Part shown: in pieces, positions 1 through 64,000 of the stretch
Layout: each line of letters opens with the position of its first letter
Position numbering within the stretch: position 1 is the first letter of the stretch
Source of the DNA: Candidatus Bathyarchaeia archaeon
GTDB lineage: Archaea; Thermoproteota; Bathyarchaeia; Bathyarchaeales; Bathycorpusculaceae
Length of the DNA stretch: 64,000 bases
Assembly: GCA_038873195.1 (NCBI GenBank)
Contig: JAVZEV010000001.1
Span: forward strand, 338,490-402,489
Direction of reading: 5' to 3'
The notes under the pieces: generated by a model
Told to the model about the DNA's origin: nothing
The model's database searches: none
What the model saw: only the letters and a program-made list of their open reading frames with translations
Position numbers and translations under genes: made by a program

Positions 1-136
1 AAAATGACGCCTCTTTCTTGTTCTCCTTTCCCCTCTCAACTGAAATGCCACATACATCTTCCAAGAGGCGGGAAACTCGCTTTCAAAATCACGCCAAACA
101 TTTCCAGAAGGCGTGTTAGGAGGTGAAAATAGAAAA

Positions 137-331
137 ATGGTGAGCATTAACCGCAAATTGGTTGTTGCGGGTTCCAGCGGCTTCGTTTTGGGTTCCATAA
201 TGTGGTTCATTGGTTCTGTGGCGACGACTGTAATGACAAGTCTGCCAGTTTTGACGCCGTACGTTGCCTTCATCATAGGCTTCGGAGGAGCGATAGCCGC
301 GACGCTAAGCGAAGACGCTAAACAACAGTAA
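137..331 (+). CDS. small two-pass membrane protein, virus-associated
   Basis: Protein of 64 residues, recognised only as a membrane protein. Hydrophobic stretches at about residues 8-30 and 38-57 leave short charged ends. This is the size and shape of viral holins, but no decisive motif is visible. The start was set at ATG 137 because AGGAGGTG lies at 119-126. An in-frame GTG at 113 would place that ribosome site inside the gene. The next two genes look like virion structural genes, so a lysis or virion-membrane role is an inference. Bases 1-136 contain two open frames running in from the left edge and could hold the end of an upstream gene, which cannot be resolved here. Confidence 0.6.
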   Translation: MVSINRKLVVAGSSGFVLGSIMWFIGSVATTVMTSLPVLTPYVAFIIGFGGAIAATLSEDAKQQ

Positions 332-393
332 ACCCGCATTTTCTCTATTCCTCCCTTTTTAGTTTATGCACAAAACCGTTTGAGTTGGGTTGC

Positions 394-825
394 ATGATGG
401 TTGAGCCTCCTTGGAGTCAATATGACCAAGCGTATAAGCGCATACACGATAGGTTAGTGGAAATTCTCGCGAAACTGTCAAGCGTGAACGTGAATACTCC
501 GCCTGGAGAATCCAACTACATTTTTGATGGTGGTGTCGCCGCGCCTTCAGCTGCAGGAGAACTAACAATTTTGACGGTTACACCTTCCAACGGCGAAACA
601 CGTTATGTTACGGAAGTTATAGGCGGAGGAAATGTGAAAGGCTACGTTACGATTTACTGGGGTTCCACGGTTAAGTGGCGCGGACGCTTCTTGGCAGACG
701 CAAGCGTTGGTCAGCAGTTTAAGACTCCGATTAAAGTTGTCGGTGATGGCGCAACACAATTAACTCTTAAAGTTTACGCAGCTGCAACGGGAAACGTTGA
801 AGCTTTTTTGGGGATGACTTGGTAA
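394..825 (+). CDS. virus-like structural protein, beta-rich
   Basis: Protein of 143 residues with no recognised family. A short helical N-terminus (about residues 1-32) is followed by a glycine- and threonine-rich, beta-strand-type body ending in Trp. It has no signal peptide and no membrane segment. The pattern resembles small tail or capsid decoration proteins of tailed viruses. It ends one base before the next gene, so the two are probably translated from one message. ATG 394 or 397 are both possible starts; a TTG further upstream at 385 is less likely. The structural role is inferred from the neighbours. Confidence 0.55.
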   Translation: MMVEPPWSQYDQAYKRIHDRLVEILAKLSSVNVNTPPGESNYIFDGGVAAPSAAGELTILTVTPSNGETRYVTEVIGGGNVKGYVTIYWGSTVKWRGRFLADASVGQQFKTPIKVVGDGATQLTLKVYAAATGNVEAFLGMTW

Positions 826-826
826 A

Positions 827-1894
827 GTGTCGCAGCAAGTTGTTACGAAAAATCCTACTTCAACCACGACAATTGTTGCTGGATGGACTAACCCACAAAA
901 TGCTTATGCAAGCGATAATGCAAGAGCATCGGCGAACATAGAAAATGCAGAACAAGAGTATGGCGGATATGGCTTTGCGGTTCCAGAAAATGCGACGATA
1001 AATAAGGTTGAGGTTGGATTGGAAGGCTATACAAGTGCTGGAGAACAATTGGATGTCAAGATTTATGACGGTTCCTCGTGGTATGCCAAAACAGCGTTAA
1101 TAAGAAGCGGCGAACAATTGGAATGGTTAGATTTCACTGCATATACGCAGTGGATTCCAGAAAAAGTGAACGCTGTTAAAACGAGAATCGTTTTTAGAGG
1201 CACGAGTGGAGGAGGCGACACTTGCTATCCAAAAGAAACCTTTCTTTTATGTGTTGATGTTGACAGAAACTATCTTCTTAAACAATGCAACGAAATCCAG
1301 TCTGGAGACATGGTTTTAGGCTACAGAAAAGACCAAGGATACCATTGCTGTCGCGTCGTAAACGTGGAAAAACATGAGGGCGAATTTGAACTTTTAAAAA
1401 TAACCGTGGACAAGTCTCCAATTGTCAAAGGCGCAGACGTAAGTAAACTGAAGGACTTCAAACCATGGAAAGAATACATTTACGTTACTCCCAACCATGA
1501 AGTCTGCAGTCCTACGCATGATGGCAGAACAAAATGTGGAGAATTAAGAGAAGGAGACTTACTGGTTGACTTACATTTGGGACGAATGATAAACGTGCCC
1601 ATCATAAAAATCGAAAAATCAAAGTATAAAGGCACAGTTTACAATGTGAAGTTAGAACTACACTACGAGGATTTCTTCTACTTCATAATAAGCCTAGAAA
1701 AGGAACACGTAAAAGTATTAGAGAAACTTCTAGGCAAAAATTGGAATTTTTTCAAAAATGTCGAATTCGCCTTGATTGGTTTGGCGATAAAAACGTGGTA
1801 TGTTGACTGGTTACCCGTGAGAGTAACTTACACTGAAGCAACATCAATGACTGGTTACAGCACAAAAATGAGCTTGACAAAAACCGGAAACTAA
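827..1894 (+). CDS. virus-like beta-sandwich protein interrupted by an intein-like Hint domain
   Basis: Protein of 355 residues from a GTG start. Residues 1-132 form a beta-rich domain of the kind found in viral fibre or baseplate proteins. Residues 324-355 read as the direct continuation of that domain (WYVDWLPVRVTY). Between them sits a 191-residue insertion with intein or Hint motifs: Cys133, the GD pair at about 160-161, TPNHEV at 221-226, and a VYNVKLE segment at about 271-277. The insertion lacks the terminal His-Asn expected before the C-extein, so splicing is uncertain. The gene sits one base after the previous structural gene. The outer protein is not assigned to a family. Confidence 0.65.
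   Translation: MSQQVVTKNPTSTTTIVAGWTNPQNAYASDNARASANIENAEQEYGGYGFAVPENATINKVEVGLEGYTSAGEQLDVKIYDGSSWYAKTALIRSGEQLEWLDFTAYTQWIPEKVNAVKTRIVFRGTSGGGDTCYPKETFLLCVDVDRNYLLKQCNEIQSGDMVLGYRKDQGYHCCRVVNVEKHEGEFELLKITVDKSPIVKGADVSKLKDFKPWKEYIYVTPNHEVCSPTHDGRTKCGELREGDLLVDLHLGRMINVPIIKIEKSKYKGTVYNVKLELHYEDFFYFIISLEKEHVKVLEKLLGKNWNFFKNVEFALIGLAIKTWYVDWLPVRVTYTEATSMTGYSTKMSLTKTGN
1223..1795 (+). other. intein-like (Hint-fold) insertion inside the host CDS
   Basis: The insertion begins at Cys133 of the host protein. Its N-terminal block (Cys-Tyr-Pro-Lys-Glu-Thr, then QSGDMVLG) matches intein block A, and TPNHEV matches block B with its conserved Thr and His. YKGTVYNVKLE followed by an aromatic run resembles block F. 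No LAGLIDADG homing domain fits in the 191 residues, so this is a mini-intein or Hint module. The usual HN followed by Cys, Ser or Thr at the C-junction is absent; the sequence reads AIKT then WYVDW. It could be a decayed intein, a cleavage-only Hint domain, or carry a small frameshift near its end. Confidence 0.65.
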
Positions 1895-1953
1895 AAGGAC
1901 AGCTTTTAACAATTTTTAAATCTAAAACATAATAATAGCATAGAGGAGACGTT

Positions 1954-2835
1954 TTGCAGAAAAGATATTTGAAGCTCTTGTTGATTACCTCTTTCTTAAG
2001 TGTTCTAGTAAATGTGCACTTGAAGAATACGACTGCTCATTGCTGGAGTAACGGAGGATACTCTGCGACTCCAGAACATCCTGACTATGGAACTCACGAT
2101 TGGATTGCGCAACACGTTTTAGATTGGCTACCAAACGAAGAAAAACAGTACATCTTAGACAATTTAGCCACTTATTTGTATGGCACCGAATTACCAGACA
2201 ATGGTAACGCCCCAGACGGTATCGGCGACACAACAACACACCACGTTTATTACTGGGCAAACAGAAGCATGCAAGACGATGCCGCAGCCGTTCGAGCACA
2301 GACTGAATACAACAACGCAGTCAATTACATGCGAACTGGTAACATAGCAATGGCGGTAAAGACGCTGGGAATTATGAGCCATTACATTGTTGATGTCGGC
2401 GTGTTCGGTCATGTGATGGGCAGCGGAACAGATTGGGGCTCGGAAACTCACCACAGCGATTACGAAACTTACGTAAACGAGAGAACAAACGCTTACAACG
2501 ACGAATTTAACGCGTTTCTCAGCTTTGACGGAGCTTTAGAGAGCATTTCCGCCTATAACGCTACTTTAACGCTTGCCCACGACACAACATTCGATGCAAA
2601 TGGCAATTTGACATGCGTTTGGATGGATCAAAACTACAACTGGAACAACCTCACATTTCGGAACCGCTGTGGAGAATCACTTAACTTGGCAGTAAACTTG
2701 ATCGCTGACGTTTTACACACGTTCTACGCAAGTGAGATTGTCTCTGAATTCTCTCCCCACACAATCACAGTCATCTTTGTATTTACCACTACCGCGGTTA
2801 TTGCGTTGTGCATTAAGAGAAAGAAAATATGTTAG
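1954..2835 (+). CDS. secreted zinc-dependent phospholipase C-like protein, membrane-anchored
   Basis: Protein of 293 residues. An N-terminal signal peptide covers about residues 1-28 and a C-terminal membrane helix about 266-286. The body has the spacing of the zinc-dependent phospholipase C (PF00882-type) fold: a Trp-containing mature N-terminus, HDWIAQHVLDW, THHVYYWA, an SHYIVDVGVFGHVMG helix and HHSDYETYV, which together supply many His and Asp metal ligands. Members hydrolyse phosphodiester bonds in lipids or nucleic acids outside the cell. The start is TTG, preceded by AGAGGAGA. The gene follows virus-like genes but has the layout of a host surface enzyme. The substrate is not predictable. 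Confidence 0.8.
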   Translation: MQKRYLKLLLITSFLSVLVNVHLKNTTAHCWSNGGYSATPEHPDYGTHDWIAQHVLDWLPNEEKQYILDNLATYLYGTELPDNGNAPDGIGDTTTHHVYYWANRSMQDDAAAVRAQTEYNNAVNYMRTGNIAMAVKTLGIMSHYIVDVGVFGHVMGSGTDWGSETHHSDYETYVNERTNAYNDEFNAFLSFDGALESISAYNATLTLAHDTTFDANGNLTCVWMDQNYNWNNLTFRNRCGESLNLAVNLIADVLHTFYASEIVSEFSPHTITVIFVFTTTAVIALCIKRKKIC

Positions 2836-2852
2836 CACAACATGCAGGGCAA

Positions 2853-3182
2853 TCAAATAAAGAGGTTCGCCACAAGCCCTAAAATTTTGTCTCGCATATT
2901 CAACAAAGCTTTTGTTTTCTTTTTCCCCGTTGGAGTTAGCACGTAACCTCTTTCTTTCTCTGACTGCACCTCTCTAACTAGCTTATTTTCTTGCAGCTGA
3001 TTCAAGCAAGAATAAACCGTTCCAAGAGTTATCGGCACGTTAAATCTTCTCTGGATATAAGAGAGAATCTCATAGTCACTCAACATTCCGTTTCTGAGCT
3101 TTAGTAAGATTAAAGCATCAAGGAAATCCATGACGACTCGTTTATGAAATTGCGTTAGAATCTCTGATTCCAAGTTGCGCAC
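2853..3182 (-). CDS. PadR-family winged-helix transcription regulator
   Basis: Protein of 109 residues from a GTG start. A single winged-helix domain fills most of the chain. The DALILLKLRNG helix, an SDYEILSYIQ segment, a GTVYSCLNQLQENKLV recognition helix and wing, and GYVLTPTGKKK follow the PadR pattern. Such proteins dimerise and repress nearby genes in response to small ligands or stress. It is divergent from the small secreted peptide gene that begins about 100 bases away, making that intergenic region its most likely operator. The ligand is unknown. Confidence 0.8.
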   Translation of the reverse strand: MRNLESEILTQFHKRVVMDFLDALILLKLRNGMLSDYEILSYIQRRFNVPITLGTVYSCLNQLQENKLVREVQSEKERGYVLTPTGKKKTKALLNMRDKILGLVANLFI

Positions 3183-3289
3183 CTACAGAAGTTACTTCTA
3201 TAAGTATTTTTCATATAAACCTTTTTCACTTTTCACCGCACTATATTTTATTTGCAGTGCAAAAACTAAAAAAGGAGGTGAGGCAATAG

Positions 3290-3490
3290 ATGAAGTTGAA
3301 GAATGCCATCGCGATCCTCTTGGTTGTCTTAGCCGCAACAGCCATAGTCAGTGCAGCTACGCTGGCCTTCAAAGGAATCGCTTTATCCAGAAATACGACA
3401 ACATATGCAAACAAGGAAACGTCACGTGCTACAGGCTTTAACGGTGCAGTAGAACTGTTAGGCGACGAGAGAGGTGGAGGATGGCCTTAA
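3290..3490 (+). CDS. small secreted or membrane-tethered peptide
   Basis: Protein of 66 residues. It has a short positive N-terminus, one long hydrophobic segment (about residues 6-29) ending in small residues, and a polar tail ending GGGWP. A near-perfect ribosome site (AAAGGAGGTGAG) lies about 9 bases before the ATG, unusually strong for this window, which suggests high translation. It could be a signal-peptide-bearing exported peptide or a single-pass membrane peptide. It lies between a divergent PadR regulator and a tandem winged-helix regulator. No homologous family is recognised. Confidence 0.7.
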   Translation: MKLKNAIAILLVVLAATAIVSAATLAFKGIALSRNTTTYANKETSRATGFNGAVELLGDERGGGWP

Positions 3491-3552
3491 ATTGAAGATT
3501 AACTTTAAAGTATTTAAAAAACTACAACATTATCTAGTAGGGAGAACAAAAG

Positions 3553-4668
3553 ATGAACAAAACGTTTGACCTCTTGGATGTTGAAATATTAGAGTGCCTC
3601 GGCGAATATGGACCAAGAAACATCTCACAAATAGCTCGAAAACTTGGCGTACCAATAGAAACAGCGCGGAAAAGAGTGAAACGCTTAATCTCTCGATTTT
3701 CTATATCTTTTCACGCGAATGTTTATCACACGAATATTGGGCTTAGGAAAGCGTTTGTTTTTGCTGATGCTGTGCCTGGTTATGAAGATGTGCTTTTTAA
3801 GAGTTTGAAAGCCAATGATTTTTGGCTTTATGTTGGTCGTTGTTACGGTAGGTTTGAGGGTTGCTATGGAATCTACGCCATTCCAAAAGAGCACACGCCA
3901 GAATTTGAACAGTTTGTGAGTCAACTGGAAGCGACGGAGATTGCGAGAAACGTGCGGCTGGTGTGGTCCACGTGTTTGTATTCTGCGAATTTAACGGGGA
4001 ACTGGTTTGATTTTGAGTCTGGGCAGTGGGTTTTTCGTTGGGACAAGTGGATGGAGGAGATACCGAACGAGAAAACCAGTTTGCCCTACACTTTAGTTGA
4101 GTCTAAAGATTTTCCACTCAAGGCTGACTATGTTGATGTTCGTATTTTGGCGAAGTTGGAAGTGGATTCAAGCGTTAGTTTTCGTGAACTTGCAAAAATT
4201 GTTAATTTGACGCCGGAGGCAGTGGCGTATCATTTTAAGAATCATATTTTGAAGCGTGGTTTGCTTGAGAAGTCTCAGGTTTTCGTGTTGCCTTTTGATA
4301 AGTCGGCGTCTGACTTTTTTGTTTTTATCTTCAAGTTTGACGATAGTGCTGGTATGGCGCGGTTTGCGTCTTCTTTGTTGGATAAGCCGTTTTTGCATTC
4401 GTTAGGGAAGGTTTATGGTGAGAACGCGTTGATTGCGCATGTGTATCTTCCGAGAAATGAGTTTAGAAGGTTTGTGCGTTGCTTGTCTGAGCTTATTAAG
4501 AGAGGATTTTTGCGTGAGTATGAGTATTTGATTGAGGATTTTGATGTGCGGTCTGCGCAGACGATTTCTTACGAGTATTTTAAGGATGGCTCATGGGTTT
4601 ATGACCACGAAAAGCATATAGAGAAGCTTCGCGAAATTACAAGAAGCACAAAGTTAGGAAAGTTTTAA
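3553..4668 (+). CDS. tandem winged-helix (Lrp/AsnC-like) transcription regulator
   Basis: Protein of 371 residues containing two copies of a winged-helix plus sensor-like unit. The first helix-turn-helix is near residues 5-48 (ISQIARKLGVPIETARKRVK). The second is near 193-240 (SFRELAKIVNLTPEAVAYHF). Each is followed by about 100 residues of alternating strands like those of Lrp ligand domains, but without an obvious ligand motif. Doubled HTH proteins of this kind are common archaeal regulators. It has its own upstream region with GGGAGAA before the ATG. The target is unknown; the short secreted peptide just upstream is a candidate. Confidence 0.75.
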   Translation: MNKTFDLLDVEILECLGEYGPRNISQIARKLGVPIETARKRVKRLISRFSISFHANVYHTNIGLRKAFVFADAVPGYEDVLFKSLKANDFWLYVGRCYGRFEGCYGIYAIPKEHTPEFEQFVSQLEATEIARNVRLVWSTCLYSANLTGNWFDFESGQWVFRWDKWMEEIPNEKTSLPYTLVESKDFPLKADYVDVRILAKLEVDSSVSFRELAKIVNLTPEAVAYHFKNHILKRGLLEKSQVFVLPFDKSASDFFVFIFKFDDSAGMARFASSLLDKPFLHSLGKVYGENALIAHVYLPRNEFRRFVRCLSELIKRGFLREYEYLIEDFDVRSAQTISYEYFKDGSWVYDHEKHIEKLREITRSTKLGKF

Positions 4669-4682
4669 ACGCATGCGCTCTT

Positions 4683-4841
4683 CTACTCTTCGGTTACCGT
4701 GACTTTTTCCACCGTTTTAAGCCATGGAATCTTTGCTGGTTCGTTTGAAAGCTCATTTAGAATGTCCTGTTCTATCTGCTTGTTTCCAGTTAAGGCGCTT
4801 TCTTTTACAAGAGCGATAACAATTATTGCTTTTTTAGTCAT
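4683..4841 (-). CDS. small conserved-type hypothetical protein
   Basis: Protein of 52 residues beginning MTKKAIIVIALVKES and ending KVEKVTVTEE-like (actual end VEKVTVTEE). The alternating hydrophobic start, an acidic amphipathic helix (about residues 20-32) and a final strand suggest a small alpha/beta fold, perhaps a dimer. Its regular amino-acid use and its sense in a gap between two genes make it a likely real gene. A TATA-like AAAATATT lies upstream on the minus strand. Function is not recognised. Confidence 0.6.
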   Translation of the reverse strand: MTKKAIIVIALVKESALTGNKQIEQDILNELSNEPAKIPWLKTVEKVTVTEE

Positions 4842-4999
4842 GTACTCTGCCTCTGAAGAGTCAATATTTTATGCTTTTTGAGAATTTGAATTTTACTCTA
4901 GTAAAGGGTTTATGGTCTTTTGTTCTAGCCCTAAGGTTCTTACCAGCTTAAATAGTTAAAAAAGGATAAAGGTAAATGTAAATATGGAGAAGGGAGAAT

Positions 5000-6592
5000 A
5001 TGAAGAAAATTCTAAAAGTAGCTTTAGCATTGCTTATGATGTCTGTTTGCTTATCAGTACTTGCGTGTGTACCATATTCTAAAGCGGCAACCCCGGAACA
5101 GATAGAAGCGTCAATAGTTAAGGGGCTTGAATGGTTAGCCGCACAACAGCAGGCTGATGGTTCATGGCCTACTGATTATTATGTTCGCGTCGGTTACACC
5201 GGTATGGCCGTGCTGAAGTTTGAGACACGCGCAGTTGAGTTGAAGAAAGATCCGCTTGATCAAAGCTACGAATACTATGCGCAGGTTAGGAACGGATTGG
5301 ACTTTATCTTCTCAATGGCTCAATTGGTAGATATTTCCGTTCAAACTCATGGCAACCCAGACTCGAACGGTAACGGCAAGGGAGTAACATTCAACACGGA
5401 GGGACGTGAAGGTGAAACATACGGCACTGGAATTGCGTCCATGGCCATAGCGGCGAGCACTCACCCAGAAATGGTAGTGTCTGTTGTAGGAAGCCCCGTG
5501 GACGGTTGGACGTACAAAGATGTGGAGCAAGACGTTATGGACTGGCTTGCTTGGGGACAGAACGAAGAGTCGAACCCTGGTGACTGGTGGCGCGGTGGTT
5601 GGGGGTACGATCCGAACTCTATAGGGTGGTCCGACAACTCCAACTCCGGATATGCATTGCTGGGTTTAGTCTACGCTGAATCGCCTTTGCCACACGGATT
5701 CGGATTGACAGTTCCACAATTCGTCAAAGACGAACTAAACATTTGGATAGATTACATTCAAAACGACATCAACGGAGACGATTTGGACGGAGGATCAGGT
5801 TACAGCGGCCCTGACGGGTGGGTTAATATTCTCAAGACTGGCACTCTGTTGCAGGAGATGGCGTTTGTCGGCGATACTTTAGCTACGCCAAGAGTGGACG
5901 AGGCAATAAAGTACATTGAAAGGCACTGGAACGACCTAAATGGTGACCCTGGTTGGAAATGGAGTTTGCCGACGGTGCATAAGCAAGCCATGTACACGAC
6001 CATGAAAGGCTTCACAGCGTTCAACATAAAACTCATAGACACTGACGCCGATGGAGCCCGCGATGACGACTGGTTCAACGAGTTTGCAGACGCGTTATTG
6101 GCAGAGCAAGCACTCTTTCCTGAGGGCCACTGGAACACAGACGTGTGGGCTGGCGACTATATTATGCCTACTTGTTGGGCGCTCCTCATACTAGAAAAGG
6201 CTGCCCCACCAGTAGCAAAATACGACTTGACAGTCAAAGTAGTTGACGCGAACACGTTAGACCCAATTTCTGGAGCGATGGTAACAGCAAGCGGCCCCGA
6301 ATACCAAGAAGGTTTCACAGGTCTTGACGGAAAAGTGAAGTTCGAAGACATTTTGGCAGGTGGTTATTCAGTAGGTGCTTCAAAAACAGGCTATGTACCA
6401 GCGTCGGTGATGGTTGAAGTTTCTGAAGATACAGAAATAACGATTAGGCTTATGCCCGAAGGCCCGCCTCAACCAGTGGGAGGCTATGAAGCACCACCAA
6501 ACATACTGACATTGATTGCGCCGTGGATATTCTTAGGATTCGCAATTTCAGTCGGAACAATCGCGGTAGCTAGACGCAAAACGAAATACTAA
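5000..6592 (+). CDS. exported toroid-fold (terpene cyclase/prenyltransferase-like) surface protein with CarboxypepD-reg domain
   Basis: Protein of 530 residues. A signal peptide occupies about residues 1-29. Residues 30-400 carry helical repeats with motifs such as EWLAAQQQADGSWP, GGWGYDPN and a final MPTCWALLILEKA, the pattern of squalene-cyclase or prenyltransferase alpha/alpha toroids. These repeats are used here outside the cell and have no evident cyclase DXDD acid motif. Residues 405-490 form a CarboxypepD-regulatory-like beta domain. A C-terminal membrane helix (about 502-524) anchors it. GAGAAGGGAG precedes the ATG. Likely a surface-displayed binding or scaffold protein; enzymatic activity is not supported by visible residues. 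Confidence 0.75.
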   Translation: MKKILKVALALLMMSVCLSVLACVPYSKAATPEQIEASIVKGLEWLAAQQQADGSWPTDYYVRVGYTGMAVLKFETRAVELKKDPLDQSYEYYAQVRNGLDFIFSMAQLVDISVQTHGNPDSNGNGKGVTFNTEGREGETYGTGIASMAIAASTHPEMVVSVVGSPVDGWTYKDVEQDVMDWLAWGQNEESNPGDWWRGGWGYDPNSIGWSDNSNSGYALLGLVYAESPLPHGFGLTVPQFVKDELNIWIDYIQNDINGDDLDGGSGYSGPDGWVNILKTGTLLQEMAFVGDTLATPRVDEAIKYIERHWNDLNGDPGWKWSLPTVHKQAMYTTMKGFTAFNIKLIDTDADGARDDDWFNEFADALLAEQALFPEGHWNTDVWAGDYIMPTCWALLILEKAAPPVAKYDLTVKVVDANTLDPISGAMVTASGPEYQEGFTGLDGKVKFEDILAGGYSVGASKTGYVPASVMVEVSEDTEITIRLMPEGPPQPVGGYEAPPNILTLIAPWIFLGFAISVGTIAVARRKTKY

Positions 6593-6684
6593 CTTCCCTC
6601 TTTTTCTTTTTTGTTTATGTTAACATTTTTAGGAAAGCACTCGCATTTTACTGTCACTGATTAACCAAACACAGATGAAAACAC

Positions 6685-7551
6685 ATGAAAAGAAGTGCCA
6701 GAAAAAAGAAACTTGCATGGAAAAGAGCGTTCAAAAGCAAATGGATGGCATTAACGGTCGTTTCAATACTTACAGGATTGCTAATTTACTATTTCTTCCT
6801 TCCGAAAGCACCAGCTGTTTACGAAGCAATACCAAAAACAGCCGCTATAGTTGACCAACTAGCCATGACTCACCCAAACATTGCATTCATCACAAGTGTC
6901 AGCGACACATTAACGTCAGCAGGCTTTAGTGTTGACTATTACAATTATTCGGAAGTGACTGTTGATTTTTACAAGCAGTTGCCCTCAAAACGATACAGTC
7001 TAATCATCTTACGAGTGCATTCTGGCGTAGGTCAATATTCTGGATTAACCAGCCTCTACACATCAGAACCTCACAGTCAATGGCCACACTACTGGGAACA
7101 AATGAACGACGAAGTAGTCGCAGTGGAATACGTCTCAGGCGGTCCAATATACTTTGCAATCACATCCAAATTCGTGAAAAACTCAGACGCTTGCAAAAAC
7201 TCTATAATAATAATGATGGGATGTGACGGATTAACAGCAACTGACATGGCGACTGCTTACGTTGAAAAAGGAGCAAGAGCCTACATAAGCTGGAACGGTC
7301 CAGTATCTCCCGGACACACAGACACAGCCACGGGTGAGCTTATACGAAACTTGGTCTTAAAAAACCAGACAATAGCAGATGCGGTTAACAATACAATGAA
7401 CGTGGTGGGTTCCGACCCAAACTATCACAGCCAACTGGCTTTTTACCCCACACAATCAAGCAATTATACGCTTCTCAACAGCCCAAGCACTGCTGAAAAA
7501 CCCTACCGTGCATACATTGTTACAGGATACGCGAAAAAACGGATTAAATAA
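6685..7551 (+). CDS. membrane-anchored caspase-fold (clan CD peptidase-like) protein
   Basis: Protein of 288 residues. A basic N-terminus and a single membrane helix (about 20-40) are followed by an extracellular domain. SLIILRVHSGVG puts a His at 112 and SIIIMMGCDGL puts a Cys at 180. The hydrophobic-strand-His-Gly-like and strand-Gly-Cys arrangement is that of gingipain, caspase and CHAT (clan CD) folds. The residue after His is Ser then Gly rather than Gly directly, so activity is probable but unproven. It ends in an 8-base convergent overlap with the next gene. Possible roles include processing of the many surface proteins nearby. Confidence 0.65.
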   Translation: MKRSARKKKLAWKRAFKSKWMALTVVSILTGLLIYYFFLPKAPAVYEAIPKTAAIVDQLAMTHPNIAFITSVSDTLTSAGFSVDYYNYSEVTVDFYKQLPSKRYSLIILRVHSGVGQYSGLTSLYTSEPHSQWPHYWEQMNDEVVAVEYVSGGPIYFAITSKFVKNSDACKNSIIIMMGCDGLTATDMATAYVEKGARAYISWNGPVSPGHTDTATGELIRNLVLKNQTIADAVNNTMNVVGSDPNYHSQLAFYPTQSSNYTLLNSPSTAEKPYRAYIVTGYAKKRIK

Positions 7552-8227
7552 ACCGTCTTTTCTTATTTCTAGCCAAACTCATTGACATGCCTAGAATTGC
7601 TATCATCATAATATACAACGCTAAATGACTCACAGAAACTAAAAATGGAACCAACACTTCTGTTCCACCAACAGCCGGATCGTTCACTTTCTGAAGAGAC
7701 AACACTAAATCATTGTAGTCTCTGTCTCCAGCACCATACAAGTTTTCAAAACCAATCAAAAACATGCTAGGGTCATCGAGGTTTATGTAGATTTTTGCAT
7801 GCTGCTCTCCATCGGGGTTCTTTCCCGTTTCAGTGAAATATCTGTGCGGTCCCGGCGAAAGCATTGAAAGACCAAATTGTGCATTTGCAGTAAAAGCCCG
7901 GGTAATTGGGGGGTTAATATAGCCGGACCCGCCTTCCAGCCCAGCAAAAATTAGGGTTAGTTCGCCTGTCTCTACGTAATAGCGGCTGAGTTCGTTTTCG
8001 TCGCGGTACGCTGCAAATTCAGCATATAAGGTTATGCGGTATGTTCCAGATGGAAAGGTTTCGATTGTGGTTGCCGCTATGTTTGTGAAGCCTAGATGAG
8101 TAAAGATTTCTATGAGCGTGGCTTCAGAAGCTTTTGCAGGTTTAGTGCAAGCAGCAAAAGTTAAGGAGGTAATAAGGGTTACAACACATATGATTGAGAG
8201 TCTTTTTGAAGTGGAAAACTTTAGCAT
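7544..8227 (-). CDS. exported DUF4114-like protein with C-terminal membrane anchor
   Basis: Protein of 227 residues. It has an N-terminal signal peptide (about residues 1-33), a beta-rich body, a DUF4114-type signature (IGFENLYGAGDRDYNDLV near residue 165) and a C-terminal membrane helix followed by basic residues. The DRDYND segment is a typical calcium-type acidic loop of that family. I chose the ATG at 8227 because GGGAGAAAGG stands directly before it; an ATG five codons earlier is possible. The gene likely codes for a cell-surface protein. It overlaps the 3' end of the caspase-like gene by 8 bases. Confidence 0.75.
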   Translation of the reverse strand: MLKFSTSKRLSIICVVTLITSLTFAACTKPAKASEATLIEIFTHLGFTNIAATTIETFPSGTYRITLYAEFAAYRDENELSRYYVETGELTLIFAGLEGGSGYINPPITRAFTANAQFGLSMLSPGPHRYFTETGKNPDGEQHAKIYINLDDPSMFLIGFENLYGAGDRDYNDLVLSLQKVNDPAVGGTEVLVPFLVSVSHLALYIMMIAILGMSMSLARNKKRRFI

Positions 8228-8298
8228 CCTTTCTCCCTTCATTGAAGAATTCAGTACGCACTGATTTATTGATTCTGGAGATATCTTCTAGACGTTTT

Positions 8299-10890
8299 TT
8301 ATAGATTTATGTTAGTCTTATTTGCCGAAGAACGCGCATTCTTGCTCTTTTTCTTCAAATAAAAAGCCACAAGGATGATTGCTAGTGAAAAAGCGCCAAC
8401 GATTGCGGCAATATAGTAAATCAGCATTAAAAATGGATTGATTTCTGGTGGAGGGGCCCATGTTATTTTTATTGTTTTGGTTGACCAAGCATCTGTTATG
8501 GTTATGATTTGGTTGTTTGCATCATAATGCCACTTTGTTCCTTCTGCGTAGGAGACATCGTCAATTGTAACGTTTAATGGTTTTTCTCCGAGGATTCTTA
8601 TGGTTTTTGTTCCGTTGTCAGTTGCTACTATTGTCAACGTGTAGCTTGTGGCGTTGTATTCTAACGTTGTTATGTTTGCCAAGTCGCTTTCCAATATGAT
8701 ATGCGATACTTTGGCGATGGGAATGCTTTGATTTTGCATTTTGTAAGTGATTCCGGAAGCGCTTCTAATGCCATACGCTATTGAAAGATAACTTATGTTT
8801 GAGAAATCTTTCAGGTTGAAAGTTGCCCATCCGTCATTGTCTGTGGTTGCGTTTTGAGAAGCATAATTTATTATGCCGTTGTGAACAGGAGTGCCATTAT
8901 AGAATGTGAGTCGGAGGTAAATTTTGGCGTTGGGAAGGTCGATGCCATATTCTGATAGCTTTAATGCCGTGGTTGAAATGTTATAAAGCTCTTGAGAAGA
9001 AGCGATTAAAAGTGTGTAGTTGACTTGTGCTTTTTCTCCATCAAAAGTTGTAATGTTAAAGTGGTAAGTCCCAGCTTGTATTTGATTAAATTCTATTAGC
9101 GAAGAGGAATGGTGCTGATTCTTGATTATCGTGCCATTCGGAAATTCCATGTCAATATAATAATTTGTGAAGGGTTCATCATTTGGTTGCAGAACCTGCA
9201 GAGTTGGCGAGTATATGCTAAGGTTCACTGATGGGTCACCGTGTTCTGGATTGAAACTGGTGTTTGGGGGCGTAACGTTAGTTCCTTGCCACATTACATC
9301 TTCAATGTTGAAAGTACCGTTTTGAAGGTAATATGCGCCAACAAGTAGCCCTTGCAGAGTTGTTCCGTTGGGGCAGTTTAGACTGAAAGTTTGCGGGGGT
9401 GCATATAGTGGGTTTCCGTCGCCGTCTTTGAACGTGTTCGTGAAAGAGATGCGGTAGACTTTACATTGGACGTTCACTGTTTTGTCGCTGTCCATTGTTA
9501 CTGCAAATGTGCCATTCACCCAGTTATCTTGCCATTTCACTTTCACAGTGACGCTGGGCGCAGTTATTTCTGTGAAGTTTGCCCAACCTTCCGAATTCGT
9601 TGTCATTGTGTTGTCGAGCCCATCGTTCATGATTATTGTAGCTGAGCTTAATGGCGAGAGCATGTCGTTCATGAAAACCCTTAGGTTGAGTTTTCGTAGG
9701 ATTCCTGCTTTTAGGCTGCAGTATCGTATGTCGAAGACGTATGGTTGCCCGCGAATCCACATGATTCCAATTCTGGAGCCACCAGTTTGATAGAAGCATG
9801 TTAATGAGTCTTCTCGCATGTTAGGCTCTGTTAGCCATGCGGTAGCGTTTTGGTCCCATGCGCCTTCTATGCATTTCTTGTAGTATATGATGTCGTTGTC
9901 AGCCCAGAAGCAGTAAAAGTCGCCTTTTGTTTGGTCAATTGAAAGCACTGGAAAGGCTGTTTCGCCTATACCTGTTTCTATTGTTTCTGGCGAACCCCAG
10001 CCAGTTTCGTAAGTTCGGTTGAAGAACAGAATTTTGATTGTGGTGCTTACATTTAGGAATGTGAAGTAGACGTTGTTTTCTCGTGCTACTACTGAGTGGG
10101 CGAATCTCGTTCTGGCTGGTGACACAGAGGCGGGAGCTATTAATTCTTCGTTTTCGAAGGCTGTTGCGTTCCAGAGTCTTCCTCTGATTGCTCCAATGCT
10201 TAAGTAAACTGCGTATACTTTTTGTTGTGTTAGTGGGACTATGGAGACTGCCCAGTTTGGTGCGGATAACGTGGAGAGTTGATATGGGAATCCGGAGGCG
10301 GTTTGCCATGTTCCATTGTTAAACGCGGATTTTGTGCAGTTTGGCCAGCGGTCGCCGTTTGTCCCCCATCTGTAGCCTATCCATGGGTAGCCTTCTGAGT
10401 CTACTGTTACGAAGGGTTCGTGTAGTTGTAGGGGGTCGGCTACTTCTAGGGCTATTTGTTCGTCTGGTGTGCTCCATGTTATTGTTCCGTCTGGGTTTGG
10501 TGTTCCTCTTCTGTATCTTAGGGATTCTGTGGGGATGCCTGTGCTTCTTACGTAGTGGATGTGGATTCCGTCGAACCATGTGGAGAAGACGCCTCCGTCT
10601 GGTCCTCCGGGGCATATTGCGGCTTCGGCAGTCCATGTTATGCCGTCTGTGCTTGTTTTGTATTTTATTTCGGCGTGTGCGTAGAAGGCCCAGTATCTGC
10701 CGTTGGCGAAGAAGGTTTTGCGTTGGTAAGCTTCTAGGGTGGTTACGTTTTGTGTGTACCATGATATTGTTACGGGTGTGGATTGTGCGGAGGCGTGCTT
10801 GGTTTGGTGTGGGTTTTGTGGGAGTTGGATTAGTAAAAGAATTATTGCTGTTAGAAGGAAAATCGCGAGTTTTGTTTTTGGGTTTTTCAT
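8299..10890 (-). CDS. very large surface protein: beta-propeller/sialidase-like domain plus Ig-like repeats, membrane-anchored
   Basis: Protein of 863 residues. A signal peptide (about 1-36) is followed by about 360 residues with repeated strand motifs, including an Asp-box-like segment (YKTSTDGITWT) typical of sialidase and BNR propellers. The rest consists of Ig-like or CarboxypepD-reg-like beta domains with many N-glycosylation sequons. A membrane helix (about 823-845) and a basic tail end the protein. It is the last gene of a minus-strand operon for fibre subunits and a signal peptidase, so it may be an adhesin or tip protein of that structure. No catalytic residues can be named. Confidence 0.7.
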   Translation of the reverse strand: MKNPKTKLAIFLLTAIILLLIQLPQNPHQTKHASAQSTPVTISWYTQNVTTLEAYQRKTFFANGRYWAFYAHAEIKYKTSTDGITWTAEAAICPGGPDGGVFSTWFDGIHIHYVRSTGIPTESLRYRRGTPNPDGTITWSTPDEQIALEVADPLQLHEPFVTVDSEGYPWIGYRWGTNGDRWPNCTKSAFNNGTWQTASGFPYQLSTLSAPNWAVSIVPLTQQKVYAVYLSIGAIRGRLWNATAFENEELIAPASVSPARTRFAHSVVARENNVYFTFLNVSTTIKILFFNRTYETGWGSPETIETGIGETAFPVLSIDQTKGDFYCFWADNDIIYYKKCIEGAWDQNATAWLTEPNMREDSLTCFYQTGGSRIGIMWIRGQPYVFDIRYCSLKAGILRKLNLRVFMNDMLSPLSSATIIMNDGLDNTMTTNSEGWANFTEITAPSVTVKVKWQDNWVNGTFAVTMDSDKTVNVQCKVYRISFTNTFKDGDGNPLYAPPQTFSLNCPNGTTLQGLLVGAYYLQNGTFNIEDVMWQGTNVTPPNTSFNPEHGDPSVNLSIYSPTLQVLQPNDEPFTNYYIDMEFPNGTIIKNQHHSSSLIEFNQIQAGTYHFNITTFDGEKAQVNYTLLIASSQELYNISTTALKLSEYGIDLPNAKIYLRLTFYNGTPVHNGIINYASQNATTDNDGWATFNLKDFSNISYLSIAYGIRSASGITYKMQNQSIPIAKVSHIILESDLANITTLEYNATSYTLTIVATDNGTKTIRILGEKPLNVTIDDVSYAEGTKWHYDANNQIITITDAWSTKTIKITWAPPPEINPFLMLIYYIAAIVGAFSLAIILVAFYLKKKSKNARSSANKTNINL

Positions 10891-10901
10891 TTTGTTTAAC
10901 C

Positions 10902-11429
10902 TTAGATGTGTGTTTTTGGTTTGTGTCGGAGTTTTCTTTTTTTCTTTTCTGGCCAGATTATCATTGCTATGATGGTTATGGTTATGATTGTTATGGGGAT
11001 TGCGGGGTTTATGACCATGTATCCTAGGTAGGGTATTCGGTATAGGAGTCGTCCGTGGATGTTTTGTGGGTATACTGTGTATGTGTCTTCTATTTCGTTT
11101 GCGTCTCCTTTGGTTTTGAAGGTTAGTGTTCCGTTTGGTAGGGGTTGGATTCTGATTACGCGGTGGACTGTTCTGCCCATGCCTTGTGTTGGGGGGTCGA
11201 AGACGATTATGTCGCCGATGTTGATTTCTTCTGGTTTTACTCCTTTTATTACTAGTAAATCGCCTACTTCGAGTGCTGGAGTCATGCTTCCGCTGTCTAT
11301 TGCTACGAGTGGTGTGTCTGTGGCGAGGGATAGGCGTAGTCCAACGTATATGAGGACGACTGAAAGGATTACTGCTGCTAGGAAAAGAGCGTCTTTGAGG
11401 TAGCTCTTTTTCCTGTGCCTCGTTTCCAT
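10902..11429 (-). CDS. signal peptidase I, archaeal S26B type
   Basis: Protein of 175 residues. The catalytic Ser is S48 in SGSMTPAL, the His that replaces Lys in the archaeal and ER enzymes is H89 in GRTVHRV, and the conserved acidic block is TKGDANEIED (about 107-116). Membrane helices lie near residues 13-35 and 135-160. The enzyme cleaves signal peptides at the outer face of the membrane. Its place inside an operon with four proteins bearing SipW-type signal sequences suggests it is the dedicated peptidase for those subunits rather than the housekeeping enzyme. Confidence 0.92.
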   Translation of the reverse strand: METRHRKKSYLKDALFLAAVILSVVLIYVGLRLSLATDTPLVAIDSGSMTPALEVGDLLVIKGVKPEEINIGDIIVFDPPTQGMGRTVHRVIRIQPLPNGTLTFKTKGDANEIEDTYTVYPQNIHGRLLYRIPYLGYMVINPAIPITIITITIIAMIIWPEKKKRKLRHKPKTHI

Positions 11430-11448
11430 TGCGTGTTGCGCTTCCGGT

Positions 11449-12324
11449 TTAGCTTTCTAGCCCGTATTTTTTCCTTATGAAAGCTGGTTCTTTGATTAGG
11501 GAGTCGACTGCTAGGATGAGTACAACATAGCCGATTATTTGGAAGGTGAGGGCTATCCACCATACTGAGGTTGAGGCGACTAGTGGGTCTGGCCATAGGA
11601 AGAAGAGCGTGCCTATTTGGAATGTTATTGGGCCGAGGAGGCTCCAGCCTGTTTTGTAGAAGTAGTAGCCTAGGAATAGGCCTGCGGCGAAGACTGTTAG
11701 GATGTTTAGGAAGATGAAGGTTACTAGGCTTTGTGTGGACATGGCTAGGAGATTTTTGATTGATATTTGGTCGCCTATTCGTGCGATGCAGAACATTATT
11801 GATGATGCGTATAGGGATGTGAAGAATCCGTAGTGTCGGGTTAGGTTTCTGAAGATGTTTCCTCTGAAGATGGCTTCGTATGCTAGGCTGAAGATTGCTG
11901 CGTAGGCGATGCCGTAGACTATTCTGTATGCGATTCGTAGGGGTGTTTGGAAGTATTCTGTTAGTGAGTAGCCGTCGGTGATGTTGCCTGTTGACATGAC
12001 TGCGGTTATGCCGGGGGCTAGGAGCATGAATATGTAGATTAGGATGCATGCTATGCTTATTGTGATGGTTTTCTTTATGTTGATGGTTGTGGGTTTTCTG
12101 AAGCCTTCTCTTTTGAATGTGGATTTTCTTAGTATTACGGTTGCTGCGTATATGGCCATGAATGTGCAGGGGATAATTAGGAAGAGTATTATGTCGAATG
12201 GGTATGTTGGTCTTATTGTTTCCAGTGCCAGCCAGTAAACTTGCCACATGGCGAATACTGCTATGAAGAGCAGGATTGCTGTTAGTGTATCTGCGGTTCG
12301 GGAGGGTTTTGGTTCTGTTGTCAT
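11449..12324 (-). CDS. CPBP/Abi-type polytopic membrane protein with degenerate active site
   Basis: Protein of 291 residues with about eight membrane helices. The segment SLAYEAIFRGNIFR aligns with the CPBP (Rce1-like) EExxxR motif, but the first Glu is Tyr. The His expected in the later FxxxH and HxxxN motifs is not evident (SSIMFCIARIG and PITFQIGTLFFLW). It is therefore probably a non-proteolytic relative, perhaps a chaperone or anchor for the fibre system. The gene overlaps the DUF5305-like gene by one base. The plus strand is strongly G+T-rich here, so the coding strand is A+C-rich. Confidence 0.65.
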   Translation of the reverse strand: MTTEPKPSRTADTLTAILLFIAVFAMWQVYWLALETIRPTYPFDIILFLIIPCTFMAIYAATVILRKSTFKREGFRKPTTINIKKTITISIACILIYIFMLLAPGITAVMSTGNITDGYSLTEYFQTPLRIAYRIVYGIAYAAIFSLAYEAIFRGNIFRNLTRHYGFFTSLYASSIMFCIARIGDQISIKNLLAMSTQSLVTFIFLNILTVFAAGLFLGYYFYKTGWSLLGPITFQIGTLFFLWPDPLVASTSVWWIALTFQIIGYVVLILAVDSLIKEPAFIRKKYGLES

Positions 12325-13460
12325 TAGTCTTCCTCTGTTTCGATTGTTTTTTGTTCTTTGGCTGTTTTGAGTTGGGACGGGGTGACGTTGTATTCGTATC
12401 GTGTGTTGGCGTCGAGTAGGTAGAATGTGTGGGTTGGTTCTGTGGTTGGGGTTGTTGGTGGTTTTTGGTAGTGGATTATTGGTTTTGTTAGCATATCGGC
12501 GATTTTTACTAGGTCTTCGAGTGTTTTGAGTGTGACTGTTGTTTGTTCGTGTGGTGGTGGTTCTTCGGCTGCTTCGATTATTATGTCTTCGTAGGGTTCT
12601 CTGAGTTCTTTGATTAGTTCTTCAGCGACTGATGGCGGAGTTGGTTGTTTGGTTTTGAGGTGGAAGTATGCTGAGATTATTAGTCCGCCGATGGCGATTG
12701 CGGTTATGCCGTAGGAGGCGAGTTGTTGGATTTTTGCGTTGTCGTTGGTGATTGTTTGGGTTTCGGTGATTTCTCCGTTTTTTGTGGTTTGAAGATCTTG
12801 AGCTTGTATTATGTTTCCTTCTGGTGCTCCGCTTAGGAATGCGAGGGTTAGGGTTGCTGTGAATGGTTCGTTGATTATGCCTGCTGGAGTTTCTGCGGTT
12901 AGGATTATGCTTGTCATTATTGTCATGTTGAAGTTGCCTGTGGATACGCCTATTTCTTCGCTGTTGATTTTGGCGACGAATGCTTGGATGGATTTTACGT
13001 CTATTGTGGTTATTTCGGCGGTGATGGTTGTTGTGTCTGAGTTGTTGGTTACTGTTTTTTGTGGCGTGGTGAAGTTTTGTTTTATCCATCTTGCGGTGAC
13101 TATGTAGCCGGTTGTTGCGTATTTTATGGTGGTGTTTGCGGTTAGGGTGCTTTCGAAGGTGTATGTGAATGTGATGTTGAGGTGTTCGGTTATAAATATG
13201 TAGATTGGTCCGTCGTTGGGTCCGATGGTTGATTTGTTGTCGTATATGTAGTTGGGTTGTTTGAGTTTGGCTATGTAGTCGTATGTTAGGTCTTGTGTGT
13301 AGTTGCATAGGGTTTCGGTTTGGGTTTCTTGTGTTGGGATTTGGAATGCGTATGTGAGGAAGATGAGTGATGCGATTGTGAGTAGGGTGAAAAAGATTAA
13401 TAATATCTTGGTTTTTGTGCGTGACAATTTTTTTCCCTTCGTTGGTGGTTTGTTAACCAC
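12324..13460 (-). CDS. DUF5305-like membrane protein of the signal-peptidase locus
   Basis: Protein of 378 residues. One N-terminal membrane helix (about 18-42) is followed by an extracellular beta-rich region with many Asn-X-Ser/Thr sites. A second helix lies near 245-268, and an acidic and proline-rich cytoplasmic tail follows. The two-helix layout next to a signal peptidase I and TasA-like proteins is that of archaeal DUF5305 proteins. The family's biochemical role is unknown; assembly of exported subunits is an inference. It is 3 bases from the upstream subunit gene and overlaps the downstream gene, so it is part of one operon. Confidence 0.7.
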   Translation of the reverse strand: MVNKPPTKGKKLSRTKTKILLIFFTLLTIASLIFLTYAFQIPTQETQTETLCNYTQDLTYDYIAKLKQPNYIYDNKSTIGPNDGPIYIFITEHLNITFTYTFESTLTANTTIKYATTGYIVTARWIKQNFTTPQKTVTNNSDTTTITAEITTIDVKSIQAFVAKINSEEIGVSTGNFNMTIMTSIILTAETPAGIINEPFTATLTLAFLSGAPEGNIIQAQDLQTTKNGEITETQTITNDNAKIQQLASYGITAIAIGGLIISAYFHLKTKQPTPPSVAEELIKELREPYEDIIIEAAEEPPPHEQTTVTLKTLEDLVKIADMLTKPIIHYQKPPTTPTTEPTHTFYLLDANTRYEYNVTPSQLKTAKEQKTIETEED

Positions 13461-13463
13461 GTA

Positions 13464-14141
13464 TTAAGCCAAATATATATGCGTTGTGAAGTGTAATGTT
13501 GCTTGTGTGGGGTCACTTTTCCAGCCTTCCATTTCTGTCATGGCAGTTGTTGTTGTGGTGGTTTCGTATGTGGGTGGGTTGAAGCGGTATTCTTCGGGGA
13601 CTTGTTCTCCTTTTAGTGTGTATTCGATGTGGTAGGTTATTGTTAGTTGGTTGTTTTGGTTTAGTTTTTGTCCGGTTGCGGTGGTGATGTTTGGGATTGT
13701 GATAAGTAGGGTTTGGGTTGTTGGGTCGTGGTTTATTGTGTATTGGGTTTCGTCGATTGGGATTGTTGTTTCTGTTGTTATTAGTGTTGCTGTGAGTTGT
13801 TGTGTCCATTGCCAGTTGTTGGGTATGGTTGTGTTTATTGTTAGTGCGTTGATTGGGGTTTGTGCGGTGTTTGTTATGGTTGTGAGAATTTGCAGCGTTG
13901 CTGGGTCTGTGTCGAGGATTGTTTTGTTTTCACTGTTTACGATTATTGTGATGTCGTTGTTCGCGGCGTTTATGAGCTGAATGTCGGTGGTGATTGTTGG
14001 TTTTGGTGTTGTGGCTAGTGTTAGTTGGGTGGTTATTTGGTCGTGGAATGCGCCGTAACCTACGGTTGCCATAATCATTATAAAAAGAGGCATTGTTAAG
14101 ACTATGAGTGTGCGTTTTTGTTGGTTTTTTCTTGTTTTCAT
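13464..14141 (-). CDS. TasA/SipW-substrate-like exported protein
   Basis: Protein of 225 residues. It has a basic N-terminus, a hydrophobic helix (about 12-30), then GYGAFHDQITTQLTLATT, which fits the A-(W/F)-x-D pattern after the cleavage site of SipW-processed TasA and CalY proteins. The mature part is beta-rich, extremely Thr- and Asn-rich, and looks like an Ig-type domain. It is probably a fibre-associated subunit or adaptor. A TATA-like CTTATAAG about 30 bases before the gene (minus strand) suggests an internal promoter. The Thr/Asn content partly reflects the A+C-rich coding strand. Confidence 0.65.
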   Translation of the reverse strand: MKTRKNQQKRTLIVLTMPLFIMIMATVGYGAFHDQITTQLTLATTPKPTITTDIQLINAANNDITIIVNSENKTILDTDPATLQILTTITNTAQTPINALTINTTIPNNWQWTQQLTATLITTETTIPIDETQYTINHDPTTQTLLITIPNITTATGQKLNQNNQLTITYHIEYTLKGEQVPEEYRFNPPTYETTTTTTAMTEMEGWKSDPTQATLHFTTHIYLA

Positions 14142-14213
14142 TTTTTTATCACTAATTGTTTGGTTTGGTTTTTCTTATAAGTGATATTCTCGTGGTAAAA
14201 GGTTTTGTTAGTT

Positions 14214-14921
14214 TTATGGGGGGCTTTCCCATGTGTAGCTGGATATTGTTGGTGGGTTGTCGCAGCACATTGTTGATGTAATGGTTAGGCATATTTTGAG
14301 TTTGAAGCCTTTGCAGGTGTTGAGGTCGATGTTTTTTGGTAGTTTTAGGAATATCCACATTATCATTGTGTTTTTGGTGTGTGGTCCGTAGGCTTCGAGG
14401 GTTACTGGTCCTGTGATGTTGCCTGGTGGTGGTGGAGCGACTTGCCATGGTTGGTTGGGGTTGAGTTTGACCCATGCGTAGACGTTTTGTGGGACGTCGG
14501 TTGGTGACCATCCGTATGAGGTTCCGTCTATTACTTGTCCGTAGTAGTATTCTTGGTGGATGAAGTATTGCCATACGCCGTTGGGGTCGTAGACGTTGAA
14601 TGTGGGTCCGTCAATGCATACTGGAACGGGTGCGAAGTTTTGGATTTTTAGTCCTATCCAGCAGTACCAGCCTGGGAAGACTTTGGTGCTGATTGAGATT
14701 GTTTTTGTTGGCATTTGGCAGTCTGGTGGCCATTTGCTGATATAGACATCGCAGGGGGTGAGGATTTTGTAGCTTATTATTTTTGTGTCGAGGCGTCCGA
14801 CTTTGAGTTTGTATTGTTTGGTGATTGTGTCGTACCAGTGTGCGGCGCCTACGCTGACGATTGGAATGAGTAGTAAGGGGATTACGAGGAGTGTGAGCAT
14901 TTTGGTTTTTGGTGTTTGCAT
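14214..14921 (-). CDS. TasA/AbpA-like fibre subunit, paralogue of the gene at 15667
   Basis: Protein of 235 residues. The start (KMLTLLVIPLLLIPIVSVGAAHWYDTI) shows a SipW-type signal followed by AAHWYDTITKQYKLKVG. This is nearly the same as AAHWYDYIYKQYKLKAG in the protein at 15667, and both end in SSYTWE followed by proline-rich residues. Shared start and end motifs make them paralogous subunits of one fibre. AGGAGGA stands 8 bases before the ATG, and only two bases separate it from the previous stop. A longer open frame on the same strand reaching 15452 is not used: it overlaps the neighbouring real gene. Confidence 0.75.
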   Translation of the reverse strand: MQTPKTKMLTLLVIPLLLIPIVSVGAAHWYDTITKQYKLKVGRLDTKIISYKILTPCDVYISKWPPDCQMPTKTISISTKVFPGWYCWIGLKIQNFAPVPVCIDGPTFNVYDPNGVWQYFIHQEYYYGQVIDGTSYGWSPTDVPQNVYAWVKLNPNQPWQVAPPPPGNITGPVTLEAYGPHTKNTMIMWIFLKLPKNIDLNTCKGFKLKICLTITSTMCCDNPPTISSYTWESPP

Positions 14922-14923
14922 TT

Positions 14924-15553
14924 TTATTCCTCCTGTGGGTAGGTTGCGATTATTGCGACTCTGATGCTGAAGCTTGTGCCTGCTAGGTCTGGGCGGTCTT
15001 GGGCGTCGAAGTAGAGGTTTTGTTTGTTGTAGATTTGTGTGCATGGTATCCATTGGTAGTCTGGGGGCATTGGGGTGTCGTCTGGTGTATCCCATGTTTG
15101 GTCTGGTCCTGGGTCTAGGTAGAATGCGCCTGTGTATTTTATGCGGAATAATGCGTAGAGGTCTTGTTCTGTGCATTCTATCCAGTTGCCTGTTTGTGGG
15201 TCTTCGTAGTAGAGTGTGTAGTTGACTGTGGCTACCCATGATTCTGTTATGGCTTTGTTGTGGATTTGGCTGATTAGTGTGAGGTTCCATCCTGGGAATA
15301 GGGCTTCGTCTGTGAATGAGATGTCTTTTCCGCCTTCTTCCCATAGGAGTTGACAGCCGAGTCCGTTGTAGTGTTGTATCCAGACGTTGATGATTTCGAT
15401 GTTGTATTCGGCTGCTTCTAGTTCTGCGGTTGTTGTGATTTGGTCTGTCCATGCTGCGTAGCCTAGGCTGCCTAGGATTATGAGCATTAGGGGGATGACT
15501 AATAAAATTATTACTTGGATGTTTCGGTTGCTGTTGTGGTTGGTTCTTTTCAA
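14924..15553 (-). CDS. TasA/SipW-substrate-like exported protein
   Basis: Protein of 209 residues. A hydrophobic segment (about 13-32) leads to GYAAWTDQITTTAELEAAEYN, a classic SipW-substrate start with A-W-x-D. The mature domain is beta-rich with two or three Cys residues, and its length is in the range of TasA and archaeal AbpA-type subunits. These polymerise outside the cell by donor-strand exchange (known for AbpA and TasA; inferred here). It is the first gene of the minus-strand operon that continues through the signal peptidase to the large surface protein. Confidence 0.7.
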   Translation of the reverse strand: MKRTNHNSNRNIQVIILLVIPLMLIILGSLGYAAWTDQITTTAELEAAEYNIEIINVWIQHYNGLGCQLLWEEGGKDISFTDEALFPGWNLTLISQIHNKAITESWVATVNYTLYYEDPQTGNWIECTEQDLYALFRIKYTGAFYLDPGPDQTWDTPDDTPMPPDYQWIPCTQIYNKQNLYFDAQDRPDLAGTSFSIRVAIIATYPQEE

Positions 15554-15666
15554 TTTTCCACTTTTCCCGACTTTTTATTATTTATTTATTGTTTAGCTCC
15601 CAAAAAAGGGGAAAATAAAGATAGGATATTACTTGCTTGCTAGCGACTCTCACCCATTTATGATGG

Positions 15667-16359
15667 TCATTGTGGTGGTGGTGCTGGCTTTTCCCACGTG
15701 TAGCTGCTTAATGGTCCTTCTGGTACGTACTGGAAGAACGGATACTTGCAGTCAATTCTGAACCAGTGACACTGAAGTTCTGGATACTCTTGTCCGATGA
15801 AGTGTATGTACTGAACAATCTTCACAGTCTCAGATGGTTTCAGAACGAACGTTGTTGGCTGTACCTGAACCCACTCACCGATGTCTTCCTTGAATATGTA
15901 TGCTTTACTCCAATATTGGAAGTACGGATAGTTTGTGGTGTTCATTGGTATTGGGTCCCAGCATGGGTCACTCGCGTATGGTCCGCCGAATCTGAATTCT
16001 GGAATGTCCATTTTGACTGCGAGCGTTCCCTTATTGTGAACGAACATTTCTAATGTTAGCTCCCAGCATGGGAATATTGGGTTAGCGAGTATCTGTACGC
16101 CAACTACTTTGCTTACATTGTCGCATGGGTTCACACCCATTATGTTGTTAATTTGTAGTTCATCTCCAAACGTTACATTGTTGCAGTTTACATCATAGCT
16201 TGTTGTTCCCAAAACGTGCCATTTTTCAACTTCAACGCACACGCATCCAGCCTTCAGCTTGTACTGCTTGTAAATGTAGTCGTACCAGTGAGCAGCTGCA
16301 AATCCAACCATAGGAAGCAGCATAAGCGGCACTAACAAAGCAATAAACTTCTTGTTCAT
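15667..16359 (-). CDS. major TasA/AbpA-like fibre subunit with strong leader
   Basis: Protein of 230 residues. A SipW-type signal (about residues 1-23) is followed by AAHWYDYIYKQYKLKAG and a Cys-rich beta domain ending SSYTWEKPAPPPQ. It is a paralogue of the protein at 14214. Unlike its neighbours it has balanced base use, a strong GGAGGAGG ribosome site 8-15 bases before ATG, its own TATA box and a long structured leader. These are marks of a highly expressed, specially controlled gene, so it is probably the main subunit. A gap of about 110 bases separates it from the downstream operon. Confidence 0.78.
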   Translation of the reverse strand: MNKKFIALLVPLMLLPMVGFAAAHWYDYIYKQYKLKAGCVCVEVEKWHVLGTTSYDVNCNNVTFGDELQINNIMGVNPCDNVSKVVGVQILANPIFPCWELTLEMFVHNKGTLAVKMDIPEFRFGGPYASDPCWDPIPMNTTNYPYFQYWSKAYIFKEDIGEWVQVQPTTFVLKPSETVKIVQYIHFIGQEYPELQCHWFRIDCKYPFFQYVPEGPLSSYTWEKPAPPPQ

Positions 16360-16545
16360 GATCTGTCAACCTCCTCCTTTCTCCATATTTGGGCTATCAT
16401 CAGGCAAAGCAGCCCCGCGCGCGGACAAAGGCACTTCACCCTTTAACGGGGGCTCCCTGTTAGTCCCCCGGACACGGCATTACTTTAACGTGCCGCCGAG
16501 TCAGGCACGTAGGTTTCATCCGATGCGGTAGTTTACCCGCATACT
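16360..16545 (-). ncRNA. structured GC-rich 5' leader RNA of the major fibre subunit gene
   Basis: About 180 bases of clearly higher G+C than the surroundings, between a TATA box and the start codon. Perfect stems, given as plus-strand arms, are: 16391-16395 with 16411-16415; palindrome 16415-16424; 16427-16431 with 16440-16444; CGGGGG 16447-16452 with 16465-16470; ACGTGCC 16488-16494 with 16504-16510; and ATGCGG 16523-16528 with 16537-16542. The last hairpin precedes a single-stranded GGAGGAGG and the ATG. It could be a riboswitch, a protein-binding leader or an mRNA stabiliser. It does not match any riboswitch class I can recall. The transcription start is inferred. Confidence 0.6.
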
Positions 16546-16562
16546 ATTTTTACCGCCTATCA

Positions 16563-16570
16563 GTATATAA
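16563..16570 (-). promoter_or_regulatory. TATA box for the fibre subunit leader
   Basis: TTATATAC on the minus strand, about 25 bases upstream of the first hairpin of the leader. A G-rich tract (AGGGTC) sits just upstream in the position of a BRE element. This places transcription initiation near 16540, so the whole hairpin region is transcribed. Confidence 0.55.
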
Positions 16571-16659
16571 GACCCTATGGAACAATGGACTAGAACAAAA
16601 GAATAGACCAAAAAGCCACACTTCTCCCAAAGCATTAACTAACTGTAAAAACCAAACAT

Positions 16660-18267
16660 TCAACACAGCCCTAAAACCCGCCTCTTCAAAAAAACAAGCA
16701 AAAACCCACACAAAACCACAAAAAACACCACGCCAGCCAAAGAAGGAAACTCCAAAACTACGCTATACTTGAAAAAAACTCCGCCATCATCATTCACCGC
16801 AACATTCCCCACATTATCAAAAGCCACAACCTTAAACTCCACACGCGTACCATCCGCAAAACCCGGAATAACCCCCTCATAATCATTCAAGTAAACATGA
16901 CTCATACCAACAACAACCCAATCCCCCGCACCCTCAACCCTAAACCACAAACTCACATTACAAACGCCACTCCCAAAATCCACAACACTAACGCTAACAG
17001 TAACATTCACAAAAGCCCCAACATCACCCGAAGGCACCCGCACCGGAACCCCAACCAAAGGCGCAACATCATCAACAAAAAACGCCCACAAAACATGCAC
17101 ACCATCCATAACCACACTAACCGGATTCTCACGCCTAACCACACCATCCAACAACCAATAATCAAAAGAAAACCCAACATCCGCAACCGCATGCACAAAA
17201 ACAACCGAACCCTCAGTAAAATTATAAACCCCCGGCGCAGGCATAGTCGACCCCCCAGCACCAGCCATAACAGTCAACCCATAAACCGCAACATTAAAAC
17301 GCCTAACCAAAGGATAACGGTCCACATTATCAGAACCCATAAAATATGCCGTGTCCCAAACTCCAGAATCATCAATCTCCGTAGCATTCGGATACCGCTC
17401 CAAAAAATCACTCCAAAAATTACCGCCAGAAGGAAAACCATCATCCCACACGTTAACCTCCGCATCAGAAACATCAAACTGCCAATGATTACCAACAAAA
17501 TCATTATGAAAAAGGAAATTACCACCAGCAAGCCTCAAAGTCACACCGTACATGCTACTATTAGCCACAACATTCTCCTCAACAACGTTCCCACTAGAAT
17601 GTGCCACATAAACCCCAAACGAATTATCCTCCACAACATTACCCTTAACCACATTACCATCAGAACCCGCATAAAGATAAACACCATAACCATTATCAAA
17701 AACACGATTACAACTCAAATTATTACCACTCGACCCGTAAAGCCTAACGCCATAAGTGCCACTGTTATGCGCAACCACATTACCAAAAAACGTGTTATTA
17801 GCTGAATTCGAAAACCAAACACCATACTCATTCCCAACAACACTATTATTACAAATCAAACAAAAATCAGCAAAATCCAACTTAACCCCACAAAACGGAG
17901 TAACAGGACCAACACCACTATTCCGCAAAGTAAAACCACAAACCGTCACATTATCAGCCTCAACCAAAACCACATGCCCATTTCCACCACCATCAACAAC
18001 CGTGCTTTCCCAGCCCTCACCAACAAGCGAAACACTCTTGTTCACAACAACATTCTCAAAATAAACCCCAGCATACACAAGAACAGTGTCACCATTCTCA
18101 GCCGCATTAATCGCCTCTTGAATAGAACCAAAATCGCCGCCGACACCAACAGTGATTATTTTAGGGCTTTGTCCAGAAACAAACGCTTTCCACTCAAAGC
18201 AGAGGCTAACCAAAACAAGCGAAAGAAGCAACAACAGCAAAAGCACAACGCGCTTTCTCGTTTTCAC
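16660..18267 (-). CDS. exported NosD-like parallel beta-helix protein with InlB-type repeat and membrane anchor
   Basis: About 535 residues. A signal peptide is followed by a NosD/CASH-type right-handed beta-helix (about residues 40-300 of the mature region) with repeated GNVV, NNS and GVYL turns, starting at FGSIQEAINAAENGDTV. A divergent InlB-type repeat and an Ig-like domain come next, then a C-terminal membrane helix with RR tail. Such proteins bind or cleave polysaccharides at the surface. I chose GTG 18267 because the signal peptide begins there; a TTG at 18333 would add a 22-residue leader. The coding strand is G+T-rich, opposite to the genes of the fibre operon. Confidence 0.75.
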   Translation of the reverse strand: MKTRKRVVLLLLLLLSLVLVSLCFEWKAFVSGQSPKIITVGVGGDFGSIQEAINAAENGDTVLVYAGVYFENVVVNKSVSLVGEGWESTVVDGGGNGHVVLVEADNVTVCGFTLRNSGVGPVTPFCGVKLDFADFCLICNNSVVGNEYGVWFSNSANNTFFGNVVAHNSGTYGVRLYGSSGNNLSCNRVFDNGYGVYLYAGSDGNVVKGNVVEDNSFGVYVAHSSGNVVEENVVANSSMYGVTLRLAGGNFLFHNDFVGNHWQFDVSDAEVNVWDDGFPSGGNFWSDFLERYPNATEIDDSGVWDTAYFMGSDNVDRYPLVRRFNVAVYGLTVMAGAGGSTMPAPGVYNFTEGSVVFVHAVADVGFSFDYWLLDGVVRRENPVSVVMDGVHVLWAFFVDDVAPLVGVPVRVPSGDVGAFVNVTVSVSVVDFGSGVCNVSLWFRVEGAGDWVVVGMSHVYLNDYEGVIPGFADGTRVEFKVVAFDNVGNVAVNDDGGVFFKYSVVLEFPSLAGVVFFVVLCGFLLVFLKRRVLGLC

Positions 18268-18502
18268 GGCATCATCAACATTCCTAACCAAACGCAAATT
18301 CTTATCACTTGCGGAATAAACCAATAGAAGCAAGTTATAGAAGAAAGTTTCAGAAAATAGTTATCGAACTTAATTCAATTAATGTGTTTTGGACGACTGA
18401 GAAAGGAGAAGCGTATCGCAAGACGTAATATTTATTACTCTCCACACCAACTGTATACAACACCAACAAAAATACACACGAAAAAGGGGAGAAAAAAACC
18501 AA

Positions 18503-18961
18503 ATGCAAAAAACCATCCCCATAACACTCACCACAACATTACTCGCACTCCTAGCCACATCCCTAGCCGCAATCTACCTATCCGTCCCACTAAGCAACAC
18601 AGGAACAATAGTCGCCCACGGAGTCAAAGTATACCTAGACGACAAAACAACAGAAAGCTACACAATAACATGGGGCGAAATCCGCGTAAACCAAACCCTC
18701 ACAAACTACAGATGGATATACAACAACAGCACCATAACAACACCCGCAAACCTCACATGGCACCACAACGCACCAGCATACCTCACACTAAAAATGTACC
18801 AGCAACTACCAAACCAAACATGGCAAGAACTCCAACAAGGACAACAAACAACCATCAACCAAGCACAATGGCTACACGTAAAATTCGAACTCACAACCCA
18901 ACCAGACGCAATCAACCACCAAGGCGCATTCACATTCAACATATTCATCGAGCTGGCTTAA
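18503..18961 (+). CDS. small exported protein, beta-rich
   Basis: Protein of 152 residues. A signal sequence or membrane anchor covers about residues 1-28, followed by LSNTGTIVAHGVKVYLD and a Thr-, Asn- and Gln-rich beta-strand domain. The phrase NTGTI also opens the mature part of the next protein, suggesting a shared N-terminal motif. AAAAGGGGAGAAAA precedes the ATG. One base separates it from the next gene, so they are co-transcribed. It could be a minor fibre protein. No family recognised. Confidence 0.65.
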   Translation: MQKTIPITLTTTLLALLATSLAAIYLSVPLSNTGTIVAHGVKVYLDDKTTESYTITWGEIRVNQTLTNYRWIYNNSTITTPANLTWHHNAPAYLTLKMYQQLPNQTWQELQQGQQTTINQAQWLHVKFELTTQPDAINHQGAFTFNIFIELA

Positions 18962-18962
18962 A

Positions 18963-19721
18963 ATGCACAAAACAGCCGCTCTCACCACAATCTTCCTAAT
19001 TTTTGCCCTAGCACAATCCAGCTTCCAAACCCAAATAACAAACACAGGAACAATCATAGGCGACACCACAACCATAATCTTCGAAAACGGCTTCGAAGAA
19101 GGAAACTTCTCCGCATGGACTTACGTCCAAGTGTACCAAGGACAATCCTTCACATGCGTCACAGCAACAAACCAAACCACACCACCACACCACGGCAACT
19201 ACCAAGCCAAAGCAATCATAAACGGCTCACTCCTATCCACATCCGCATACGCATACAAAGACCTACCCACAACGCCAGCAACAATAAGCCTCCGCTTCTA
19301 CGTCTACCTCTCCACATACTACGCACCATGGCAACCACACGAAACCTACCTCGGCACAATAGCCTCAAACGAAAACATACTCTGCCAAATAGGCCTAACA
19401 GAAACCAACGCCGAACTCGTATTCATAGCATACCACTCAGGCTACACAGTCATAATCTACAGCAACCAGAACCTCACAACCAACACATGGCACTGCATAG
19501 AAATACAACGCACACAACACCCAACAAACGGCGAATACCACGCATGGCTCGACGGAACAGAACTCACAGAATTCCGCCTAACCAACGTAGACACCTCAAG
19601 CCACACAGCCAACAGAATCTACATAGCAAACTACCACGGCTGCGCCTACCACCCACCAAACCAAGTCACATTCTACACAGACTGCATAAAAGTCGCAAAC
19701 ACCTACATAGGACCAGAATAA
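18963..19721 (+). CDS. exported LamG/concanavalin-like jelly-roll protein
   Basis: Protein of 252 residues. It has a signal peptide (about 1-22), ITNTGTI, then a beta-sandwich starting IIFENGFEEGNFSAWT, a common start of polysaccharide-binding and laminin-G-like jelly rolls in archaeal and viral surface proteins. Motifs such as NTWHCIEIQRTQ and GEYHAWLDGTEL fit the LamG fold. The protein has no C-terminal anchor and may be released or held by its partner encoded one base upstream. A sugar-binding role is inferred from the fold. Confidence 0.68.
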   Translation: MHKTAALTTIFLIFALAQSSFQTQITNTGTIIGDTTTIIFENGFEEGNFSAWTYVQVYQGQSFTCVTATNQTTPPHHGNYQAKAIINGSLLSTSAYAYKDLPTTPATISLRFYVYLSTYYAPWQPHETYLGTIASNENILCQIGLTETNAELVFIAYHSGYTVIIYSNQNLTTNTWHCIEIQRTQHPTNGEYHAWLDGTELTEFRLTNVDTSSHTANRIYIANYHGCAYHPPNQVTFYTDCIKVANTYIGPE

Positions 19722-19840
19722 CACACAAAATAGGTCTAAAAACTAGACCAAAAGACTAGACCAAACGTTCTATACCCTTTATATGCAAAGACAACAAACT
19801 ATAATATCCTTCCCTCAAAAACAAAAAAGGGCTAAACTCC

Positions 19841-20236
19841 TTGTCCACAAAACTAGAAAAAATAATAGACACACTCAAAGACAACGTATGGCACAACATA
19901 GACGAAATCACCCAAAAACTAGAAATCCCAAAAGACAAAGCCCAAAAAATAATCGCCTTCCTAACCGAAACAGACTTAATACAGCATAATCCTGCAACAA
20001 ACCAAATAAAACTAAACCAAAACTGGAAAACCCTAATAATAAACCAACAAGAACAAAACCCAGAAAACGCTCAAGCACAACAACAAACCACTGCAGTCGG
20101 CACAATAATTATCCCACCGCAACAAACCCTCCTAATCCAATGCACACGCATAACAAACCTAACAGACACCAGCCTAGAACTAGAAATCCGCATAAACAAA
20201 AAAATCAACGAAATAGCCATAAACAAAATCAAATAG
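19841..20236 (+). CDS. winged-helix protein with beta-rich C-terminal part
   Basis: Protein of 131 residues from a TTG start (no ATG is available near the beginning of the domain). Residues 1-65 form a winged helix (VWHNIDEITQKLEIPKDKAQKIIAFLTETDLI). Residues 85-131 form a strand-rich tail. It could be a transcription regulator of the two exported proteins upstream. It ends in an 8-base convergent overlap with the winged-helix gene on the other strand. The coding strand is strongly A+C-rich. Confidence 0.65.
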   Translation: MSTKLEKIIDTLKDNVWHNIDEITQKLEIPKDKAQKIIAFLTETDLIQHNPATNQIKLNQNWKTLIINQQEQNPENAQAQQQTTAVGTIIIPPQQTLLIQCTRITNLTDTSLELEIRINKKINEIAINKIK

Positions 20237-20510
20237 ACAACAAATCATCAGCCTTACGCAAAACTTGAAGCAACTCACGCCCCTTAACCGTAGTCCTATA
20301 CAAAACCAAACCATCCGGATTACCATCCACACACTCAACCAAACCCGACTCAACCAACTCCTGCAAATAACGATTAAACCGCGCAAAATTCAAATTACAA
20401 CGATACATCAACCGCGTCTTATTAACACCACTCAAAGCCTCACTTAAAATATCACAAATCACTTCCGAACGACTCCTCCTCCGCCTTCTCTCCTCCATAC
20501 CCTTCTCCAC
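20229..20510 (-). CDS. ArnR1-like winged-helix DNA-binding protein
   Basis: Protein of 93 residues. An arginine-rich start precedes a winged helix with SEVICDILSEAL, NKTRLMYRCNLNFARFNRYL and a YRTTVKGRELLQ wing. This matches the HTH_45/ArnR1-like family that is common in archaea and archaeal viruses. A start at Met5 is possible. Targets are unknown. The 276 bases between this gene and the next one contain no gene I can support. Confidence 0.75.
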   Translation of the reverse strand: MEKGMEERRRRRSRSEVICDILSEALSGVNKTRLMYRCNLNFARFNRYLQELVESGLVECVDGNPDGLVLYRTTVKGRELLQVLRKADDLLSI

Positions 20511-20786
20511 TCTGAATCCGCATCAGAACAGCAAACAACCAGATAAATAATTTATGCACACAATCGCTAATAAAATTAACTGCACCAGTCTTCTATAAAA
20601 CAAATTATAACACACGCCCATTTCAAAAATCAACAAAAAAGCCCACAAACTTTTCAATTAAAACCACCCAAAAACAGCAGCCCTAAAAAGCCTATTCCAA
20701 AAAACCAATTCCAAAACCACCATTTCAACGCAAAAATAGCTTAAATCCAACCTAATTCCCGTTTCTGCTTGAGGAATGAGCCGCAC

Positions 20787-21140
20787 ATGGCAAACGTGTC
20801 AACCGAAGATGTCCGCGACGTAATAAACATCACACCCGCAGAAATCCCAGACGAAAAAATCCAAAAAATGATAAAACGCGCAGAAGTCACACTTGAACTC
20901 GAACTAAACAAAAAAATCGACCCCAACAACTGCACAGACGCAGAAAAAGAATTCATCACACTCCTAGCCGCAACATACGCAATCTGCTACCTAACAGGCG
21001 GCTCAGCAGTAGGCCTAAACTTCACAATAGGCGACCAAAACACCAGCCTAGCAAACAACACCCCACCACTAGACGTTCTACAAACAGAACTCAACCGCAT
21101 ACTAACCCACCTAAAACCAACACACGTGAGGCAAGCATAA
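20787..21140 (+). CDS. tailed-virus head-tail connector-like protein
   Basis: Protein of 117 residues, mostly helical: STEDVRDVINITPAEIPDEKIQKMIKRAEVTLE is the layout of phage gp6-type head-tail connector (DNA-packaging adaptor) proteins, which join the portal to the tail. I chose ATG 20787, which follows GAGGAATGA. It overlaps the next gene by one base. Together with the terminase at 31 kb this suggests a tailed-virus genome that has been broken up. Family assignment is by pattern only. Confidence 0.55.
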   Translation: MANVSTEDVRDVINITPAEIPDEKIQKMIKRAEVTLELELNKKIDPNNCTDAEKEFITLLAATYAICYLTGGSAVGLNFTIGDQNTSLANNTPPLDVLQTELNRILTHLKPTHVRQA

Positions 21141-22180
21141 TGCAAGTCCCAGAAAACTACTACCAATTCATAATAGACCATGCACCATACATTTACGTTA
21201 CACCACCAGACACTCCAGACCCACAATGGGGACGCGCAGCCTTCGCAGCCGCCTTCGCAATCGACTTCCTCACCGAAGCCTACACAAAACCACAGTTCGA
21301 AAACCGAACAACAGAAATCCACAACAAAATAACAAATCTAGCCAACTGGATTCTAACCCAACAATGCACAGACACAGATGAACTCGCATACGGCGGATTC
21401 AAAAGCAACGAAAACAGCACATACTACTACGCCATTGATGCTTGCCTTTTTGAGTTGGACAGCGGAAAAGAAGTTAACGCCGAGCTTTATCCGACTCTAA
21501 ACTTCTATGTCCGACGTGACAATAGTTTTAACGGAAACTTAAACGTAATCCTCTATGACACAGCAAGCAAAATGGCAACTCAGATGGTTACGATTGGAGC
21601 CAGCGAATGGTTCAGAAAAGAGTTAGGAGTTGGAGCCAAAAACACTGATTATTGGCAGGTTCAAAGCGGCTTCGACTGGACTCACGTGACGGCTGTTCGC
21701 TTTGACTGCTGGTTTACGGGGTCTGGCACTGGCAGCTTCTGGGTTGATGGCTTAAATTTTGGCGGTCGCAGATACAGTAGCGTTCAAGAAGACGCTGCAA
21801 GCCAGAACGCGTATGGTTTAAGAGAGCTTGTAGAGGTTGACGAGGAGCTTTACAGTGACAACGAATGTGCCCTGCGGGCTAAGGCGTTGCTGGCTTATCT
21901 GAAAGACCCAGCAGAATATTTGACAATTCGAAGTACAGTCATAGACTACGGCAACACGCCGCTCTTGCCTGGAGACAAAATCCACGTTACATTGCCGAAC
22001 GAGAATGTTGACGCTGACTTTCGAATTTTAAGCGTTGAATACCATGTTGACGCAAAAACGCAGACGCTTGAGATAACAATGGAACTTGGACGCGAAACGC
22101 CTTTACTAGCAGATTACCTATTTGCCTTACGCAGTAAAACTGACCATTTAAGTCGCTACAAAATTGCGAGGCTGATTTAG
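21140..22180 (+). CDS. chimeric virus tail-type protein
   Basis: Protein of 346 residues. The N-terminal 95 residues (ending TYYYAIDAC) look like the start of a helical-toroid protein from archaeal proviruses. Residues from about 97 onward resemble the C-terminal part of a tail hub or baseplate protein, with an ARALLAYLKD-like segment, then LLPGDKIHVTLP and ADFRILSVEYHVDAKTQTLEITMELG. Base composition changes from A+C-rich to balanced at about 21430, exactly between these two parts. This suggests an in-frame deletion or recombination joining two genes. Whether the product is functional is unknown. Confidence 0.55.
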   Translation: MQVPENYYQFIIDHAPYIYVTPPDTPDPQWGRAAFAAAFAIDFLTEAYTKPQFENRTTEIHNKITNLANWILTQQCTDTDELAYGGFKSNENSTYYYAIDACLFELDSGKEVNAELYPTLNFYVRRDNSFNGNLNVILYDTASKMATQMVTIGASEWFRKELGVGAKNTDYWQVQSGFDWTHVTAVRFDCWFTGSGTGSFWVDGLNFGGRRYSSVQEDAASQNAYGLRELVEVDEELYSDNECALRAKALLAYLKDPAEYLTIRSTVIDYGNTPLLPGDKIHVTLPNENVDADFRILSVEYHVDAKTQTLEITMELGRETPLLADYLFALRSKTDHLSRYKIARLI

Positions 22181-22182
22181 CC

Positions 22183-22362
22183 GTGGATAAGGCGTTTAGG
22201 CGAACGGTTGTGGAGGTCCGTGAAGATTTGCATCGTGAAATTAGAAAGTTGGCATTGTTGAATGATTTGCGAATTTACGAGTTAACAAACGCCATAATCG
22301 AAGAAACATTAAAAGACCAAGAAAAAATCAAAGCCATAATCAAGAAACTAAAAATTCGCTAA
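22183..22362 (+). CDS. small ribbon-helix-helix-like protein
   Basis: Protein of 59 residues from a GTG start two bases after the previous stop. RRTVVEVREDLHREIRKLALLNDLRIYELTNAIIEETL fits a ribbon-helix-helix: one strand, a helix, a turn and a second helix. RHH proteins bind DNA as dimers and are common in viruses and plasmids as repressors. Its coupling to the tail-type gene suggests it belongs to the viral remnant. Confidence 0.65.
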   Translation: MDKAFRRTVVEVREDLHREIRKLALLNDLRIYELTNAIIEETLKDQEKIKAIIKKLKIR

Positions 22363-22455
22363 ACACAAACCGAGTTCTGTTTTGTCTTTACAACCGATTT
22401 TCAATCTTGAGTGTAAATTCATAATTGATTTTAAAGAGTTAAAGAGTAGCAATTC

Positions 22456-23241
22456 ATGGGCGATTGCATGCGACAAATACCTACGGGCATTGATGGCTTA
22501 GACAAAATGTTAAATGGCGGCTTACCTGCAGGACGCTCAATTCTTCTCATTGGTAATCCAGGCTCTGGGAAAACCATCCTAAGCTTTCAGTTCTTATGTT
22601 ACGGTGCAATCCATAACGAGCCCGGCTTGTACGTTTCGCTTGATGAAGACATAAAACTTCTAAAAGAAGAGTTAGCTGGTTTCGATTGGAACATTAATAA
22701 ACTGGAAGAAACTCGCAAGTTAGCGCTTATTGATGCTTCTCCTGTAAGGCATATTCCTGGAGAAGTCAAAATTGGCGATTACCGAATCGGCAAAAGAGAT
22801 TTCAGTCTTTTCAGCCTATTAGAAATTATCAGAAGCCACGCTGAAAAAATAAACGCCAAACGCATAGTCATCGACCCTCTTGCCAGTTTAATCCTTCAAT
22901 ATGAAAATACCGCAGAAAGACGAAATGCAACGTTGGACTTGCTTGAGGCTCTTGCAAAACTGGGAACAACCAACATAATTACCACAGAGCTTAAGGCGTT
23001 AACTTTGCAGAGGGAAGTGCTTGTAGAAGAGTTTTTGTCGCATGGAGTCATAGTGCTTCATTCGTGGAGAAGCCAATTTCTCGCTCATGGCGGCATACAA
23101 ATAGAGAAAATGCGCGGAATCGCCCATGACAACCAAATTCGCCCATACAAGATAACCAGCAAAGGCATCGAAGTCTTCGCAGAAGAAGAGCCTCTAGTTG
23201 ATGTGGACAAGACAGCTTTTGTTCCACAACGTTCTCCCTAA
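22456..23241 (+). CDS. KaiC-like RecA-superfamily ATPase
   Basis: Protein of 261 residues forming a single KaiC domain: IPTGIDGLDKMLNGGLP, Walker A GNPGSGKT (residues 33-40), a Walker B strand RIVIDPLASL and a conserved IEKMRG segment near residue 218. Single-domain archaeal KaiC-like proteins act in signalling, motility and gene control. Its 3' end overlaps by 4 bases the end of a convergent gene whose product carries the same fold on the inner side of the membrane, so the two may interact. ATG at 22456 or 22468 can both serve. Confidence 0.88.
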   Translation: MGDCMRQIPTGIDGLDKMLNGGLPAGRSILLIGNPGSGKTILSFQFLCYGAIHNEPGLYVSLDEDIKLLKEELAGFDWNINKLEETRKLALIDASPVRHIPGEVKIGDYRIGKRDFSLFSLLEIIRSHAEKINAKRIVIDPLASLILQYENTAERRNATLDLLEALAKLGTTNIITTELKALTLQREVLVEEFLSHGVIVLHSWRSQFLAHGGIQIEKMRGIAHDNQIRPYKITSKGIEVFAEEEPLVDVDKTAFVPQRSP

Positions 23242-25862
23242 ACAAGAAACACTATTCCACGTTTTTCGTCTATTTCAAAATCAATCCATTTGTCAGAAGG
23301 CTTTCTTCCACGCATCTTCTTAACATGCAACCTACGAACCCTCTTTCCCTTAATAGTATTCACATCCAACTCAATCACACAGTCAACAAACTCCTCAAGA
23401 CGATTCACCAAACTCGGCTCAATCGTTTCCTTGCCTACAGTAAAAACAAAAGTGCCATTCACTCCTTTAATGCGTGCACTACGGTCTTGCAAAAACTCAA
23501 CAACTTTCGAAGGGTCAACATGCGTTAAAAGTGGAACAACCGAATCAAAGAAAACTTTCGGCGAACCTCCAGCCTCACCTGTCACTTGCGACATTATTAT
23601 TCCCAGATCAGCTAACGAAAACGGTTGAGCCAACGAGTACTTTTCTTTACTGCTGACTTTTGCTATAGAAGAGAAGCAGTCGATGAATAGAAACTTCTTT
23701 TTCTCTTCATAGTCAGACATGTCAAGATGAAATTTTTTCATGTCTTCTCTAACTTCATTCGGAAAACAGTCATAATTAACATAAATGCAAGTATTTCCTT
23801 CCTTCAAAAAAGAATACGCCAATTCTTGGCATAAAGTGCTCTTTCCCGAACCAGGCATGCCAGTGACCAAAACAGAGAAGGAATCAGGTATGCCTCCGTC
23901 AGTTATCTCCTTGAAATAGTCAAATCCTCTTGCATTTTTGCCAGAGTTTCGCCTTTTCCACAAAACTCCTCCAAAAAACAGTATTAAAGGCGGAATAACC
24001 AGTAGAAACCAAATCCAATTTATGCTTGGTGGAGCCGAAGTGTCGCTGTCTTCGCTTATTGTTATTGTTTGAACTGCTTCTTTGTATCCGCCGTTGTTGT
24101 CGATTAATGTTAAAGTCACGTTAAAAGTCCCGGAGCTGGTGTAAACATGTGTTATCATTGGATTGCTGGTTTCTGTTACGTTGCCATCGCCAAAATTCCA
24201 AACATAACTCACTATTACACCATCTTGGTCATAACAGCCAGACGCGTCAAAAACCACCACTTCATCCTTTTTTGGTTGTGCAGGTATTATTGTTATGGAG
24301 GCTAAAGGTAGACGGTTAAGCACAGTCACGAACTGAGTGGTAATGTTTGAGGCGCCATCATTGTCTATGACATTAAGTTTTACAGAGTAAATTCCAGTGT
24401 GCGCATAAGAGTGGTTCACGGTTGCGCCGACAGCATTTGTTTCGTCATCAAAATCCCAATAATAACTAACTATTGTGCCGTCTGGGTCAAAACTAGTGCT
24501 TGCGTTGAAGAGTATGGTTTCGCCAGTGTAGACGATTTGGGCAGATTTTGTGAACTGCGCAATTGGCGGTCTGTTTTGGATTGTGATTGCGCTTTGCAAT
24601 GTGCTTTTTAATCCTTCGTTGTCTGTTACTGTAAGCGTTACAGTGTATGTTCCATTGTCAGCGTAGACGTGATTTGCAGTTATGCCCGTGGCGTTTGCGC
24701 CGTCTCCAAAATCCCAAAAGTAATCTGTTACTGTTCCGTCTAGGTCATAACTGTTTGTGGCGTTGAATGTTACGCTCTCCTGCGTTAATGGTGTGGCTGG
24801 TGTGAACGTGAAGTTTGCAGTTGGCGGAGTCTTAACAAGTGCGTAGATATACTGGTTTTCTGTTGTTGTTCGTCCAGCCAAACTCGTTATAGTCGCTGTT
24901 ACAGTGAAGTTGTGAATGCCAGAAACATATGGTGCTGTAACATTAAATTCTATATAGTTCTGTGCCATAGAAGTGTTTAATGCATATTTCAGGACATCTT
25001 TTGTAAAGTCCCATTTGAGCTTGTCCACACCATTCTCGTTATAATAAGTTACCACATCACCGTAAGGAAGGTAAGCAGAGCCAGGGGTGTATGTCCATCC
25101 TTGTGGCAGTGTTATGTTTACAGTAGCGTAGTTTATTCCTTGCGAATTTCTTGACATTGTTATGGGTATCAACCTAATGCGTGTTGGCAAGCCAGCAATT
25201 ATTGTTCTGTCTTCGTTGAAAAGCCATTCTGGATTTGGGTGTGCATGGTTCTCGTCTGTTGGATTTGTTGTCAAGTTAAAGTCTGCGCGAAACAGTGTTG
25301 TGGCGGCGTTGTCGTGTCCGCTATGCGATGTGTAAAGTGGCGAGGTTAGCCATTGTGTGCCATCGTAGGCTTGCAGGCAGTAGGTTGTTACTATTCCATC
25401 ATTGTTTACGGAGTACACGGGTACTTCAATCCATGTTACGATAAGAGATTTAGCTGGCACGTTTACTGTGATGCTTCCAGGCGAGTATTCCCAGTAGATT
25501 GTTTTGTCGTCTGGGTTATAGGTTGTTGGTGACGCGGTAAAGTAGCGCGTGTCATAGCACCGTACGTTTCTGGCTACGTCAATTATTTTTGCAGTGGCGT
25601 TATACAGCCATCTTAAGCCCGTCACGGTTATAGGCGCGTTTGTTGGGTTATATAGCACGGCTTGGTAGAACCATCCTGACGGGTCGATGTCGTCTAGTCT
25701 TGCGAAGCTGGCGGCTTCAGCATACACCTGTAGCGTAGTAGTGTCAGCATTTACGATGGTGGGCGTTTTGAGGTTGAGAATTTGCAGAAAAGCCAAAAAC
25801 AGAAGTAAGCATAGTGTTATTTTCTGTAACTTTTTGTTTTTTGTAAGTTTGCTGTTTTTCAT
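23238..25862 (-). CDS. transmembrane receptor-like fusion: extracellular PKD domains and cytoplasmic KaiC-like ATPase
   Basis: Protein of 874 residues. A signal peptide covers about 1-39. A beta-rich region (about 40-340) precedes three PKD domains (about 345-600; repeated YFWDFGDG-, YYWDFDDE- and YVWNFGDG-type motifs). One membrane helix (about 614-634) is followed by basic residues, then a cytoplasmic RecA/KaiC-like domain with Walker A GMPGSGKST at 668-676 and a Walker B-like KKFLFIDCFSS. The layout is that of a sensor or transporter-like signalling protein that couples an outer ligand to an inner ATPase. Role inferred. It faces a separate soluble KaiC-like gene. Confidence 0.85.
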   Translation of the reverse strand: MKNSKLTKNKKLQKITLCLLLFLAFLQILNLKTPTIVNADTTTLQVYAEAASFARLDDIDPSGWFYQAVLYNPTNAPITVTGLRWLYNATAKIIDVARNVRCYDTRYFTASPTTYNPDDKTIYWEYSPGSITVNVPAKSLIVTWIEVPVYSVNNDGIVTTYCLQAYDGTQWLTSPLYTSHSGHDNAATTLFRADFNLTTNPTDENHAHPNPEWLFNEDRTIIAGLPTRIRLIPITMSRNSQGINYATVNITLPQGWTYTPGSAYLPYGDVVTYYNENGVDKLKWDFTKDVLKYALNTSMAQNYIEFNVTAPYVSGIHNFTVTATITSLAGRTTTENQYIYALVKTPPTANFTFTPATPLTQESVTFNATNSYDLDGTVTDYFWDFGDGANATGITANHVYADNGTYTVTLTVTDNEGLKSTLQSAITIQNRPPIAQFTKSAQIVYTGETILFNASTSFDPDGTIVSYYWDFDDETNAVGATVNHSYAHTGIYSVKLNVIDNDGASNITTQFVTVLNRLPLASITIIPAQPKKDEVVVFDASGCYDQDGVIVSYVWNFGDGNVTETSNPMITHVYTSSGTFNVTLTLIDNNGGYKEAVQTITISEDSDTSAPPSINWIWFLLVIPPLILFFGGVLWKRRNSGKNARGFDYFKEITDGGIPDSFSVLVTGMPGSGKSTLCQELAYSFLKEGNTCIYVNYDCFPNEVREDMKKFHLDMSDYEEKKKFLFIDCFSSIAKVSSKEKYSLAQPFSLADLGIIMSQVTGEAGGSPKVFFDSVVPLLTHVDPSKVVEFLQDRSARIKGVNGTFVFTVGKETIEPSLVNRLEEFVDCVIELDVNTIKGKRVRRLHVKKMRGRKPSDKWIDFEIDEKRGIVFLV

Positions 25863-26049
25863 GTTTTGTTTTTCCTCTTTTATGCAGGTGATTAAGCATA
25901 GTTTAGCGACTAGTCTCTGGAATAGTGCTGTTTTTGGCTTCAGATTCGAAACTCATGAGTTCAGCGATTTCATTGTTGCTTGTTCAATAAAATGTTATGA
26001 ATCTGCAGTCTTGATTTTGAATCTGAACGCATAAGTGGAACAATTGTGC

Positions 26050-26262
26050 TTATTGTGATGGCGGCGGCGGTGGCGTTTTGGCGTTTACGTGTTCGATGAG
26101 AAGGAGTATGCCGAAGATTATGAAGAGTGTGCCTACTATAAAGCGTAGTAGTGGTTCCCATGCGATTGCGAGGACGCCGAAGACTATGCAGAGAACTGCG
26201 AGGACTGGTTTGCTTATGCTTACGCCTATTCTTCTTAAGCCATTGTCTAGGATTTCTGTCAT
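26050..26262 (-). CDS. small two-pass membrane protein
   Basis: Protein of 70 residues with two membrane helices (about 17-34 and 38-58), a charged N-terminus and a proline-rich tail (TPPPPPSQ). It has no recognised family. The 187 bases between it and the PKD-KaiC gene upstream contain no other gene that I can support. Confidence 0.6.
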   Translation of the reverse strand: MTEILDNGLRRIGVSISKPVLAVLCIVFGVLAIAWEPLLRFIVGTLFIIFGILLLIEHVNAKTPPPPPSQ

Positions 26263-26371
26263 TTCCTGTTTTTCGCCCCAGATTGGACTGGGCTGACAGC
26301 GAATATTTAAGGGTGCGTGCGTAGGCGGTTTTGACGTATAATTTGTTTGGGGAATGTTTGTGTTTGGTGTT

Positions 26372-26758
26372 TTAGAGCCATTTTGTTTTGATTTCTTTGA
26401 TGGTTTTCAAGTGGGGGTCGTCTGTTATGCATGTGGCTTTTAGGTGTTGGGTTGTGGCGGCTATTATGCTGTCTGCCATTGGAATTTTGTGTTTGTGTCT
26501 TATTTCTGCCGAGGTTTTTGCGATTTGTGTGTTTACGTCTATTGTTTTGAAGTCTTTTTCTAGGAGTTCTGTTCTTAGTTTCGCGGTTTCGCGTCCTTCT
26601 TTTTGTAGTGTGAGTTGGTAGATTTCGTGGATTGTTATGGTTGAGATGTGTTTTTGTTTGGTGTTTCGTATTGTTTGTGTTGTTTTTTGTAGAGTCGCTT
26701 TGTCTTTGGAGTAGTAGTGTTCTATGAAGAATCTTGTGTCGAATACTGTTTTAGGCAT
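26372..26758 (-). CDS. vapC: PIN-domain toxin, VapC type
   Basis: Protein of 128 residues with PIN-domain acids: VFDTRFFIEHYY (first Asp), a Glu near the middle, MADSIIAATTQHL and the final TDDPHLK. VapC toxins are Mg-dependent RNases that cut tRNA or rRNA when their antitoxin is lost. The gene overlaps the AbrB-type antitoxin gene upstream by 8 bases, the standard VapBC arrangement. The coding strand is A+C-rich. Confidence 0.9.
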   Translation of the reverse strand: MPKTVFDTRFFIEHYYSKDKATLQKTTQTIRNTKQKHISTITIHEIYQLTLQKEGRETAKLRTELLEKDFKTIDVNTQIAKTSAEIRHKHKIPMADSIIAATTQHLKATCITDDPHLKTIKEIKTKWL

Positions 26759-26984
26759 CTTCTTCCCTTAGCTTGTCTAGGAAGTGTTTCATTTCTTCTG
26801 GGGTTGCGTGTTTTGCTCCTGAGCCGGCGAGGTCGGTGGTTGATTTTTTGGGTTTGAAGAGTATGCCTTCTGGGGTTTCGATGACTTCGAGGCGTGTTCC
26901 TTCTTGGATTTTGTGTTTTTTGCGGAGTTCTGCTGGGATTGTGGTTTGGCCTTTTCTGGTTACTATTACTTCTTCGGTTTTCAT
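26751..26984 (-). CDS. vapB: AbrB-type antitoxin, VapB
   Basis: Protein of 77 residues. The first 45 residues form a swapped-hairpin AbrB/SpoVT domain (VTRKGQTTIPAELRKKHKIQEGTRLEV). The acidic C-terminal tail is expected to wrap around and block the VapC toxin encoded next. The VapB-VapC complex normally represses its own promoter, and direct repeats upstream are possible operators. Confidence 0.9.
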   Translation of the reverse strand: MKTEEVIVTRKGQTTIPAELRKKHKIQEGTRLEVIETPEGILFKPKKSTTDLAGSGAKHATPEEMKHFLDKLREEDA

Positions 26985-26997
26985 TTTTGGTCTCTCT

Positions 26998-27020
26998 GTA
27001 GTACTTTTTGTTGGTAGTAC
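26998..27020 (-). promoter_or_regulatory. direct repeats upstream of vapBC, candidate operator
   Basis: GTAGTAC occurs at 26998-27004 and again at 27014-27020 on the plus strand, 16 bases apart. They lie directly upstream of vapB and beside a TATA-like CTTATATG at about 27021-27028 on the minus strand. This position suits autorepression by VapBC; the binding itself is inferred. Confidence 0.4.
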
Positions 27021-27128
27021 ATATAAGGGTTCCTACTGGTAATGACCATGTTATTTGGGAAGATTACACGATAGAAGGGTTAGCATACCAATTGTGGATG
27101 TTAAGTGTTTGGAGTGCAATTTGGCGTT

Positions 27129-27725
27129 TTAGTATTTGTGTTTTGTCCATCCGCGTTTGATTGCTGTCCAGACTATTATGGCGATTAGTGCGATGAATAG
27201 GGCTATTTCTGTGGGTGTTAGCCACCATAGTAGCCAGTAGGCTGCTGGGGCGAAGTTTAGGTACCATGCGCCTCGGATTGCCCAGTCTAAGCCTCCTTCG
27301 CGTTGCATTTCTGTGCGTAGGTTGTTGATGCTTTTGTCGTACCAGTCTTCTACTAGGATTGGGTTGGTGTTGTTTTGTGCCATTTGTTGGTAGGCTGTTT
27401 TGTAGCTGTTTATTCTGTTGGTTAGTTGGCGGAAGTAGTCTTGTTGGGCGGCGAGGCTGTTTTCGTAGTTTTGTTCCCAGTACCATGGGCTGCTGTAGGT
27501 TGTGTTGTAATCGTAGGCGTTGAATGTTGTGTTCATTTGTGTCCAGATTGTGTTGATTTGGTCTTCTATTCCTTCGAATGTGGCTTGGTCCATTGCCATG
27601 GTGACGTGGGCTCCGAAGAGGCGGTTGTATTGTGCGATTGCTGGGAGGTAAACAGCGAATAGTGCGGCGGTGGGTATGGCTATTAAGAGGATGATTAGTA
27701 GTGTGATTGGGAGGATTATTTTCAA
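27129..27725 (-). CDS. membrane protein with large extracellular helical loop
   Basis: Protein of 198 residues. It has an N-terminal membrane helix (about 4-28) and a C-terminal helix (about 166-188). Between them is a Tyr-, Asn- and Gln-rich helical region, probably outside the cell (WYWEQNYENSLAAQQDYFRQL). No family recognised. The coding strand is A+C-rich like the neighbouring genes. The two-anchor layout resembles viral or secretion-associated spacers, but no role can be assigned. Confidence 0.6.
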   Translation of the reverse strand: MKIILPITLLIILLIAIPTAALFAVYLPAIAQYNRLFGAHVTMAMDQATFEGIEDQINTIWTQMNTTFNAYDYNTTYSSPWYWEQNYENSLAAQQDYFRQLTNRINSYKTAYQQMAQNNTNPILVEDWYDKSINNLRTEMQREGGLDWAIRGAWYLNFAPAAYWLLWWLTPTEIALFIALIAIIVWTAIKRGWTKHKY

Positions 27726-27904
27726 TTTTGTTTTGCGGCTCCTTTTATTGTGATTGTGTGAAAAGCGGATTTAGGTGTTTCGGGCTTAGCCTATTCTGGA
27801 TTGGTTTTTAAATTCACGAAAGTGGATATTATAGTGTTGAAAAGTTTGGCAGGAAAGGAGAATTCGCTTTCAATTTTTGAGGCTTTAATGGGAGAGTAAA
27901 AGTC

Positions 27905-28321
27905 TTAAGTTTCGCCTATCCATATTGTTTCTTTTAGGTTTCTGAAGTGTTCGTCGCCTGTTATTATTTTTGCGTTTAGGGTTTTTGCTGTTGCGAGTAT
28001 TATGGCGTCGAAGAGGCTTGGGGGTTTGAGTTTTTCTTTTTTGGTTTTTTCTGTTAGTTGCATGTAGCATTTTGCGGATTCTATGGCTGTTTCTTTGTCT
28101 ATTGAGGTTATTTCCGTAGTTTCTTCTATTGTTTTTAGGCGTTCGCTGATTGTTTGTTGTTTTGCGCCTTCGCGTAGGTATTTGCGGGCTATTTCTGCTA
28201 AGACAATGTCTGGTGTGTAGGTTTCTTCGGCGTTTTGGATGGTTTCTTTGGCTTTTTCGCCTCGGGTGCTTCCTATAAAGATTTCTATCCAAGCGTAAGA
28301 GTCAATCACTACTGTTTTCAC
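27905..28321 (-). CDS. vapC: PIN-domain toxin, VapC type
   Basis: Protein of 138 residues with the PIN pattern: VVIDSYAWIEIF at the start, DIVLAEIARKYL in the middle, LFDAIILATAKTL and ITGDEHFRNL near the end, giving the four acidic metal ligands. It is predicted to be a toxin RNase. It overlaps its antitoxin gene by 20 bases and is unrelated in detail to the VapC at 26372, so there are two separate modules within 2 kb. Confidence 0.9.
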   Translation of the reverse strand: MKTVVIDSYAWIEIFIGSTRGEKAKETIQNAEETYTPDIVLAEIARKYLREGAKQQTISERLKTIEETTEITSIDKETAIESAKCYMQLTEKTKKEKLKPPSLFDAIILATAKTLNAKIITGDEHFRNLKETIWIGET

Positions 28322-28526
28322 CGCGGTCCTCCTCTGTGAAGGGTTTTATTTTGCCTTTGTCTATGCCGAATGTTTCATTGAGCCTTTTTTTGCGTTGTTG
28401 TGCTATGAAAAGTTTTATTGTTTCGTCTAAAGTTTGGGCTCCCAATTTTCTGCGTAGCTTCTCCAGCATTTTTAACGTGCTTTTTGAAACCCTAATTGTT
28501 GTTGCTTCGCTCACGCAGTTCACCAT
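28302..28526 (-). CDS. vapB: ribbon-helix-helix-type VapB antitoxin
   Basis: Protein of 74 residues from ATG 28526. EATTIRVSKSTLKMLEKLRRKLGAQTLDETIKLFI is a ribbon-helix-helix dimerisation and DNA-binding unit. The acidic tail GKIKPFTEEDRGENSSD is the likely toxin-neutralising part. A longer frame to 28571 would include the palindromic operator in the coding region, so the later start is preferred. Confidence 0.82.
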   Translation of the reverse strand: MVNCVSEATTIRVSKSTLKMLEKLRRKLGAQTLDETIKLFIAQQRKKRLNETFGIDKGKIKPFTEEDRGENSSD

Positions 28527-28536
28527 ATACAAGTAT

Positions 28537-28564
28537 GCAGTATACATGCATATAAATATACTGC
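28537..28564 (-). promoter_or_regulatory. inverted-repeat operator and TATA region of the second vapBC
   Basis: GCAGTATA (28537-28544) and TATACTGC (28557-28564) form a perfect 8-base inverted repeat with a 12-base centre, just upstream of vapB. The arms are TATA-like, so repressor binding would block TBP. The site is well placed for autoregulation by the VapB ribbon-helix-helix dimer. Confidence 0.5.
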
Positions 28565-28589
28565 AGACCATTGGAAAAGGTTTCTACCT

Positions 28590-28889
28590 TTATTTTGCTC
28601 CTCTTGCTCTTTTTACTGGTAAAACATCGAGGTTGGCTCTTATGAAAGCTTGCACTGGATGGACTCCAAGAGCTACATTACAGAATAATGATATTGCCAA
28701 CTGGCTACCAAGCCTATCTCCTAGTGGAGTTACATTGCAATTTTGAAGAATTTCGTTTATTTCTTGTTGCTTATTTGGAGGTCTTCCCCAAAAGTTGATA
28801 TCTTCTTGTTCGAGAATCCAGTTGAGAGCAAAAAGAATGTATTCGAGGTATTTGAAAAACTTTATATTATTTTTAGCATACTCGTTCAA
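28590..28889 (-). CDS. hypothetical protein
   Basis: Protein of 99 residues. The N-terminal half is helical (KFFKYLEYILFALNWILEQ). The C-terminal half has a VHPVQAFIRANLDVLPVKRARG segment. No domain recognised and no membrane or signal features. It is divergent from the nuclease fusion gene and only 55 bases from it, so the two may share a regulatory region. Confidence 0.5.
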   Translation of the reverse strand: MNEYAKNNIKFFKYLEYILFALNWILEQEDINFWGRPPNKQQEINEILQNCNVTPLGDRLGSQLAISLFCNVALGVHPVQAFIRANLDVLPVKRARGAK

Positions 28890-28944
28890 AAGGTGACAGG
28901 AAACGGTAAATTACTTTTTAATATCAGTATCTAGCAAAGAAAAC

Positions 28945-29868
28945 TTGGAACTATGTAAAAAATACGCGTTAGCAGGTTTTTCTAATAGTATTAATGGTCT
29001 TTGGACTTTTTGTGAAATAAAAGAAAACGATTTCGTTTCCTTTTTATATGCAGCCAAAGCTCATAATCTTTATCGAGTTGAGAAGAAGGTTGCTCTTAGA
29101 GACGCTGAGAATTTACCGCCTTGGAAGCCTGTCACTTTCAAAATCTCAAGAAAAACGTATTATTTTCCATTTCGGTTATACCTTAGACCTGTTAGAAAAT
29201 ATGAAGAGCCACTAATTAGAGCAGAATTTGCATATGTTGCCGAGAATTTGCTTTTGAGAGGTGGTTATAGAAAAACACATTTTCAAGCTGACCAGACTAC
29301 ATTACAAAACGTTTCTCAGATGGGTGAAAAATTTTTCGAAAATGTTGAGAATTTAGAATATTCTTCCTCGACGTTTATCCCAGAGTTTTCCACAGACAAA
29401 TCGTTGGTAAGCATTCCCTATATATTTCCATTTAGAGAAATAATTCTTCAGTCTGCAATTCGCCATTATTTAAGCGACAAAGAAAAGTTACAGAGATTTT
29501 TAGAAGATATTTCTGTGAATGAAGTTAAGGCGGAAAATCTTGAAGTATTAGGGGAAAAAGCGCTTCCAGAGGGGCATATTGATATTTTCATTAAAGAAGC
29601 TGTGCCGATTGGAGAGTCCAAGAATATTATGGTAGAAATAAAAGTGGGAAAAGCGATAACAAGGGATTTTGAACAGCTTGAAGATTATTTAGGCGAATTT
29701 GGTCCGGAGTGTTTGAAGGCAGTATTAATAGCGAAAGATTTCAGTAGGAAAACCATTTCAACGTTAAAAAGCAAAATTGTCCCTTTAAAATATACGTTTT
29801 CTTGCGACTTATCTACTCCTAGGAACTTCCAACAATTAGTGAACTGCTTAAAACTAGAAAAATATTAA
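28945..29868 (+). CDS. probable PUA/EVE-like domain fused to PD-(D/E)XK nuclease
   Basis: Protein of 307 residues from a TTG start. The first about 100 residues (GLWTFCEIKENDFVSFLYAAKAHNLYRV) resemble EVE/PUA-type modules that read modified bases. The C-terminal region contains EGHIDIFI then NIMVEIKVGK, the D-(x)n-E-x-K core of PD-(D/E)XK nucleases close to the DUF91/NucS group. A reader plus a nuclease is the layout of modification-dependent restriction enzymes. DNA modification specificity cannot be told. It is a single gene without a methylase nearby, which fits a type IV-like system. Confidence 0.65.
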   Translation: MELCKKYALAGFSNSINGLWTFCEIKENDFVSFLYAAKAHNLYRVEKKVALRDAENLPPWKPVTFKISRKTYYFPFRLYLRPVRKYEEPLIRAEFAYVAENLLLRGGYRKTHFQADQTTLQNVSQMGEKFFENVENLEYSSSTFIPEFSTDKSLVSIPYIFPFREIILQSAIRHYLSDKEKLQRFLEDISVNEVKAENLEVLGEKALPEGHIDIFIKEAVPIGESKNIMVEIKVGKAITRDFEQLEDYLGEFGPECLKAVLIAKDFSRKTISTLKSKIVPLKYTFSCDLSTPRNFQQLVNCLKLEKY

Positions 29869-29892
29869 AGTGTTTAACGCTCATTTTTGGTT

Positions 29893-30120
29893 ATGGAACT
29901 CAAAAAGTTCTTCATAGTAGAAGCAAGACATCCAAACATGGGGAAGACCACTGAAATAAAAGTATTCTCAACAAAAACAGAAGCACTCAAGTATGCAAAA
30001 CAACTGGCAAAGGAAACTTCGGACCAAATAGATGTTGTTTCCAAACAAGGATTAATCGCTTGCGCAAATTACGATGACCTAAAAACTAACGGAGTTTTAT
30101 TCAAAGCAAAGGACTGCTGA
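29893..30120 (+). CDS. small hypothetical protein
   Basis: Protein of 75 residues starting at ATG 29893. FFIVEARHPNMGKTTEIKVFSTKTEALKYAKQ suggests a small alpha/beta fold with a helix after a strand pair. It follows the nuclease fusion by 24 bases and could be in the same transcript. Function unknown. Confidence 0.6.
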   Translation: MELKKFFIVEARHPNMGKTTEIKVFSTKTEALKYAKQLAKETSDQIDVVSKQGLIACANYDDLKTNGVLFKAKDC

Positions 30121-30226
30121 CCCAAAAACGAATGAAAAGAAGAATCTTCTTGTAAATTTGTGAATTGGTAAATTTCGTTCTTCTTTATATTTGCTGTTTG
30201 GTCTCGTTTTCTTTTGATGATGTAGT

Positions 30227-30625
30227 ATGAAGGAGGTTGTTAAGCAAGTTAAAGGTTTAAGCCTTGGCGACCTTGTGAAGGTTGACTGGTTTGATGCTAG
30301 CATAGGCAAAAGCCTTAGCGGTGGTTTAAGCGGCATAGATGTCCCAGTCCAAAGTTGGGGCATTTTCTTAGGCGTTTTGGGCGAGAAGAACCGGCATATT
30401 ATTCTTGCTCAGAACAGTTTTCGCTATGCTGACGGCGTTTATGATATTGATTATACGGCTGTTCCAGTCGCTTGGGCTTCTAACGTCACCGCCATAATCA
30501 AAAACCATGTTCCACCCGCTGATGCCAAACAATTATTAAACAGCTTCCTCGTCGGCGGAAAACGCACCAGTGGCGCAAAACGCATAAAACAACAAAAGAT
30601 GGTAAACCATGAAAGACCCAATTAA
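30227..30625 (+). CDS. virus-associated small protein, SH3-like start
   Basis: Protein of 132 residues. GLSLGDLVKVDWFDASIGKS has the strand pattern of an SH3-like barrel. A basic C-terminus (GGKRTSGAKRIKQQK) suggests nucleic-acid contact. ATGAAGGAGG is the start itself. It overlaps the next small membrane protein gene and precedes the terminase genes, so it is part of the viral block. No family is claimed. Confidence 0.6.
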   Translation: MKEVVKQVKGLSLGDLVKVDWFDASIGKSLSGGLSGIDVPVQSWGIFLGVLGEKNRHIILAQNSFRYADGVYDIDYTAVPVAWASNVTAIIKNHVPPADAKQLLNSFLVGGKRTSGAKRIKQQKMVNHERPN

Positions 30626-30839
30626 AAAAGCCTTAACAAGACGAAATCGGCAACGAGAAATCCAGCCAGACCCACGCTTGGTCCTCGGCGTAAAATTCGC
30701 AGTCGCCATGACACTAAGCCTAACCGCCATAGAAATCACACATCTAATCGCACTAAGCAAATGGAACAGCGAAATCTTCTCCGCAATCACCGGCTTAACA
30801 GGCACACTAACCGGCATATTCATCACACAAAAAGCGTGA
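30609..30839 (+). CDS. small membrane protein, holin-like
   Basis: Protein of 76 residues with a basic, charged N-terminus and two hydrophobic helices (about 28-50 and 56-74). It overlaps the previous gene and lies just before the terminase genes, the usual place for a virus holin or membrane accessory. The holin role is inferred. Confidence 0.55.
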   Translation: MKDPIKKALTRRNRQREIQPDPRLVLGVKFAVAMTLSLTAIEITHLIALSKWNSEIFSAITGLTGTLTGIFITQKA

Positions 30840-30844
30840 ACCAC

Positions 30845-31147
30845 ATGACAGAACCACCACTTCAACCTATAAATAAGGGAGGGGGTAGCCAAACAGAGAA
30901 GAAAAACGCAAAAGACCTAATCGAAATCGAATGGACCATCATCAACAAACTCCTAAAAATGGCAGAAAACACCCACTCAGAAAACAAAAGAGCATTTTAC
31001 TACCAAACACTAGCAGGACACATCCGCACACTCTCAGCCCTACTCAAACTTCACGGACAACCAGACCAAACCGCAGACTTAGCCAAACTCCTAAGCCAAA
31101 TCCAAACCCAAGCAAAAACCCTCGCAAAAAGGCTCAAAAGAAAATGA
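30845..31147 (+). CDS. terminase small subunit-like protein
   Basis: Protein of 100 residues, mostly helical (DLIEIEWTIINKLLKMAENTH, AGHIRTLSALLKLHG). The stop overlaps the start of the large terminase by 4 bases (ATGA), the usual coupling of small and large terminase genes. Small subunits recognise viral DNA before packaging. The family is assigned by position and size, not by a motif. Confidence 0.6.
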   Translation: MTEPPLQPINKGGGSQTEKKNAKDLIEIEWTIINKLLKMAENTHSENKRAFYYQTLAGHIRTLSALLKLHGQPDQTADLAKLLSQIQTQAKTLAKRLKRK

Positions 31148-32517
31148 CCATCGAAGCCCTAAAACAACTAAAAGAAAACCCAACACTCTTCGCACAAACA
31201 CTCCTAAACTTCAACCCCTTCCCATACCAACAACAACTCCTAAACGACCAAACCAAACGCATCATCGCCTGCATGGCAAGACAAACAGGCAAAACCACAA
31301 CCATCGCAACAAAAGCAATACACTACGCATACACAAACCCAAACACAACAACACTAATAATATCGCCATCACTCCGCCAAAGCATAATAATGTTCGACAA
31401 AATCCTAAACTTCATCACCAACAACCCACTACTCAACCAAAGCGTAACCCGCAAAACACGAACCCTAATCCAACTAACAAACAAATCTCAAATAATCGCA
31501 CTACCATGCAGCGAACACCAACTCCGCGGATACACCGCACACCTAACAATCTGCGACGAAGCCGCATTCACACCCGAACACATAATAACAGAAATAATCC
31601 TCCCAATGCTCAGCACAACAAACGGAACCGCAATCCTCCTAAGCACACCATGGGACAAAAACCACTTCTTCCACCAAGCCTTCCTAAACCCAAACTACAC
31701 CACATACAAAATCAAATCAGAACAAAACCCACTAATCCCAAAACAATTCCTCCAAGAAATGCAACAAAACATGACAAAAGAAGCCTACAAACGCGAATAC
31801 GAAGCCGAATTCACAGAAACCCAAAACACCTACTTCCCACAAGAACTAATCCGCAAATGCGTAGAACACGCACAAAAAATCAACCTAGAACCCTACACAA
31901 ACCTCGAACAACCAACACAACAAGGCAACTACTACGCAGGAATAGACCTCGGCAAACTCAAAACCCACACCGCAATAGCAATAACCCAAAAACAAGAAAA
32001 CGACACAATCAAACTCGTCTACACACACGAATTCCCACTCGAAACACCATGCACACAAATAATCCAACACCTAAAAAACGCACAACAAAAACTCAACATC
32101 CAAAAAACCCTCATAGACCAAACAGGCATCGGCGAACCAATCCTCGAAGAAATCCAAAACCAAAACATACCAAACACACAAGGCATAAAATTCACAAACG
32201 AAACCAAAACCCAACTCCTAACACACCTAAAACTCCTAATGGAACAACAAAAACTCGCAATCCCATACAACAAAAAACTCCTCCAACAAATAAACAACCA
32301 ACAATACACATACACAAAAACCGGAAAACTCCAATTCACACATCCACCTAACACAAACGACGACCTCCTCTGGGCACTAGCACTCGCATGCTACGCCACA
32401 AAAACAGAACCAACACCCAAATTCTGGGTCATCGCAAAAATGAGCAAAGGCAAACACAAACTAAAACAATTAAGAAAAAAACTTCTCAAACACCAAACCA
32501 CAGGCACAACAAGATGA
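31144..32517 (+). CDS. terL: terminase large subunit
   Basis: Protein of 457 residues. An ATPase domain carries Walker A MARQTGKTT (residues 44-52) and a Walker B LTICDEAAF. A C-terminal RNase H-like nuclease domain begins near YYAGIDLGKLKTHTAIAI and contains later conserved acids. It drives ATP-dependent packaging of DNA into tailed-virus heads. The protein appears full length. The coding strand is very A+C-rich (Asn, Thr and Gln codons), unlike the region before 30.5 kb. No portal or capsid gene was found next to it, which is odd for an intact provirus. Confidence 0.9.
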   Translation: MTIEALKQLKENPTLFAQTLLNFNPFPYQQQLLNDQTKRIIACMARQTGKTTTIATKAIHYAYTNPNTTTLIISPSLRQSIIMFDKILNFITNNPLLNQSVTRKTRTLIQLTNKSQIIALPCSEHQLRGYTAHLTICDEAAFTPEHIITEIILPMLSTTNGTAILLSTPWDKNHFFHQAFLNPNYTTYKIKSEQNPLIPKQFLQEMQQNMTKEAYKREYEAEFTETQNTYFPQELIRKCVEHAQKINLEPYTNLEQPTQQGNYYAGIDLGKLKTHTAIAITQKQENDTIKLVYTHEFPLETPCTQIIQHLKNAQQKLNIQKTLIDQTGIGEPILEEIQNQNIPNTQGIKFTNETKTQLLTHLKLLMEQQKLAIPYNKKLLQQINNQQYTYTKTGKLQFTHPPNTNDDLLWALALACYATKTEPTPKFWVIAKMSKGKHKLKQLRKKLLKHQTTGTTR

Positions 32518-33956
32518 CAAGAAAACAAGAATATTTTAAAATAACAAAACTCGCAAGACGCTACGACAAACGAACAGGCAAGTTCACCTTCAACATCACC
32601 TACGAAACAGCCACACAACTAACACCCCGCACACTTAACGTCGCAGAAACCTTCGGCTTAGGCATAGACCAAACCCAAAAATTCCCAATCTACGACAATG
32701 TGGAATTAAAAATCAGCCCAAAAGACATTGTCTACATCACAGGCGACAGCGGCTCAGGAAAAAGCGTCCTATTAAAAGCCATAAAACACGATTTAGGCAA
32801 AGAAGCAGCAGACATGCAAAAAATAAAGCCAAACCCAAACAAACCAATAATCGACACAATCGGCAAAAACTTCACCGAAGCACTCGAACTGTTAAGCAAG
32901 GCTGGATTAAACGACGCTTTCCTATTCGTTAGGCGTTTTCGAGAACTAAGCGATGGACAAAAATATCGCTACCGAATCGCGAAATTAATGGAAAGCCGCA
33001 AACAATGGTGGATTGCTGACGAGTTCTGCAGCGTTTTAGATCGTGACACGGCGAAGATTGTGGCTTTTAATTTGCAGAAGGCTGCGAGGCAGATGGGTAA
33101 GGCTGTGGTTGTGGCGACGACTCATGGGGATTTGTTTGAGGATTTGAGGCCTAGTGTGCATGTTCATAAGCGGTTTGGTAAGGAAATCAGTGTGAAGTAT
33201 TATGTGAATGAGGCGGCAGGGGAGTGTAGTTTGATGAGGGAGATGCGTGTTGAAGAAGGCACTTTTGCGGATTATAAGTGTTTGAGTGGTTTTCATTATC
33301 GTTCTGGTCGTTGTCCGCCTCCGAGGAAGGTTTTTGTTTTGAGGCGTGGTGGTGAGTTATGTGGGGTTATTGTTTACAGTTATGCGTCGCCTTTGGCTTT
33401 TGGCAGAAGTAAAGTGTGGAAGGGCAGTTTTGGTGATTTGCAGAGGGATTTTAGTGTTGTTAGTCGTGTGGTTGTGCATCCGAAGTATCGCTCGATTGGT
33501 TTGGGTGTTAGGCTTGTGCGGGAGACTTTGGCTTTGGCTGGGACGCGTTTTGTTGAGTTGGTTGCGGTTATGGCTAGGTATAATCCTTTTGCGGAGAGGG
33601 CTGGGATGCGTAGGGTTGCTGTGCAGTTGCCTTGTAAGCAGGCGTTGAGGGTTGTGGAGGTTTTGGAGAGGGTGGGGTTTTGTAGGGATTTGTTGGGTTG
33701 TGAGAATTATTTGCGTGGTAGGTTGGCGTGTTTGAGTGAGAAGGAGATTGGGGAGATTAAGGATGCGTTTGTTGGGAATGTGCATCCGCGGTTTGTGCGG
33801 TGTTTTGGTGGGGGTTCTGTGTTTGGGGATAAGAAGGCTTATGTTGAGGGGGTGAGACGTGCGGGTGTTGAGAAGCTTGTGAAGTTGATTAGGGTTTGTG
33901 GTGTTTTGTTGCAGGTGAAGGTTTATTTGTTTTGGGATAAGTTTGGAGAATTATAA
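32514..33956 (+). CDS. COG2401-like fusion: ABC-type ATPase and GNAT acetyltransferase
   Basis: Protein of 480 residues. Walker A GDSGSGKS is at 77-84. A signature-like ELSDGQKYRYRIAKLM and a Walker B WWIADEFCSVLD are present, together forming an ABC-type ATPase. From about residue 290 a GNAT acetyltransferase follows: VVVHPKYRSIGLGVRLVRETL is the acetyl-CoA binding motif. Such fusions (COG2401) occur in archaea and in proviruses; role unknown. The start overlaps the terminase stop by 4 bases. Base use turns from A+C-rich at the beginning to G+T-rich after about 33050 in the same frame. Confidence 0.8.
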   Translation: MTRKQEYFKITKLARRYDKRTGKFTFNITYETATQLTPRTLNVAETFGLGIDQTQKFPIYDNVELKISPKDIVYITGDSGSGKSVLLKAIKHDLGKEAADMQKIKPNPNKPIIDTIGKNFTEALELLSKAGLNDAFLFVRRFRELSDGQKYRYRIAKLMESRKQWWIADEFCSVLDRDTAKIVAFNLQKAARQMGKAVVVATTHGDLFEDLRPSVHVHKRFGKEISVKYYVNEAAGECSLMREMRVEEGTFADYKCLSGFHYRSGRCPPPRKVFVLRRGGELCGVIVYSYASPLAFGRSKVWKGSFGDLQRDFSVVSRVVVHPKYRSIGLGVRLVRETLALAGTRFVELVAVMARYNPFAERAGMRRVAVQLPCKQALRVVEVLERVGFCRDLLGCENYLRGRLACLSEKEIGEIKDAFVGNVHPRFVRCFGGGSVFGDKKAYVEGVRRAGVEKLVKLIRVCGVLLQVKVYLFWDKFGEL

Positions 33957-33979
33957 GAGAAAAGGGGTTTGGGAAGGTT

Positions 33980-35485
33980 TTAGGTTGGTTTTGTTGGTGG
34001 TTGTGTTAGTTGTGTGGTTTGTGTGTGTTTTTTTCTGCGTATGATTATGATTGCGGTTGCTGTGGTTGCGATGATTATTGTGGTTAGGATTATGATGGTT
34101 GTCCAGTTTGGTGGTGTTGTGGTTGTTGCGGATGGTGTTAGGTAGATGGTGAATGTTGGGTCGTGTTCTATTTTGTATCCGCTGTATGTTGGATATGCGG
34201 TTATGTAGAAGTAGTTGGCTTTTGTCATGTTTGTGATTGTGTCTTTGGCTTTGTTGAATAGTTGTGGGTTCATGTTGTATGTGACAAAGGGTAGGAATTT
34301 CATTAAGCCTATGTGGTATGTGAATAGGCCTGTGTTGTTTGCGAAGCTGTTGATTTTGGCGGTTCGGGTTGTTGAGTCGTATGTGTCGTATTGGGTTTCT
34401 GTTTGGTCTTGGGTGTAGTTGTATAGTTTATATGTTTGTTTTGTGCCGAATGCTACGTCGAAGATTTTTTCGCCGTCGTCTGCGTATGTGGAAATGGATG
34501 AGTCGCTGACGTCTTTTTCGTTGTCGGTTACGTTTTCGCCTGTTGTGGTTTGGCTGTATGTTGTGCGGTCAAGTAGGACTGAGGTTTGGAAGTTTACGAT
34601 GCTCATTTTAATTTGGTTTTCTTGTAGGAATTGGTAGATTGTTGGGCTGTTTGGGACTAGGTTGCCGAGGAGGTATGTGCCTGTGTTGTTGAGGTATAGC
34701 CAGAAGGGTGCTGTGAAGAGTAGTAGGTGGTTCATTTTGCCTATGATGTGGTTTTCTGTTAGGGTTGCTGTTTTGGTTGTTGGGTTTATGGTTAGGTTGT
34801 ATGTGAATGTTAGTTCGTCGTATACTGTTATGGCTGTTGGCCAGTTTTGTTGGTAGTGTGGGTCGTTTGGGTTTATCCATGTTTGCCACCAGTAGGCTGT
34901 GAGGTTTGTGTATCGCATTCCCCATGTCCATTGTAGTTTGTCTGTTGTGCTTGTTAGTGGGATGGTTTCTGTTTTGCTGTTGAGGATTGGGAGTGTTGCG
35001 CCTAGTGTGCTTAGGTCGAAGCCCATGCTGAATGATGCCCATAGTGTGTCGTTCATGTCTGGTGAGTTGGGGTGGATTGAGTCTGCGGTTTCGTTGAATG
35101 CGAGGAGCATGAGGAAGGTGGATGCCATTATTACGTCGCGGGTTTTGTTTTCTGTTTTGTAGTGCATTATGAAGCTTTGCATGGGGATTGTGAAGTATGC
35201 GTTTAAGCCGAAGGTTATGTTGACTAGTCCTGCGTAGAGCATGTGTAGTCCGCTTGTGTTTATGTAGGTCATGTATAGGTTGGCGTGCCAGTAGGAGGGT
35301 ATGTTTTCTGGGATGCCGTGTGCGGTTGCGAATGCTCTTGCGTATTCGAAGAAGTCGATTGTTTTTTGGAAGCTTTCTTGCGTGAAGTCTGTGGCGAGTA
35401 GTTGGTCTGCTGGGAATGCTGGTGTTAGGATGCTGGTTAGGGTTATGCAGATTAACAATAAGCCTAATAGGATTTTGATTTTCAT
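33980..35485 (-). CDS. large membrane-anchored exported protein
   Basis: Protein of 501 residues with a signal peptide (about 1-25), a helical and beta-rich extracellular part with many Asn-X-Ser/Thr sites, and a C-terminal membrane helix (about 459-482) followed by RRKK. No catalytic motif or domain recognised. The Thr- and Asn-rich composition comes partly from the A+C-rich coding strand. It is divergent from the region holding a TATA box 130 bases upstream. Confidence 0.65.
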   Translation of the reverse strand: MKIKILLGLLLICITLTSILTPAFPADQLLATDFTQESFQKTIDFFEYARAFATAHGIPENIPSYWHANLYMTYINTSGLHMLYAGLVNITFGLNAYFTIPMQSFIMHYKTENKTRDVIMASTFLMLLAFNETADSIHPNSPDMNDTLWASFSMGFDLSTLGATLPILNSKTETIPLTSTTDKLQWTWGMRYTNLTAYWWQTWINPNDPHYQQNWPTAITVYDELTFTYNLTINPTTKTATLTENHIIGKMNHLLLFTAPFWLYLNNTGTYLLGNLVPNSPTIYQFLQENQIKMSIVNFQTSVLLDRTTYSQTTTGENVTDNEKDVSDSSISTYADDGEKIFDVAFGTKQTYKLYNYTQDQTETQYDTYDSTTRTAKINSFANNTGLFTYHIGLMKFLPFVTYNMNPQLFNKAKDTITNMTKANYFYITAYPTYSGYKIEHDPTFTIYLTPSATTTTPPNWTTIIILTTIIIATTATAIIIIRRKKHTQTTQLTQPPTKPT

Positions 35486-35610
35486 AATGTTTCCTTCTTT
35501 ATGTTTGGTTTTTGGCTATGGTGAGAAAGCAAACGACTATTAAAAAATTCTGAACCCACAATACGAATCAAAGCAAACTAAAGTGCACTCGCAAAAACTA
35601 TACCCCTCCC

Positions 35611-35620
35611 TTATAAATAG
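35611..35620 (-). promoter_or_regulatory. TATA-like element for the 33980 gene
   Basis: CTATTTATAA on the minus strand, with GGGAGGGG just downstream. A leader of about 100 bases would follow before the ATG at 35485. The 314 bases between 35485 and 35800 contain no open frame that I can support; this promoter is the only element seen there. Confidence 0.35.
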
Positions 35621-35799
35621 ATAGAACCCAAAATTCTATGGATACTTATCTCTTCAATATTGGCTAAAGAGATTCTCAGTAACAATAAATTTCCTACTTA
35701 TGTAATTTACTGAAATAGTTCAATTTTTCCTAGAGAAAATGAAATTAGCCAGATTTCATACGTGTATAACTATTAATGATTCGTTTTTTACGTAAATTG

Positions 35800-36279
35800 T
35801 CACCAGACTATTGCGTAGCTTTTAATGGTCCCTCCAGTAATCCAGAATTCGCTGGGCTCGTAATATTTTCCTACGACTACTTGAACGATTTCGTCGGTCT
35901 GTGGTTCAATAAATATTATTCCTTTGTCCGTAGTATTGAAGCAAACTATTGCATGCGCTCCCGAGGTGAATTCTATGTATACTAATCCACATCTATAGCC
36001 CACTTTGAACGCATTTTTCTTTACATCTGCTGCAAAATGGAAACAATAGTAGGTATCTTCATTGTACTGATTCTTATCTGTTTGGTCTTGTGCTAGAAAT
36101 TTTAATGCTTCGTTATAGGTTGGGTCTCTGATATTGTAGCCTCTTCCAGCTCCATCTGTAACTCCCTTAGTGTAGCCTACTTCATAGCCGCCGTTGCGTC
36201 CTAAATCGTAACCAAAACTATAACTCACAAAACTCACAAGAACTAAGATTGCGCAGAAAAGAGGAATAATATACCTCAA
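35800..36279 (-). CDS. exported transglutaminase-like cysteine-protease-fold protein
   Basis: Protein of 159 residues. It has an N-terminal signal anchor (about 1-22), a Gly-rich linker, then YYCFHFAADVKKNAFKVGYR with a Cys, SGAHAIVCFNTTDKG with a His, and FIEPQTDEIV with an acid. Cys, His and Asp/Glu in this order match transglutaminase-like (BTLCP-type) cysteine peptidases found on archaeal surfaces. It probably acts outside the cell on surface proteins. Activity is inferred. Confidence 0.65.
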   Translation of the reverse strand: MRYIIPLFCAILVLVSFVSYSFGYDLGRNGGYEVGYTKGVTDGAGRGYNIRDPTYNEALKFLAQDQTDKNQYNEDTYYCFHFAADVKKNAFKVGYRCGLVYIEFTSGAHAIVCFNTTDKGIIFIEPQTDEIVQVVVGKYYEPSEFWITGGTIKSYAIVW

Positions 36280-36326
36280 TTTTCTTTTTGGTTTAGGTTC
36301 CTCTACTTTTTTCTCTTGTGGCCCTT

Positions 36327-36578
36327 TTATAAAATGGAATTCTCTTCTGATGCGCCTTTTTCATTAGATTTAGCCTGCTCGGGGATTAGAACTTTTATTT
36401 CTTCTGGTTTTGGTTGTGGGGTCTTTTTGGCGTACCATGGACCTAATGGAGTTCTATGTGGAGCATTTGGGCATTGATGGTTTTCTGGAAGCCTATGCTC
36501 CATGCAGAAGTATTTTCCACAAAAGTTGCACTGAAAAGGAAGCTCAACCTCAATTCCGCATTGTTCACATTTCGACAT
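36327..36578 (-). CDS. AN1-type zinc-finger protein
   Basis: Protein of 83 residues. The start CEQCGIEVELPFQCNFCGKY, then FCMEHRLPENHQC, gives the Cys and His ligands of an AN1 zinc finger. The rest is a proline-rich linker and a polar tail. AN1 fingers are typical of archaea and eukaryotes, often in stress or ubiquitin-like pathways; no partner is visible here. It sits 47 bases from the exported peptidase-like gene on the same strand. Confidence 0.85.
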   Translation of the reverse strand: MSKCEQCGIEVELPFQCNFCGKYFCMEHRLPENHQCPNAPHRTPLGPWYAKKTPQPKPEEIKVLIPEQAKSNEKGASEENSIL

Positions 36579-36608
36579 GTGACATCAAGGTTAATTATGG
36601 TTATGCCT

Positions 36609-36701
36609 CTAGGTAAATTTTGCGATTCCAATTAATGCTTTTGATTCTGCTATAATAGTTTTGCATTTCTTGCATATTTCGGCTTTGAGCGGTTCATACA
36701 T
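36609..36701 (-). CDS. very small possible Cys-pair protein
   Basis: A 30-residue frame reading MYEPLKAEICKKCKTIIAES and on to IGIAKFT. The CxxC pair and the location between two genes on the same strand make it a possible mini-protein, but nothing else supports it, and a longer open frame without ATG extends upstream. The rest of the 36579-36836 gap holds nothing I can support. Confidence 0.25.
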   Translation of the reverse strand: MYEPLKAEICKKCKTIIAESKALIGIAKFT

Positions 36702-36836
36702 CGAAATAAAAATCTTAATGGGCAGTTTGCTGAACGCTCTCTGATGAAAAGTCTATTCACTTCAAATCGATTCCGTATTGTACTTTTTAGAATAGTCTTT
36801 CAGAAATAACAAATTAAGTAGGTATGAGAGACCTTC

Positions 36837-37154
36837 CTAATATCTGACAACTTTATAGTTTCTCTTTAATTGCCTTTTCTTCTTCTGTTGAGCTTTTGTT
36901 AGTTGTGAATCTCCCGTTTTCACTTCATAAGTCTTCGGTTTACCTATTTTTCTTCCAAACAAATCTGTTCTTTGAACAACAAAATCTCCGCCTTTATGTA
37001 TCTTTTTAACTTCGTGTCCTTGCAGTCTTTGGCTTAATTCGAAACTGTCCTCAGCCATTCTTCCCTTAAAACGATTGCTTGACAACGTTAGAGATTTAGA
37101 AAAACTCTTCAAACCAAAAGGGTCATTCTTATTTGACCTTTTTCTTTTAACCAA
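36837..37154 (-). CDS. small PD-(D/E)XK-like nuclease, VRR-NUC type
   Basis: Protein of 105 residues. A basic N-terminal half precedes HKGGDFVVQRTD and KTYEVKTGDSQLTKAQ. Asp followed by E-V-K and a Lys- and Gln-rich helix fit the minimal PD-(D/E)XK core (VRR-NUC and similar). Such tiny nucleases often act on flaps or branched DNA or are viral. No partner gene is clear. Confidence 0.55.
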   Translation of the reverse strand: MVKRKRSNKNDPFGLKSFSKSLTLSSNRFKGRMAEDSFELSQRLQGHEVKKIHKGGDFVVQRTDLFGRKIGKPKTYEVKTGDSQLTKAQQKKKRQLKRNYKVVRY

Positions 37155-37181
37155 CTACTTCACCTCCCCCATTTTCATTGA

Positions 37182-37406
37182 CTACCTCAACCCGAAAATC
37201 AGAATTAGAACTCCAAAAACTACTAAGACAATGGCGATTACTGTTCCAACGACATACACATTGAATGCTGACAGAATCTCCAAATTCAATGCTTTCTCAA
37301 ATACTCCACTTATCGTCAAGATTTCTACAATTGCACCAAAGATTATTAAGAGAATTCCAACAACTACAACGATTAAACTATTACCTCTTTCGTCTCTCTC
37401 GACCAT
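37182..37406 (-). CDS. small two-pass membrane protein
   Basis: Protein of 74 residues with two membrane helices (about 10-32 and 48-72), separated by a polar loop with an acidic residue. It lies 27 bases upstream of the small nuclease-like gene on the same strand. No family recognised. Confidence 0.6.
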   Translation of the reverse strand: MVERDERGNSLIVVVVGILLIIFGAIVEILTISGVFEKALNLEILSAFNVYVVGTVIAIVLVVFGVLILIFGLR

Positions 37407-37546
37407 TTCGTTACACTCTAAAGAATCTGCTTTGTTTAAAACTTAAAATTTTTCCCAATCCTTCATAAAAAATAATTTGTGATTAAACTTCTAAACCTAA
37501 AATATTAAATGAGGTCACTTATAAGAAAGAATGAGAGGTATTAAAC

Positions 37547-37780
37547 ATGCCAATAAGCAGGAATGATTTTGAACGTGGCGTAGATATAGCTGTAAACAAC
37601 ATTCTGAAGTTTCTCTCGGACAATAAAGACAATGCATTTACATCGGGTGAAATCGCAAAAGAAGTTGGTTTTGATTTGGAAGTAACAAGGCAAATCCTAG
37701 GATATTTAAAGGAAAAAGCTTACATAAAAGGCAAAGACATTGGTGCGAATACATATTACATATTTCAACGGATGCCTTGA
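37547..37780 (+). CDS. small winged-helix protein
   Basis: Protein of 77 residues. AFTSGEIAKEVGFDLEVTRQILGYLKEKAYIKG is a helix-turn-helix and wing of the archaeal winged-helix type. It would bind DNA as a dimer. It stands alone between oppositely oriented genes, and GAGAGGT precedes the ATG. Confidence 0.7.
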   Translation: MPISRNDFERGVDIAVNNILKFLSDNKDNAFTSGEIAKEVGFDLEVTRQILGYLKEKAYIKGKDIGANTYYIFQRMP

Positions 37781-37869
37781 AAAACTGTTAAGAATGCGAT
37801 TCTTGAAACCCTATGTTTTTCTTTCTAAAGTATTTGGCGAACAGCGATATTTCTTTATTCATGTTGCGT

Positions 37870-38709
37870 TTAATGATTAGAAAGAACGCTTGTTTGCTTG
37901 AGCACTTTTTCGACGTAGTATTTTGAGAGTTGTTCTTTTTCCAGTCCTGTAACTTCTTTTATTTTAGGCGTTATATTGCTCCATAGTTTCCTTATAGCTT
38001 CTAGTCTTCTATTAAATTCCTTAACTGATAGACTTTTAACCGTCATCGCTTCTTTAACAAGCTTCTCGTAGTCTTTAGGTAGCCATTTTAAGCGGTATGC
38101 GTAGTGGATTCTCCATTTTGGTGGTGCCAAAAACTCCTTGTTCAATGCGTAAACCAGCCTAATCAGCAGTTCCAAAGCATAATCTAAACAGTAATGCGCA
38201 CTCGCCAAATCGCCCCTTTCAATCCATGACTCAGCAACCGTGCCAACACCTTCCCTAGGCGGACAAGCACACCATCGGAGGTACTCCGCACAAACCGCAA
38301 TGCGCTTAGTCCACAAATCCTTAGGCAAACGCAATTTATCTTCAAAAATCCGCTTAACCTCACCTTTCGGGTCATAAACAATCTCCGCCCTAGAAAGCTC
38401 CCACCTGTCCGCTTCATCCCACCGCCAACGCCTAAACTCGCTAAGCACATGAACCATAACGTCAGTTTCAACACCAAAACGCTTCTCCACTTCAGAAACA
38501 ACCCCACGAACCCGCCGAACTAAACCCTCATCCGCATCACCCAAAAACACAGTAACATCCAAATCAGAAAACCGGTCAGCAAACCCCCTAACCAAACCAC
38601 CCAGAAAGACTATACCCACCACACCATCAAAAGAAGATATCCTAGAAACAAGTTGTTCAGCGGCTTTCCTAAAAACTTCAATACGATTCTCCCCCTTCAA
38701 CCCAACCAT
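37870..38709 (-). CDS. nucleotidyltransferase (MNT/DUF4037-like) protein
   Basis: Protein of about 279 residues. GIVFLGGLVRGFADRFSDLDVTVFL has the GG...SDLD catalytic core of the pol-beta-type nucleotidyltransferases (aminoglycoside transferases, MNT). The rest is helical, including ESWIERGDLASAHYCLDYALELL, as in DUF4037 or HEPN-like C-terminal parts. A related class (MNT with HEPN) is a toxin-antitoxin system; here both parts are in one protein. Substrate unknown. ATG 38709 was chosen over GTG 38721. Confidence 0.7.
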   Translation of the reverse strand: MVGLKGENRIEVFRKAAEQLVSRISSFDGVVGIVFLGGLVRGFADRFSDLDVTVFLGDADEGLVRRVRGVVSEVEKRFGVETDVMVHVLSEFRRWRWDEADRWELSRAEIVYDPKGEVKRIFEDKLRLPKDLWTKRIAVCAEYLRWCACPPREGVGTVAESWIERGDLASAHYCLDYALELLIRLVYALNKEFLAPPKWRIHYAYRLKWLPKDYEKLVKEAMTVKSLSVKEFNRRLEAIRKLWSNITPKIKEVTGLEKEQLSKYYVEKVLKQTSVLSNH

Positions 38710-38832
38710 AACACTCACCACAACACACTAACAATCCCACCACACACCCTAAAAGTTTAACTCAGCTACCGATTCAGAATTCATAAACTCTTTCTCACAC
38801 CCCACCAAAAATAACATAAACCCAACCCCAAC

Positions 38833-39147
38833 ATGCCAGGCGCGTCCAACAACTTGAGCGTCCCACACATGAAAGTAGAATCCCTCATCCTCGCATCAGT
38901 AACCATATGCCTATTCCTAACCTTCTACTTCTCATACCTCTCATTCCAAACCACAGAAGACCCAATCAAAAAACAATTCACACTCCTAGCCACCTTCAGC
39001 CTAATCGCCGGCATGGTACTACTCGCATCAATAGCAATCTACATAATAATAAAAAAAGCCTTCACACGCATAGAAGACCAACTAATAATCAGCCAAGAAA
39101 CAGCCCAATACCACGAAGAACAACAAGAAAAAGAAAGGGAAAACTAA
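38833..39147 (+). CDS. small two-pass membrane protein with coiled-coil tail
   Basis: Protein of 104 residues, or 92 from Met13. Membrane helices cover about 17-38 and 52-75, followed by a Gln- and Glu-rich helical tail (QYHEEQQEKEREN). No family recognised. The coding strand is A+C-rich. Confidence 0.6.
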   Translation: MPGASNNLSVPHMKVESLILASVTICLFLTFYFSYLSFQTTEDPIKKQFTLLATFSLIAGMVLLASIAIYIIIKKAFTRIEDQLIISQETAQYHEEQQEKEREN

Positions 39148-39159
39148 GCCTTTTCGCCC

Positions 39160-39450
39160 TTAACGCTTTTTCAAAGAAGCAATAAACCCATCAATAGGAA
39201 CAGCAGCCATACTCACAATCTTAACAGTCCCACGCGAACCCAACTCAAGCGAAACCCTAGCAACCGTCTCATTATCAGGCGCCTCCACAACATTCACAAA
39301 ATCATACGGACCCAAAACCGCATACTGACTAACCACACGAACACCAAACGCCTCAAGCTCCCTATTAACCTCCTTAATCCTCTCCGGCTTCGCCCTAACA
39401 GTCTTCCAACCCTCATCCGTCAAATTCGACAACAAAATATAATACGGCAT
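39160..39450 (-). CDS. GYD-domain protein
   Basis: Protein of 96 residues from the second ATG. YYILLSNLTDEGWKTVR at the start and YAVLGPYDFVNVVEAPD in the middle are the hallmark GYD-type ferredoxin-like fold. GYD proteins are small multimeric alpha/beta proteins of poorly known role, common in archaea. The coding strand is G+T-rich. Confidence 0.8.
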   Translation of the reverse strand: MPYYILLSNLTDEGWKTVRAKPERIKEVNRELEAFGVRVVSQYAVLGPYDFVNVVEAPDNETVARVSLELGSRGTVKIVSMAAVPIDGFIASLKKR

Positions 39451-39514
39451 ACACACTCACCAAAACACAATTATACACTCAATCCACATTTCAGCCTTTC
39501 GCTACACGCAACAT

Positions 39515-39958
39515 TTACCCTCTCCGCCGACCCCTCTTCTCAAAAGCCTCCTTCTGCCTCAACCACTCCCCATGCCTCTCCAACAAACCCCTAATCTGCT
39601 GCTCCAAAAAATCATTCACACTCAAAAAAGGCAAATCCAAATCCCTAATCGCCTGCTGCAACCGCTCAAACTCACCCCTCGAAACCTCAAAATACTCACA
39701 CTCACCCTTCAAAAACCGCAACCGCCAACGCACAGCATCACGAATAAACTCCTCACGCGTAGTAAAACCCAAACCCCTATTCTCATCAATAAACCCCTCA
39801 ACCTCACCAAGCAACTCAGCCGGCAAAATCACAGACTGCGACAACAAACTCTCAATCGCATCCGTATAAGTCTGCATACGCATAGTCTGCGCAGTCAACT
39901 CACCCAACAAAGCCGTAAGCTTCTGATGCGCATCATCCGAAACACGCAAAGTCTTCAC
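39515..39958 (-). CDS. tandem ribbon-helix-helix-like DNA-binding protein
   Basis: Protein of about 147 residues from GTG 39958. A first RHH-like unit (VKTLRVSDDAHQKLTALLGE) is followed by a second (PAELLGEVEGFIDENRGLGF) with the TREEFIRDAVRWRL helix of CopG-like proteins, and a third helical unit near the end. The protein would bind DNA. It is divergent from a single RHH gene, and both probably use the 100-base region between them. Confidence 0.62.
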   Translation of the reverse strand: MKTLRVSDDAHQKLTALLGELTAQTMRMQTYTDAIESLLSQSVILPAELLGEVEGFIDENRGLGFTTREEFIRDAVRWRLRFLKGECEYFEVSRGEFERLQQAIRDLDLPFLSVNDFLEQQIRGLLERHGEWLRQKEAFEKRGRRRG

Positions 39959-40059
39959 GCACAAACGCCTCCACAACACAAGTCAAGTATGATTTGTACA
40001 ATAAAACTAATAAAGCTTTCCAGTATACTAAATATACAGAATACAAGGAGAACACAAAA

Positions 40060-40248
40060 ATGAAACACCACGTCGGACTAACATTAGACTCACAACTCCT
40101 CAAACAAATCGAAACCCTACGCGGAAGAGAAAAACGCAGCACATTCATAGAACACCTCATACGCCTAGGACTAAAACACTACACCACAGACCCGCAGAAA
40201 CACACCTACACAACAACAAAAATAAAAAACGAAACCCAAAACTTTTAG
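40060..40248 (+). CDS. ribbon-helix-helix (CopG-like) protein
   Basis: Protein of 62 residues. HVGLTLDSQLLKQIETLRGREKRSTFIEHLIRLGL is a complete ribbon-helix-helix. The tail is Thr-rich and basic. ATG 40060 was chosen because CAAGGAGAAC lies 7-16 bases upstream; the open frame extends further upstream without a ribosome site. It probably regulates itself and the divergent RHH gene. A region of A+T-rich inverted sequence (AGTATACTAAATATACAG) stands between them. Confidence 0.75.
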   Translation: MKHHVGLTLDSQLLKQIETLRGREKRSTFIEHLIRLGLKHYTTDPQKHTYTTTKIKNETQNF

Positions 40249-40252
40249 CCCT

Positions 40253-40702
40253 TTACTCTATACCCCACTTCTTAGTAACCTTCACAATCAAAAAGATAAC
40301 GAAAGCCACAATAACGAAAGTTATTATCGCCACAATGAAGTTCCCAATTCCAAACAGCTGCCCCGTCCAAGTTGGATCAATCGGATTTCCTTCAGCATTC
40401 AAAGCTGTCGGCGGAACCGCAATTTTAAAAGTGGACAGATTCCCAAGACCAGGTATCGCCAAGCCTATAAGCGGCATCAGCAAGTCCTTAACAAGTGATT
40501 GAATAACCTGACCGACATAGACACCCATAATAAAAGCCACAGCAAGACCCAACACCTTATACTTCGAAATAAAATCTATAAACTCATTCCACATACCCTT
40601 CTTTGGCGGCGGCGCAGCCGGCGCAGGCTTAGGCTCCAACAATTTCCTGATCTGCCGCAACTCTTCCAAAATCTCATCATCCTTAACCAAAACAACCACC
40701 AA
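40253..40702 (-). CDS. mscL: large-conductance mechanosensitive channel
   Basis: Protein of 149 residues. An N-terminal coiled-coil-like part with a proline-rich linker precedes the channel core: NEFIDFISKYKVLGLAVAF opens TM1, then GVYVGQVIQSLVKDLLMPLIG, a loop, and TM2 (about 113-140). This is the MscL pattern, with the pentamer pore helix rich in Gly and Ala. It opens under membrane tension to release solutes. The N-terminal extension is longer than in bacterial MscL. Confidence 0.9.
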   Translation of the reverse strand: MVVVLVKDDEILEELRQIRKLLEPKPAPAAPPPKKGMWNEFIDFISKYKVLGLAVAFIMGVYVGQVIQSLVKDLLMPLIGLAIPGLGNLSTFKIAVPPTALNAEGNPIDPTWTGQLFGIGNFIVAIITFVIVAFVIFLIVKVTKKWGIE

Positions 40703-40748
40703 ACAACCCCTATCCGCCCAATACAGATATAAGACTTTTCACTAAAAA

Positions 40749-40834
40749 TGGGCCGGGAGAGATTTGAACTCTCGACCTTTCGGTTTCTGCACGTTTATCA
40801 GCCGAACGCTCCAGCCAAGCTGAGCTACCGGCCC
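40749..40834 (-). tRNA. tRNA-Ile (GAU) with a small intron in the anticodon loop
   Basis: A 75-base mature cloverleaf: acceptor GGGCCGG/CCGGCCC, D arm GCTC/GAGC, anticodon stem TTCGG/CCGAA, T arm GAGAG/CTCTC, discriminator A. The loop reads CTGATAA with anticodon GAT, but 11 extra bases (ACGTGCAGAAA) lie before the 3' half of the stem, at position 37/38, the canonical archaeal intron site. The exact splice points are ambiguous because of repeated A residues. Confidence 0.9.
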
Positions 40835-40925
40835 ACCACACCAACAGCACAAAACTAATTATCACCAGCCATTTTTAAGGATTTTCAGAAGTCTTTTAAT
40901 TATTCACCGCCTAACTCTCTTACAA

Positions 40926-41001
40926 GGGCCCGTAGCCCAGCACGGATAAAGGCGTCGGCCTTCGGAGCCGGAGAACGTGGGTTCAAATCCCACCGGGCCC
41001 G
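40926..41001 (+). tRNA. tRNA-Arg (UCG)
   Basis: A 76-base cloverleaf: acceptor GGGCCCG/CGGGCCC, anticodon stem TCGGC/GCCGG with loop CTTCGGA (anticodon TCG), T arm GTGGG/CCCAC, discriminator G, and an encoded CCA just after. It lies 34 bases upstream of the recombinase gene, the usual arrangement for integration into the 3' end of a tRNA gene. No second copy of the tRNA end was noticed within the window. Confidence 0.95.
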
Positions 41002-41034
41002 CCACATTTTGGGTTCGGAACCTTTATATGGGAC

Positions 41035-42336
41035 ATGTCGATTAGCATTTATCGATGGTTTATGGCGAAAGGCACCTACGCCTATCTGCTTAAAGACGCG
41101 GACGTTAAGCGCTGGTATGAGAATGTGGCGAGAGGTTCAAGGGTTACGGCCGATGTTTATTTGCGCAGACTTGGATGGGTGTGCAAACACTTAAATCTAA
41201 AGCCTAAGGAACTCGTTGAGAAGCGTGAAAAAGAGCTTGGGATGCTTCTCGCAGATCTTGTTTCCTATCTAGAACGCGAGGGAAAGGCTGGGAGCTACAT
41301 TAAGTCGTGTTTGAAGGCTGTTAAGTCTTGGCTTTCCTTCAACATGGTTGAGGTTAAGGTTAAAATTAAGATTAAGGATGCGGATGACACGCCGACGCTT
41401 CGTGAAGAACGTGTCCCAACACAGCAGGAGCTTAGAAAAATTTTCCTCTCCGGAGACTTGAGGGCTAGGAGCGCATGCGTTTTGCTTGCTCATAGCGGGC
41501 TGAGAATTGAAACCTTAGGCAACTATGACGGGACAGACGGGTTAAGGATTAGGGACTTGCCAGAAATGAGGGTAGAAAATAGCGAGGTAACTTTTGAAAA
41601 AGTGCCTACCATGGTTGTTGTGCGTAAGGAGCTGAGCAAGGCTGGACACCAGTACTTCAGTTTTCTAGGCGAAGAGGGATGCGAATATTTGAAAGATTAT
41701 TTGGAAAGCCGATTGAAAGAAGGCGAGAAGCTAACGCCAGATTCGCCAGTGCTGACGCCTAAAGTTGCGCCTAAACCCTTCATAAGATCAACAAACATCG
41801 GCGACATGATAAGAGCTACAATAAGAAAGGCTGGTTTCAAGTGGAGACCATATGTTTTGAGGGCTTATTTTGACACGCAATTAATGCTGGCAGAGTCTAA
41901 GGGATTAGTATTACGCGATTATAGGCAGTTTTGGATGGGACATAAAGGCGATATAGAAAACCGTTACACAACAAACAAGTGCAAGCTTCCAGAAAACGTC
42001 ATAGAAGACATGCGAGAAGCCTACAAAAGAAGCCAAGAATACCTTCATACGACTAAGATTGGAAAAACAAACGAGGAAGAACTGCGACAAGCCTTCAGAA
42101 AGCAACTTCTCTTAGTTGCTGGGTTTACACAAAGCGAAATTGATAAAATGGACATATCAGCAATCAGCGACGAAGAACTGCAAACAATAATACGAAAGAG
42201 GCTTCTGGGAGAAAAGACAAACGATTGCATACAAAAAGTGGTGTCAACCGACGAAGTTGAAAACTACTTGGAACAAGGATGGGAGTATGTAGCAGCTTTG
42301 CCAAACGGCAAAGTAATAGTCAAACTTAAAAGCTAG
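41035..42336 (+). CDS. tyrosine recombinase/integrase
   Basis: Protein of 433 residues. A SAM-like core-binding domain fills about residues 20-125. The catalytic domain shows SGLRIETLG with the first Arg, RPYVLRAYFDT with the second Arg, MGHKGDIENRYTT with the final His and Tyr nucleophile. The tail contains an extra helical region and a final strand. The protein cuts and rejoins DNA at att sites, most likely in the tRNA-Arg just upstream. ATG 41035 or 41062 can both serve. It marks the left end of an integrated element reaching to the right. Confidence 0.9.
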   Translation: MSISIYRWFMAKGTYAYLLKDADVKRWYENVARGSRVTADVYLRRLGWVCKHLNLKPKELVEKREKELGMLLADLVSYLEREGKAGSYIKSCLKAVKSWLSFNMVEVKVKIKIKDADDTPTLREERVPTQQELRKIFLSGDLRARSACVLLAHSGLRIETLGNYDGTDGLRIRDLPEMRVENSEVTFEKVPTMVVVRKELSKAGHQYFSFLGEEGCEYLKDYLESRLKEGEKLTPDSPVLTPKVAPKPFIRSTNIGDMIRATIRKAGFKWRPYVLRAYFDTQLMLAESKGLVLRDYRQFWMGHKGDIENRYTTNKCKLPENVIEDMREAYKRSQEYLHTTKIGKTNEEELRQAFRKQLLLVAGFTQSEIDKMDISAISDEELQTIIRKRLLGEKTNDCIQKVVSTDEVENYLEQGWEYVAALPNGKVIVKLKS

Positions 42337-42414
42337 CAATAGTGGCATGCTGCAATGTTGGTTATTTTAAGAGTTTTTGAAAAACGGATTTATCGACTGC
42401 TAAAATCGCTGTTG

Positions 42415-42605
42415 CACCGGGATAGTCCGACTGGTACGGTTGTGACTGTTATGCGTGCTGTGTTGCCTTTATCATCTGTGACTTAGAGGTGTACGTAGTA
42501 AATTCCGCTTGTGGTTAGTGTATGGTTGTGTTCCGCCTGAAACTGTTGATGTGAAGGTTACTAATTGGCCTACGCGGATTGAGGCTGAAAGCGGACTTAT
42601 AGAAA
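42415..42605 (-). pseudogene. remnant of an Ig/PKD-repeat surface protein
   Basis: Read on the minus strand, this gap holds pieces of the repeats seen in archaeal surface proteins: ASIRVGQLVTFTSTVSGGTQ in one frame, then after a frameshift HTLTTSGIYYVHL, an in-frame TAG, and VTDDKGNTARITVTTVPV. It is a dead fragment cut off near the recombinase gene, likely left by an integration or deletion. No complete gene is present between 42337 and 42649. Confidence 0.6.
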
Positions 42606-42649
42606 AAAATTAATTACTTCTTAGCTAAATTTCTTAATGTAGATGAAAA

Positions 42650-43315
42650 ATGGAAATCGCCATATTAGAAATTTATAAAAAATATAATATTCCATCGAAT
42701 TTGCAGAATCACATGTTGACGGCAACTGCTATGGCCAAAATATTGTGCGAAAATTGGATAGGGCCTTCTGTAAACATGGATGATATTATTACTACTATGC
42801 TAATACATGATATAGGTAACATTGCAAAAATGGATTTCAGTGCTCAGAATACCTTACCTGAAGAAAACAAGAACATTAATTTTTGGCAGAATGTACAGCA
42901 AGAATTCATAAGAAAGTATGGAGCGGATGATCATATTGCTACCTTTAATGTTGCGTCGGAATTAGGACTGAAACCGCGCATTTTGTGGCTTGTAATAAAC
43001 AAAATTTTTGTTCATAATGAATTAATCGCCGCTTCCAGTGATTATGAATTAAAAATTTGCGCATATTCCGATCAACGAACCGGGCCTCAAGGCATTGTGC
43101 CCCTTCGAGATAGATTTAAGGAGTTAAAGATAAGATACCGAAACAGACCGAATGCAAGTATAAATCATCCTAGAATTAAGTATCTCATAGAGTCTGCATA
43201 TAAAATAGAAAAACAAGTCTTGAAGTTCACTTCTTTGAGGTCTTCTAGTATTACGAAGAACATGGTTGCAGATAAAATGAAGGAGGTAATAGAATATGCC
43301 ATTCGGGTAAATTAA
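42650..43315 (+). CDS. HD-domain phosphohydrolase-like protein
   Basis: Protein of 221 residues. Metal ligands are visible: His21 (QNHMLTATA), His53-Asp54 in LIHDIGNI, and Asp141 in AYSDQRTGP. This is the HD superfamily of nucleotide phosphohydrolases and cyclic-nucleotide phosphodiesterases. The following RDRFKELKIRYR helix is typical of stand-alone archaeal members. It is the first gene of a three-gene operon with gaps of 12 and 5 bases. In context it could make or break a nucleotide signal for the membrane effector encoded next. The substrate is unknown. Confidence 0.82.
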   Translation: MEIAILEIYKKYNIPSNLQNHMLTATAMAKILCENWIGPSVNMDDIITTMLIHDIGNIAKMDFSAQNTLPEENKNINFWQNVQQEFIRKYGADDHIATFNVASELGLKPRILWLVINKIFVHNELIAASSDYELKICAYSDQRTGPQGIVPLRDRFKELKIRYRNRPNASINHPRIKYLIESAYKIEKQVLKFTSLRSSSITKNMVADKMKEVIEYAIRVN

Positions 43316-43327
43316 TCGGGGAGAGTT

Positions 43328-43939
43328 ATGACTGAAAGTAACGAAAATGTTGCCGTTAAGCTTGTTGGTTATTTTTTAATCGGATCCGTTATTTATTTTC
43401 TACTTAATGGATTTTCTTTAAGGTTAGATATAGACAACCTCATGAAATCGGCGTTTATTGACATTGTCGTTTATGCTCTCTTAGAATTCACTTTTGATCG
43501 ATGGCTTTGGAAAATCAAGGTAATCAAAGTGATTCTGAGAATAAAAACCCCCTATATTCATGGACGATGGAAAGGTTATATTAAGTCCTCTTACGATGAT
43601 TTTAAAACCAAAATACCTATCGTAATAGAGATTCATCAAAGGTATAAATCTACTAAACTCCTATACTACGATAAAAGAGCCATCTCACATGGTTTAATAA
43701 CCGTATTTGCAATAGAAGAAGGCAGTCCACCCAAGTTGTTTTGTATATATCATAATGAACCTATTATTGCATTTAAAAAAGAGCTCCAAATGCATTACGG
43801 AACAATGATTCTCACTTTACATAATAATGAGACAAAAATGAGTGGTGTGTATTTTAACTTTCCTTTACAAAGAAGCACTTACGGAGAGCTTTATGCTGAA
43901 CTTAAAGACAGAAAACTGAGGCACTGTTTTGAGGAATAG
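43328..43939 (+). CDS. Cap15-like 2TM-beta-barrel effector protein (S_2TMBeta type)
   Basis: Protein of 203 residues. Two membrane helices (about 9-28 and 38-60) are followed by a beta-barrel domain with the family features: GRWKG at 79-83, a later IPIVIEIHQRYK strand, FCIYHNEP, HYGTMILTLH, and GVYFNFPLQRSTYGE. This is the fold of Cap15 and related effectors of CBASS and Panoptes anti-virus systems, which bind a nucleotide and disrupt the inner membrane. No CD-NTase or mCpol gene is encoded next to it; instead an HD protein and a phosphohistidine-swivel protein are. Function by analogy only. Confidence 0.78.
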   Translation: MTESNENVAVKLVGYFLIGSVIYFLLNGFSLRLDIDNLMKSAFIDIVVYALLEFTFDRWLWKIKVIKVILRIKTPYIHGRWKGYIKSSYDDFKTKIPIVIEIHQRYKSTKLLYYDKRAISHGLITVFAIEEGSPPKLFCIYHNEPIIAFKKELQMHYGTMILTLHNNETKMSGVYFNFPLQRSTYGELYAELKDRKLRHCFEE

Positions 43940-43944
43940 TCATT

Positions 43945-45525
43945 ATGATTAGCTTGACAAATTATATAGAGGATATAATAAAACGAAATGATTGGGTAGT
44001 AGGAGGGGTTAACTTTGACGAAGACCCTCATTTCTCGTCTTTTTACATACGGGCTTCGAGCATGAAATATCTTGGTAGAAGAGCAAGAACGGGTTACCAT
44101 ACAATTATAGCGATTTATCAGAATTTCAACGAAACCTACTATATACCTAAACAAGAATGCGAGTTAGTGGCAGCATATTTATTAGAAAAAATGAAAAAAC
44201 AACCAGACTGGATGAACCATATTGTTACAAACATATATCGACGATGTATTGAACTTCGAAAGGTATTTGATAATTATGATATACTCTCTGATTTTTCGGT
44301 ATTATCACATCGGCAAATAATGAAACTTTATAAAAAACATTTCATCGCGCATTGGAGACTCTACCAACTAGCTCGAATTCCGGAAGCGTTGGATAGAGGA
44401 ATTGGGCTGTTAACAGGCTATTTGAAAACTTATTTGCAAAATAAAAGTAAATTGCAAGATCCTATAGAGATTAATAAATTATTTTGCAAATTAACGACAC
44501 CTACAAAACCCAGCATCTTTCAAGAAGAATTCTTTGAATTTTTAGAGATAGTAAAAGCTATAGAAAAAATTCCTGCTCAAAAAGAGGTTTTCAAAAACCC
44601 AGATAGGTTGTTGCTTTTGCGGGCGGATCCAACCGTATTAAGAAGGGTAGAGGATCACAGAAAGAAATGGGGGTTTTTAGAGTATCATGGTTATACTTAT
44701 CGAAAACTCCCTGACTTAGATTACTTTGTTAATAGAATTAAAGAATATTTAAGACACGATTTTCTATGGAAAACCAAGGAGCAATTTGCAAATGTCATAA
44801 ATAGTATTAAAGAAGAACAGAAAGCATTATACTCGAAATATAACATAGACACAATACACCAAAAAATGTTCACAGTTTATGGTGAAATTGGCCTTGTAAA
44901 GCTTTTCAGAAGATTTATTCAGCTTAGAAATTTCTTTTTTCTTGATAAATTGATGAATGAAATTGCTTTTAGAAAAGGTTATGAAGAAAGTATAATACGC
45001 TCTCTACTTCCTGAAGAAATAGAGCGTCTACTGGCAGGAAAGCTAAATGTAGGCGAAGACATTAAAAGCAGAACAGAATTTATGGTCTATCTAATTCATG
45101 GCAACGACGAAAAAGTAATCAGTGGAACTAAACATTTGTGGATAAAAGAAAAACTCGAGGCTAAAGTAAGCTCTTTTTCAAGATCAAGTGAACTTCACGG
45201 CACACCAGCATCATTAGGTCACGTCAGAGGAATTTGCAAGATTCTGACTAGACCTGAAGATGCGGTAATTAAAGGCTTCCAAGATGGTGAGATAATTATC
45301 AGCGAGTCAATTGATCCAGACTTGATACCATTAGTAACAAAAGCTGGAGGAGTCGCAACCGAACAAGGTGGTGTCACATGTCATGCAACAATTATATGTA
45401 GGGAGCTTGGTAAACCTGCATTAATCGGGGTGCGAAATTTATTACATACTATTAAGGATTATGATGAAATCATATTGGATGCTTATACAGGAAAAATATC
45501 GATTTTGAAAAGGAGATTGTGGTAG
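43945..45525 (+). CDS. PEP-utilizer-type phosphohistidine-swivel protein lacking an ATP-grasp domain
   Basis: Protein of 526 residues. The C-terminal 110 residues form the swivelling phosphohistidine domain of PEP synthase and rifampin phosphotransferase, with the active His at 480 in GGVTCHATIICREL. The preceding 400 residues are mainly helical (DHRKKWGFLEYHGYTY resembles the helical middle part of PEP-synthase-like proteins), but there is no ATP-grasp module to load the phosphate. It may need another kinase or accept phosphate from a different donor. It follows the 2TM-beta gene by 5 bases. Target and reaction unknown. Confidence 0.75.
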   Translation: MISLTNYIEDIIKRNDWVVGGVNFDEDPHFSSFYIRASSMKYLGRRARTGYHTIIAIYQNFNETYYIPKQECELVAAYLLEKMKKQPDWMNHIVTNIYRRCIELRKVFDNYDILSDFSVLSHRQIMKLYKKHFIAHWRLYQLARIPEALDRGIGLLTGYLKTYLQNKSKLQDPIEINKLFCKLTTPTKPSIFQEEFFEFLEIVKAIEKIPAQKEVFKNPDRLLLLRADPTVLRRVEDHRKKWGFLEYHGYTYRKLPDLDYFVNRIKEYLRHDFLWKTKEQFANVINSIKEEQKALYSKYNIDTIHQKMFTVYGEIGLVKLFRRFIQLRNFFFLDKLMNEIAFRKGYEESIIRSLLPEEIERLLAGKLNVGEDIKSRTEFMVYLIHGNDEKVISGTKHLWIKEKLEAKVSSFSRSSELHGTPASLGHVRGICKILTRPEDAVIKGFQDGEIIISESIDPDLIPLVTKAGGVATEQGGVTCHATIICRELGKPALIGVRNLLHTIKDYDEIILDAYTGKISILKRRLW

Positions 45526-45570
45526 CACAAGGCCTAAATAACTATTTTTCGTGCATAGGCATGTTGTCCC

Positions 45571-46224
45571 TTATGTCTCTTGGTTTAATGCTAGTAGATT
45601 TATATTTTTAGGAAACATGGAAGGACCTACCATCATCGATGCTGTTATTATGGTCTGCATTTGAAGGCTTTTCATTTCTTTGCAAATTTCTGGGACCATG
45701 CGTTTGGGTATTCTGTCAAAAAAGTCGTCTCCAATAAGGCATCTATAACCTTTTGCGGCATCTAATGGGTTTTCCTTATTTACCATAATGTTGATTGAAT
45801 GTTGGTCTGGAAATAGTTTGAGTGTTATTTTTCCGTTTACTGTTTTGGAAAGGGAGTATTTGTGGCGGATTCCAAACGCCAGCAGAATAGCTCTTACAAT
45901 GGTTGATTTTCCGGAACCGCACGGTCCATAAATGACGTTTATTGCGTCTTTTTTGAATATTGCCTCAAACTCTTTGAACGGTCCAACATTCTCAAGCTTT
46001 AACGATTCAATCTGGAATGGTAAAAGATGAGCTTCGCAGTAACGTGCTTCTTCACGTCCAGCCTCTGCAACGATTATTTGAAGATAGTCACGGGCTGTCT
46101 TGGGAATAGTTACTTTTAAGGCTTCTTTGATTGCTTCTTCGGTAAGCTTTGAAATGTCAAGGTTCTCTTTCTTTGCCTTCTCAACCAAATCGTTGTCAAG
46201 ATATAACAAGGTTTTCTTCTTCAT
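45571..46224 (-). CDS. CcdA/RHH-like domain fused to a short SMC-like ATPase half
   Basis: Protein of about 217 residues from ATG 46224. The first 40 residues (KKTLLYLDNDLVEKAKKENLD) look like a CcdA/RHH-type DNA-binding unit. The rest has Walker A GPCGSGKST in an SMC/RecF-type nucleotide domain, but no long coiled coil and no clear signature or Walker B aspartate. It may be a truncated ABC-type ATPase or a fused regulator. It is convergent with the HD/2TM-beta/PEP operon. Confidence 0.6.
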   Translation of the reverse strand: MKKKTLLYLDNDLVEKAKKENLDISKLTEEAIKEALKVTIPKTARDYLQIIVAEAGREEARYCEAHLLPFQIESLKLENVGPFKEFEAIFKKDAINVIYGPCGSGKSTIVRAILLAFGIRHKYSLSKTVNGKITLKLFPDQHSINIMVNKENPLDAAKGYRCLIGDDFFDRIPKRMVPEICKEMKSLQMQTIITASMMVGPSMFPKNINLLALNQET

Positions 46225-46337
46225 GAGAATTAAATGCATAAGACCGTATAGAAAAATCTTGCCTACAACCACATATAGCCTACTTTATGCTATTTAAATA
46301 ATGCCTTGATCTTTTAATTGCAGGAAGGACTAGGCTC

Positions 46338-46481
46338 TTAAAGCATTACAGCTGCATCCAAAGCTTCTTGGGCTAATCGTTTAACACTTAACAATTCTTT
46401 TTCCAGTTTGGCTATTTGCTTTTTAATAGTTTCAATTTCAGCCTTCAACTCCCTATACTCATCAGATTTCACACGGTTCAC
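46338..46481 (-). CDS. small coiled-coil protein
   Basis: A 47-residue frame from GTG 46481: YRELKAEIETIKKQIAKLEK has a regular heptad pattern of Leu and Ile with Lys and Glu, followed by more helix. The periodicity suggests a real coiled-coil peptide. The remaining part of the 46225-46767 gap (46482-46767) shows nothing I can support. Confidence 0.45.
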   Translation of the reverse strand: MNRVKSDEYRELKAEIETIKKQIAKLEKELLSVKRLAQEALDAAVML

Positions 46482-46767
46482 CGCAATCTTATGATATTAT
46501 TGGAAATTTGATAGCTAAATCTCCATTTACTGAGATACAGTAGTTTAACATCGATTTTGCATCTAGAGATTTCAAAAGACATGGGATACGGGAAGAACCG
46601 TTCTTATTTCTACAATCGGATACTTTGACTGCCATCAAAATAGTCTATTGCATAAAATATACTTGATTTTACATTTTGTTCCAATTCTTGATATGCAAAA
46701 ATTCACAAGAAAGTTAAAATCACTTCTCAGACGGTTAGATCTAAGTCTAAAACTGAGTTTCAGTTTT

Positions 46768-47067
46768 CTAATTAGTCGGGTTTGGCGTTTCCTCCTCTGA
46801 TGTCTTTTCTTTCTTCTTTTTGTATTTCTTGGCTTCGTATCTAACCTTGTTGACATATGCTGGTGTCGTTCCGAGAACCTTCGCAATTTCAGAAGATTGC
46901 ATCCCTAAGTCTGACAGAAAGAGGATTCCATCCGAAATAGGTTTGTCTTTAAAGACGCTAGCCGCGGTTACTTTGATTAATATATCAAGTTTGTTTGATA
47001 ACTCGTCAAATTGCTTTTCATTAATCATAATAGTAGTTTTGGGATGTTTCTTTTTACGTAGACCCAT
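46768..47067 (-). CDS. HTH DNA-binding protein
   Basis: Protein of 99 residues from ATG 47067, which follows GAAGGAGAGC. The middle part (SDLGMQSSEIAKVLGTTPAYV) is a sigma-like or XRE-like helix-turn-helix. The tail is basic (KKYKKKKEKTSEEE). It probably binds DNA. It is divergent from the wHTH-nuclease gene, so the region 47068-47146 may be a shared control region. Confidence 0.65.
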   Translation of the reverse strand: MGLRKKKHPKTTIMINEKQFDELSNKLDILIKVTAASVFKDKPISDGILFLSDLGMQSSEIAKVLGTTPAYVNKVRYEAKKYKKKKEKTSEEETPNPTN

Positions 47068-47146
47068 TATATGCTCTCCTTCTTTAGTTGTACTAAAAAT
47101 AATGTTTATGAATAGAATCATATATAACATTTTAGAGTGAGAATAA

Positions 47147-47938
47147 ATGCAAAAGTCAAAAGTCACCTTAGATGATGTTTTCGCATTTGTTAATGATAAG
47201 GCACTTGAGGAACATAAATTTGTATCTGTTAACGAAGTCGTTCAAAAATTTGGAATAGACAAAGTCAAAAGTAGAAAAATGTTAAACTCGTTGGTGAGTG
47301 AAGGAAAACTTGCTTTAGTTTACGAAAGCAAGCATATCAAAATCTACGCGCCGAAAGAAATAATTGAGCAGATGGTACGAACCGTTAAGAAACCGAAATG
47401 GGTCGAAAATTATGTGCTTCCAGGCAAAGAACAGTATATGAAGGAAAAGAAAAAACTTGATGAATCATTGTTTGAATACGAACGGTTTGAAGAGCTTCTG
47501 TACTTGAAAAACGAACGACTCGAAGAACCAGTTATCTTCACTTTTGAATGGTTAGGCTTTAAAGTGAAGAAACTTCCAAAAGGCTCTTTTGCGGATTTTG
47601 AATTAGAAAAAGACGGATTTATTGCTGCTGTTGAAGTATCTGGGGGAAATGCTGGTTGTCCAATTTCGGAGGTTCGACAATTAACAGATTATTACAACAA
47701 AACGCTTATTGAAGAAAAGAGAGAAATCCCACATCTCCTTCTCTTATTTAACCATTTTAACGACCAAGATTTGAAAGATAGAAAAGAGCCATTTGCTCCA
47801 GAAATCAGAAAAGCAGCACAACGATACAAAATAACACTTGCAACAACTGCCCAGTTATATGATAAGATAAGAAGAGTCAAGTCTGGCGAAAAGCGAGAGA
47901 ACATCGTCAGAGAGATTATGGAAGGGAAATGGGGTTAA
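47147..47938 (+). CDS. winged-helix plus PD-(D/E)XK-like nuclease
   Basis: Protein of 263 residues. Residues 1-75 form a winged helix (FVSVNEVVQKFGIDKVKSRKML). From about 130 onward a restriction-endonuclease-like core appears: FADFELEKDGFIAAVEVSGG, with Asp, then Glu-Val and Ser where Lys is usual, and a following QLTDYYNK helix with LLLLFNHFN strand. A changed lysine may mean altered or lost activity. It overlaps the next convergent gene by 4 bases. Confidence 0.6.
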   Translation: MQKSKVTLDDVFAFVNDKALEEHKFVSVNEVVQKFGIDKVKSRKMLNSLVSEGKLALVYESKHIKIYAPKEIIEQMVRTVKKPKWVENYVLPGKEQYMKEKKKLDESLFEYERFEELLYLKNERLEEPVIFTFEWLGFKVKKLPKGSFADFELEKDGFIAAVEVSGGNAGCPISEVRQLTDYYNKTLIEEKREIPHLLLLFNHFNDQDLKDRKEPFAPEIRKAAQRYKITLATTAQLYDKIRRVKSGEKRENIVREIMEGKWG

Positions 47939-48318
47939 GTCGGCTGCGATGCTGCTGGTTGTTGCAGTGTTTTCAATTTTTCTCGTGCTAATCGTTTCCA
48001 TTCTTCGGGGACAAAATCTATTACTCTCTTGGGACAACCACCTTTCTCCTTTTCTTCTTCAATAAGACCAAGGCTCTTGCATTCATCAATAAAGTAAGAA
48101 ACTGTTCTTTTCGGAATTTTGGTCTTCACAGCAATCTGTTCTCTAGTCATTTTTCCTTCACAGAACACCCATATTATTCTTCTTTCATCGGTGGATGCGA
48201 TTTTCTTGGCTTGTTCCGCCACCACAAAACCAGCAAGTAGTTTTGCGAATTTTAAAATCTGAAGTAAACTCTCCTCTGGTTTTGGCAATTCAACTGTGGC
48301 TTTTTTCTTTTTTTGCAT
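47935..48318 (-). CDS. winged-helix DNA-binding protein
   Basis: Protein of 127 residues. A helical N-terminus (LLQILKFAKLLAGFVVAEQ) precedes a wHTH: RRIIWVFCEGKMTREQIAVK, then TKIPKRTVSYFIDECKSLGLI. The tail is basic. It is probably a transcription or plasmid-type regulator. It is the last gene of a minus-strand group with the two small genes at 48366 and 48691. Confidence 0.7.
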   Translation of the reverse strand: MQKKKKATVELPKPEESLLQILKFAKLLAGFVVAEQAKKIASTDERRIIWVFCEGKMTREQIAVKTKIPKRTVSYFIDECKSLGLIEEEKEKGGCPKRVIDFVPEEWKRLAREKLKTLQQPAASQPT

Positions 48319-48365
48319 AGCTATGAATTATGCTGATGATTCTACTTAAAATCTTTGTAGGAAAG

Positions 48366-48680
48366 CTAGTTTTTCCGTGCAGAAGGCGACTCAGCTTGCT
48401 GATCAAGAAAAGCAGTCAACAACAAAAACTTCGTCAACTTTTCCTTATCTGAAACAACATCCTTCGGCAAGTTATTAATTATCTGAGCAAGCTTCGAAGG
48501 CTGAAGAACCCCTCCAACACGCTCAAGAACCCCAATAATCTGCGCTTTTTCAGAAACCGATGCCTCCCTTCCCACATGCGACCTAAACAAACCAATTACG
48601 CTATTGCCTAAATCTACGAAAATATAATTATGTGGTTTGCGATAAAAACTGATTTTCTCAACAAAATGTTTTCTGAACAA
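48366..48680 (-). CDS. hypothetical protein, possibly truncated
   Basis: Protein of 104 residues. SEKAQIIGVLERVGGVLQPS is helical, and KFLLLTAFLDQQAESPSARKN resembles the beginning of a domain whose remainder is missing, as if the gene were cut short. It follows the small helical gene at 48691 by 10 bases. No reliable family. Confidence 0.45.
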   Translation of the reverse strand: MFRKHFVEKISFYRKPHNYIFVDLGNSVIGLFRSHVGREASVSEKAQIIGVLERVGGVLQPSKLAQIINNLPKDVVSDKEKLTKFLLLTAFLDQQAESPSARKN

Positions 48681-48690
48681 AAAGCGATTT

Positions 48691-48900
48691 TTATGAAGTT
48701 CTTGGTTCCTTTTCCAATTGCTTTAATGTTTTCATGAACCCTTCCACGGAATCCTTCATCTTAACAAAATATTCTGGCTTTCCGGTTTCATCAAAATTTA
48801 TGGCTGCAGACAAACACTCATCAATGAGTTGCCTAAGCTTAATTCTATCTTCCCTCGTCAACCTTGCAACTACATTTTCCGCTTTTCCCAAAGTATCCAT
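48691..48900 (-). CDS. small helical protein
   Basis: Protein of 69 residues. TLGKAENVVARLTREDRIKL and KMKDSVEGFMKTLKQLEKEP are amphipathic helices. No family recognised. It is the first gene of a minus-strand group and could be an accessory or DNA-binding protein. Confidence 0.5.
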   Translation of the reverse strand: MDTLGKAENVVARLTREDRIKLRQLIDECLSAAINFDETGKPEYFVKMKDSVEGFMKTLKQLEKEPRTS

Positions 48901-49025
48901 CTAACATCAACATCAAAAAAGGTTGATATTAAACAAATACTTTTCTCATTCATTCCATAAAAATAACGAATTCAATAAATTTTAAATCACCACTTTTGAG
49001 ATATATTAAAAGAGGGTTTTGCAAA

Positions 49026-49334
49026 ATGTTGGCTTCACTCTTAACTGTTTTAAGTCAGGAACCACCAACTCCAACACCGAATGACACCCCAGACATCCTG
49101 CCAAGCCCAATAATTCTCATAGCCATCGCCATAATCATTGCTGGGGTGATTGCATGGAAGTATAAGGCTCACCTAGAATTTGCCGCAATAACCTGTGCAA
49201 CAGTTGGAGGCTTCATAATTGGGCTGATTTTAACCCCGCCATACGCCAACATCGGATTAGGAACAATGACATCACTAGCCGCGCTGTTTCTCTCAACAGC
49301 GATAGTCATCACAATAAAGCTTATAAGAAAATAG
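49026..49334 (+). CDS. three-pass membrane protein
   Basis: Protein of 102 residues from ATG 49026. A proline-rich N-terminal part (PPTPTPNDTPDILPSP) precedes three membrane helices (about 27-43, 48-68 and 76-98). The TTG at 48996 is less likely. No family recognised. It is convergent with the nuclease-like gene next to it. Confidence 0.58.
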   Translation: MLASLLTVLSQEPPTPTPNDTPDILPSPIILIAIAIIIAGVIAWKYKAHLEFAAITCATVGGFIIGLILTPPYANIGLGTMTSLAALFLSTAIVITIKLIRK

Positions 49335-49347
49335 AAAATGGAATGCG

Positions 49348-49818
49348 CTATTCTATTCCTTCTCTCTTCGCCCATTCTCGTATTTCATCTTCCGTCATGA
49401 TAACTATACGAGTTTTAGGATGCGCTTCATTTGTCCACAGTCTAACTTTTTCCAGCAAAGTTTTCCATAAATCTTCATTCTCTTTCTTTTGGTGAATTTG
49501 GGCACCTTTCCTTAGAGTATCTAAATTTTCTTTTCCAAGCACCAAGATGCCCATGGAGGCTCCAACATCGTCTAAGTTTGCAATACTTCCTTTGATGTGT
49601 TTCGGATTTATTGCGGTTTTAGCTTCAATTTCAAAAGCTACGACTGGAAGTTTTGGAACTCTAAGCAATGTCTCAGTAGATTTAGGCTTTGGAAAGCGAA
49701 ACCTTTTGTCATACCACACAATGTCAACCCAAGCCGAACTAGACGCTGGAACTTCACGTTCCACTTCAAACTCCAGTTTCTCTCCAAGCTCGCAAATTAT
49801 CTCCTCCAAAGATTTCAT
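49348..49818 (-). CDS. PD-(D/E)XK-like nuclease
   Basis: Protein of 156 residues. VDIVWYDK supplies Asp, and PVVAFEIEAKTAINPKHIKG supplies the Glu and a Lys near the right place. The helix KGSIANLDDVGASMGILVLG follows. It is a paralogue of the broken gene at 63023 (shared FEIEA, KG-I-NL and GI-V blocks). Such proteins are archaeal restriction-like or repair nucleases. Target unknown. Confidence 0.65.
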   Translation of the reverse strand: MKSLEEIICELGEKLEFEVEREVPASSSAWVDIVWYDKRFRFPKPKSTETLLRVPKLPVVAFEIEAKTAINPKHIKGSIANLDDVGASMGILVLGKENLDTLRKGAQIHQKKENEDLWKTLLEKVRLWTNEAHPKTRIVIMTEDEIREWAKREGIE

Positions 49819-49897
49819 ACATGGTTACCTTTCTAGCTAGCTTTTTAATATTCTCCCTTGTAAATTTTAAATCTAACTGGATTATCAATTAACAGCT

Positions 49898-50437
49898 ATG
49901 TATCAGAGTGCCCCACCGCCTGTAAGTGTAGTTTGGCTTGGCGAAATTCCATTCATCACGATAATTGCTGCAAGTGTTGAAACATATAGGAAAGAGTGCT
50001 GCGGGCTTTTACTTGGATACCGTTCATGGAGCCATTGGGATAAGACCCGCAGAGCCCTTGTTGAGCAAGCGTACCAGTTTCAGACTTCAGAGCGTTCACG
50101 TTATTCTGTGACCGTTCCAAGAGAAGAATCTCGATGCAAAGACATGATTTATAAACTATCCATGTTTGAGCCATTGGGCTATTTTCACTCACATCCTGAA
50201 TGCGATCCAACACCAACAAAAGATGATGTTCAAAGCATGAAAATCAACGACATCGAGCTAATAGTTACCATTGAAAAGAAAGACAGAAACGTACCATGGA
50301 GATACGACGCATCAAAAAAGCTGCTGGCAGGCGTCCTTGGAGAATTTCGGTTTGAATTAGCCGCATATACTCGGACAAAAAGCAAAAGCCCAACAGTTAA
50401 AAAGCTAGATTTGCTCTGCCCCTTTGCCTTGGAATAG
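49898..50437 (+). CDS. JAMM/MPN-domain metallopeptidase
   Basis: Protein of 179 residues. Glu33 (RKECCGLLLG), HSHP with His97 and His99, and the TKDD segment giving Asp110 make the JAMM zinc site. Such enzymes cleave isopeptide bonds of ubiquitin-like or SAMP-type modifiers, or act in defence and cysteine metabolism. No ubiquitin-like or E1-like gene is seen in the window, so its partner is unclear. It stands alone on the plus strand. Confidence 0.82.
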   Translation: MYQSAPPPVSVVWLGEIPFITIIAASVETYRKECCGLLLGYRSWSHWDKTRRALVEQAYQFQTSERSRYSVTVPREESRCKDMIYKLSMFEPLGYFHSHPECDPTPTKDDVQSMKINDIELIVTIEKKDRNVPWRYDASKKLLAGVLGEFRFELAAYTRTKSKSPTVKKLDLLCPFALE

Positions 50438-50535
50438 GTTCAAAATACTTCGACACACAAGTCAAACCACCAGAATAAAATGATTACATCACCAGTGCAA
50501 GGCGACTTAGGTAGCGACCGCTACACTATATGTCG

Positions 50536-50835
50536 TTAGACCTCTTCTTTTCTTGAGCACCTCTTGATCCAATGTTTTTCTTTAACCGTCTTCTCTCTTT
50601 GTTCTGCCTCGAAGCGCTCCATCATCCTTTTGAGGTATATGTCAAGGGCTTTATTGCTTAGAAACTCATATCCCTGTACCCAGTTAAAGTCAAACCGTAA
50701 AGGTTTCTCAGAGCAAACATAGCTCACCATCCCAGTATCAAACTCAAAGAATAAGGAACAGGAACCCCTAAGCTCAACCTTAATTATTTTAGCGTCTTCA
50801 ACAAGCCTCTTCCAAGTCTCAAAATCAAGCTCCAT
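50536..50835 (-). CDS. hypothetical protein
   Basis: Protein of 99 residues. A mixed alpha/beta start (ETWKRLVEDAKIIKVELRG) is followed by strands with FDFNWVQGYEF and a helical C-terminus with Lys- and Arg-rich end. No family recognised. It is between a peptidase gene and a small protein gene and may be part of a mobile region. Confidence 0.5.
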   Translation of the reverse strand: MELDFETWKRLVEDAKIIKVELRGSCSLFFEFDTGMVSYVCSEKPLRFDFNWVQGYEFLSNKALDIYLKRMMERFEAEQREKTVKEKHWIKRCSRKEEV

Positions 50836-51013
50836 CCATCAATCCTTCGGGAATAGCAGAGCTTAAAATAACATTGGCATTCTCTAAAGCTGCAAAATTT
50901 CTCCTATCCAACACTCAAGCCTCAAACCAAAATCTTAGAAATTAGTTTTTAAGATTTATCAAAAAATTTTTATTCGTTTTTTAACCATAAGCCAGAGAAA
51001 CGAGGCTTACTAG

Positions 51014-51256
51014 TTAAACAGTCCTTACTACGATCGGTTTCTCTTGAATTTCTGTTCGGAGAATCGCAACTTTTTTGCCCAGTAACTTATCAAGAGTTTG
51101 CAGGATTTCAGCTTCCCTTGTCCCATTTAAATACGAGATTACAAGGTTTAATTGTTTATTACATCTCATAACGGCTATTGTTTGATTATTTTCCACTTTT
51201 ATTTTCTTAAGGGTTCCAACAATTTCTTCCCAAGGCTGAAGACATATTTCCTTCAA
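51014..51256 (-). CDS. small hypothetical protein
   Basis: Protein of 80 residues. IVGTLKKIKVENNQTIAVMR and VAILRTEIQEKPIVVRTV show strand-rich ends around a helix (REAEILQTLDKLLGKK), possibly a small beta-barrel or ferredoxin-like fold. No family recognised. GAGGAGAAG lies directly upstream of its ATG. Confidence 0.55.
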   Translation of the reverse strand: MKEICLQPWEEIVGTLKKIKVENNQTIAVMRCNKQLNLVISYLNGTREAEILQTLDKLLGKKVAILRTEIQEKPIVVRTV

Positions 51257-51320
51257 CGCTTCTCCTCCTCATAAGTAATTTTCCTTTTGTTTCTTATGTA
51301 AAAGTAGATAATTGAAAACT

Positions 51321-51473
51321 TTAAAAGATTTGTTCTAATCGAACCAACATAACATCTTCAACGCTGACGATGACATCATTTGCTATGCCATGTTCTTCAC
51401 TTAAAAGCTCTTATGTTGGGTTAGAATCAAATTGGATTTTGGTAGCGTCTGCTACTTCTGTTTCATCAGCCAT
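51321..51473 (-). pseudogene. small gene broken by an in-frame TAA
   Basis: One frame reads MADETEVADATKIQFDSNPT, then TAA at 51411-51413, then ELLSEEHGIANDVIVSVED and on to VRLEQIF before a final stop. The regular acidic amino-acid pattern on both sides of the stop suggests a small gene that was whole. The rest of the 51257-51508 gap shows nothing more. Confidence 0.35.
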
Positions 51474-51508
51474 ATTTCATGGAAGCTAACAATAATTGCT
51501 TAAAGGAG

Positions 51509-52087
51509 CTAGACTTTTCTTTGTTGCAACGTTAGAGTCAGCACAGCTGCTACGCCTACAATGATTCCGACCATCAACAGCATTAACCCATATGAATGCA
51601 TAGCAGTGTTTGGCACTTGAGAATACTCCATGTATGGATGATGCAAGAGAAGCCCCGAAGCATCCACATTAGGAGCAGATAGAAACACTATTTCAAAATC
51701 ATTGTTGTTCACTATTTGAAAGGCGTATATTCCAGTCTGAGGAAGACTCACAGTTCCCTCAATCTCCTGCGCAGTGTTGCTATAGAGAACTTGCGAACCA
51801 AAATAAACACTGACAGTAATAGTGCCACCCATTATTGACAGCGGCATCGGCGGAAATCCAGTTTCAGGAATCAATCTAAATGTTATATAATCTCCGGCTT
51901 GGGCGGCAAAAGTCACCTGTCTCGTGCTTTGGGCAGGTACAGGATTAGGAAGAGATATAGCACTGGTCGTTTCTTTCTGTTGCGATAGGAAAGTTACAGA
52001 TGGAAAGAGCATCCAGTAAAGACCAATTAGCAACATAGCTAAAGAGGCGACACCAAGACCTATTGCCAAGTAGGTTCTTTTTTCCAA
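51509..52087 (-). CDS. membrane-anchored beta-sandwich protein with two TM helices
   Basis: Protein of 192 residues from a TTG start, preceded by AAGGAGGT. It has an N-terminal helix (about 7-30), a beta-rich outer domain (VTFAAQAGDYITFRLIPETG, GTVSLPQTGIYAFQIVNNND) resembling small jelly-roll or pre-peptidase-like modules, and a C-terminal helix (about 165-187). Likely a surface protein of unknown role. Confidence 0.62.
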   Translation of the reverse strand: MEKRTYLAIGLGVASLAMLLIGLYWMLFPSVTFLSQQKETTSAISLPNPVPAQSTRQVTFAAQAGDYITFRLIPETGFPPMPLSIMGGTITVSVYFGSQVLYSNTAQEIEGTVSLPQTGIYAFQIVNNNDFEIVFLSAPNVDASGLLLHHPYMEYSQVPNTAMHSYGLMLLMVGIIVGVAAVLTLTLQQRKV

Positions 52088-52260
52088 ATGTCTTTACCTC
52101 CTTAATCAAGCTTATTTTTACAATACATTTTATCTAAGTGACAAACTATCTTAAGGATTATGAATTGAAAGTATAGATTTCATAATGAAATCCTAGATTA
52201 CATAACATATGCTTACACCTTATCACAACTGCCTCGATACTCAGTTATGGGCATGAGCCA

Positions 52261-52566
52261 ATGCAAAAAGATAAGAAAAACAATTTTTTGACTGTTTTAA
52301 GAAAAATGTCAAAGAAAGGCTTCTATGAGACACTAAAGTTCGTATGTGAGAAAGGGGCAGTCCATTACGCTGAAATTCTGAAATACAACCTCGAAAATAA
52401 CATCGTCCAAAGCCGCGCAACTGTTACCCTCATCGTTCGAAACTTGTCAAAGATGGGTCTAATCCAGCGTACAGTAATAGACTCCCGACCAGTAAGAACT
52501 ATTTACAAACCCTCTTCAAAAGGTCTAAAGTTGTTGACACACTTGCAAGAAATAGAAAAACTTTGA
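52261..52566 (+). CDS. winged-helix DNA-binding protein
   Basis: Protein of 101 residues. HYAEILKYNLENNIVQSRATV and NLSKMGLIQRTVIDSRPVRT form a wHTH of the MarR or HxlR/archaeal type. The tail has KPSSKGLKLLTHLQEIEKL. Probably a transcription regulator of the divergent membrane protein gene at 51509. Confidence 0.72.
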   Translation: MQKDKKNNFLTVLRKMSKKGFYETLKFVCEKGAVHYAEILKYNLENNIVQSRATVTLIVRNLSKMGLIQRTVIDSRPVRTIYKPSSKGLKLLTHLQEIEKL

Positions 52567-52773
52567 AGGCCATATTTGCTATTTTACCTTTTAAGTTTTA
52601 TAAAAAATCTTTTTAAAGAGGCTATCAATTGACATTCAGAACCCGAATTGGAGCTTATTTACTTATATGACGATGTAAAAACTTTTTTTACATAAAAAAT
52701 TTTTTGACAAAGCTTAAAAATCAAAAAAGGCGATTTTTCAAGTAGATAACGTAATGAAAAGGTCGGAGCTAGC

Positions 52774-52974
52774 TTGCATAGAAAGAATAGTGAAGGTCTA
52801 TCAACGAGACGCACAGTTAAAGTCGATATTAGACCACTAAAAGCCCTCGTTTTGGAAAAATTTCCAAAAAGCAGTCCTTTACGGATGGCATTGCTGGCTG
52901 AAAGAGATGTTTTGGAAGCTGATGAATTCTTGGCGAAGCTGGAGACATGGCTCATCTTGTTAAAAGGGGGGTAA
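52774..52974 (+). CDS. small helical protein
   Basis: Protein of 66 residues from TTG. RRTVKVDIRPLKALVLEKFP and LRMALLAERDVLEADEFLAKL are helical. It ends inside the start of the next gene (28-base overlap). No family recognised. The pair looks like a small plasmid- or virus-type operon. Confidence 0.5.
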   Translation: MHRKNSEGLSTRRTVKVDIRPLKALVLEKFPKSSPLRMALLAERDVLEADEFLAKLETWLILLKGG

Positions 52975-53465
52975 GTGTGGTCACCACTTCTAAAGATAAC
53001 CGAGCCACAATAATAAGAAAGGGAAAGGCATTTGATACAACGAATCTTGATGCAACTCTCTCAAAATGGCTATTTGAAAATGGAGACAAAACGTTAGACA
53101 CGAAATTAGCGCAAAGGAACGAAAAAATCCCACAAACTTTACAAAGCAGACATGATACCGAAGTGTCAGAAAGAACTACGGAAGAATTTGACAATAACAC
53201 GTTAAGGAAATTGTTAAGCCTAATAGAGCTTATGTCTGAAAGGCTGAACTCGGTTGAGCATAGTGTGAAAAGGATAGGCCGCAAAAGTGGAACCACACCC
53301 ATTAAATATAGGAAAAATAGAAGAGTCACGTACATCCGCAAAACTGAAATCAACGAAGAGGTGTTGAAGCGTCTGCGTGAGCACGAAAATGAAGAGCTGA
53401 AAATAACCATCGAGAAAGTTTTTCGAAAAGCAGCTCAACAGTTGGGATTATTGAATGAAAACTAG
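52947..53465 (+). CDS. hypothetical basic coiled-coil-type protein
   Basis: Protein of 172 residues. The middle (TLRKLLSLIELMSERLNSVE) is an amphipathic helix. The ends are basic (GRKSGTTPIKYRKNRRVTYI) and helical (NEEVLKRLREHENEELKITI). It probably binds nucleic acid as an oligomer. It overlaps the preceding small gene and ends before the insertion sequence. Confidence 0.5.
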   Translation: MAHLVKRGVSVVTTSKDNRATIIRKGKAFDTTNLDATLSKWLFENGDKTLDTKLAQRNEKIPQTLQSRHDTEVSERTTEEFDNNTLRKLLSLIELMSERLNSVEHSVKRIGRKSGTTPIKYRKNRRVTYIRKTEINEEVLKRLREHENEELKITIEKVFRKAAQQLGLLNEN

Positions 53466-53518
53466 CCATTATCCACAGACTCTTTTACATCCGTATAACA
53501 AGCGTAACACAAGTGTTA

Positions 53519-54944
53519 GATGTCTAACATATCTTCAGAAAATTAACACTAAAACATCCCCAGAAAACCGACCCCTACGGCGGTCCTTAGGGGTCGAATT
53601 TCGGAGGATTTTAGAGTTTAATGCGTGTTTGTTAAAAATTCTGGTGTTAGGGGAAATGTTAGATTCTAAGTTTCTTCTCTTCGGATTTTGTTAATTTTCT
53701 GAGGGTTAATGATGATGCAAGTAACTCTAGACAAATTCTGTAGTTCCGAGGAAGCGCTACTTGACTTGGAGAAGGTTACATTGAAAGACGTTATTCAAAT
53801 GCTTAGGGATGGGAGTTTTGACAACTATTTTGACCGCAGTAAAATACTTGGGTATTTGCAACATATTGCCCAAAATTTTGGGAGATACTATGGACGTGAA
53901 TTTTGCCCTCGATGTGGTAGCGCTAACGTGATGAACATACCTACCTATGAGGGAGTTAAGCCGTACTTCCATTGTAAAGAATGTGGCAAAAAATTCAAGC
54001 ATAAAACATTTATAGGAACACACTTTGAGGATTGGGTTATATCCGTCACGATTAGAGGCGTTTTCGCTGGTAAGTTTGTTAGCCAGATCTATGTAGATAT
54101 TTTTAATCAAAGAAAGGAGATGGGTAAAGCTAATTCTCAAATCTTAAAGTCAAAAATACCTGACGAAAAAACTCTATATGATATTAAAGATAGAGCAGCG
54201 TCGAAGTTCCTAGATGTTAACGATTTTATGATACTCTTACTTGGCGGACTAAATTGTTCGTGTTTAATGTGTGATGATGCCTTTTCACGAAAATGGAGAC
54301 ACAAAAGAAAAGGAAAGCAGACGACTATCAATAGGGATTTATTAAACACAAAGATTAGACGTCGCAAAAGGTCATACTATTATGCCATTGTAGCTTTAGA
54401 TTCAGATGGAAGATTTATAATAGCACATTATGCATCAGAAAAGCGAGATAGAAAAGCCTTTGAAATATTGTTTGGGTTAGCTATAGAAAAACTCAAGAGT
54501 CTTCCAGACATCGCCAAAGGAGATAAGCTAAAAGCGATGGTTCAGGCGGCGGAAAAGTACCTTCCAAAAAGCCTAGTTAAGCATGAATTTCAAAGGCTAA
54601 AACCATTTGAAAAGAAAGAACTCTGCAAAATAGAACGTTGCATTCGAAGACTCAGGAATACTATAGGCAAGAGAAGGAGATATGGCTCCCTTAAAGTTCT
54701 ACGCAATTATCTGACTATTGCTGTTATCGGAACGAACTACTTAACTCCAATGAAGGTATTGGGGGGCAAGACTCCTGCGCAAACTGTTGGCATACCTTAC
54801 CCATTTTATGAGAAAGGAGATTGGAATACATTCCTTGAATGGATCAGAATAATAGATGTGCTACTTCCAAAGATCCTAAAGACGGGGCTTAAGAGGATAC
54901 CGGGTACAGTGCTTAGACCCATAATATCTGTACATTAGACATCA
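53519..54944 (+). mobile_element. insertion sequence, left copy
   Basis: A transposase gene of 1.2 kb is bracketed by GATGTCTAA at 53519-53527 and the same bases in reverse orientation (TTAGACATC) at about 54936-54944, which may be short terminal inverted repeats. A strong hairpin (GACCCCTA ... TAGGGGTC at about 53571-53596) lies between the left end and the transposase and may be a terminator or regulator. Exact ends are uncertain. Confidence 0.5.
53709..54938 (+). CDS. DDE-type transposase with N-terminal zinc ribbon
   Basis: Protein of 409 residues. A zinc ribbon (FCPRCGSANVMN, then FHCKECGKKFKH) occupies about residues 75-105. The catalytic part contains LMCDDAFSRKW, YAIVALDSDGRFIIAHYASE, and a C-terminal FQRLKPFEKKELCKIERCI segment with a final Glu region. 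It looks complete and may be active. It is not the same family as the transposase at 54991. The IS family name cannot be fixed from the sequence alone. Confidence 0.75.
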   Translation: MMMQVTLDKFCSSEEALLDLEKVTLKDVIQMLRDGSFDNYFDRSKILGYLQHIAQNFGRYYGREFCPRCGSANVMNIPTYEGVKPYFHCKECGKKFKHKTFIGTHFEDWVISVTIRGVFAGKFVSQIYVDIFNQRKEMGKANSQILKSKIPDEKTLYDIKDRAASKFLDVNDFMILLLGGLNCSCLMCDDAFSRKWRHKRKGKQTTINRDLLNTKIRRRKRSYYYAIVALDSDGRFIIAHYASEKRDRKAFEILFGLAIEKLKSLPDIAKGDKLKAMVQAAEKYLPKSLVKHEFQRLKPFEKKELCKIERCIRRLRNTIGKRRRYGSLKVLRNYLTIAVIGTNYLTPMKVLGGKTPAQTVGIPYPFYEKGDWNTFLEWIRIIDVLLPKILKTGLKRIPGTVLRPIISVH

Positions 54945-54990
54945 TTTAAATGGAATTTTGTCGCACGTGTAGTTAAGAATATTAAGGATG

Positions 54991-56112
54991 TTAAAAATCT
55001 ATTAGCCAATGTTCATTTTTGGCTTTTTTGACCATATCAAGCCAATTTACCTTATTAGCCACCAGACCCGCTGCTTCTGCAGGCGATTTTCCATTTAATG
55101 CCCTGTGCTGCTTTAAGAAGTTATAAAATACTTCAAAGCCATTCAGAAAAATTTTAGCAGTATTTTGGCTTTGGAAGTTATTTATTGTCTTGTATCGCTG
55201 TTTCAGAGTTCTGAAAAAGCGTTCCATTTTGTTATTGGTTAATGGTGTTGATATGCCTGCTTGTATGTGTATTAGTGGATCAACTTTGGCTGACATCTCA
55301 TTAATGGCGCTTGCATATTGGGGTGCGCTATCTGTCATAACTTCTAAAGGTTTTTCTGCATTTTTGGTTAAGCCTTGTTCCAAAAATTTTGACGCTTCTT
55401 TTGTGTCTTTGGTGCTGCTTATATGTTTCGCTATCAAAAGTCTTGTCTCTCCGTCAAGCATACCCCAGACCGTCAAATGTCTGCCCTTTACTCTGACAAC
55501 GGTGTCGTCAGCATGCAATCTTCCAGATGCTTTTATGTTTAGATGGCTTAGGTATTCGTTCACTATAGAGACATAGCGCTTTATCCAACCGAAAATTGTT
55601 CCATGGCTTACCGAGATTCTGTAGACGGATTGTAAGTGTTCCGCTATCTGTCTTAGGCTTAAACCTCTATAGTAAAGGTCTAACGAAATAAGTATCGCCA
55701 CTGCTTGCCCGTGCATACCTTCAAATCCTGTATTACATATGAAACCTGTTTTGCATCTATTACAATAATAGCGTTGTTTTAAACCACTTTTACTTTCGCT
55801 AAAACCATCTTTGACCACTAGGTCATCTAATCCACAGTTTGGACATTTTTCTCGGTCGTTAAGTTTTTGCACTCCTGCTTGTATGTCTCGAAGCGTAAGG
55901 AAATAGCACACAGCATAGATGTGCTTGCATTTTTTGCGTTTATGTATGAAGTCGGGACATGTACAAACCCAACGCTTTTTTTCCCAACTAACTCTATAAG
56001 CGCCATTAGCATTTTCAGATAACACTTCAAATTCTGTTGAGCTAACTTGTATAACGTATCCCTTTATTGCCAGTTCTAGACCTTTATTCTCACGTTTCTC
56101 ATACATCTTCAT
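54991..56112 (-). CDS. SWIM-zinc-finger DDE transposase
   Basis: About 373 residues. A SWIM-type zinc finger (VCTCPDFIHKRKKCKHIYAV) precedes a second zinc ribbon (CPNCGLDDLVVKDG, then YYCNRCKTGF). The DDE core shows LHADDTVVRVKG, VMTDSAPQYASA and NNKMERFFRTLKQ, the IS6-like catalytic triad. It ends in a helical tail. Its start overlaps the stop of the nuclease gene upstream (ATGTATGA), so the two are translationally coupled. ATG 56142 is a less likely start. Confidence 0.78.
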   Translation of the reverse strand: MKMYEKRENKGLELAIKGYVIQVSSTEFEVLSENANGAYRVSWEKKRWVCTCPDFIHKRKKCKHIYAVCYFLTLRDIQAGVQKLNDREKCPNCGLDDLVVKDGFSESKSGLKQRYYCNRCKTGFICNTGFEGMHGQAVAILISLDLYYRGLSLRQIAEHLQSVYRISVSHGTIFGWIKRYVSIVNEYLSHLNIKASGRLHADDTVVRVKGRHLTVWGMLDGETRLLIAKHISSTKDTKEASKFLEQGLTKNAEKPLEVMTDSAPQYASAINEMSAKVDPLIHIQAGISTPLTNNKMERFFRTLKQRYKTINNFQSQNTAKIFLNGFEVFYNFLKQHRALNGKSPAEAAGLVANKVNWLDMVKKAKNEHWLIDF

Positions 56113-56998
56113 CACCTTGAGAAGTTGAAGTCGTGCCTTCATTCATACGCGTATAAGTATTCCCATGAGACTGCAAGGTAGAAATCCCTAATTTCTCAAT
56201 TATAATCTGCAAAATCGACGGTAACGTCTCTATCAAAGCTTTTGAAAAATCCCTAAACATTTCCTCCAACTTCTCTTGTTTAGGTTGATGACAACGCTCC
56301 CGCTCATGCTGGCAAGGCTGAATTTGCTGAGATGAAAGCAATCTTACACCTCTTAAACAAAGCATTTTAATAAATTCGATAAGAAGTGGCTTAATCTCGT
56401 TAACATTGAAGACTAATACTTGACGTTTTCTAATTCTCCAAACGATTATATTCTCGCTTTTCGAATCAAATAGATATCTGAAAATCTGAGTGAGCGATAA
56501 CGAATTCCCAGTTTTAACCTCTACCAGAAGTTCTTTGGCAGAGTTTTTCAAACTTAATCCATAGTTTGTCACAGTAATTAAGATGTCAACTTTTCCATAT
56601 TGTAATTCTGCCTCTGTTGAAATCAGAACTTTATAATTCATCTGATTAAAGAGATAATAAAGCTCTTCAACTAGAACATTAACAGCTAACTTGTGGCATT
56701 CCTTGTATAAGGCTTCGACATCGCTGGCTGCTGATTGATCGGAAAGTTTCCTGGTTACGCACGCAAGACATGGGGATTTTGCAATAACTTCAATGATGGT
56801 ACTCTTGCGTGGCTTTCCACTCCTATGAGATAAATTATAGCGTAATGCTATCTCTGAACAGATCTCTTCAAGCTGCTTTTTGATTTCGCTTAAATCAGCA
56901 GATTTCTTCCCGAGAGCTTTATGGTTAAAGTCTAAAAGAAGACCATTTGTTTTCAAATTTTGATGAATTATCTCTTCATCGTCTTGCAAACGCAACAC
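56099..56998 (-). CDS. PD-(D/E)XK-like nuclease coupled to a transposase
   Basis: Protein of 299 residues. The nuclease core is at about 145-195: LQYGKVDILITV, then ELLVEVKTGNSLSLTQIFRYL, giving Asp, E-V-K and a following helix. The N-terminal part has a Cys pair (SPCLACVTRKL), and the C-terminal part is helical and polar. The gene is divergent from the AbrB-like regulator across a set of TAGGTAAC sites and overlaps the DDE transposase downstream. It may be a transposition partner, a defence nuclease or a Cas4-like enzyme; no clear choice. Confidence 0.6.
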   Translation of the reverse strand: MLRLQDDEEIIHQNLKTNGLLLDFNHKALGKKSADLSEIKKQLEEICSEIALRYNLSHRSGKPRKSTIIEVIAKSPCLACVTRKLSDQSAASDVEALYKECHKLAVNVLVEELYYLFNQMNYKVLISTEAELQYGKVDILITVTNYGLSLKNSAKELLVEVKTGNSLSLTQIFRYLFDSKSENIIVWRIRKRQVLVFNVNEIKPLLIEFIKMLCLRGVRLLSSQQIQPCQHERERCHQPKQEKLEEMFRDFSKALIETLPSILQIIIEKLGISTLQSHGNTYTRMNEGTTSTSQGDEDV

Positions 56999-57001
56999 CT
57001 A

Positions 57002-57096
57002 GTTACCTACTTTTAGGTAACACATAGGTAACACAATAGGTAATATAAGTCTTTTGGTAACAAATTGCTAAGAAATTTTATAAACATAGTTACCTA
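57002..57096. promoter_or_regulatory. cluster of TAGGTAAC sites, probable operator
   Basis: Six copies of an 8-base motif in 95 bases: GTTACCTA at 57002 and 57089, TAGGTAAC at 57014 and 57025, TAGGTAAT at 57037 and TTGGTAAC at 57054. The first three direct copies are 11-12 bases apart, about one helical turn. They lie exactly between the divergent nuclease gene and the AbrB-like gene, so the AbrB-like protein is the likely binder. An iteron-type origin is the other explanation. Confidence 0.6.
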
Positions 57097-57113
57097 TTAA
57101 CTGGTTGAGGAAA

Positions 57114-57284
57114 ATGGGAGAAGTAACTGTTCTTTCAAAAGCAACAACAACGAGCAAGTCTTTAAGGACAACGGTCCCTTCTGGAATTGTTAACCAATTT
57201 AACCTAAAGAAAGGAGATAAACTTGAATGGGAAATCAAGGCGGAAAATGGAAAACTTGTAATCATTGTGAAACCTTTAAAATAA
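57114..57284 (+). CDS. AbrB/SpoVT-like DNA-binding protein
   Basis: Protein of 56 residues. TSKSLRTTVPSGIVNQFNLK followed by a KKGDKLEWEI segment is the AbrB swapped-hairpin fold. It lacks a toxin gene next door. It lies directly after the TAGGTAAC sites and before the SMC-like operon, so it is the probable repressor of both divergent units. GTTGAGG precedes the ATG. Confidence 0.78.
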   Translation: MGEVTVLSKATTTSKSLRTTVPSGIVNQFNLKKGDKLEWEIKAENGKLVIIVKPLK

Positions 57285-57376
57285 ACAAATGCATACCTTG
57301 ATATATACACATTTAACGCAATTTTTTTATCGTGCATTCTAGAATTATTAATTGAAACTCCAGGAACAGTGATTAG

Positions 57377-57556
57377 ATGTCACTAAAGGAAGATATTTTT
57401 AATGAGTTTATTAAAAAATTAGAAGTAGCTCAATTGCCTACTAAACTTATTGACAAATTAAAAGAGCTTTGGGAAAACGGTAAATTAGATTCTAAAGACG
57501 AAATAAGGATTATTTTGAAAGAGGCGTGTGAAAATGCCCAAAATAAAGGCAATTGA
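57377..57556 (+). CDS. small helical protein, partner of the SMC-like ATPase
   Basis: Protein of 59 residues. EDIFNEFIKKLEVAQLPTKL, IDKLKELWENGKLDS and EIRIILKEACENA are helices. Its 3' end overlaps the start of the SMC-like gene by 23 bases, so the two are co-translated. It may be an accessory or antitoxin-like partner. Function unknown. Confidence 0.55.
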   Translation: MSLKEDIFNEFIKKLEVAQLPTKLIDKLKELWENGKLDSKDEIRIILKEACENAQNKGN

Positions 57557-59927
57557 TATTCACGCCTTCAGAGGTATTCCTGATCTAGAGTTGAATTTTG
57601 ATGGCAAAAATTTGATATTGCGAGGAGAAAATGCTACCGGAAAAAGCTCCATAGTTGAAGCGTTTGAATTCTTTTTCACAGGCAAACTTTCGATGTTTGA
57701 AGGTGAAGGTACTCAAAGTCTATCATTATCTAAACATGCTCCTCATAAGAACTTTAAAAAAGAAGATGTCTCTATCAAGGTAACGTTTGACCCTGGTAAC
57801 ATTACCTTGGAACGCACATTCGAAGTAAACCCCGACCCCCCAGCATCATTAAAACGATATTTTGAAGCTGCTCAAAGAGGAACCTTCATATTGCGAAGAT
57901 CACAAGTTCTGAAGTTTATTGCAAGCATCCCTGCAGAACGCTTTCGAGCAATTGCCAGTATAATTGGAATCGAACGATTAGATAATGTCGAACTTGCAAT
58001 GAAACGTGCCTACGAAGAGCTGGAAGAAAATGTCACTAATAAGCGAAACAGACTGGATAGCATTTTTTCAAGGATATCGGAGTATCTAGGTGAGAATATC
58101 ACAAGTATTAAGCAAGCTTTAGAGTTAGTAAATGAAAAAATAAAAGAGGTAAACCTAGCTCCACTGACATCCTTCGCTGAAATCAGCACGTTAAGTGAAC
58201 AATTCCTTAAAAGTTTCAAGGAATCCACCAACCTTGAGCAAATTATGAAACTCAACGAAATAATTGAACAACTCGGGCGATTCTCTATCGACGAGGAAAT
58301 AATTAGTTATCTTACTGACCTTAATTTGGAACTAAAGCCATTTTTTGAGGATAAGATTAAGAGGGAACTTTTCCTTCGGGATTTCCTTACAAAGGGACAA
58401 CAAGCCGTAGAAAAAGACGAAAGAAACATCTGTCCACTTTGCGGACAAGAAATTGATAGGCAAACATTACTTGAACAAATCAAGAGTCGTCTTCAAACTT
58501 TGAGTGCACTTTCGGCAGAAGCAACGGAGGTGAGACGGATAGCTTCGGACATCGAAGATAAGCTAGGTTCTCTTGAAGAGGATATAGACGAAATTCGCAA
58601 ACATCTGGAGCAACTTGAGCAACTCAGCAAGGCTCGAGTTAAACTTGAAAAAATGCAGAGGATGTTAGAGAAATTTAAAGATAAACTAAGGCTGGCAAAA
58701 GAGCTTAAAATAGAGGAAGAAATGCCAATTAATGAATTTAGGCAAAACCTAATGGAAATTCAGAAGCTGATCAAATCATCTCACATGAAGTGTAAGAATA
58801 TATTCAAAAAAATAGGTGTCCCGAGTGATTGGAAAAAGAAAATGGATGTGATCACTCTTGCTAATCGAATAAGTGCTTTAGTTACAGAATTAAATGAAGT
58901 TGAAAAAGCTCTTGTTGCGGATGAAAAACAACTTGGCATGGCGAAAATAATTTATGAAATGTTTTCTGAAACCAAAAAGGCAAAGATTGGCGAAATCTAT
59001 GAATCAATAAAAGGAAATGTGAACATTTTTTATTCAACGCTTCATCCGAATGACCCACATAAAAACATTGAAATAAGTGTTGTACCAGCTCGTCGAGCAA
59101 GTACGGAACTAAAGATAGAATCTTTCGGCTTAATTGAAGATCCGCGTGCTTTCACAAGCGAAGGGCATCTTGATTCGCTTGGCTTATGCATATTTCTAGC
59201 CTTTGTAAAAAAGTTCAATGAAGATTGCAACTTCATTATTTTGGATGATGTAGTTACCACAATAGATTCACAACATAGAGGGTTGATATGTAAGCTTTTA
59301 TTTGAACATTTCAAAGATTATCAACTTTTTATAACGACGCATGATGCAATATGGTATGAACAACTTTGCGCGGCACAACGTGCCTACGGAGTTAGTGGCA
59401 ACTGCAAAAACCTTGAAATAGTAAAGTGGACGCTCGAGACTGGTCCAGTAATAGACCCCTATAAGCCTCGCTGGGAACGTGTTGAGAGTAAAATCAGCTC
59501 TGGCGATAAATCAGGAGCAGCAAACGAAGGCAGACGATACTTAGAGTGGCTTCTCAAGAACATTTGCGAAACGATGCAAGCTAGACCCGTCTTTAAAACA
59601 ACCGGATATACAGTAGCGGATCTTTTTATGCCTGCAAAGACACGGATCATGGAGCTCGCGAAAGATTCACAATTTAAGCAACAGATTGTCAAATGTTTTC
59701 AAGAGCTGGAAGCGACAACGCTAATGGGAAATCTTCTCTCTCATGATAATTTGGAGGCAGAAAATGTTTCAATGAACGAAGTTAAACGGTTCTGCCAAGC
59801 TGTTCATGAACTGCATAATGCTCTTAAATGCAACACTTGCGGAACACTTCTCAAATATTATCAAGATATAAGGCGAATTAGGTGCCCAAATAGTCGGTGC
59901 ACACAGCCGACAGAAATAGTCTGTTAA
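57534..59927 (+). CDS. SMC/Rad50-like AAA ATPase with zinc-hook-like CxxC and C-terminal zinc ribbon
   Basis: Protein of 797 residues from ATG 57534. Walker A GENATGKSS is at 31-39. Two coiled-coil stretches flank a CPLCG hook at residues 300-304. Walker B FIILDDVVTTID is near 560-575. A helical C-terminal part (GRRYLEWLLKNI, LLSHDNLEAENVSM) and a final CNTCG...CPNSRC zinc ribbon follow. Such proteins include DNA-repair, anti-plasmid (Wadjet or Lamassu-like) and RloC-like defence ATPases. No nuclease partner gene is adjacent on the same strand, so the exact class is open. Confidence 0.78.
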   Translation: MPKIKAIDIHAFRGIPDLELNFDGKNLILRGENATGKSSIVEAFEFFFTGKLSMFEGEGTQSLSLSKHAPHKNFKKEDVSIKVTFDPGNITLERTFEVNPDPPASLKRYFEAAQRGTFILRRSQVLKFIASIPAERFRAIASIIGIERLDNVELAMKRAYEELEENVTNKRNRLDSIFSRISEYLGENITSIKQALELVNEKIKEVNLAPLTSFAEISTLSEQFLKSFKESTNLEQIMKLNEIIEQLGRFSIDEEIISYLTDLNLELKPFFEDKIKRELFLRDFLTKGQQAVEKDERNICPLCGQEIDRQTLLEQIKSRLQTLSALSAEATEVRRIASDIEDKLGSLEEDIDEIRKHLEQLEQLSKARVKLEKMQRMLEKFKDKLRLAKELKIEEEMPINEFRQNLMEIQKLIKSSHMKCKNIFKKIGVPSDWKKKMDVITLANRISALVTELNEVEKALVADEKQLGMAKIIYEMFSETKKAKIGEIYESIKGNVNIFYSTLHPNDPHKNIEISVVPARRASTELKIESFGLIEDPRAFTSEGHLDSLGLCIFLAFVKKFNEDCNFIILDDVVTTIDSQHRGLICKLLFEHFKDYQLFITTHDAIWYEQLCAAQRAYGVSGNCKNLEIVKWTLETGPVIDPYKPRWERVESKISSGDKSGAANEGRRYLEWLLKNICETMQARPVFKTTGYTVADLFMPAKTRIMELAKDSQFKQQIVKCFQELEATTLMGNLLSHDNLEAENVSMNEVKRFCQAVHELHNALKCNTCGTLLKYYQDIRRIRCPNSRCTQPTEIVC

Positions 59928-60150
59928 CACGCTTCTTTTTACTATTTATTAAGCAGAAAATTTGAATATATTAAAGCTTTGTCGATTGAAGAAAATGCTG
60001 CAAAAGCGGGTGCACCAAAAGGTCGTTTCGAAATGGATATGGGAGTAAAAAAGATGTGCATAGGGATTCCAAGGGAGAGTTGCGAGCGAAAATGTATGTT
60101 GCTATTAAGAAATAGTGCCATAAGGTATTGGAGCGAAAACACTATAATGA

Positions 60151-60626
60151 TTACTGGCGTAGTTCCTTTATTACATCTTTTAATGCTATCACTTCGATGT
60201 CTTCTGGACATTCGAGCCAATCATGTTCCCAGCAAACCAATATGTCGCATTTTTTTGGAAGGTGATCATAATTGGAACTTTTGTATTCAAACTCTATAGT
60301 GCGCCTCGCATAACCTCGACTTGTTTTAACCCGCCCTATAGCGTCTGGAAAACCAGTTTTTATTTCCTCTATTTCTATGTTTAAGTCTTTGCTGACTTTG
60401 CTAAACAAAAAATGACACCTTGTTCATTTATTGGTGCATAGACCAGTCCTCTGAAATTGATTACTTCACCTACAACTGATTCTTCGCCAGCTTTTTCCGC
60501 ATACTTTCTCTCTAATTTTACGGAAACTTTCTTCCCTTCAATTAACGCTGTTAGTTTCTCATCATGACCTGAAAGCCTAAAAACAGTTAAGTGTGCACCC
60601 AATGAATTCTGCAGTTTTTGAGACAC
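60151..60626 (-). pseudogene. restriction-like nuclease gene broken by a frameshift
   Basis: Two overlapping minus-strand frames make one protein. The first reads NFRGLVYAPINEQGVIF, and the second continues LFSKVSKDLNIEIEEIKTGF, then IEFEYKSSNYDHLPKKCDIL and CWEHDW. The shift falls in a run of six A at 60407-60412 (six T in the gene); one more T restores the frame. The joined product has Asp, E-F-E-Y-K and CDILVCWEHDW, a known archaeal nuclease-like pattern. It may be a true pseudogene, a slippery site or a sequencing error. Confidence 0.65.
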
Positions 60627-60658
60627 GTCATCTCTGGGTACTTCTTTTATCCAGTCTA

Positions 60659-60995
60659 CTACTCTTCGCGTGGATGTAATATTTTAATAATAAACCATAT
60701 TCCACCAGTTGCTAGTATCATCATCTCTGTTGTAAACAAGTATAGAATTAAATCTTGGACATTAAAAGGCGTTGTAAATTGTAAGAATGTTATGCTTGTA
60801 AAAGTAAATAAACAAGCAATGTTAACAATCGCGCCTAACACAAAATCCAAAGCAAAAATATATAACAAGTGCTTATACGTTTTCCTTCAATTCTCATCTA
60901 CCGTGTTTAAATAAAGAGGCATTATTATTCCAATTAAAGCCAACAGAATCGCAGTGAAGGATAAATTCGCATTAAGAACGAACTCGCTGAGTTGC
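60659..60995 (-). pseudogene. four-helix membrane protein broken by an in-frame TGA
   Basis: One frame reads LNANLSFTAILLALIGIIMP, LYLNTVDEN, then TGA at 60887-60889, then RKTYKHLLYIFALDFVLGAI and further membrane helices to HPREE. The stop splits one membrane protein. The second part could be read from TTG 60868 as a 69-residue three-helix protein. It follows the Alba-domain gene directly. Readthrough is not supported by any known signal. Confidence 0.5.
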
Positions 60996-60996
60996 T

Positions 60997-61497
60997 CTAT
61001 GAATCATCACCACCTCTAGAAAGCGATATCTCGAAAAATGAAGATGAAGTATTGTCTGTTCCAATATCGATTTTCTTTATTTTCACGTCTGGCAAGAATC
61101 GACGTCTAACAATTTCAACGACGTCTACGGCTCTGCTTATTGATCTCCCTTTTGCCTTAACGTTAACTTCTTTTGCTCCGCTGTTAAAGAGGGTTATGCA
61201 AGCCAATACATAGTTCATCAACGGTTTTGATCCCACTAAAACACCTTGTGTGGGTATAGCTTGATTACTACTTTTTCTTCCAGATGAGACATCAGTTACG
61301 TTAACTAGAGTTTTCGATACTTCTTGGAAACGTTTTTCTTCGACAGACATGTTTTTTATAATTAATATTTCTTTGAAAGTGGACTTAACTTTAGCCCAAT
61401 CTGAAGAATCCAGAGGCTTACGTAGTATTTTTAATTGAAGAGCTTTTCTTTCCAATTTTCTAATCATAGTATTGATATTGATATCCCTTTTGTTCAT
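60997..61497 (-). CDS. Alba-domain nucleic-acid-binding protein with N-terminal extension
   Basis: Protein of 166 residues from ATG 61497. The C-terminal 90 residues are an Alba domain: [20 protein letters not shown], then a [21 protein letters not shown] stretch and [15 protein letters not shown]. Alba binds DNA or RNA as a dimer in archaeal chromatin. The extra 70 N-terminal residues are not part of the usual small Alba and may contact a partner. It overlaps the upstream gene by 4 bases (ATGA) and is in an operon. Confidence 0.85.
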
Positions 61498-61880
61498 TTC
61501 CACGCCTTCTCTACTATTTGTATTGCATAGAAGCGACATATCATTTTATAATCATCAAAAGATAGGTGCCTTTGACCCCCAGAGGGGTTAATAACTTTTG
61601 ATTCAATAAAGCTTAAAAAAGATTCATCTCTTTTTACGAAAATTTCCACAATATCTATCAATTTTGATTTTAGTATAGGGGGAGGGTTTGTTGGTAAGTT
61701 TATACCAGCTTTAGAACAAACTTTTTTTAATTCAGAACATATCTCAAGATACCGTTGTCCATTAATAGAATGAAAACTATCAACGCCATACTTTTTCAAT
61801 ACTTGTTTGCCATAGGCGTCAAGTTCTATCATCTTTTCGATAAACTCCAATCGATAAGCGCTCCATTCATAACGAATCAT
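61494..61880 (-). CDS. hypothetical helical protein upstream of the Alba-domain gene
   Basis: Protein of 128 residues. [38 protein letters not shown] and [17 protein letters not shown] are helices. No membrane or catalytic motif. It overlaps the Alba-domain gene by 4 bases and may form a complex with it. Confidence 0.55.
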
Positions 61881-61964
61881 AAGAATAATCGTAAAAAAGT
61901 TTTACGCACATCATATCTTAGGCTTACTACAGTTTCTTTGAAATAGAATCGAGCGCTTCCGTGA

Positions 61965-62228
61965 TTACTCTAGCCTTTCTAAGTAGACTTTTTTGTTTCT
62001 GTATCTTACCTTGATATTATCGATTTTCTTTTCTTTCAGTCGCTTTCGCAGAACTTGGTTTATTGTGCTTGGTGCTTTGCCCATAAGTTTGACTTCTGCA
62101 TATTTTAAGTTAGATTCTACAAACTCCTTTATTATCTCATCGTATATTGGTTCTCTTCCTTTCCTTTTTCCAGGTATTCTTTCTACTGGTACTAAAAAGC
62201 GCAAGTTTTCTTTTTTCTCACCAGACAT
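61965..62228 (-). CDS. small protein, short paralogue of the gene at 62285
   Basis: Protein of 87 residues. Shared blocks with the gene upstream: FLVPVERIPGKRK versus FLKPIEHLPPTKR, YDEIIKEFVESNLKYAEVK, and KKIDNIKVRYRNKKVYLE. The helical and basic pattern suggests DNA binding with a wHTH-like fold. It is the single-domain form of the pair. Confidence 0.65.
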   Translation of the reverse strand: MSGEKKENLRFLVPVERIPGKRKGREPIYDEIIKEFVESNLKYAEVKLMGKAPSTINQVLRKRLKEKKIDNIKVRYRNKKVYLERLE

Positions 62229-62284
62229 TTAGTAATGCCACCTTACTCATTCTATCAAAGATTTAGCTTAATAATTTTAAAGCT

Positions 62285-62836
62285 CTAAGTACTTTTCTCT
62301 TTAGAGTTTAGCTCTTTTTCTAATTTTTCAATTGATCTGAGTGATTCTTGATATTCCTCTTCGTTCTTGTAAAAGTTATAATTGCATTCTCGGCAGCGAT
62401 ATGCATCTTTTGTGTTTAAGGCCTTACATTTTGGGCAGCGAACTTTTATTATTACAGAGTTTAACAAATGCACTACATCAATTATGGGTTTGACGTCTTT
62501 AGGTGAAGTTTCCTCGAATGGTGCTTCTTCGAGCGAGTAGTTCTTGTCAACAAAGTCGCAAAGCGTTTTTTCCCGTGCGTCCACTCTTTCTAGGTAAACT
62601 TTTTTATTTCTTATTCGGGCTTTGATGAACGTTAATTGTTTCTCTTTTAACCTTTGGCTTAACATTATCTGAACTGTTTCAGGGGCTCTTCCAGTTTCTT
62701 TAACCTCTGCGTATTTTAAACCAGATTCTATAAACTCGCTAATTATTTCATCGTAGAAACTAGGTTTCCTCCTTTTTGTGGGCGGTAGATGTTCAATAGG
62801 TTTTAAGAAGCGAAAGTCTTCTACTTGTTCAGCCAT
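62285..62836 (-). CDS. paralogous DNA-binding-type protein with C-terminal zinc ribbon
   Basis: Protein of 183 residues. Residues 1-85 match the 61965 protein (YDEIISEFIESGLKYAEVKE, RNKKVYLER). The C-terminal part has CPKCKALNTKDAYRCRECNY, a zinc ribbon. The pair arose by tandem duplication with one copy gaining or losing the zinc ribbon. Function unknown. Confidence 0.65.
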   Translation of the reverse strand: MAEQVEDFRFLKPIEHLPPTKRRKPSFYDEIISEFIESGLKYAEVKETGRAPETVQIMLSQRLKEKQLTFIKARIRNKKVYLERVDAREKTLCDFVDKNYSLEEAPFEETSPKDVKPIIDVVHLLNSVIIKVRCPKCKALNTKDAYRCRECNYNFYKNEEEYQESLRSIEKLEKELNSKEKST

Positions 62837-63022
62837 CAGTAATCTACCTACGCTTCATTTTTAGAAATGAGTTCTACAGGAAATTTAACTTTTGTGAAAG
62901 ATCAATCTTCATTACTAACATAAATAACAGACAGATTATTATGTCAAATGATCTTTTCATAGGTCGCCGCTATTCTCTCACGTGGTGGTTAACGATTTGC
63001 CAAGTATGTGTGTTTAAGGATG

Positions 63023-63591
63023 TTATTCTAGATTATAGAGTTTACACAATCTCTCAATGTCACTAAATGACACTACTATAACATTATTTGGTCCATGAAG
63101 CTTTCTGAATTCTAGTAAAGCCTTTTCAAAACGATTTCGTATAGGTTCAAGTTTTCTGCCCTTCTCATCCCCGCTGTGCACTTCTGCTGCCCCTCTTTTA
63201 ACTACGATGATCCCATAAGGCAGTTTGGAAAGGTTTGAAATGTCTCCTTTCATTGCTTTCGTTGTTGTATCCGTGGCTTCGATCTCAAAGGCGGCATAAA
63301 GACATCTTTCTAAACCGATTTTGGTTTCTAATAATTGTTTGTAATCCTCATCTAAATCGTTTCTTGATAACGTCTCTTTGAGTAAGTCTTTAAACCATTT
63401 TGGGTTCTCGTATACCATAAGACATCGTGGCGTATAGCAAGTTTTCCAAGCTCTGATTCTTGCTCCTCCTCTACATCAACTTCAAAACCAAGGTGCTTAC
63501 CAAGTTTGCAGAGAAGAACTTTAAGTCTATATGCATCTCCACTTTCATTTCTTCCTTTCTTGATGTTATCAAAATTAGAAACGTTTCGCAT
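63023..63591 (-). pseudogene. PD-(D/E)XK-like nuclease gene broken by a frameshift, next to HerA
   Basis: Two minus-strand frames overlap at about 63352-63418. The first gives GKLAIRHDVLWYT with Asp, and the second continues ENPKWFKDLLKETLSRNDLD and then LYAAFEIEATDTTTKAMKGD. The joined form matches the nuclease at 49348 (DVLWY versus DIVWY; FEIEA; KG-I-NL). The shift is close to 63400. It would be a HerA-linked nuclease if whole. Loss, programmed shift and assembly error are all possible. Confidence 0.65.
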
Positions 63592-63627
63592 GTTACTCCT
63601 CTTTATGCTTTTACTTTTCGTTCCGAT

Positions 63628-64000
63628 CTAAAATTTCTGTAATTCGTCTTTTAGGTCAGGTGTTACTCCTCCGTGGAAGGTTCCACGGGGTCTCACGATT
63701 ATGGGCAAAGACATAATTGTAGCTGGACCAAACACATATGCCTCTCCAGGCGCTAAAGCTCTAATCTCTTCCAAATCCTCATCAGTGACCCACTCGCTGA
63801 TTCTTCTAACGTAATTCTGATCGTTAGGATTTGTCATCCGCATTATAATCTGATTATTACATTGCGATAACACATCAGCATCAACTCTACTTGGCCTCTG
63901 ACTAATCAAGCCCAACCCAACAAAGAATTTCCGTCCTTCTTGGGCAATCTGCTTCATTGTAGATAGAGAAACGCTAGTTTCTGCACCGCCAGGAGCAAAA
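63628..64000 (-). CDS. herA: HerA-like hexameric ATPase, partial
   Basis: The C-terminal 123 residues of a gene that runs off the right edge. The open frame begins FAPGGAETSVSLSTMKQIAQ, typical of the region just after the HerA Walker B motif, then FFVGLGLISQRPSRVDADVL and IIMRMTNPNDQNYVRRISEW. HerA forms hexameric DNA translocases that work with NurA or other nucleases in end resection and in defence systems. A broken nuclease gene lies just downstream. Confidence 0.85.
   Translation of the reverse strand, partial: FAPGGAETSVSLSTMKQIAQEGRKFFVGLGLISQRPSRVDADVLSQCNNQIIMRMTNPNDQNYVRRISEWVTDEDLEEIRALAPGEAYVFGPATIMSLPIIVRPRGTFHGGVTPDLKDELQKF

Follow-up and report, generated by a model that had tools for sequence, protein, structure and literature searches.

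Makarova, Galperin and Koonin are said to have described, in 2017 (mBio e01959-17), the KaiC-like ATPases of archaea as a signalling hub with iKaiC fusions. One KaiC-like protein, ArlH, is able to bind ATP but not to hydrolyse it, and at the membrane it acts as a switch for its partner ATPase, ArlI; ArlH also autophosphorylates (PMC8978795). Inactivated 'iKaiC' domains occur in archaeal signalling proteins (PMC5847659). The locus considered below lies in a window of 64,000 nucleotides, the whole stretch of DNA that was analysed, which is part of the 1.63-Mb genome of a Candidatus Bathyarchaeia archaeon. It consists of two KaiC-like genes arranged tail to tail, one encoding a protein with a predicted membrane anchor and the other a soluble protein, and the conservation of this pair throughout the class, in about 40 genomes, suggests a two-protein transmembrane signalling system.

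The membrane protein and its relatives

The larger gene (23238..25862, minus strand) is an 874-aa open reading frame with an ATG start and no interruption, and encodes in order an export helix, an ectodomain, a transmembrane helix and a KaiC domain. Residues 1–40 (25743..25862) are predicted from hydropathy to form an export signal or signal anchor, with a Lys-rich n-region, a hydrophobic stretch at 11–37 and the sequence PTIVNA-D. The N-terminal ectodomain that follows (residues 41–344; 24831..25742) is without a Pfam match, is predicted to be mostly beta, and is single-copy, no paralog of the ectodomain having been found within the window's own genome. Three PKD domains occupy residues 345–604 (24051..24830), where Pfam PKD_4 matches in three stretches (E=6.2e-61); their pLDDT is mostly 70–92 for the first two and about 50–65 for the third in a full-length AlphaFold model which, built from 4 sequences, has an overall pLDDT of 44 and is too poor for use. 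A transmembrane helix is predicted at residues 610–637 (core 616–634; 23952..24035), and the KRR after it would place the C-terminal side in the cytoplasm. By hydropathy the protein has exactly two hydrophobic segments, 11–37 and 610–637 (peak 2.29 at 616–634), and three relatives have an identical two-segment pattern. The KaiC/RecA-like domain (residues 646–872; 23247..23927) is recognised by PF06745 (E=2.4e-36), its score of 125.7 bits exceeding the cutoff of 26.6. An AlphaFold model of the transmembrane and ATPase part, based on an alignment of 32 sequences, has a pLDDT of 88.2, and the best Foldseek match of the ATPase domain is PH0284 (2dr3; E=4.5e-20, TMt 0.84), followed by ArlH and KaiC CI. 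Pfam and hydropathy thus confirm what a first-pass annotation had read from the letters, namely an export signal, three PKD domains, a membrane helix and a KaiC-like ATPase in one protein; the two findings that it had named beforehand as speaking against itself, a missing helix between the PKD and ATPase parts and a broken ATPase domain, did not materialise, the helix being predicted at 616–634 and the domain being uninterrupted.

The ectodomain is acidic, with 27 K/R against 56 D/E, and the middle part of about 570 residues contains 15 N-glycosylation sequons (N-x-S/T), compared with one in the cytoplasmic part, a composition consistent with extracellular placement. Taken together, hydropathy and charge predict the layout of a type I membrane receptor—signal, ectodomain, one transmembrane helix, cytoplasmic domain—and the same layout is predicted for four relatives and for nearly all complete members, in which an N-terminal hydrophobic segment is accompanied by a second one directly ahead of the KaiC domain.

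A search with the ATPase part across the 91 genomes of the window's family returned close relatives in 4, and a profile built from those four matches 71 of 257 class genomes at E<=1e-25, many of the matches lying in open frames of 570–930 aa. The search for a like architecture in other archaea, which the first-pass annotation had proposed as a check, therefore finds it across this Bathyarchaeota-type class with swappable ectodomains: among 20 relatives, PKD occurs in 7, CarboxypepD_reg in 9 and CARDB in 5, and from family to family the ectodomain is replaced completely and the ATPase retained. Ligand binding by the PKD domains, which are present in just those 7, is a guess. A sequence-pattern scan of genome contigs gave one relative only, and in the phylum genomes searched beyond the class, strong long relatives are confined to two genomes, G350 and G311. 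Several further observations concern individual members. A Candidatus Bathyarchaeota MAG (L021, JACAEK010000020.1) appears identical to a contig of the window's family (G055:C58) and has the same open reading frames; at 4483–6802 it carries a frameshift towards the C-terminal end of the membrane KaiC, after which the match resumes in another frame, reflecting either assembly error or decay. In family f10, four loci (L071–L074) encode further long KaiC proteins of the degenerate clade, of 834–874 aa and with one or two hydrophobic segments, none of them next to a soluble KaiC; the L071 protein has its KaiC domain in the middle, with some 220 more residues after it.

The soluble protein and the catalytic residues

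Converging on the membrane gene is the gene for a soluble single-domain KaiC-like ATPase of 261 aa (22456..23241, plus strand; PF06745 E=1.8e-56). Both proteins exceed the curated PF06745 cutoff and so belong to the KaiC-like ATPase superfamily. The two genes share exactly four bases, an overlap already noticed at first pass; these bases, CTAA at 23238..23241, contain both stop codons. Selection was gauged against the sister species (G001): the membrane protein has a dN/dS of 0.109 over its full length and of 0.056 over the ATPase part, and the soluble KaiC has one of 0.05, low values which indicate that both genes are maintained. In a quick tree with SH-aLRT support but without bootstrap, and with long branches present, soluble and membrane KaiC domains form two clades (SH-aLRT 100), within each of which the families group alike.

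The division between the clades extends to the active site. The Walker A motif of the membrane protein, GMPGSGKS (residues 668–675; 23838..23861, minus strand), is intact, with G and K invariant in the 32-row alignment and Lys present in 42 of 43 membrane copies. The Walker B aspartate, D773 (23544..23546), is Asp in all 43, and K849 (23316..23318), the counterpart of the trans-acting K224 of KaiC, is Lys in 42; a finger Arg of the R226 type is found in about 30 of the 43, the window's membrane protein reading KMR. The first-pass annotation had recognised the intact Walker A and missed what lies downstream of it, where the catalytic Glu-Glu of KaiC (E77/E78 of CI) is represented by the degenerate pair D698-C699 (23766..23771), as assigned by profile alignment to 2dr3 and KaiC. 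Twenty different combinations occupy this position among the 43 membrane copies; the window's clade has D at the first position and Cys, Ser or Gly at the second. The soluble partner has the acidic pair D63-E64 (22642..22647, plus strand), and its orthologs read D-E in 40 of 42 and G-E in the other two, so that the second position is E throughout. Its fingers, K218-M-R220 (23107..23115), correspond to K224/R226 and are KR in 42/42, and essentially every soluble copy retains both Walker motifs as well as the catalytic Glu and the K/R fingers. Measured against the CI type, the membrane protein lacks the Glu-Glu pair (D-C) and the soluble partner has D-E, while the K224/R226 fingers are present in the window's membrane protein and in every soluble copy. 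Measured against iKaiC domains, the membrane protein combines a degenerate catalytic pair with retained Walker motifs and finger Lys.

Judged by these residues, the membrane KaiC of the window's clade looks like an ATP binder with poor or nil hydrolysis, and the soluble KaiC is the more likely hydrolysing member of the two, since the Glu pair is degenerate in the membrane copies and kept in the soluble ones. The degree of inactivation may vary among lineages: membrane copies of families f12–f15 often have a single acidic residue (E or D) left at the second catalytic position, and weak hydrolysis would be possible for these and, with its D at the first position, for the window's clade. The first-pass reading of a receptor with ATPase-driven signalling consequently survives in its receptor-like type I layout but is not supported, as worded, in the role given to the protein's own ATPase. 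That the membrane protein is nonetheless itself an active ATPase receptor as in the first-pass model, with binding outside altering hydrolysis by its own KaiC domain and the soluble KaiC working in parallel or downstream, could be argued from its Walker A, Walker B and trans-acting Lys, from Asp698 at the first catalytic position and from the strong purifying selection on the ATPase domain. However, the Glu pair is unconserved in the membrane clade and conserved in the partner clade, and the Cys, Ser or Gly at the second catalytic residue of the window's clade likewise makes independent activity unlikely.

Conserved pairing and a proposed signalling unit

The pairing of the two genes was followed with a profile of the soluble protein (A5), built from 18 soluble proteins that adjoin a membrane gene. 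It matches 42 genomes at E<1e-100, the next paralogs appearing only from about 1e-92. At 38 of these 42 loci the membrane gene is convergent, with a gap of -20 to +94 bp; in a 39th convergent case (G154) the membrane gene is a fragment at a contig end, in two genomes (G145, G146) the genes stand in tandem 260–268 bp apart, and in one (G117) they are about 96 kb apart. Eighteen of the 42 loci had been chosen for the profile as neighbours, and 23 of the remaining 24, which were found blind, are convergent. The pairing spans families f1, f4 and f10–f15, and this conservation shows that membrane and soluble KaiC are paired; the earlier suggestion that the soluble protein may be the partner thereby gains a conserved neighbour, from which we infer the interaction itself. 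The outer flanking genes are unlike between families, and no constant third gene or output domain was found at the pair. Convergent genes of this kind are not co-transcribed. Some of the conservation of adjacency may have a structural cause, interlocked stops being hard to separate, although the 4-bp overlap occurs in 17 of the 38 convergent loci and the other 21 pairs adjoin without it, so that interlocked stops alone are insufficient to explain the linkage.

Related arrangements occur elsewhere. G350 (L124), which belongs to a different class within the phylum, has a soluble KaiC gene and, 40 bp downstream of it in the same orientation, a gene for a polytopic-membrane KaiC, an operon-like arrangement (984–3479, plus strand); the polytopic protein is 557 aa long and combines several membrane helices with a KaiC domain that belongs to the degenerate clade yet reads D-E. 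In f10 and G311 (L096–L099, L125) there is a second, paralogous pair, in which the neighbour of a soluble KaiC is a degenerate-clade KaiC extended at its N-terminus; the extension is roughly 100 aa, helical and winged-helix-like by eye, and a Pfam search of it did not name a winged-helix domain. In L097–L099 a third KaiC gene adjoins this pair. What recurs is an intact soluble KaiC next to a KaiC of the degenerate clade whose N-terminus is input-like.

The favoured reading, at a probability of about 0.55, is that the pair forms one signalling unit in which an ATP-binding receptor subunit regulates a soluble ATPase. It draws directly on the architecture, the predicted export and transmembrane topology, the folds, the residue conservation, the purifying selection and the conserved pairing; physical interaction, ring assembly, loss of hydrolysis and the direction of signalling are what we infer from them. 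The 874-aa protein would be exported and held in the membrane by its single helix, and its variable extracellular beta-domains, here the N-terminal domain without a Pfam match and three PKDs, would contact something outside the cell, candidates being a ligand, a surface glycan or protein, or a mechanical load. The cytoplasmic KaiC-like domain would bind ATP as a degenerate subunit with poor or nil hydrolysis; such domains may form rings, as other KaiC/RecA domains do, beside or stacked on the soluble KaiC, and could switch the partner's ATPase or kinase activity, its oligomer state or its partners. A more specific form of the proposal, in which the receptor's degenerate KaiC and the intact soluble KaiC make a mixed ring whose ATPase or kinase state is set by extracellular events, is tentative and falls short of even odds. 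Were the proposal true, the class would possess a receptor-kinase-like archaeal system built on the KaiC fold in place of histidine kinases. The pair predicts a split into regulatory subunit and enzyme, and offers a concrete, testable two-protein unit for the input of outside signals to archaeal KaiC-like hubs.

The membrane protein might instead be mainly a surface anchor, adhesin or scaffold that tethers the soluble KaiC to the membrane, for instance close to the envelope or the archaellum/pilus machinery, without transferring a signal from the ectodomain. PKD, CARDB and CarboxypepD_reg-like ectodomains are frequent in structural surface proteins, and the wholesale exchange of the ectodomain with retention of the ATPase would suit such a role, but a degenerate, strongly constrained nucleotide-binding domain with its Walker motifs retained exceeds the needs of a tether, and the polytopic and non-membrane paralogs likewise pair with a soluble KaiC; this reading is accordingly judged improbable. 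Convergent genes in compact prokaryotic genomes are expected to overlap commonly by interlocked stops of the CTAA type, and the genomes studied here contain many KaiC paralogs, but that the adjacency is a mere accident of compactness, with unrelated paralogs that once became convergent locked in place by their stops, is very hard to credit against the 21 convergent pairs that are adjacent though without the overlap, the unconserved flanks, the tandem pairs of G145 and G146, the operon-like tandem pair of G350 and the second, paralogous convergent pair.

The surroundings of the pair were also considered as a source of functional hints. In G055/L021 and G086 it lies among PFK, GalT-like and glycogen debranching genes, with a glycosyltransferase in G055 only; glycogen or sugar sensing was rejected as such neighbours are absent from the window's genus and from other families, and the debranching gene of the window's genome is about 1 Mb from the pair. 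A viral origin was rejected because the pair's relatives lie in ordinary chromosomal surroundings, despite terminase and tail-like genes in the window, and among phage records none has this architecture, one PKD match being the only hit. Anti-phage defence was rejected too, PADLOC models giving only weak matches, mostly in the Walker region. The window encodes a terminase large subunit (30931–32517, plus strand; PF03237 E=3e-15, phrog_2 E=4e-42), marking a provirus or remnant near the pair; the G001 ortholog of this gene lies similarly far from the KaiC pair. A small open reading frame and a 346-aa protein with weak likeness to YqbQ / prophage tail endopeptidase (20769–22180, plus strand) are a possible tail-gene remnant. 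Also present are a 522-aa protein in which an ABC-type ATPase is fused to a GNAT acetyltransferase domain (32388–33956, plus strand) and a surface protein of the NosD-like right-handed beta-helix type that has a divergent InlB repeat (16660–18333, minus strand).

Comparison with known systems

No literature on an archaeal transmembrane KaiC with a PKD domain was found, nor was a single-pass receptor with a class-wide convergent KaiC partner found in the literature searched, the scope of which did not include Makarova 2017. On the extracellular side, the PKD domains of collagenase ColH and the archaeal surface layer protein 1l0q offer similar beta-sandwich repeats, though in proteins without a cytoplasmic ATPase. 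Among solved structures, those closest in fold to the ATPase domain, PH0284 (2dr3), PH0186 (2zts) and SSO2452 (2w0m), are soluble, stand-alone proteins, and PH0284 retains the Glu-Glu pair. Cyanobacterial KaiC shares the RecA-type domain with Walker A/B and a K224-type finger, whereas its double domain, CII phosphosites and KaiA/KaiB partners set it apart from the window protein with its one KaiC domain; the circ_KaiC model gives 37 bits, below its cutoff of 546. ArlH has the KaiC fold as well, 4yds being among the Foldseek matches of the window's ATPase domain, but it is soluble, without an ectodomain or transmembrane helix, and it works with ArlI, which is not a KaiC but an ATPase of the type IV pilus kind; the NCBIfam ArlH model, whose cutoff is 215, gives the membrane protein 75 and its soluble partner 44, so neither is ArlH. 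The iKaiC fusions resemble the pair in joining degenerate KaiC-like domains to sensory or output domains beside intact KaiC-like ATPases, and differ in that the examples considered here, fusions to REC, PAS and HalOD1, include neither a single-pass receptor bearing an extracellular PKD or CARDB domain nor a conserved convergent pair of receptor and soluble protein. The component parts of the locus are of known kinds, and iKaiC fusions are known elsewhere.
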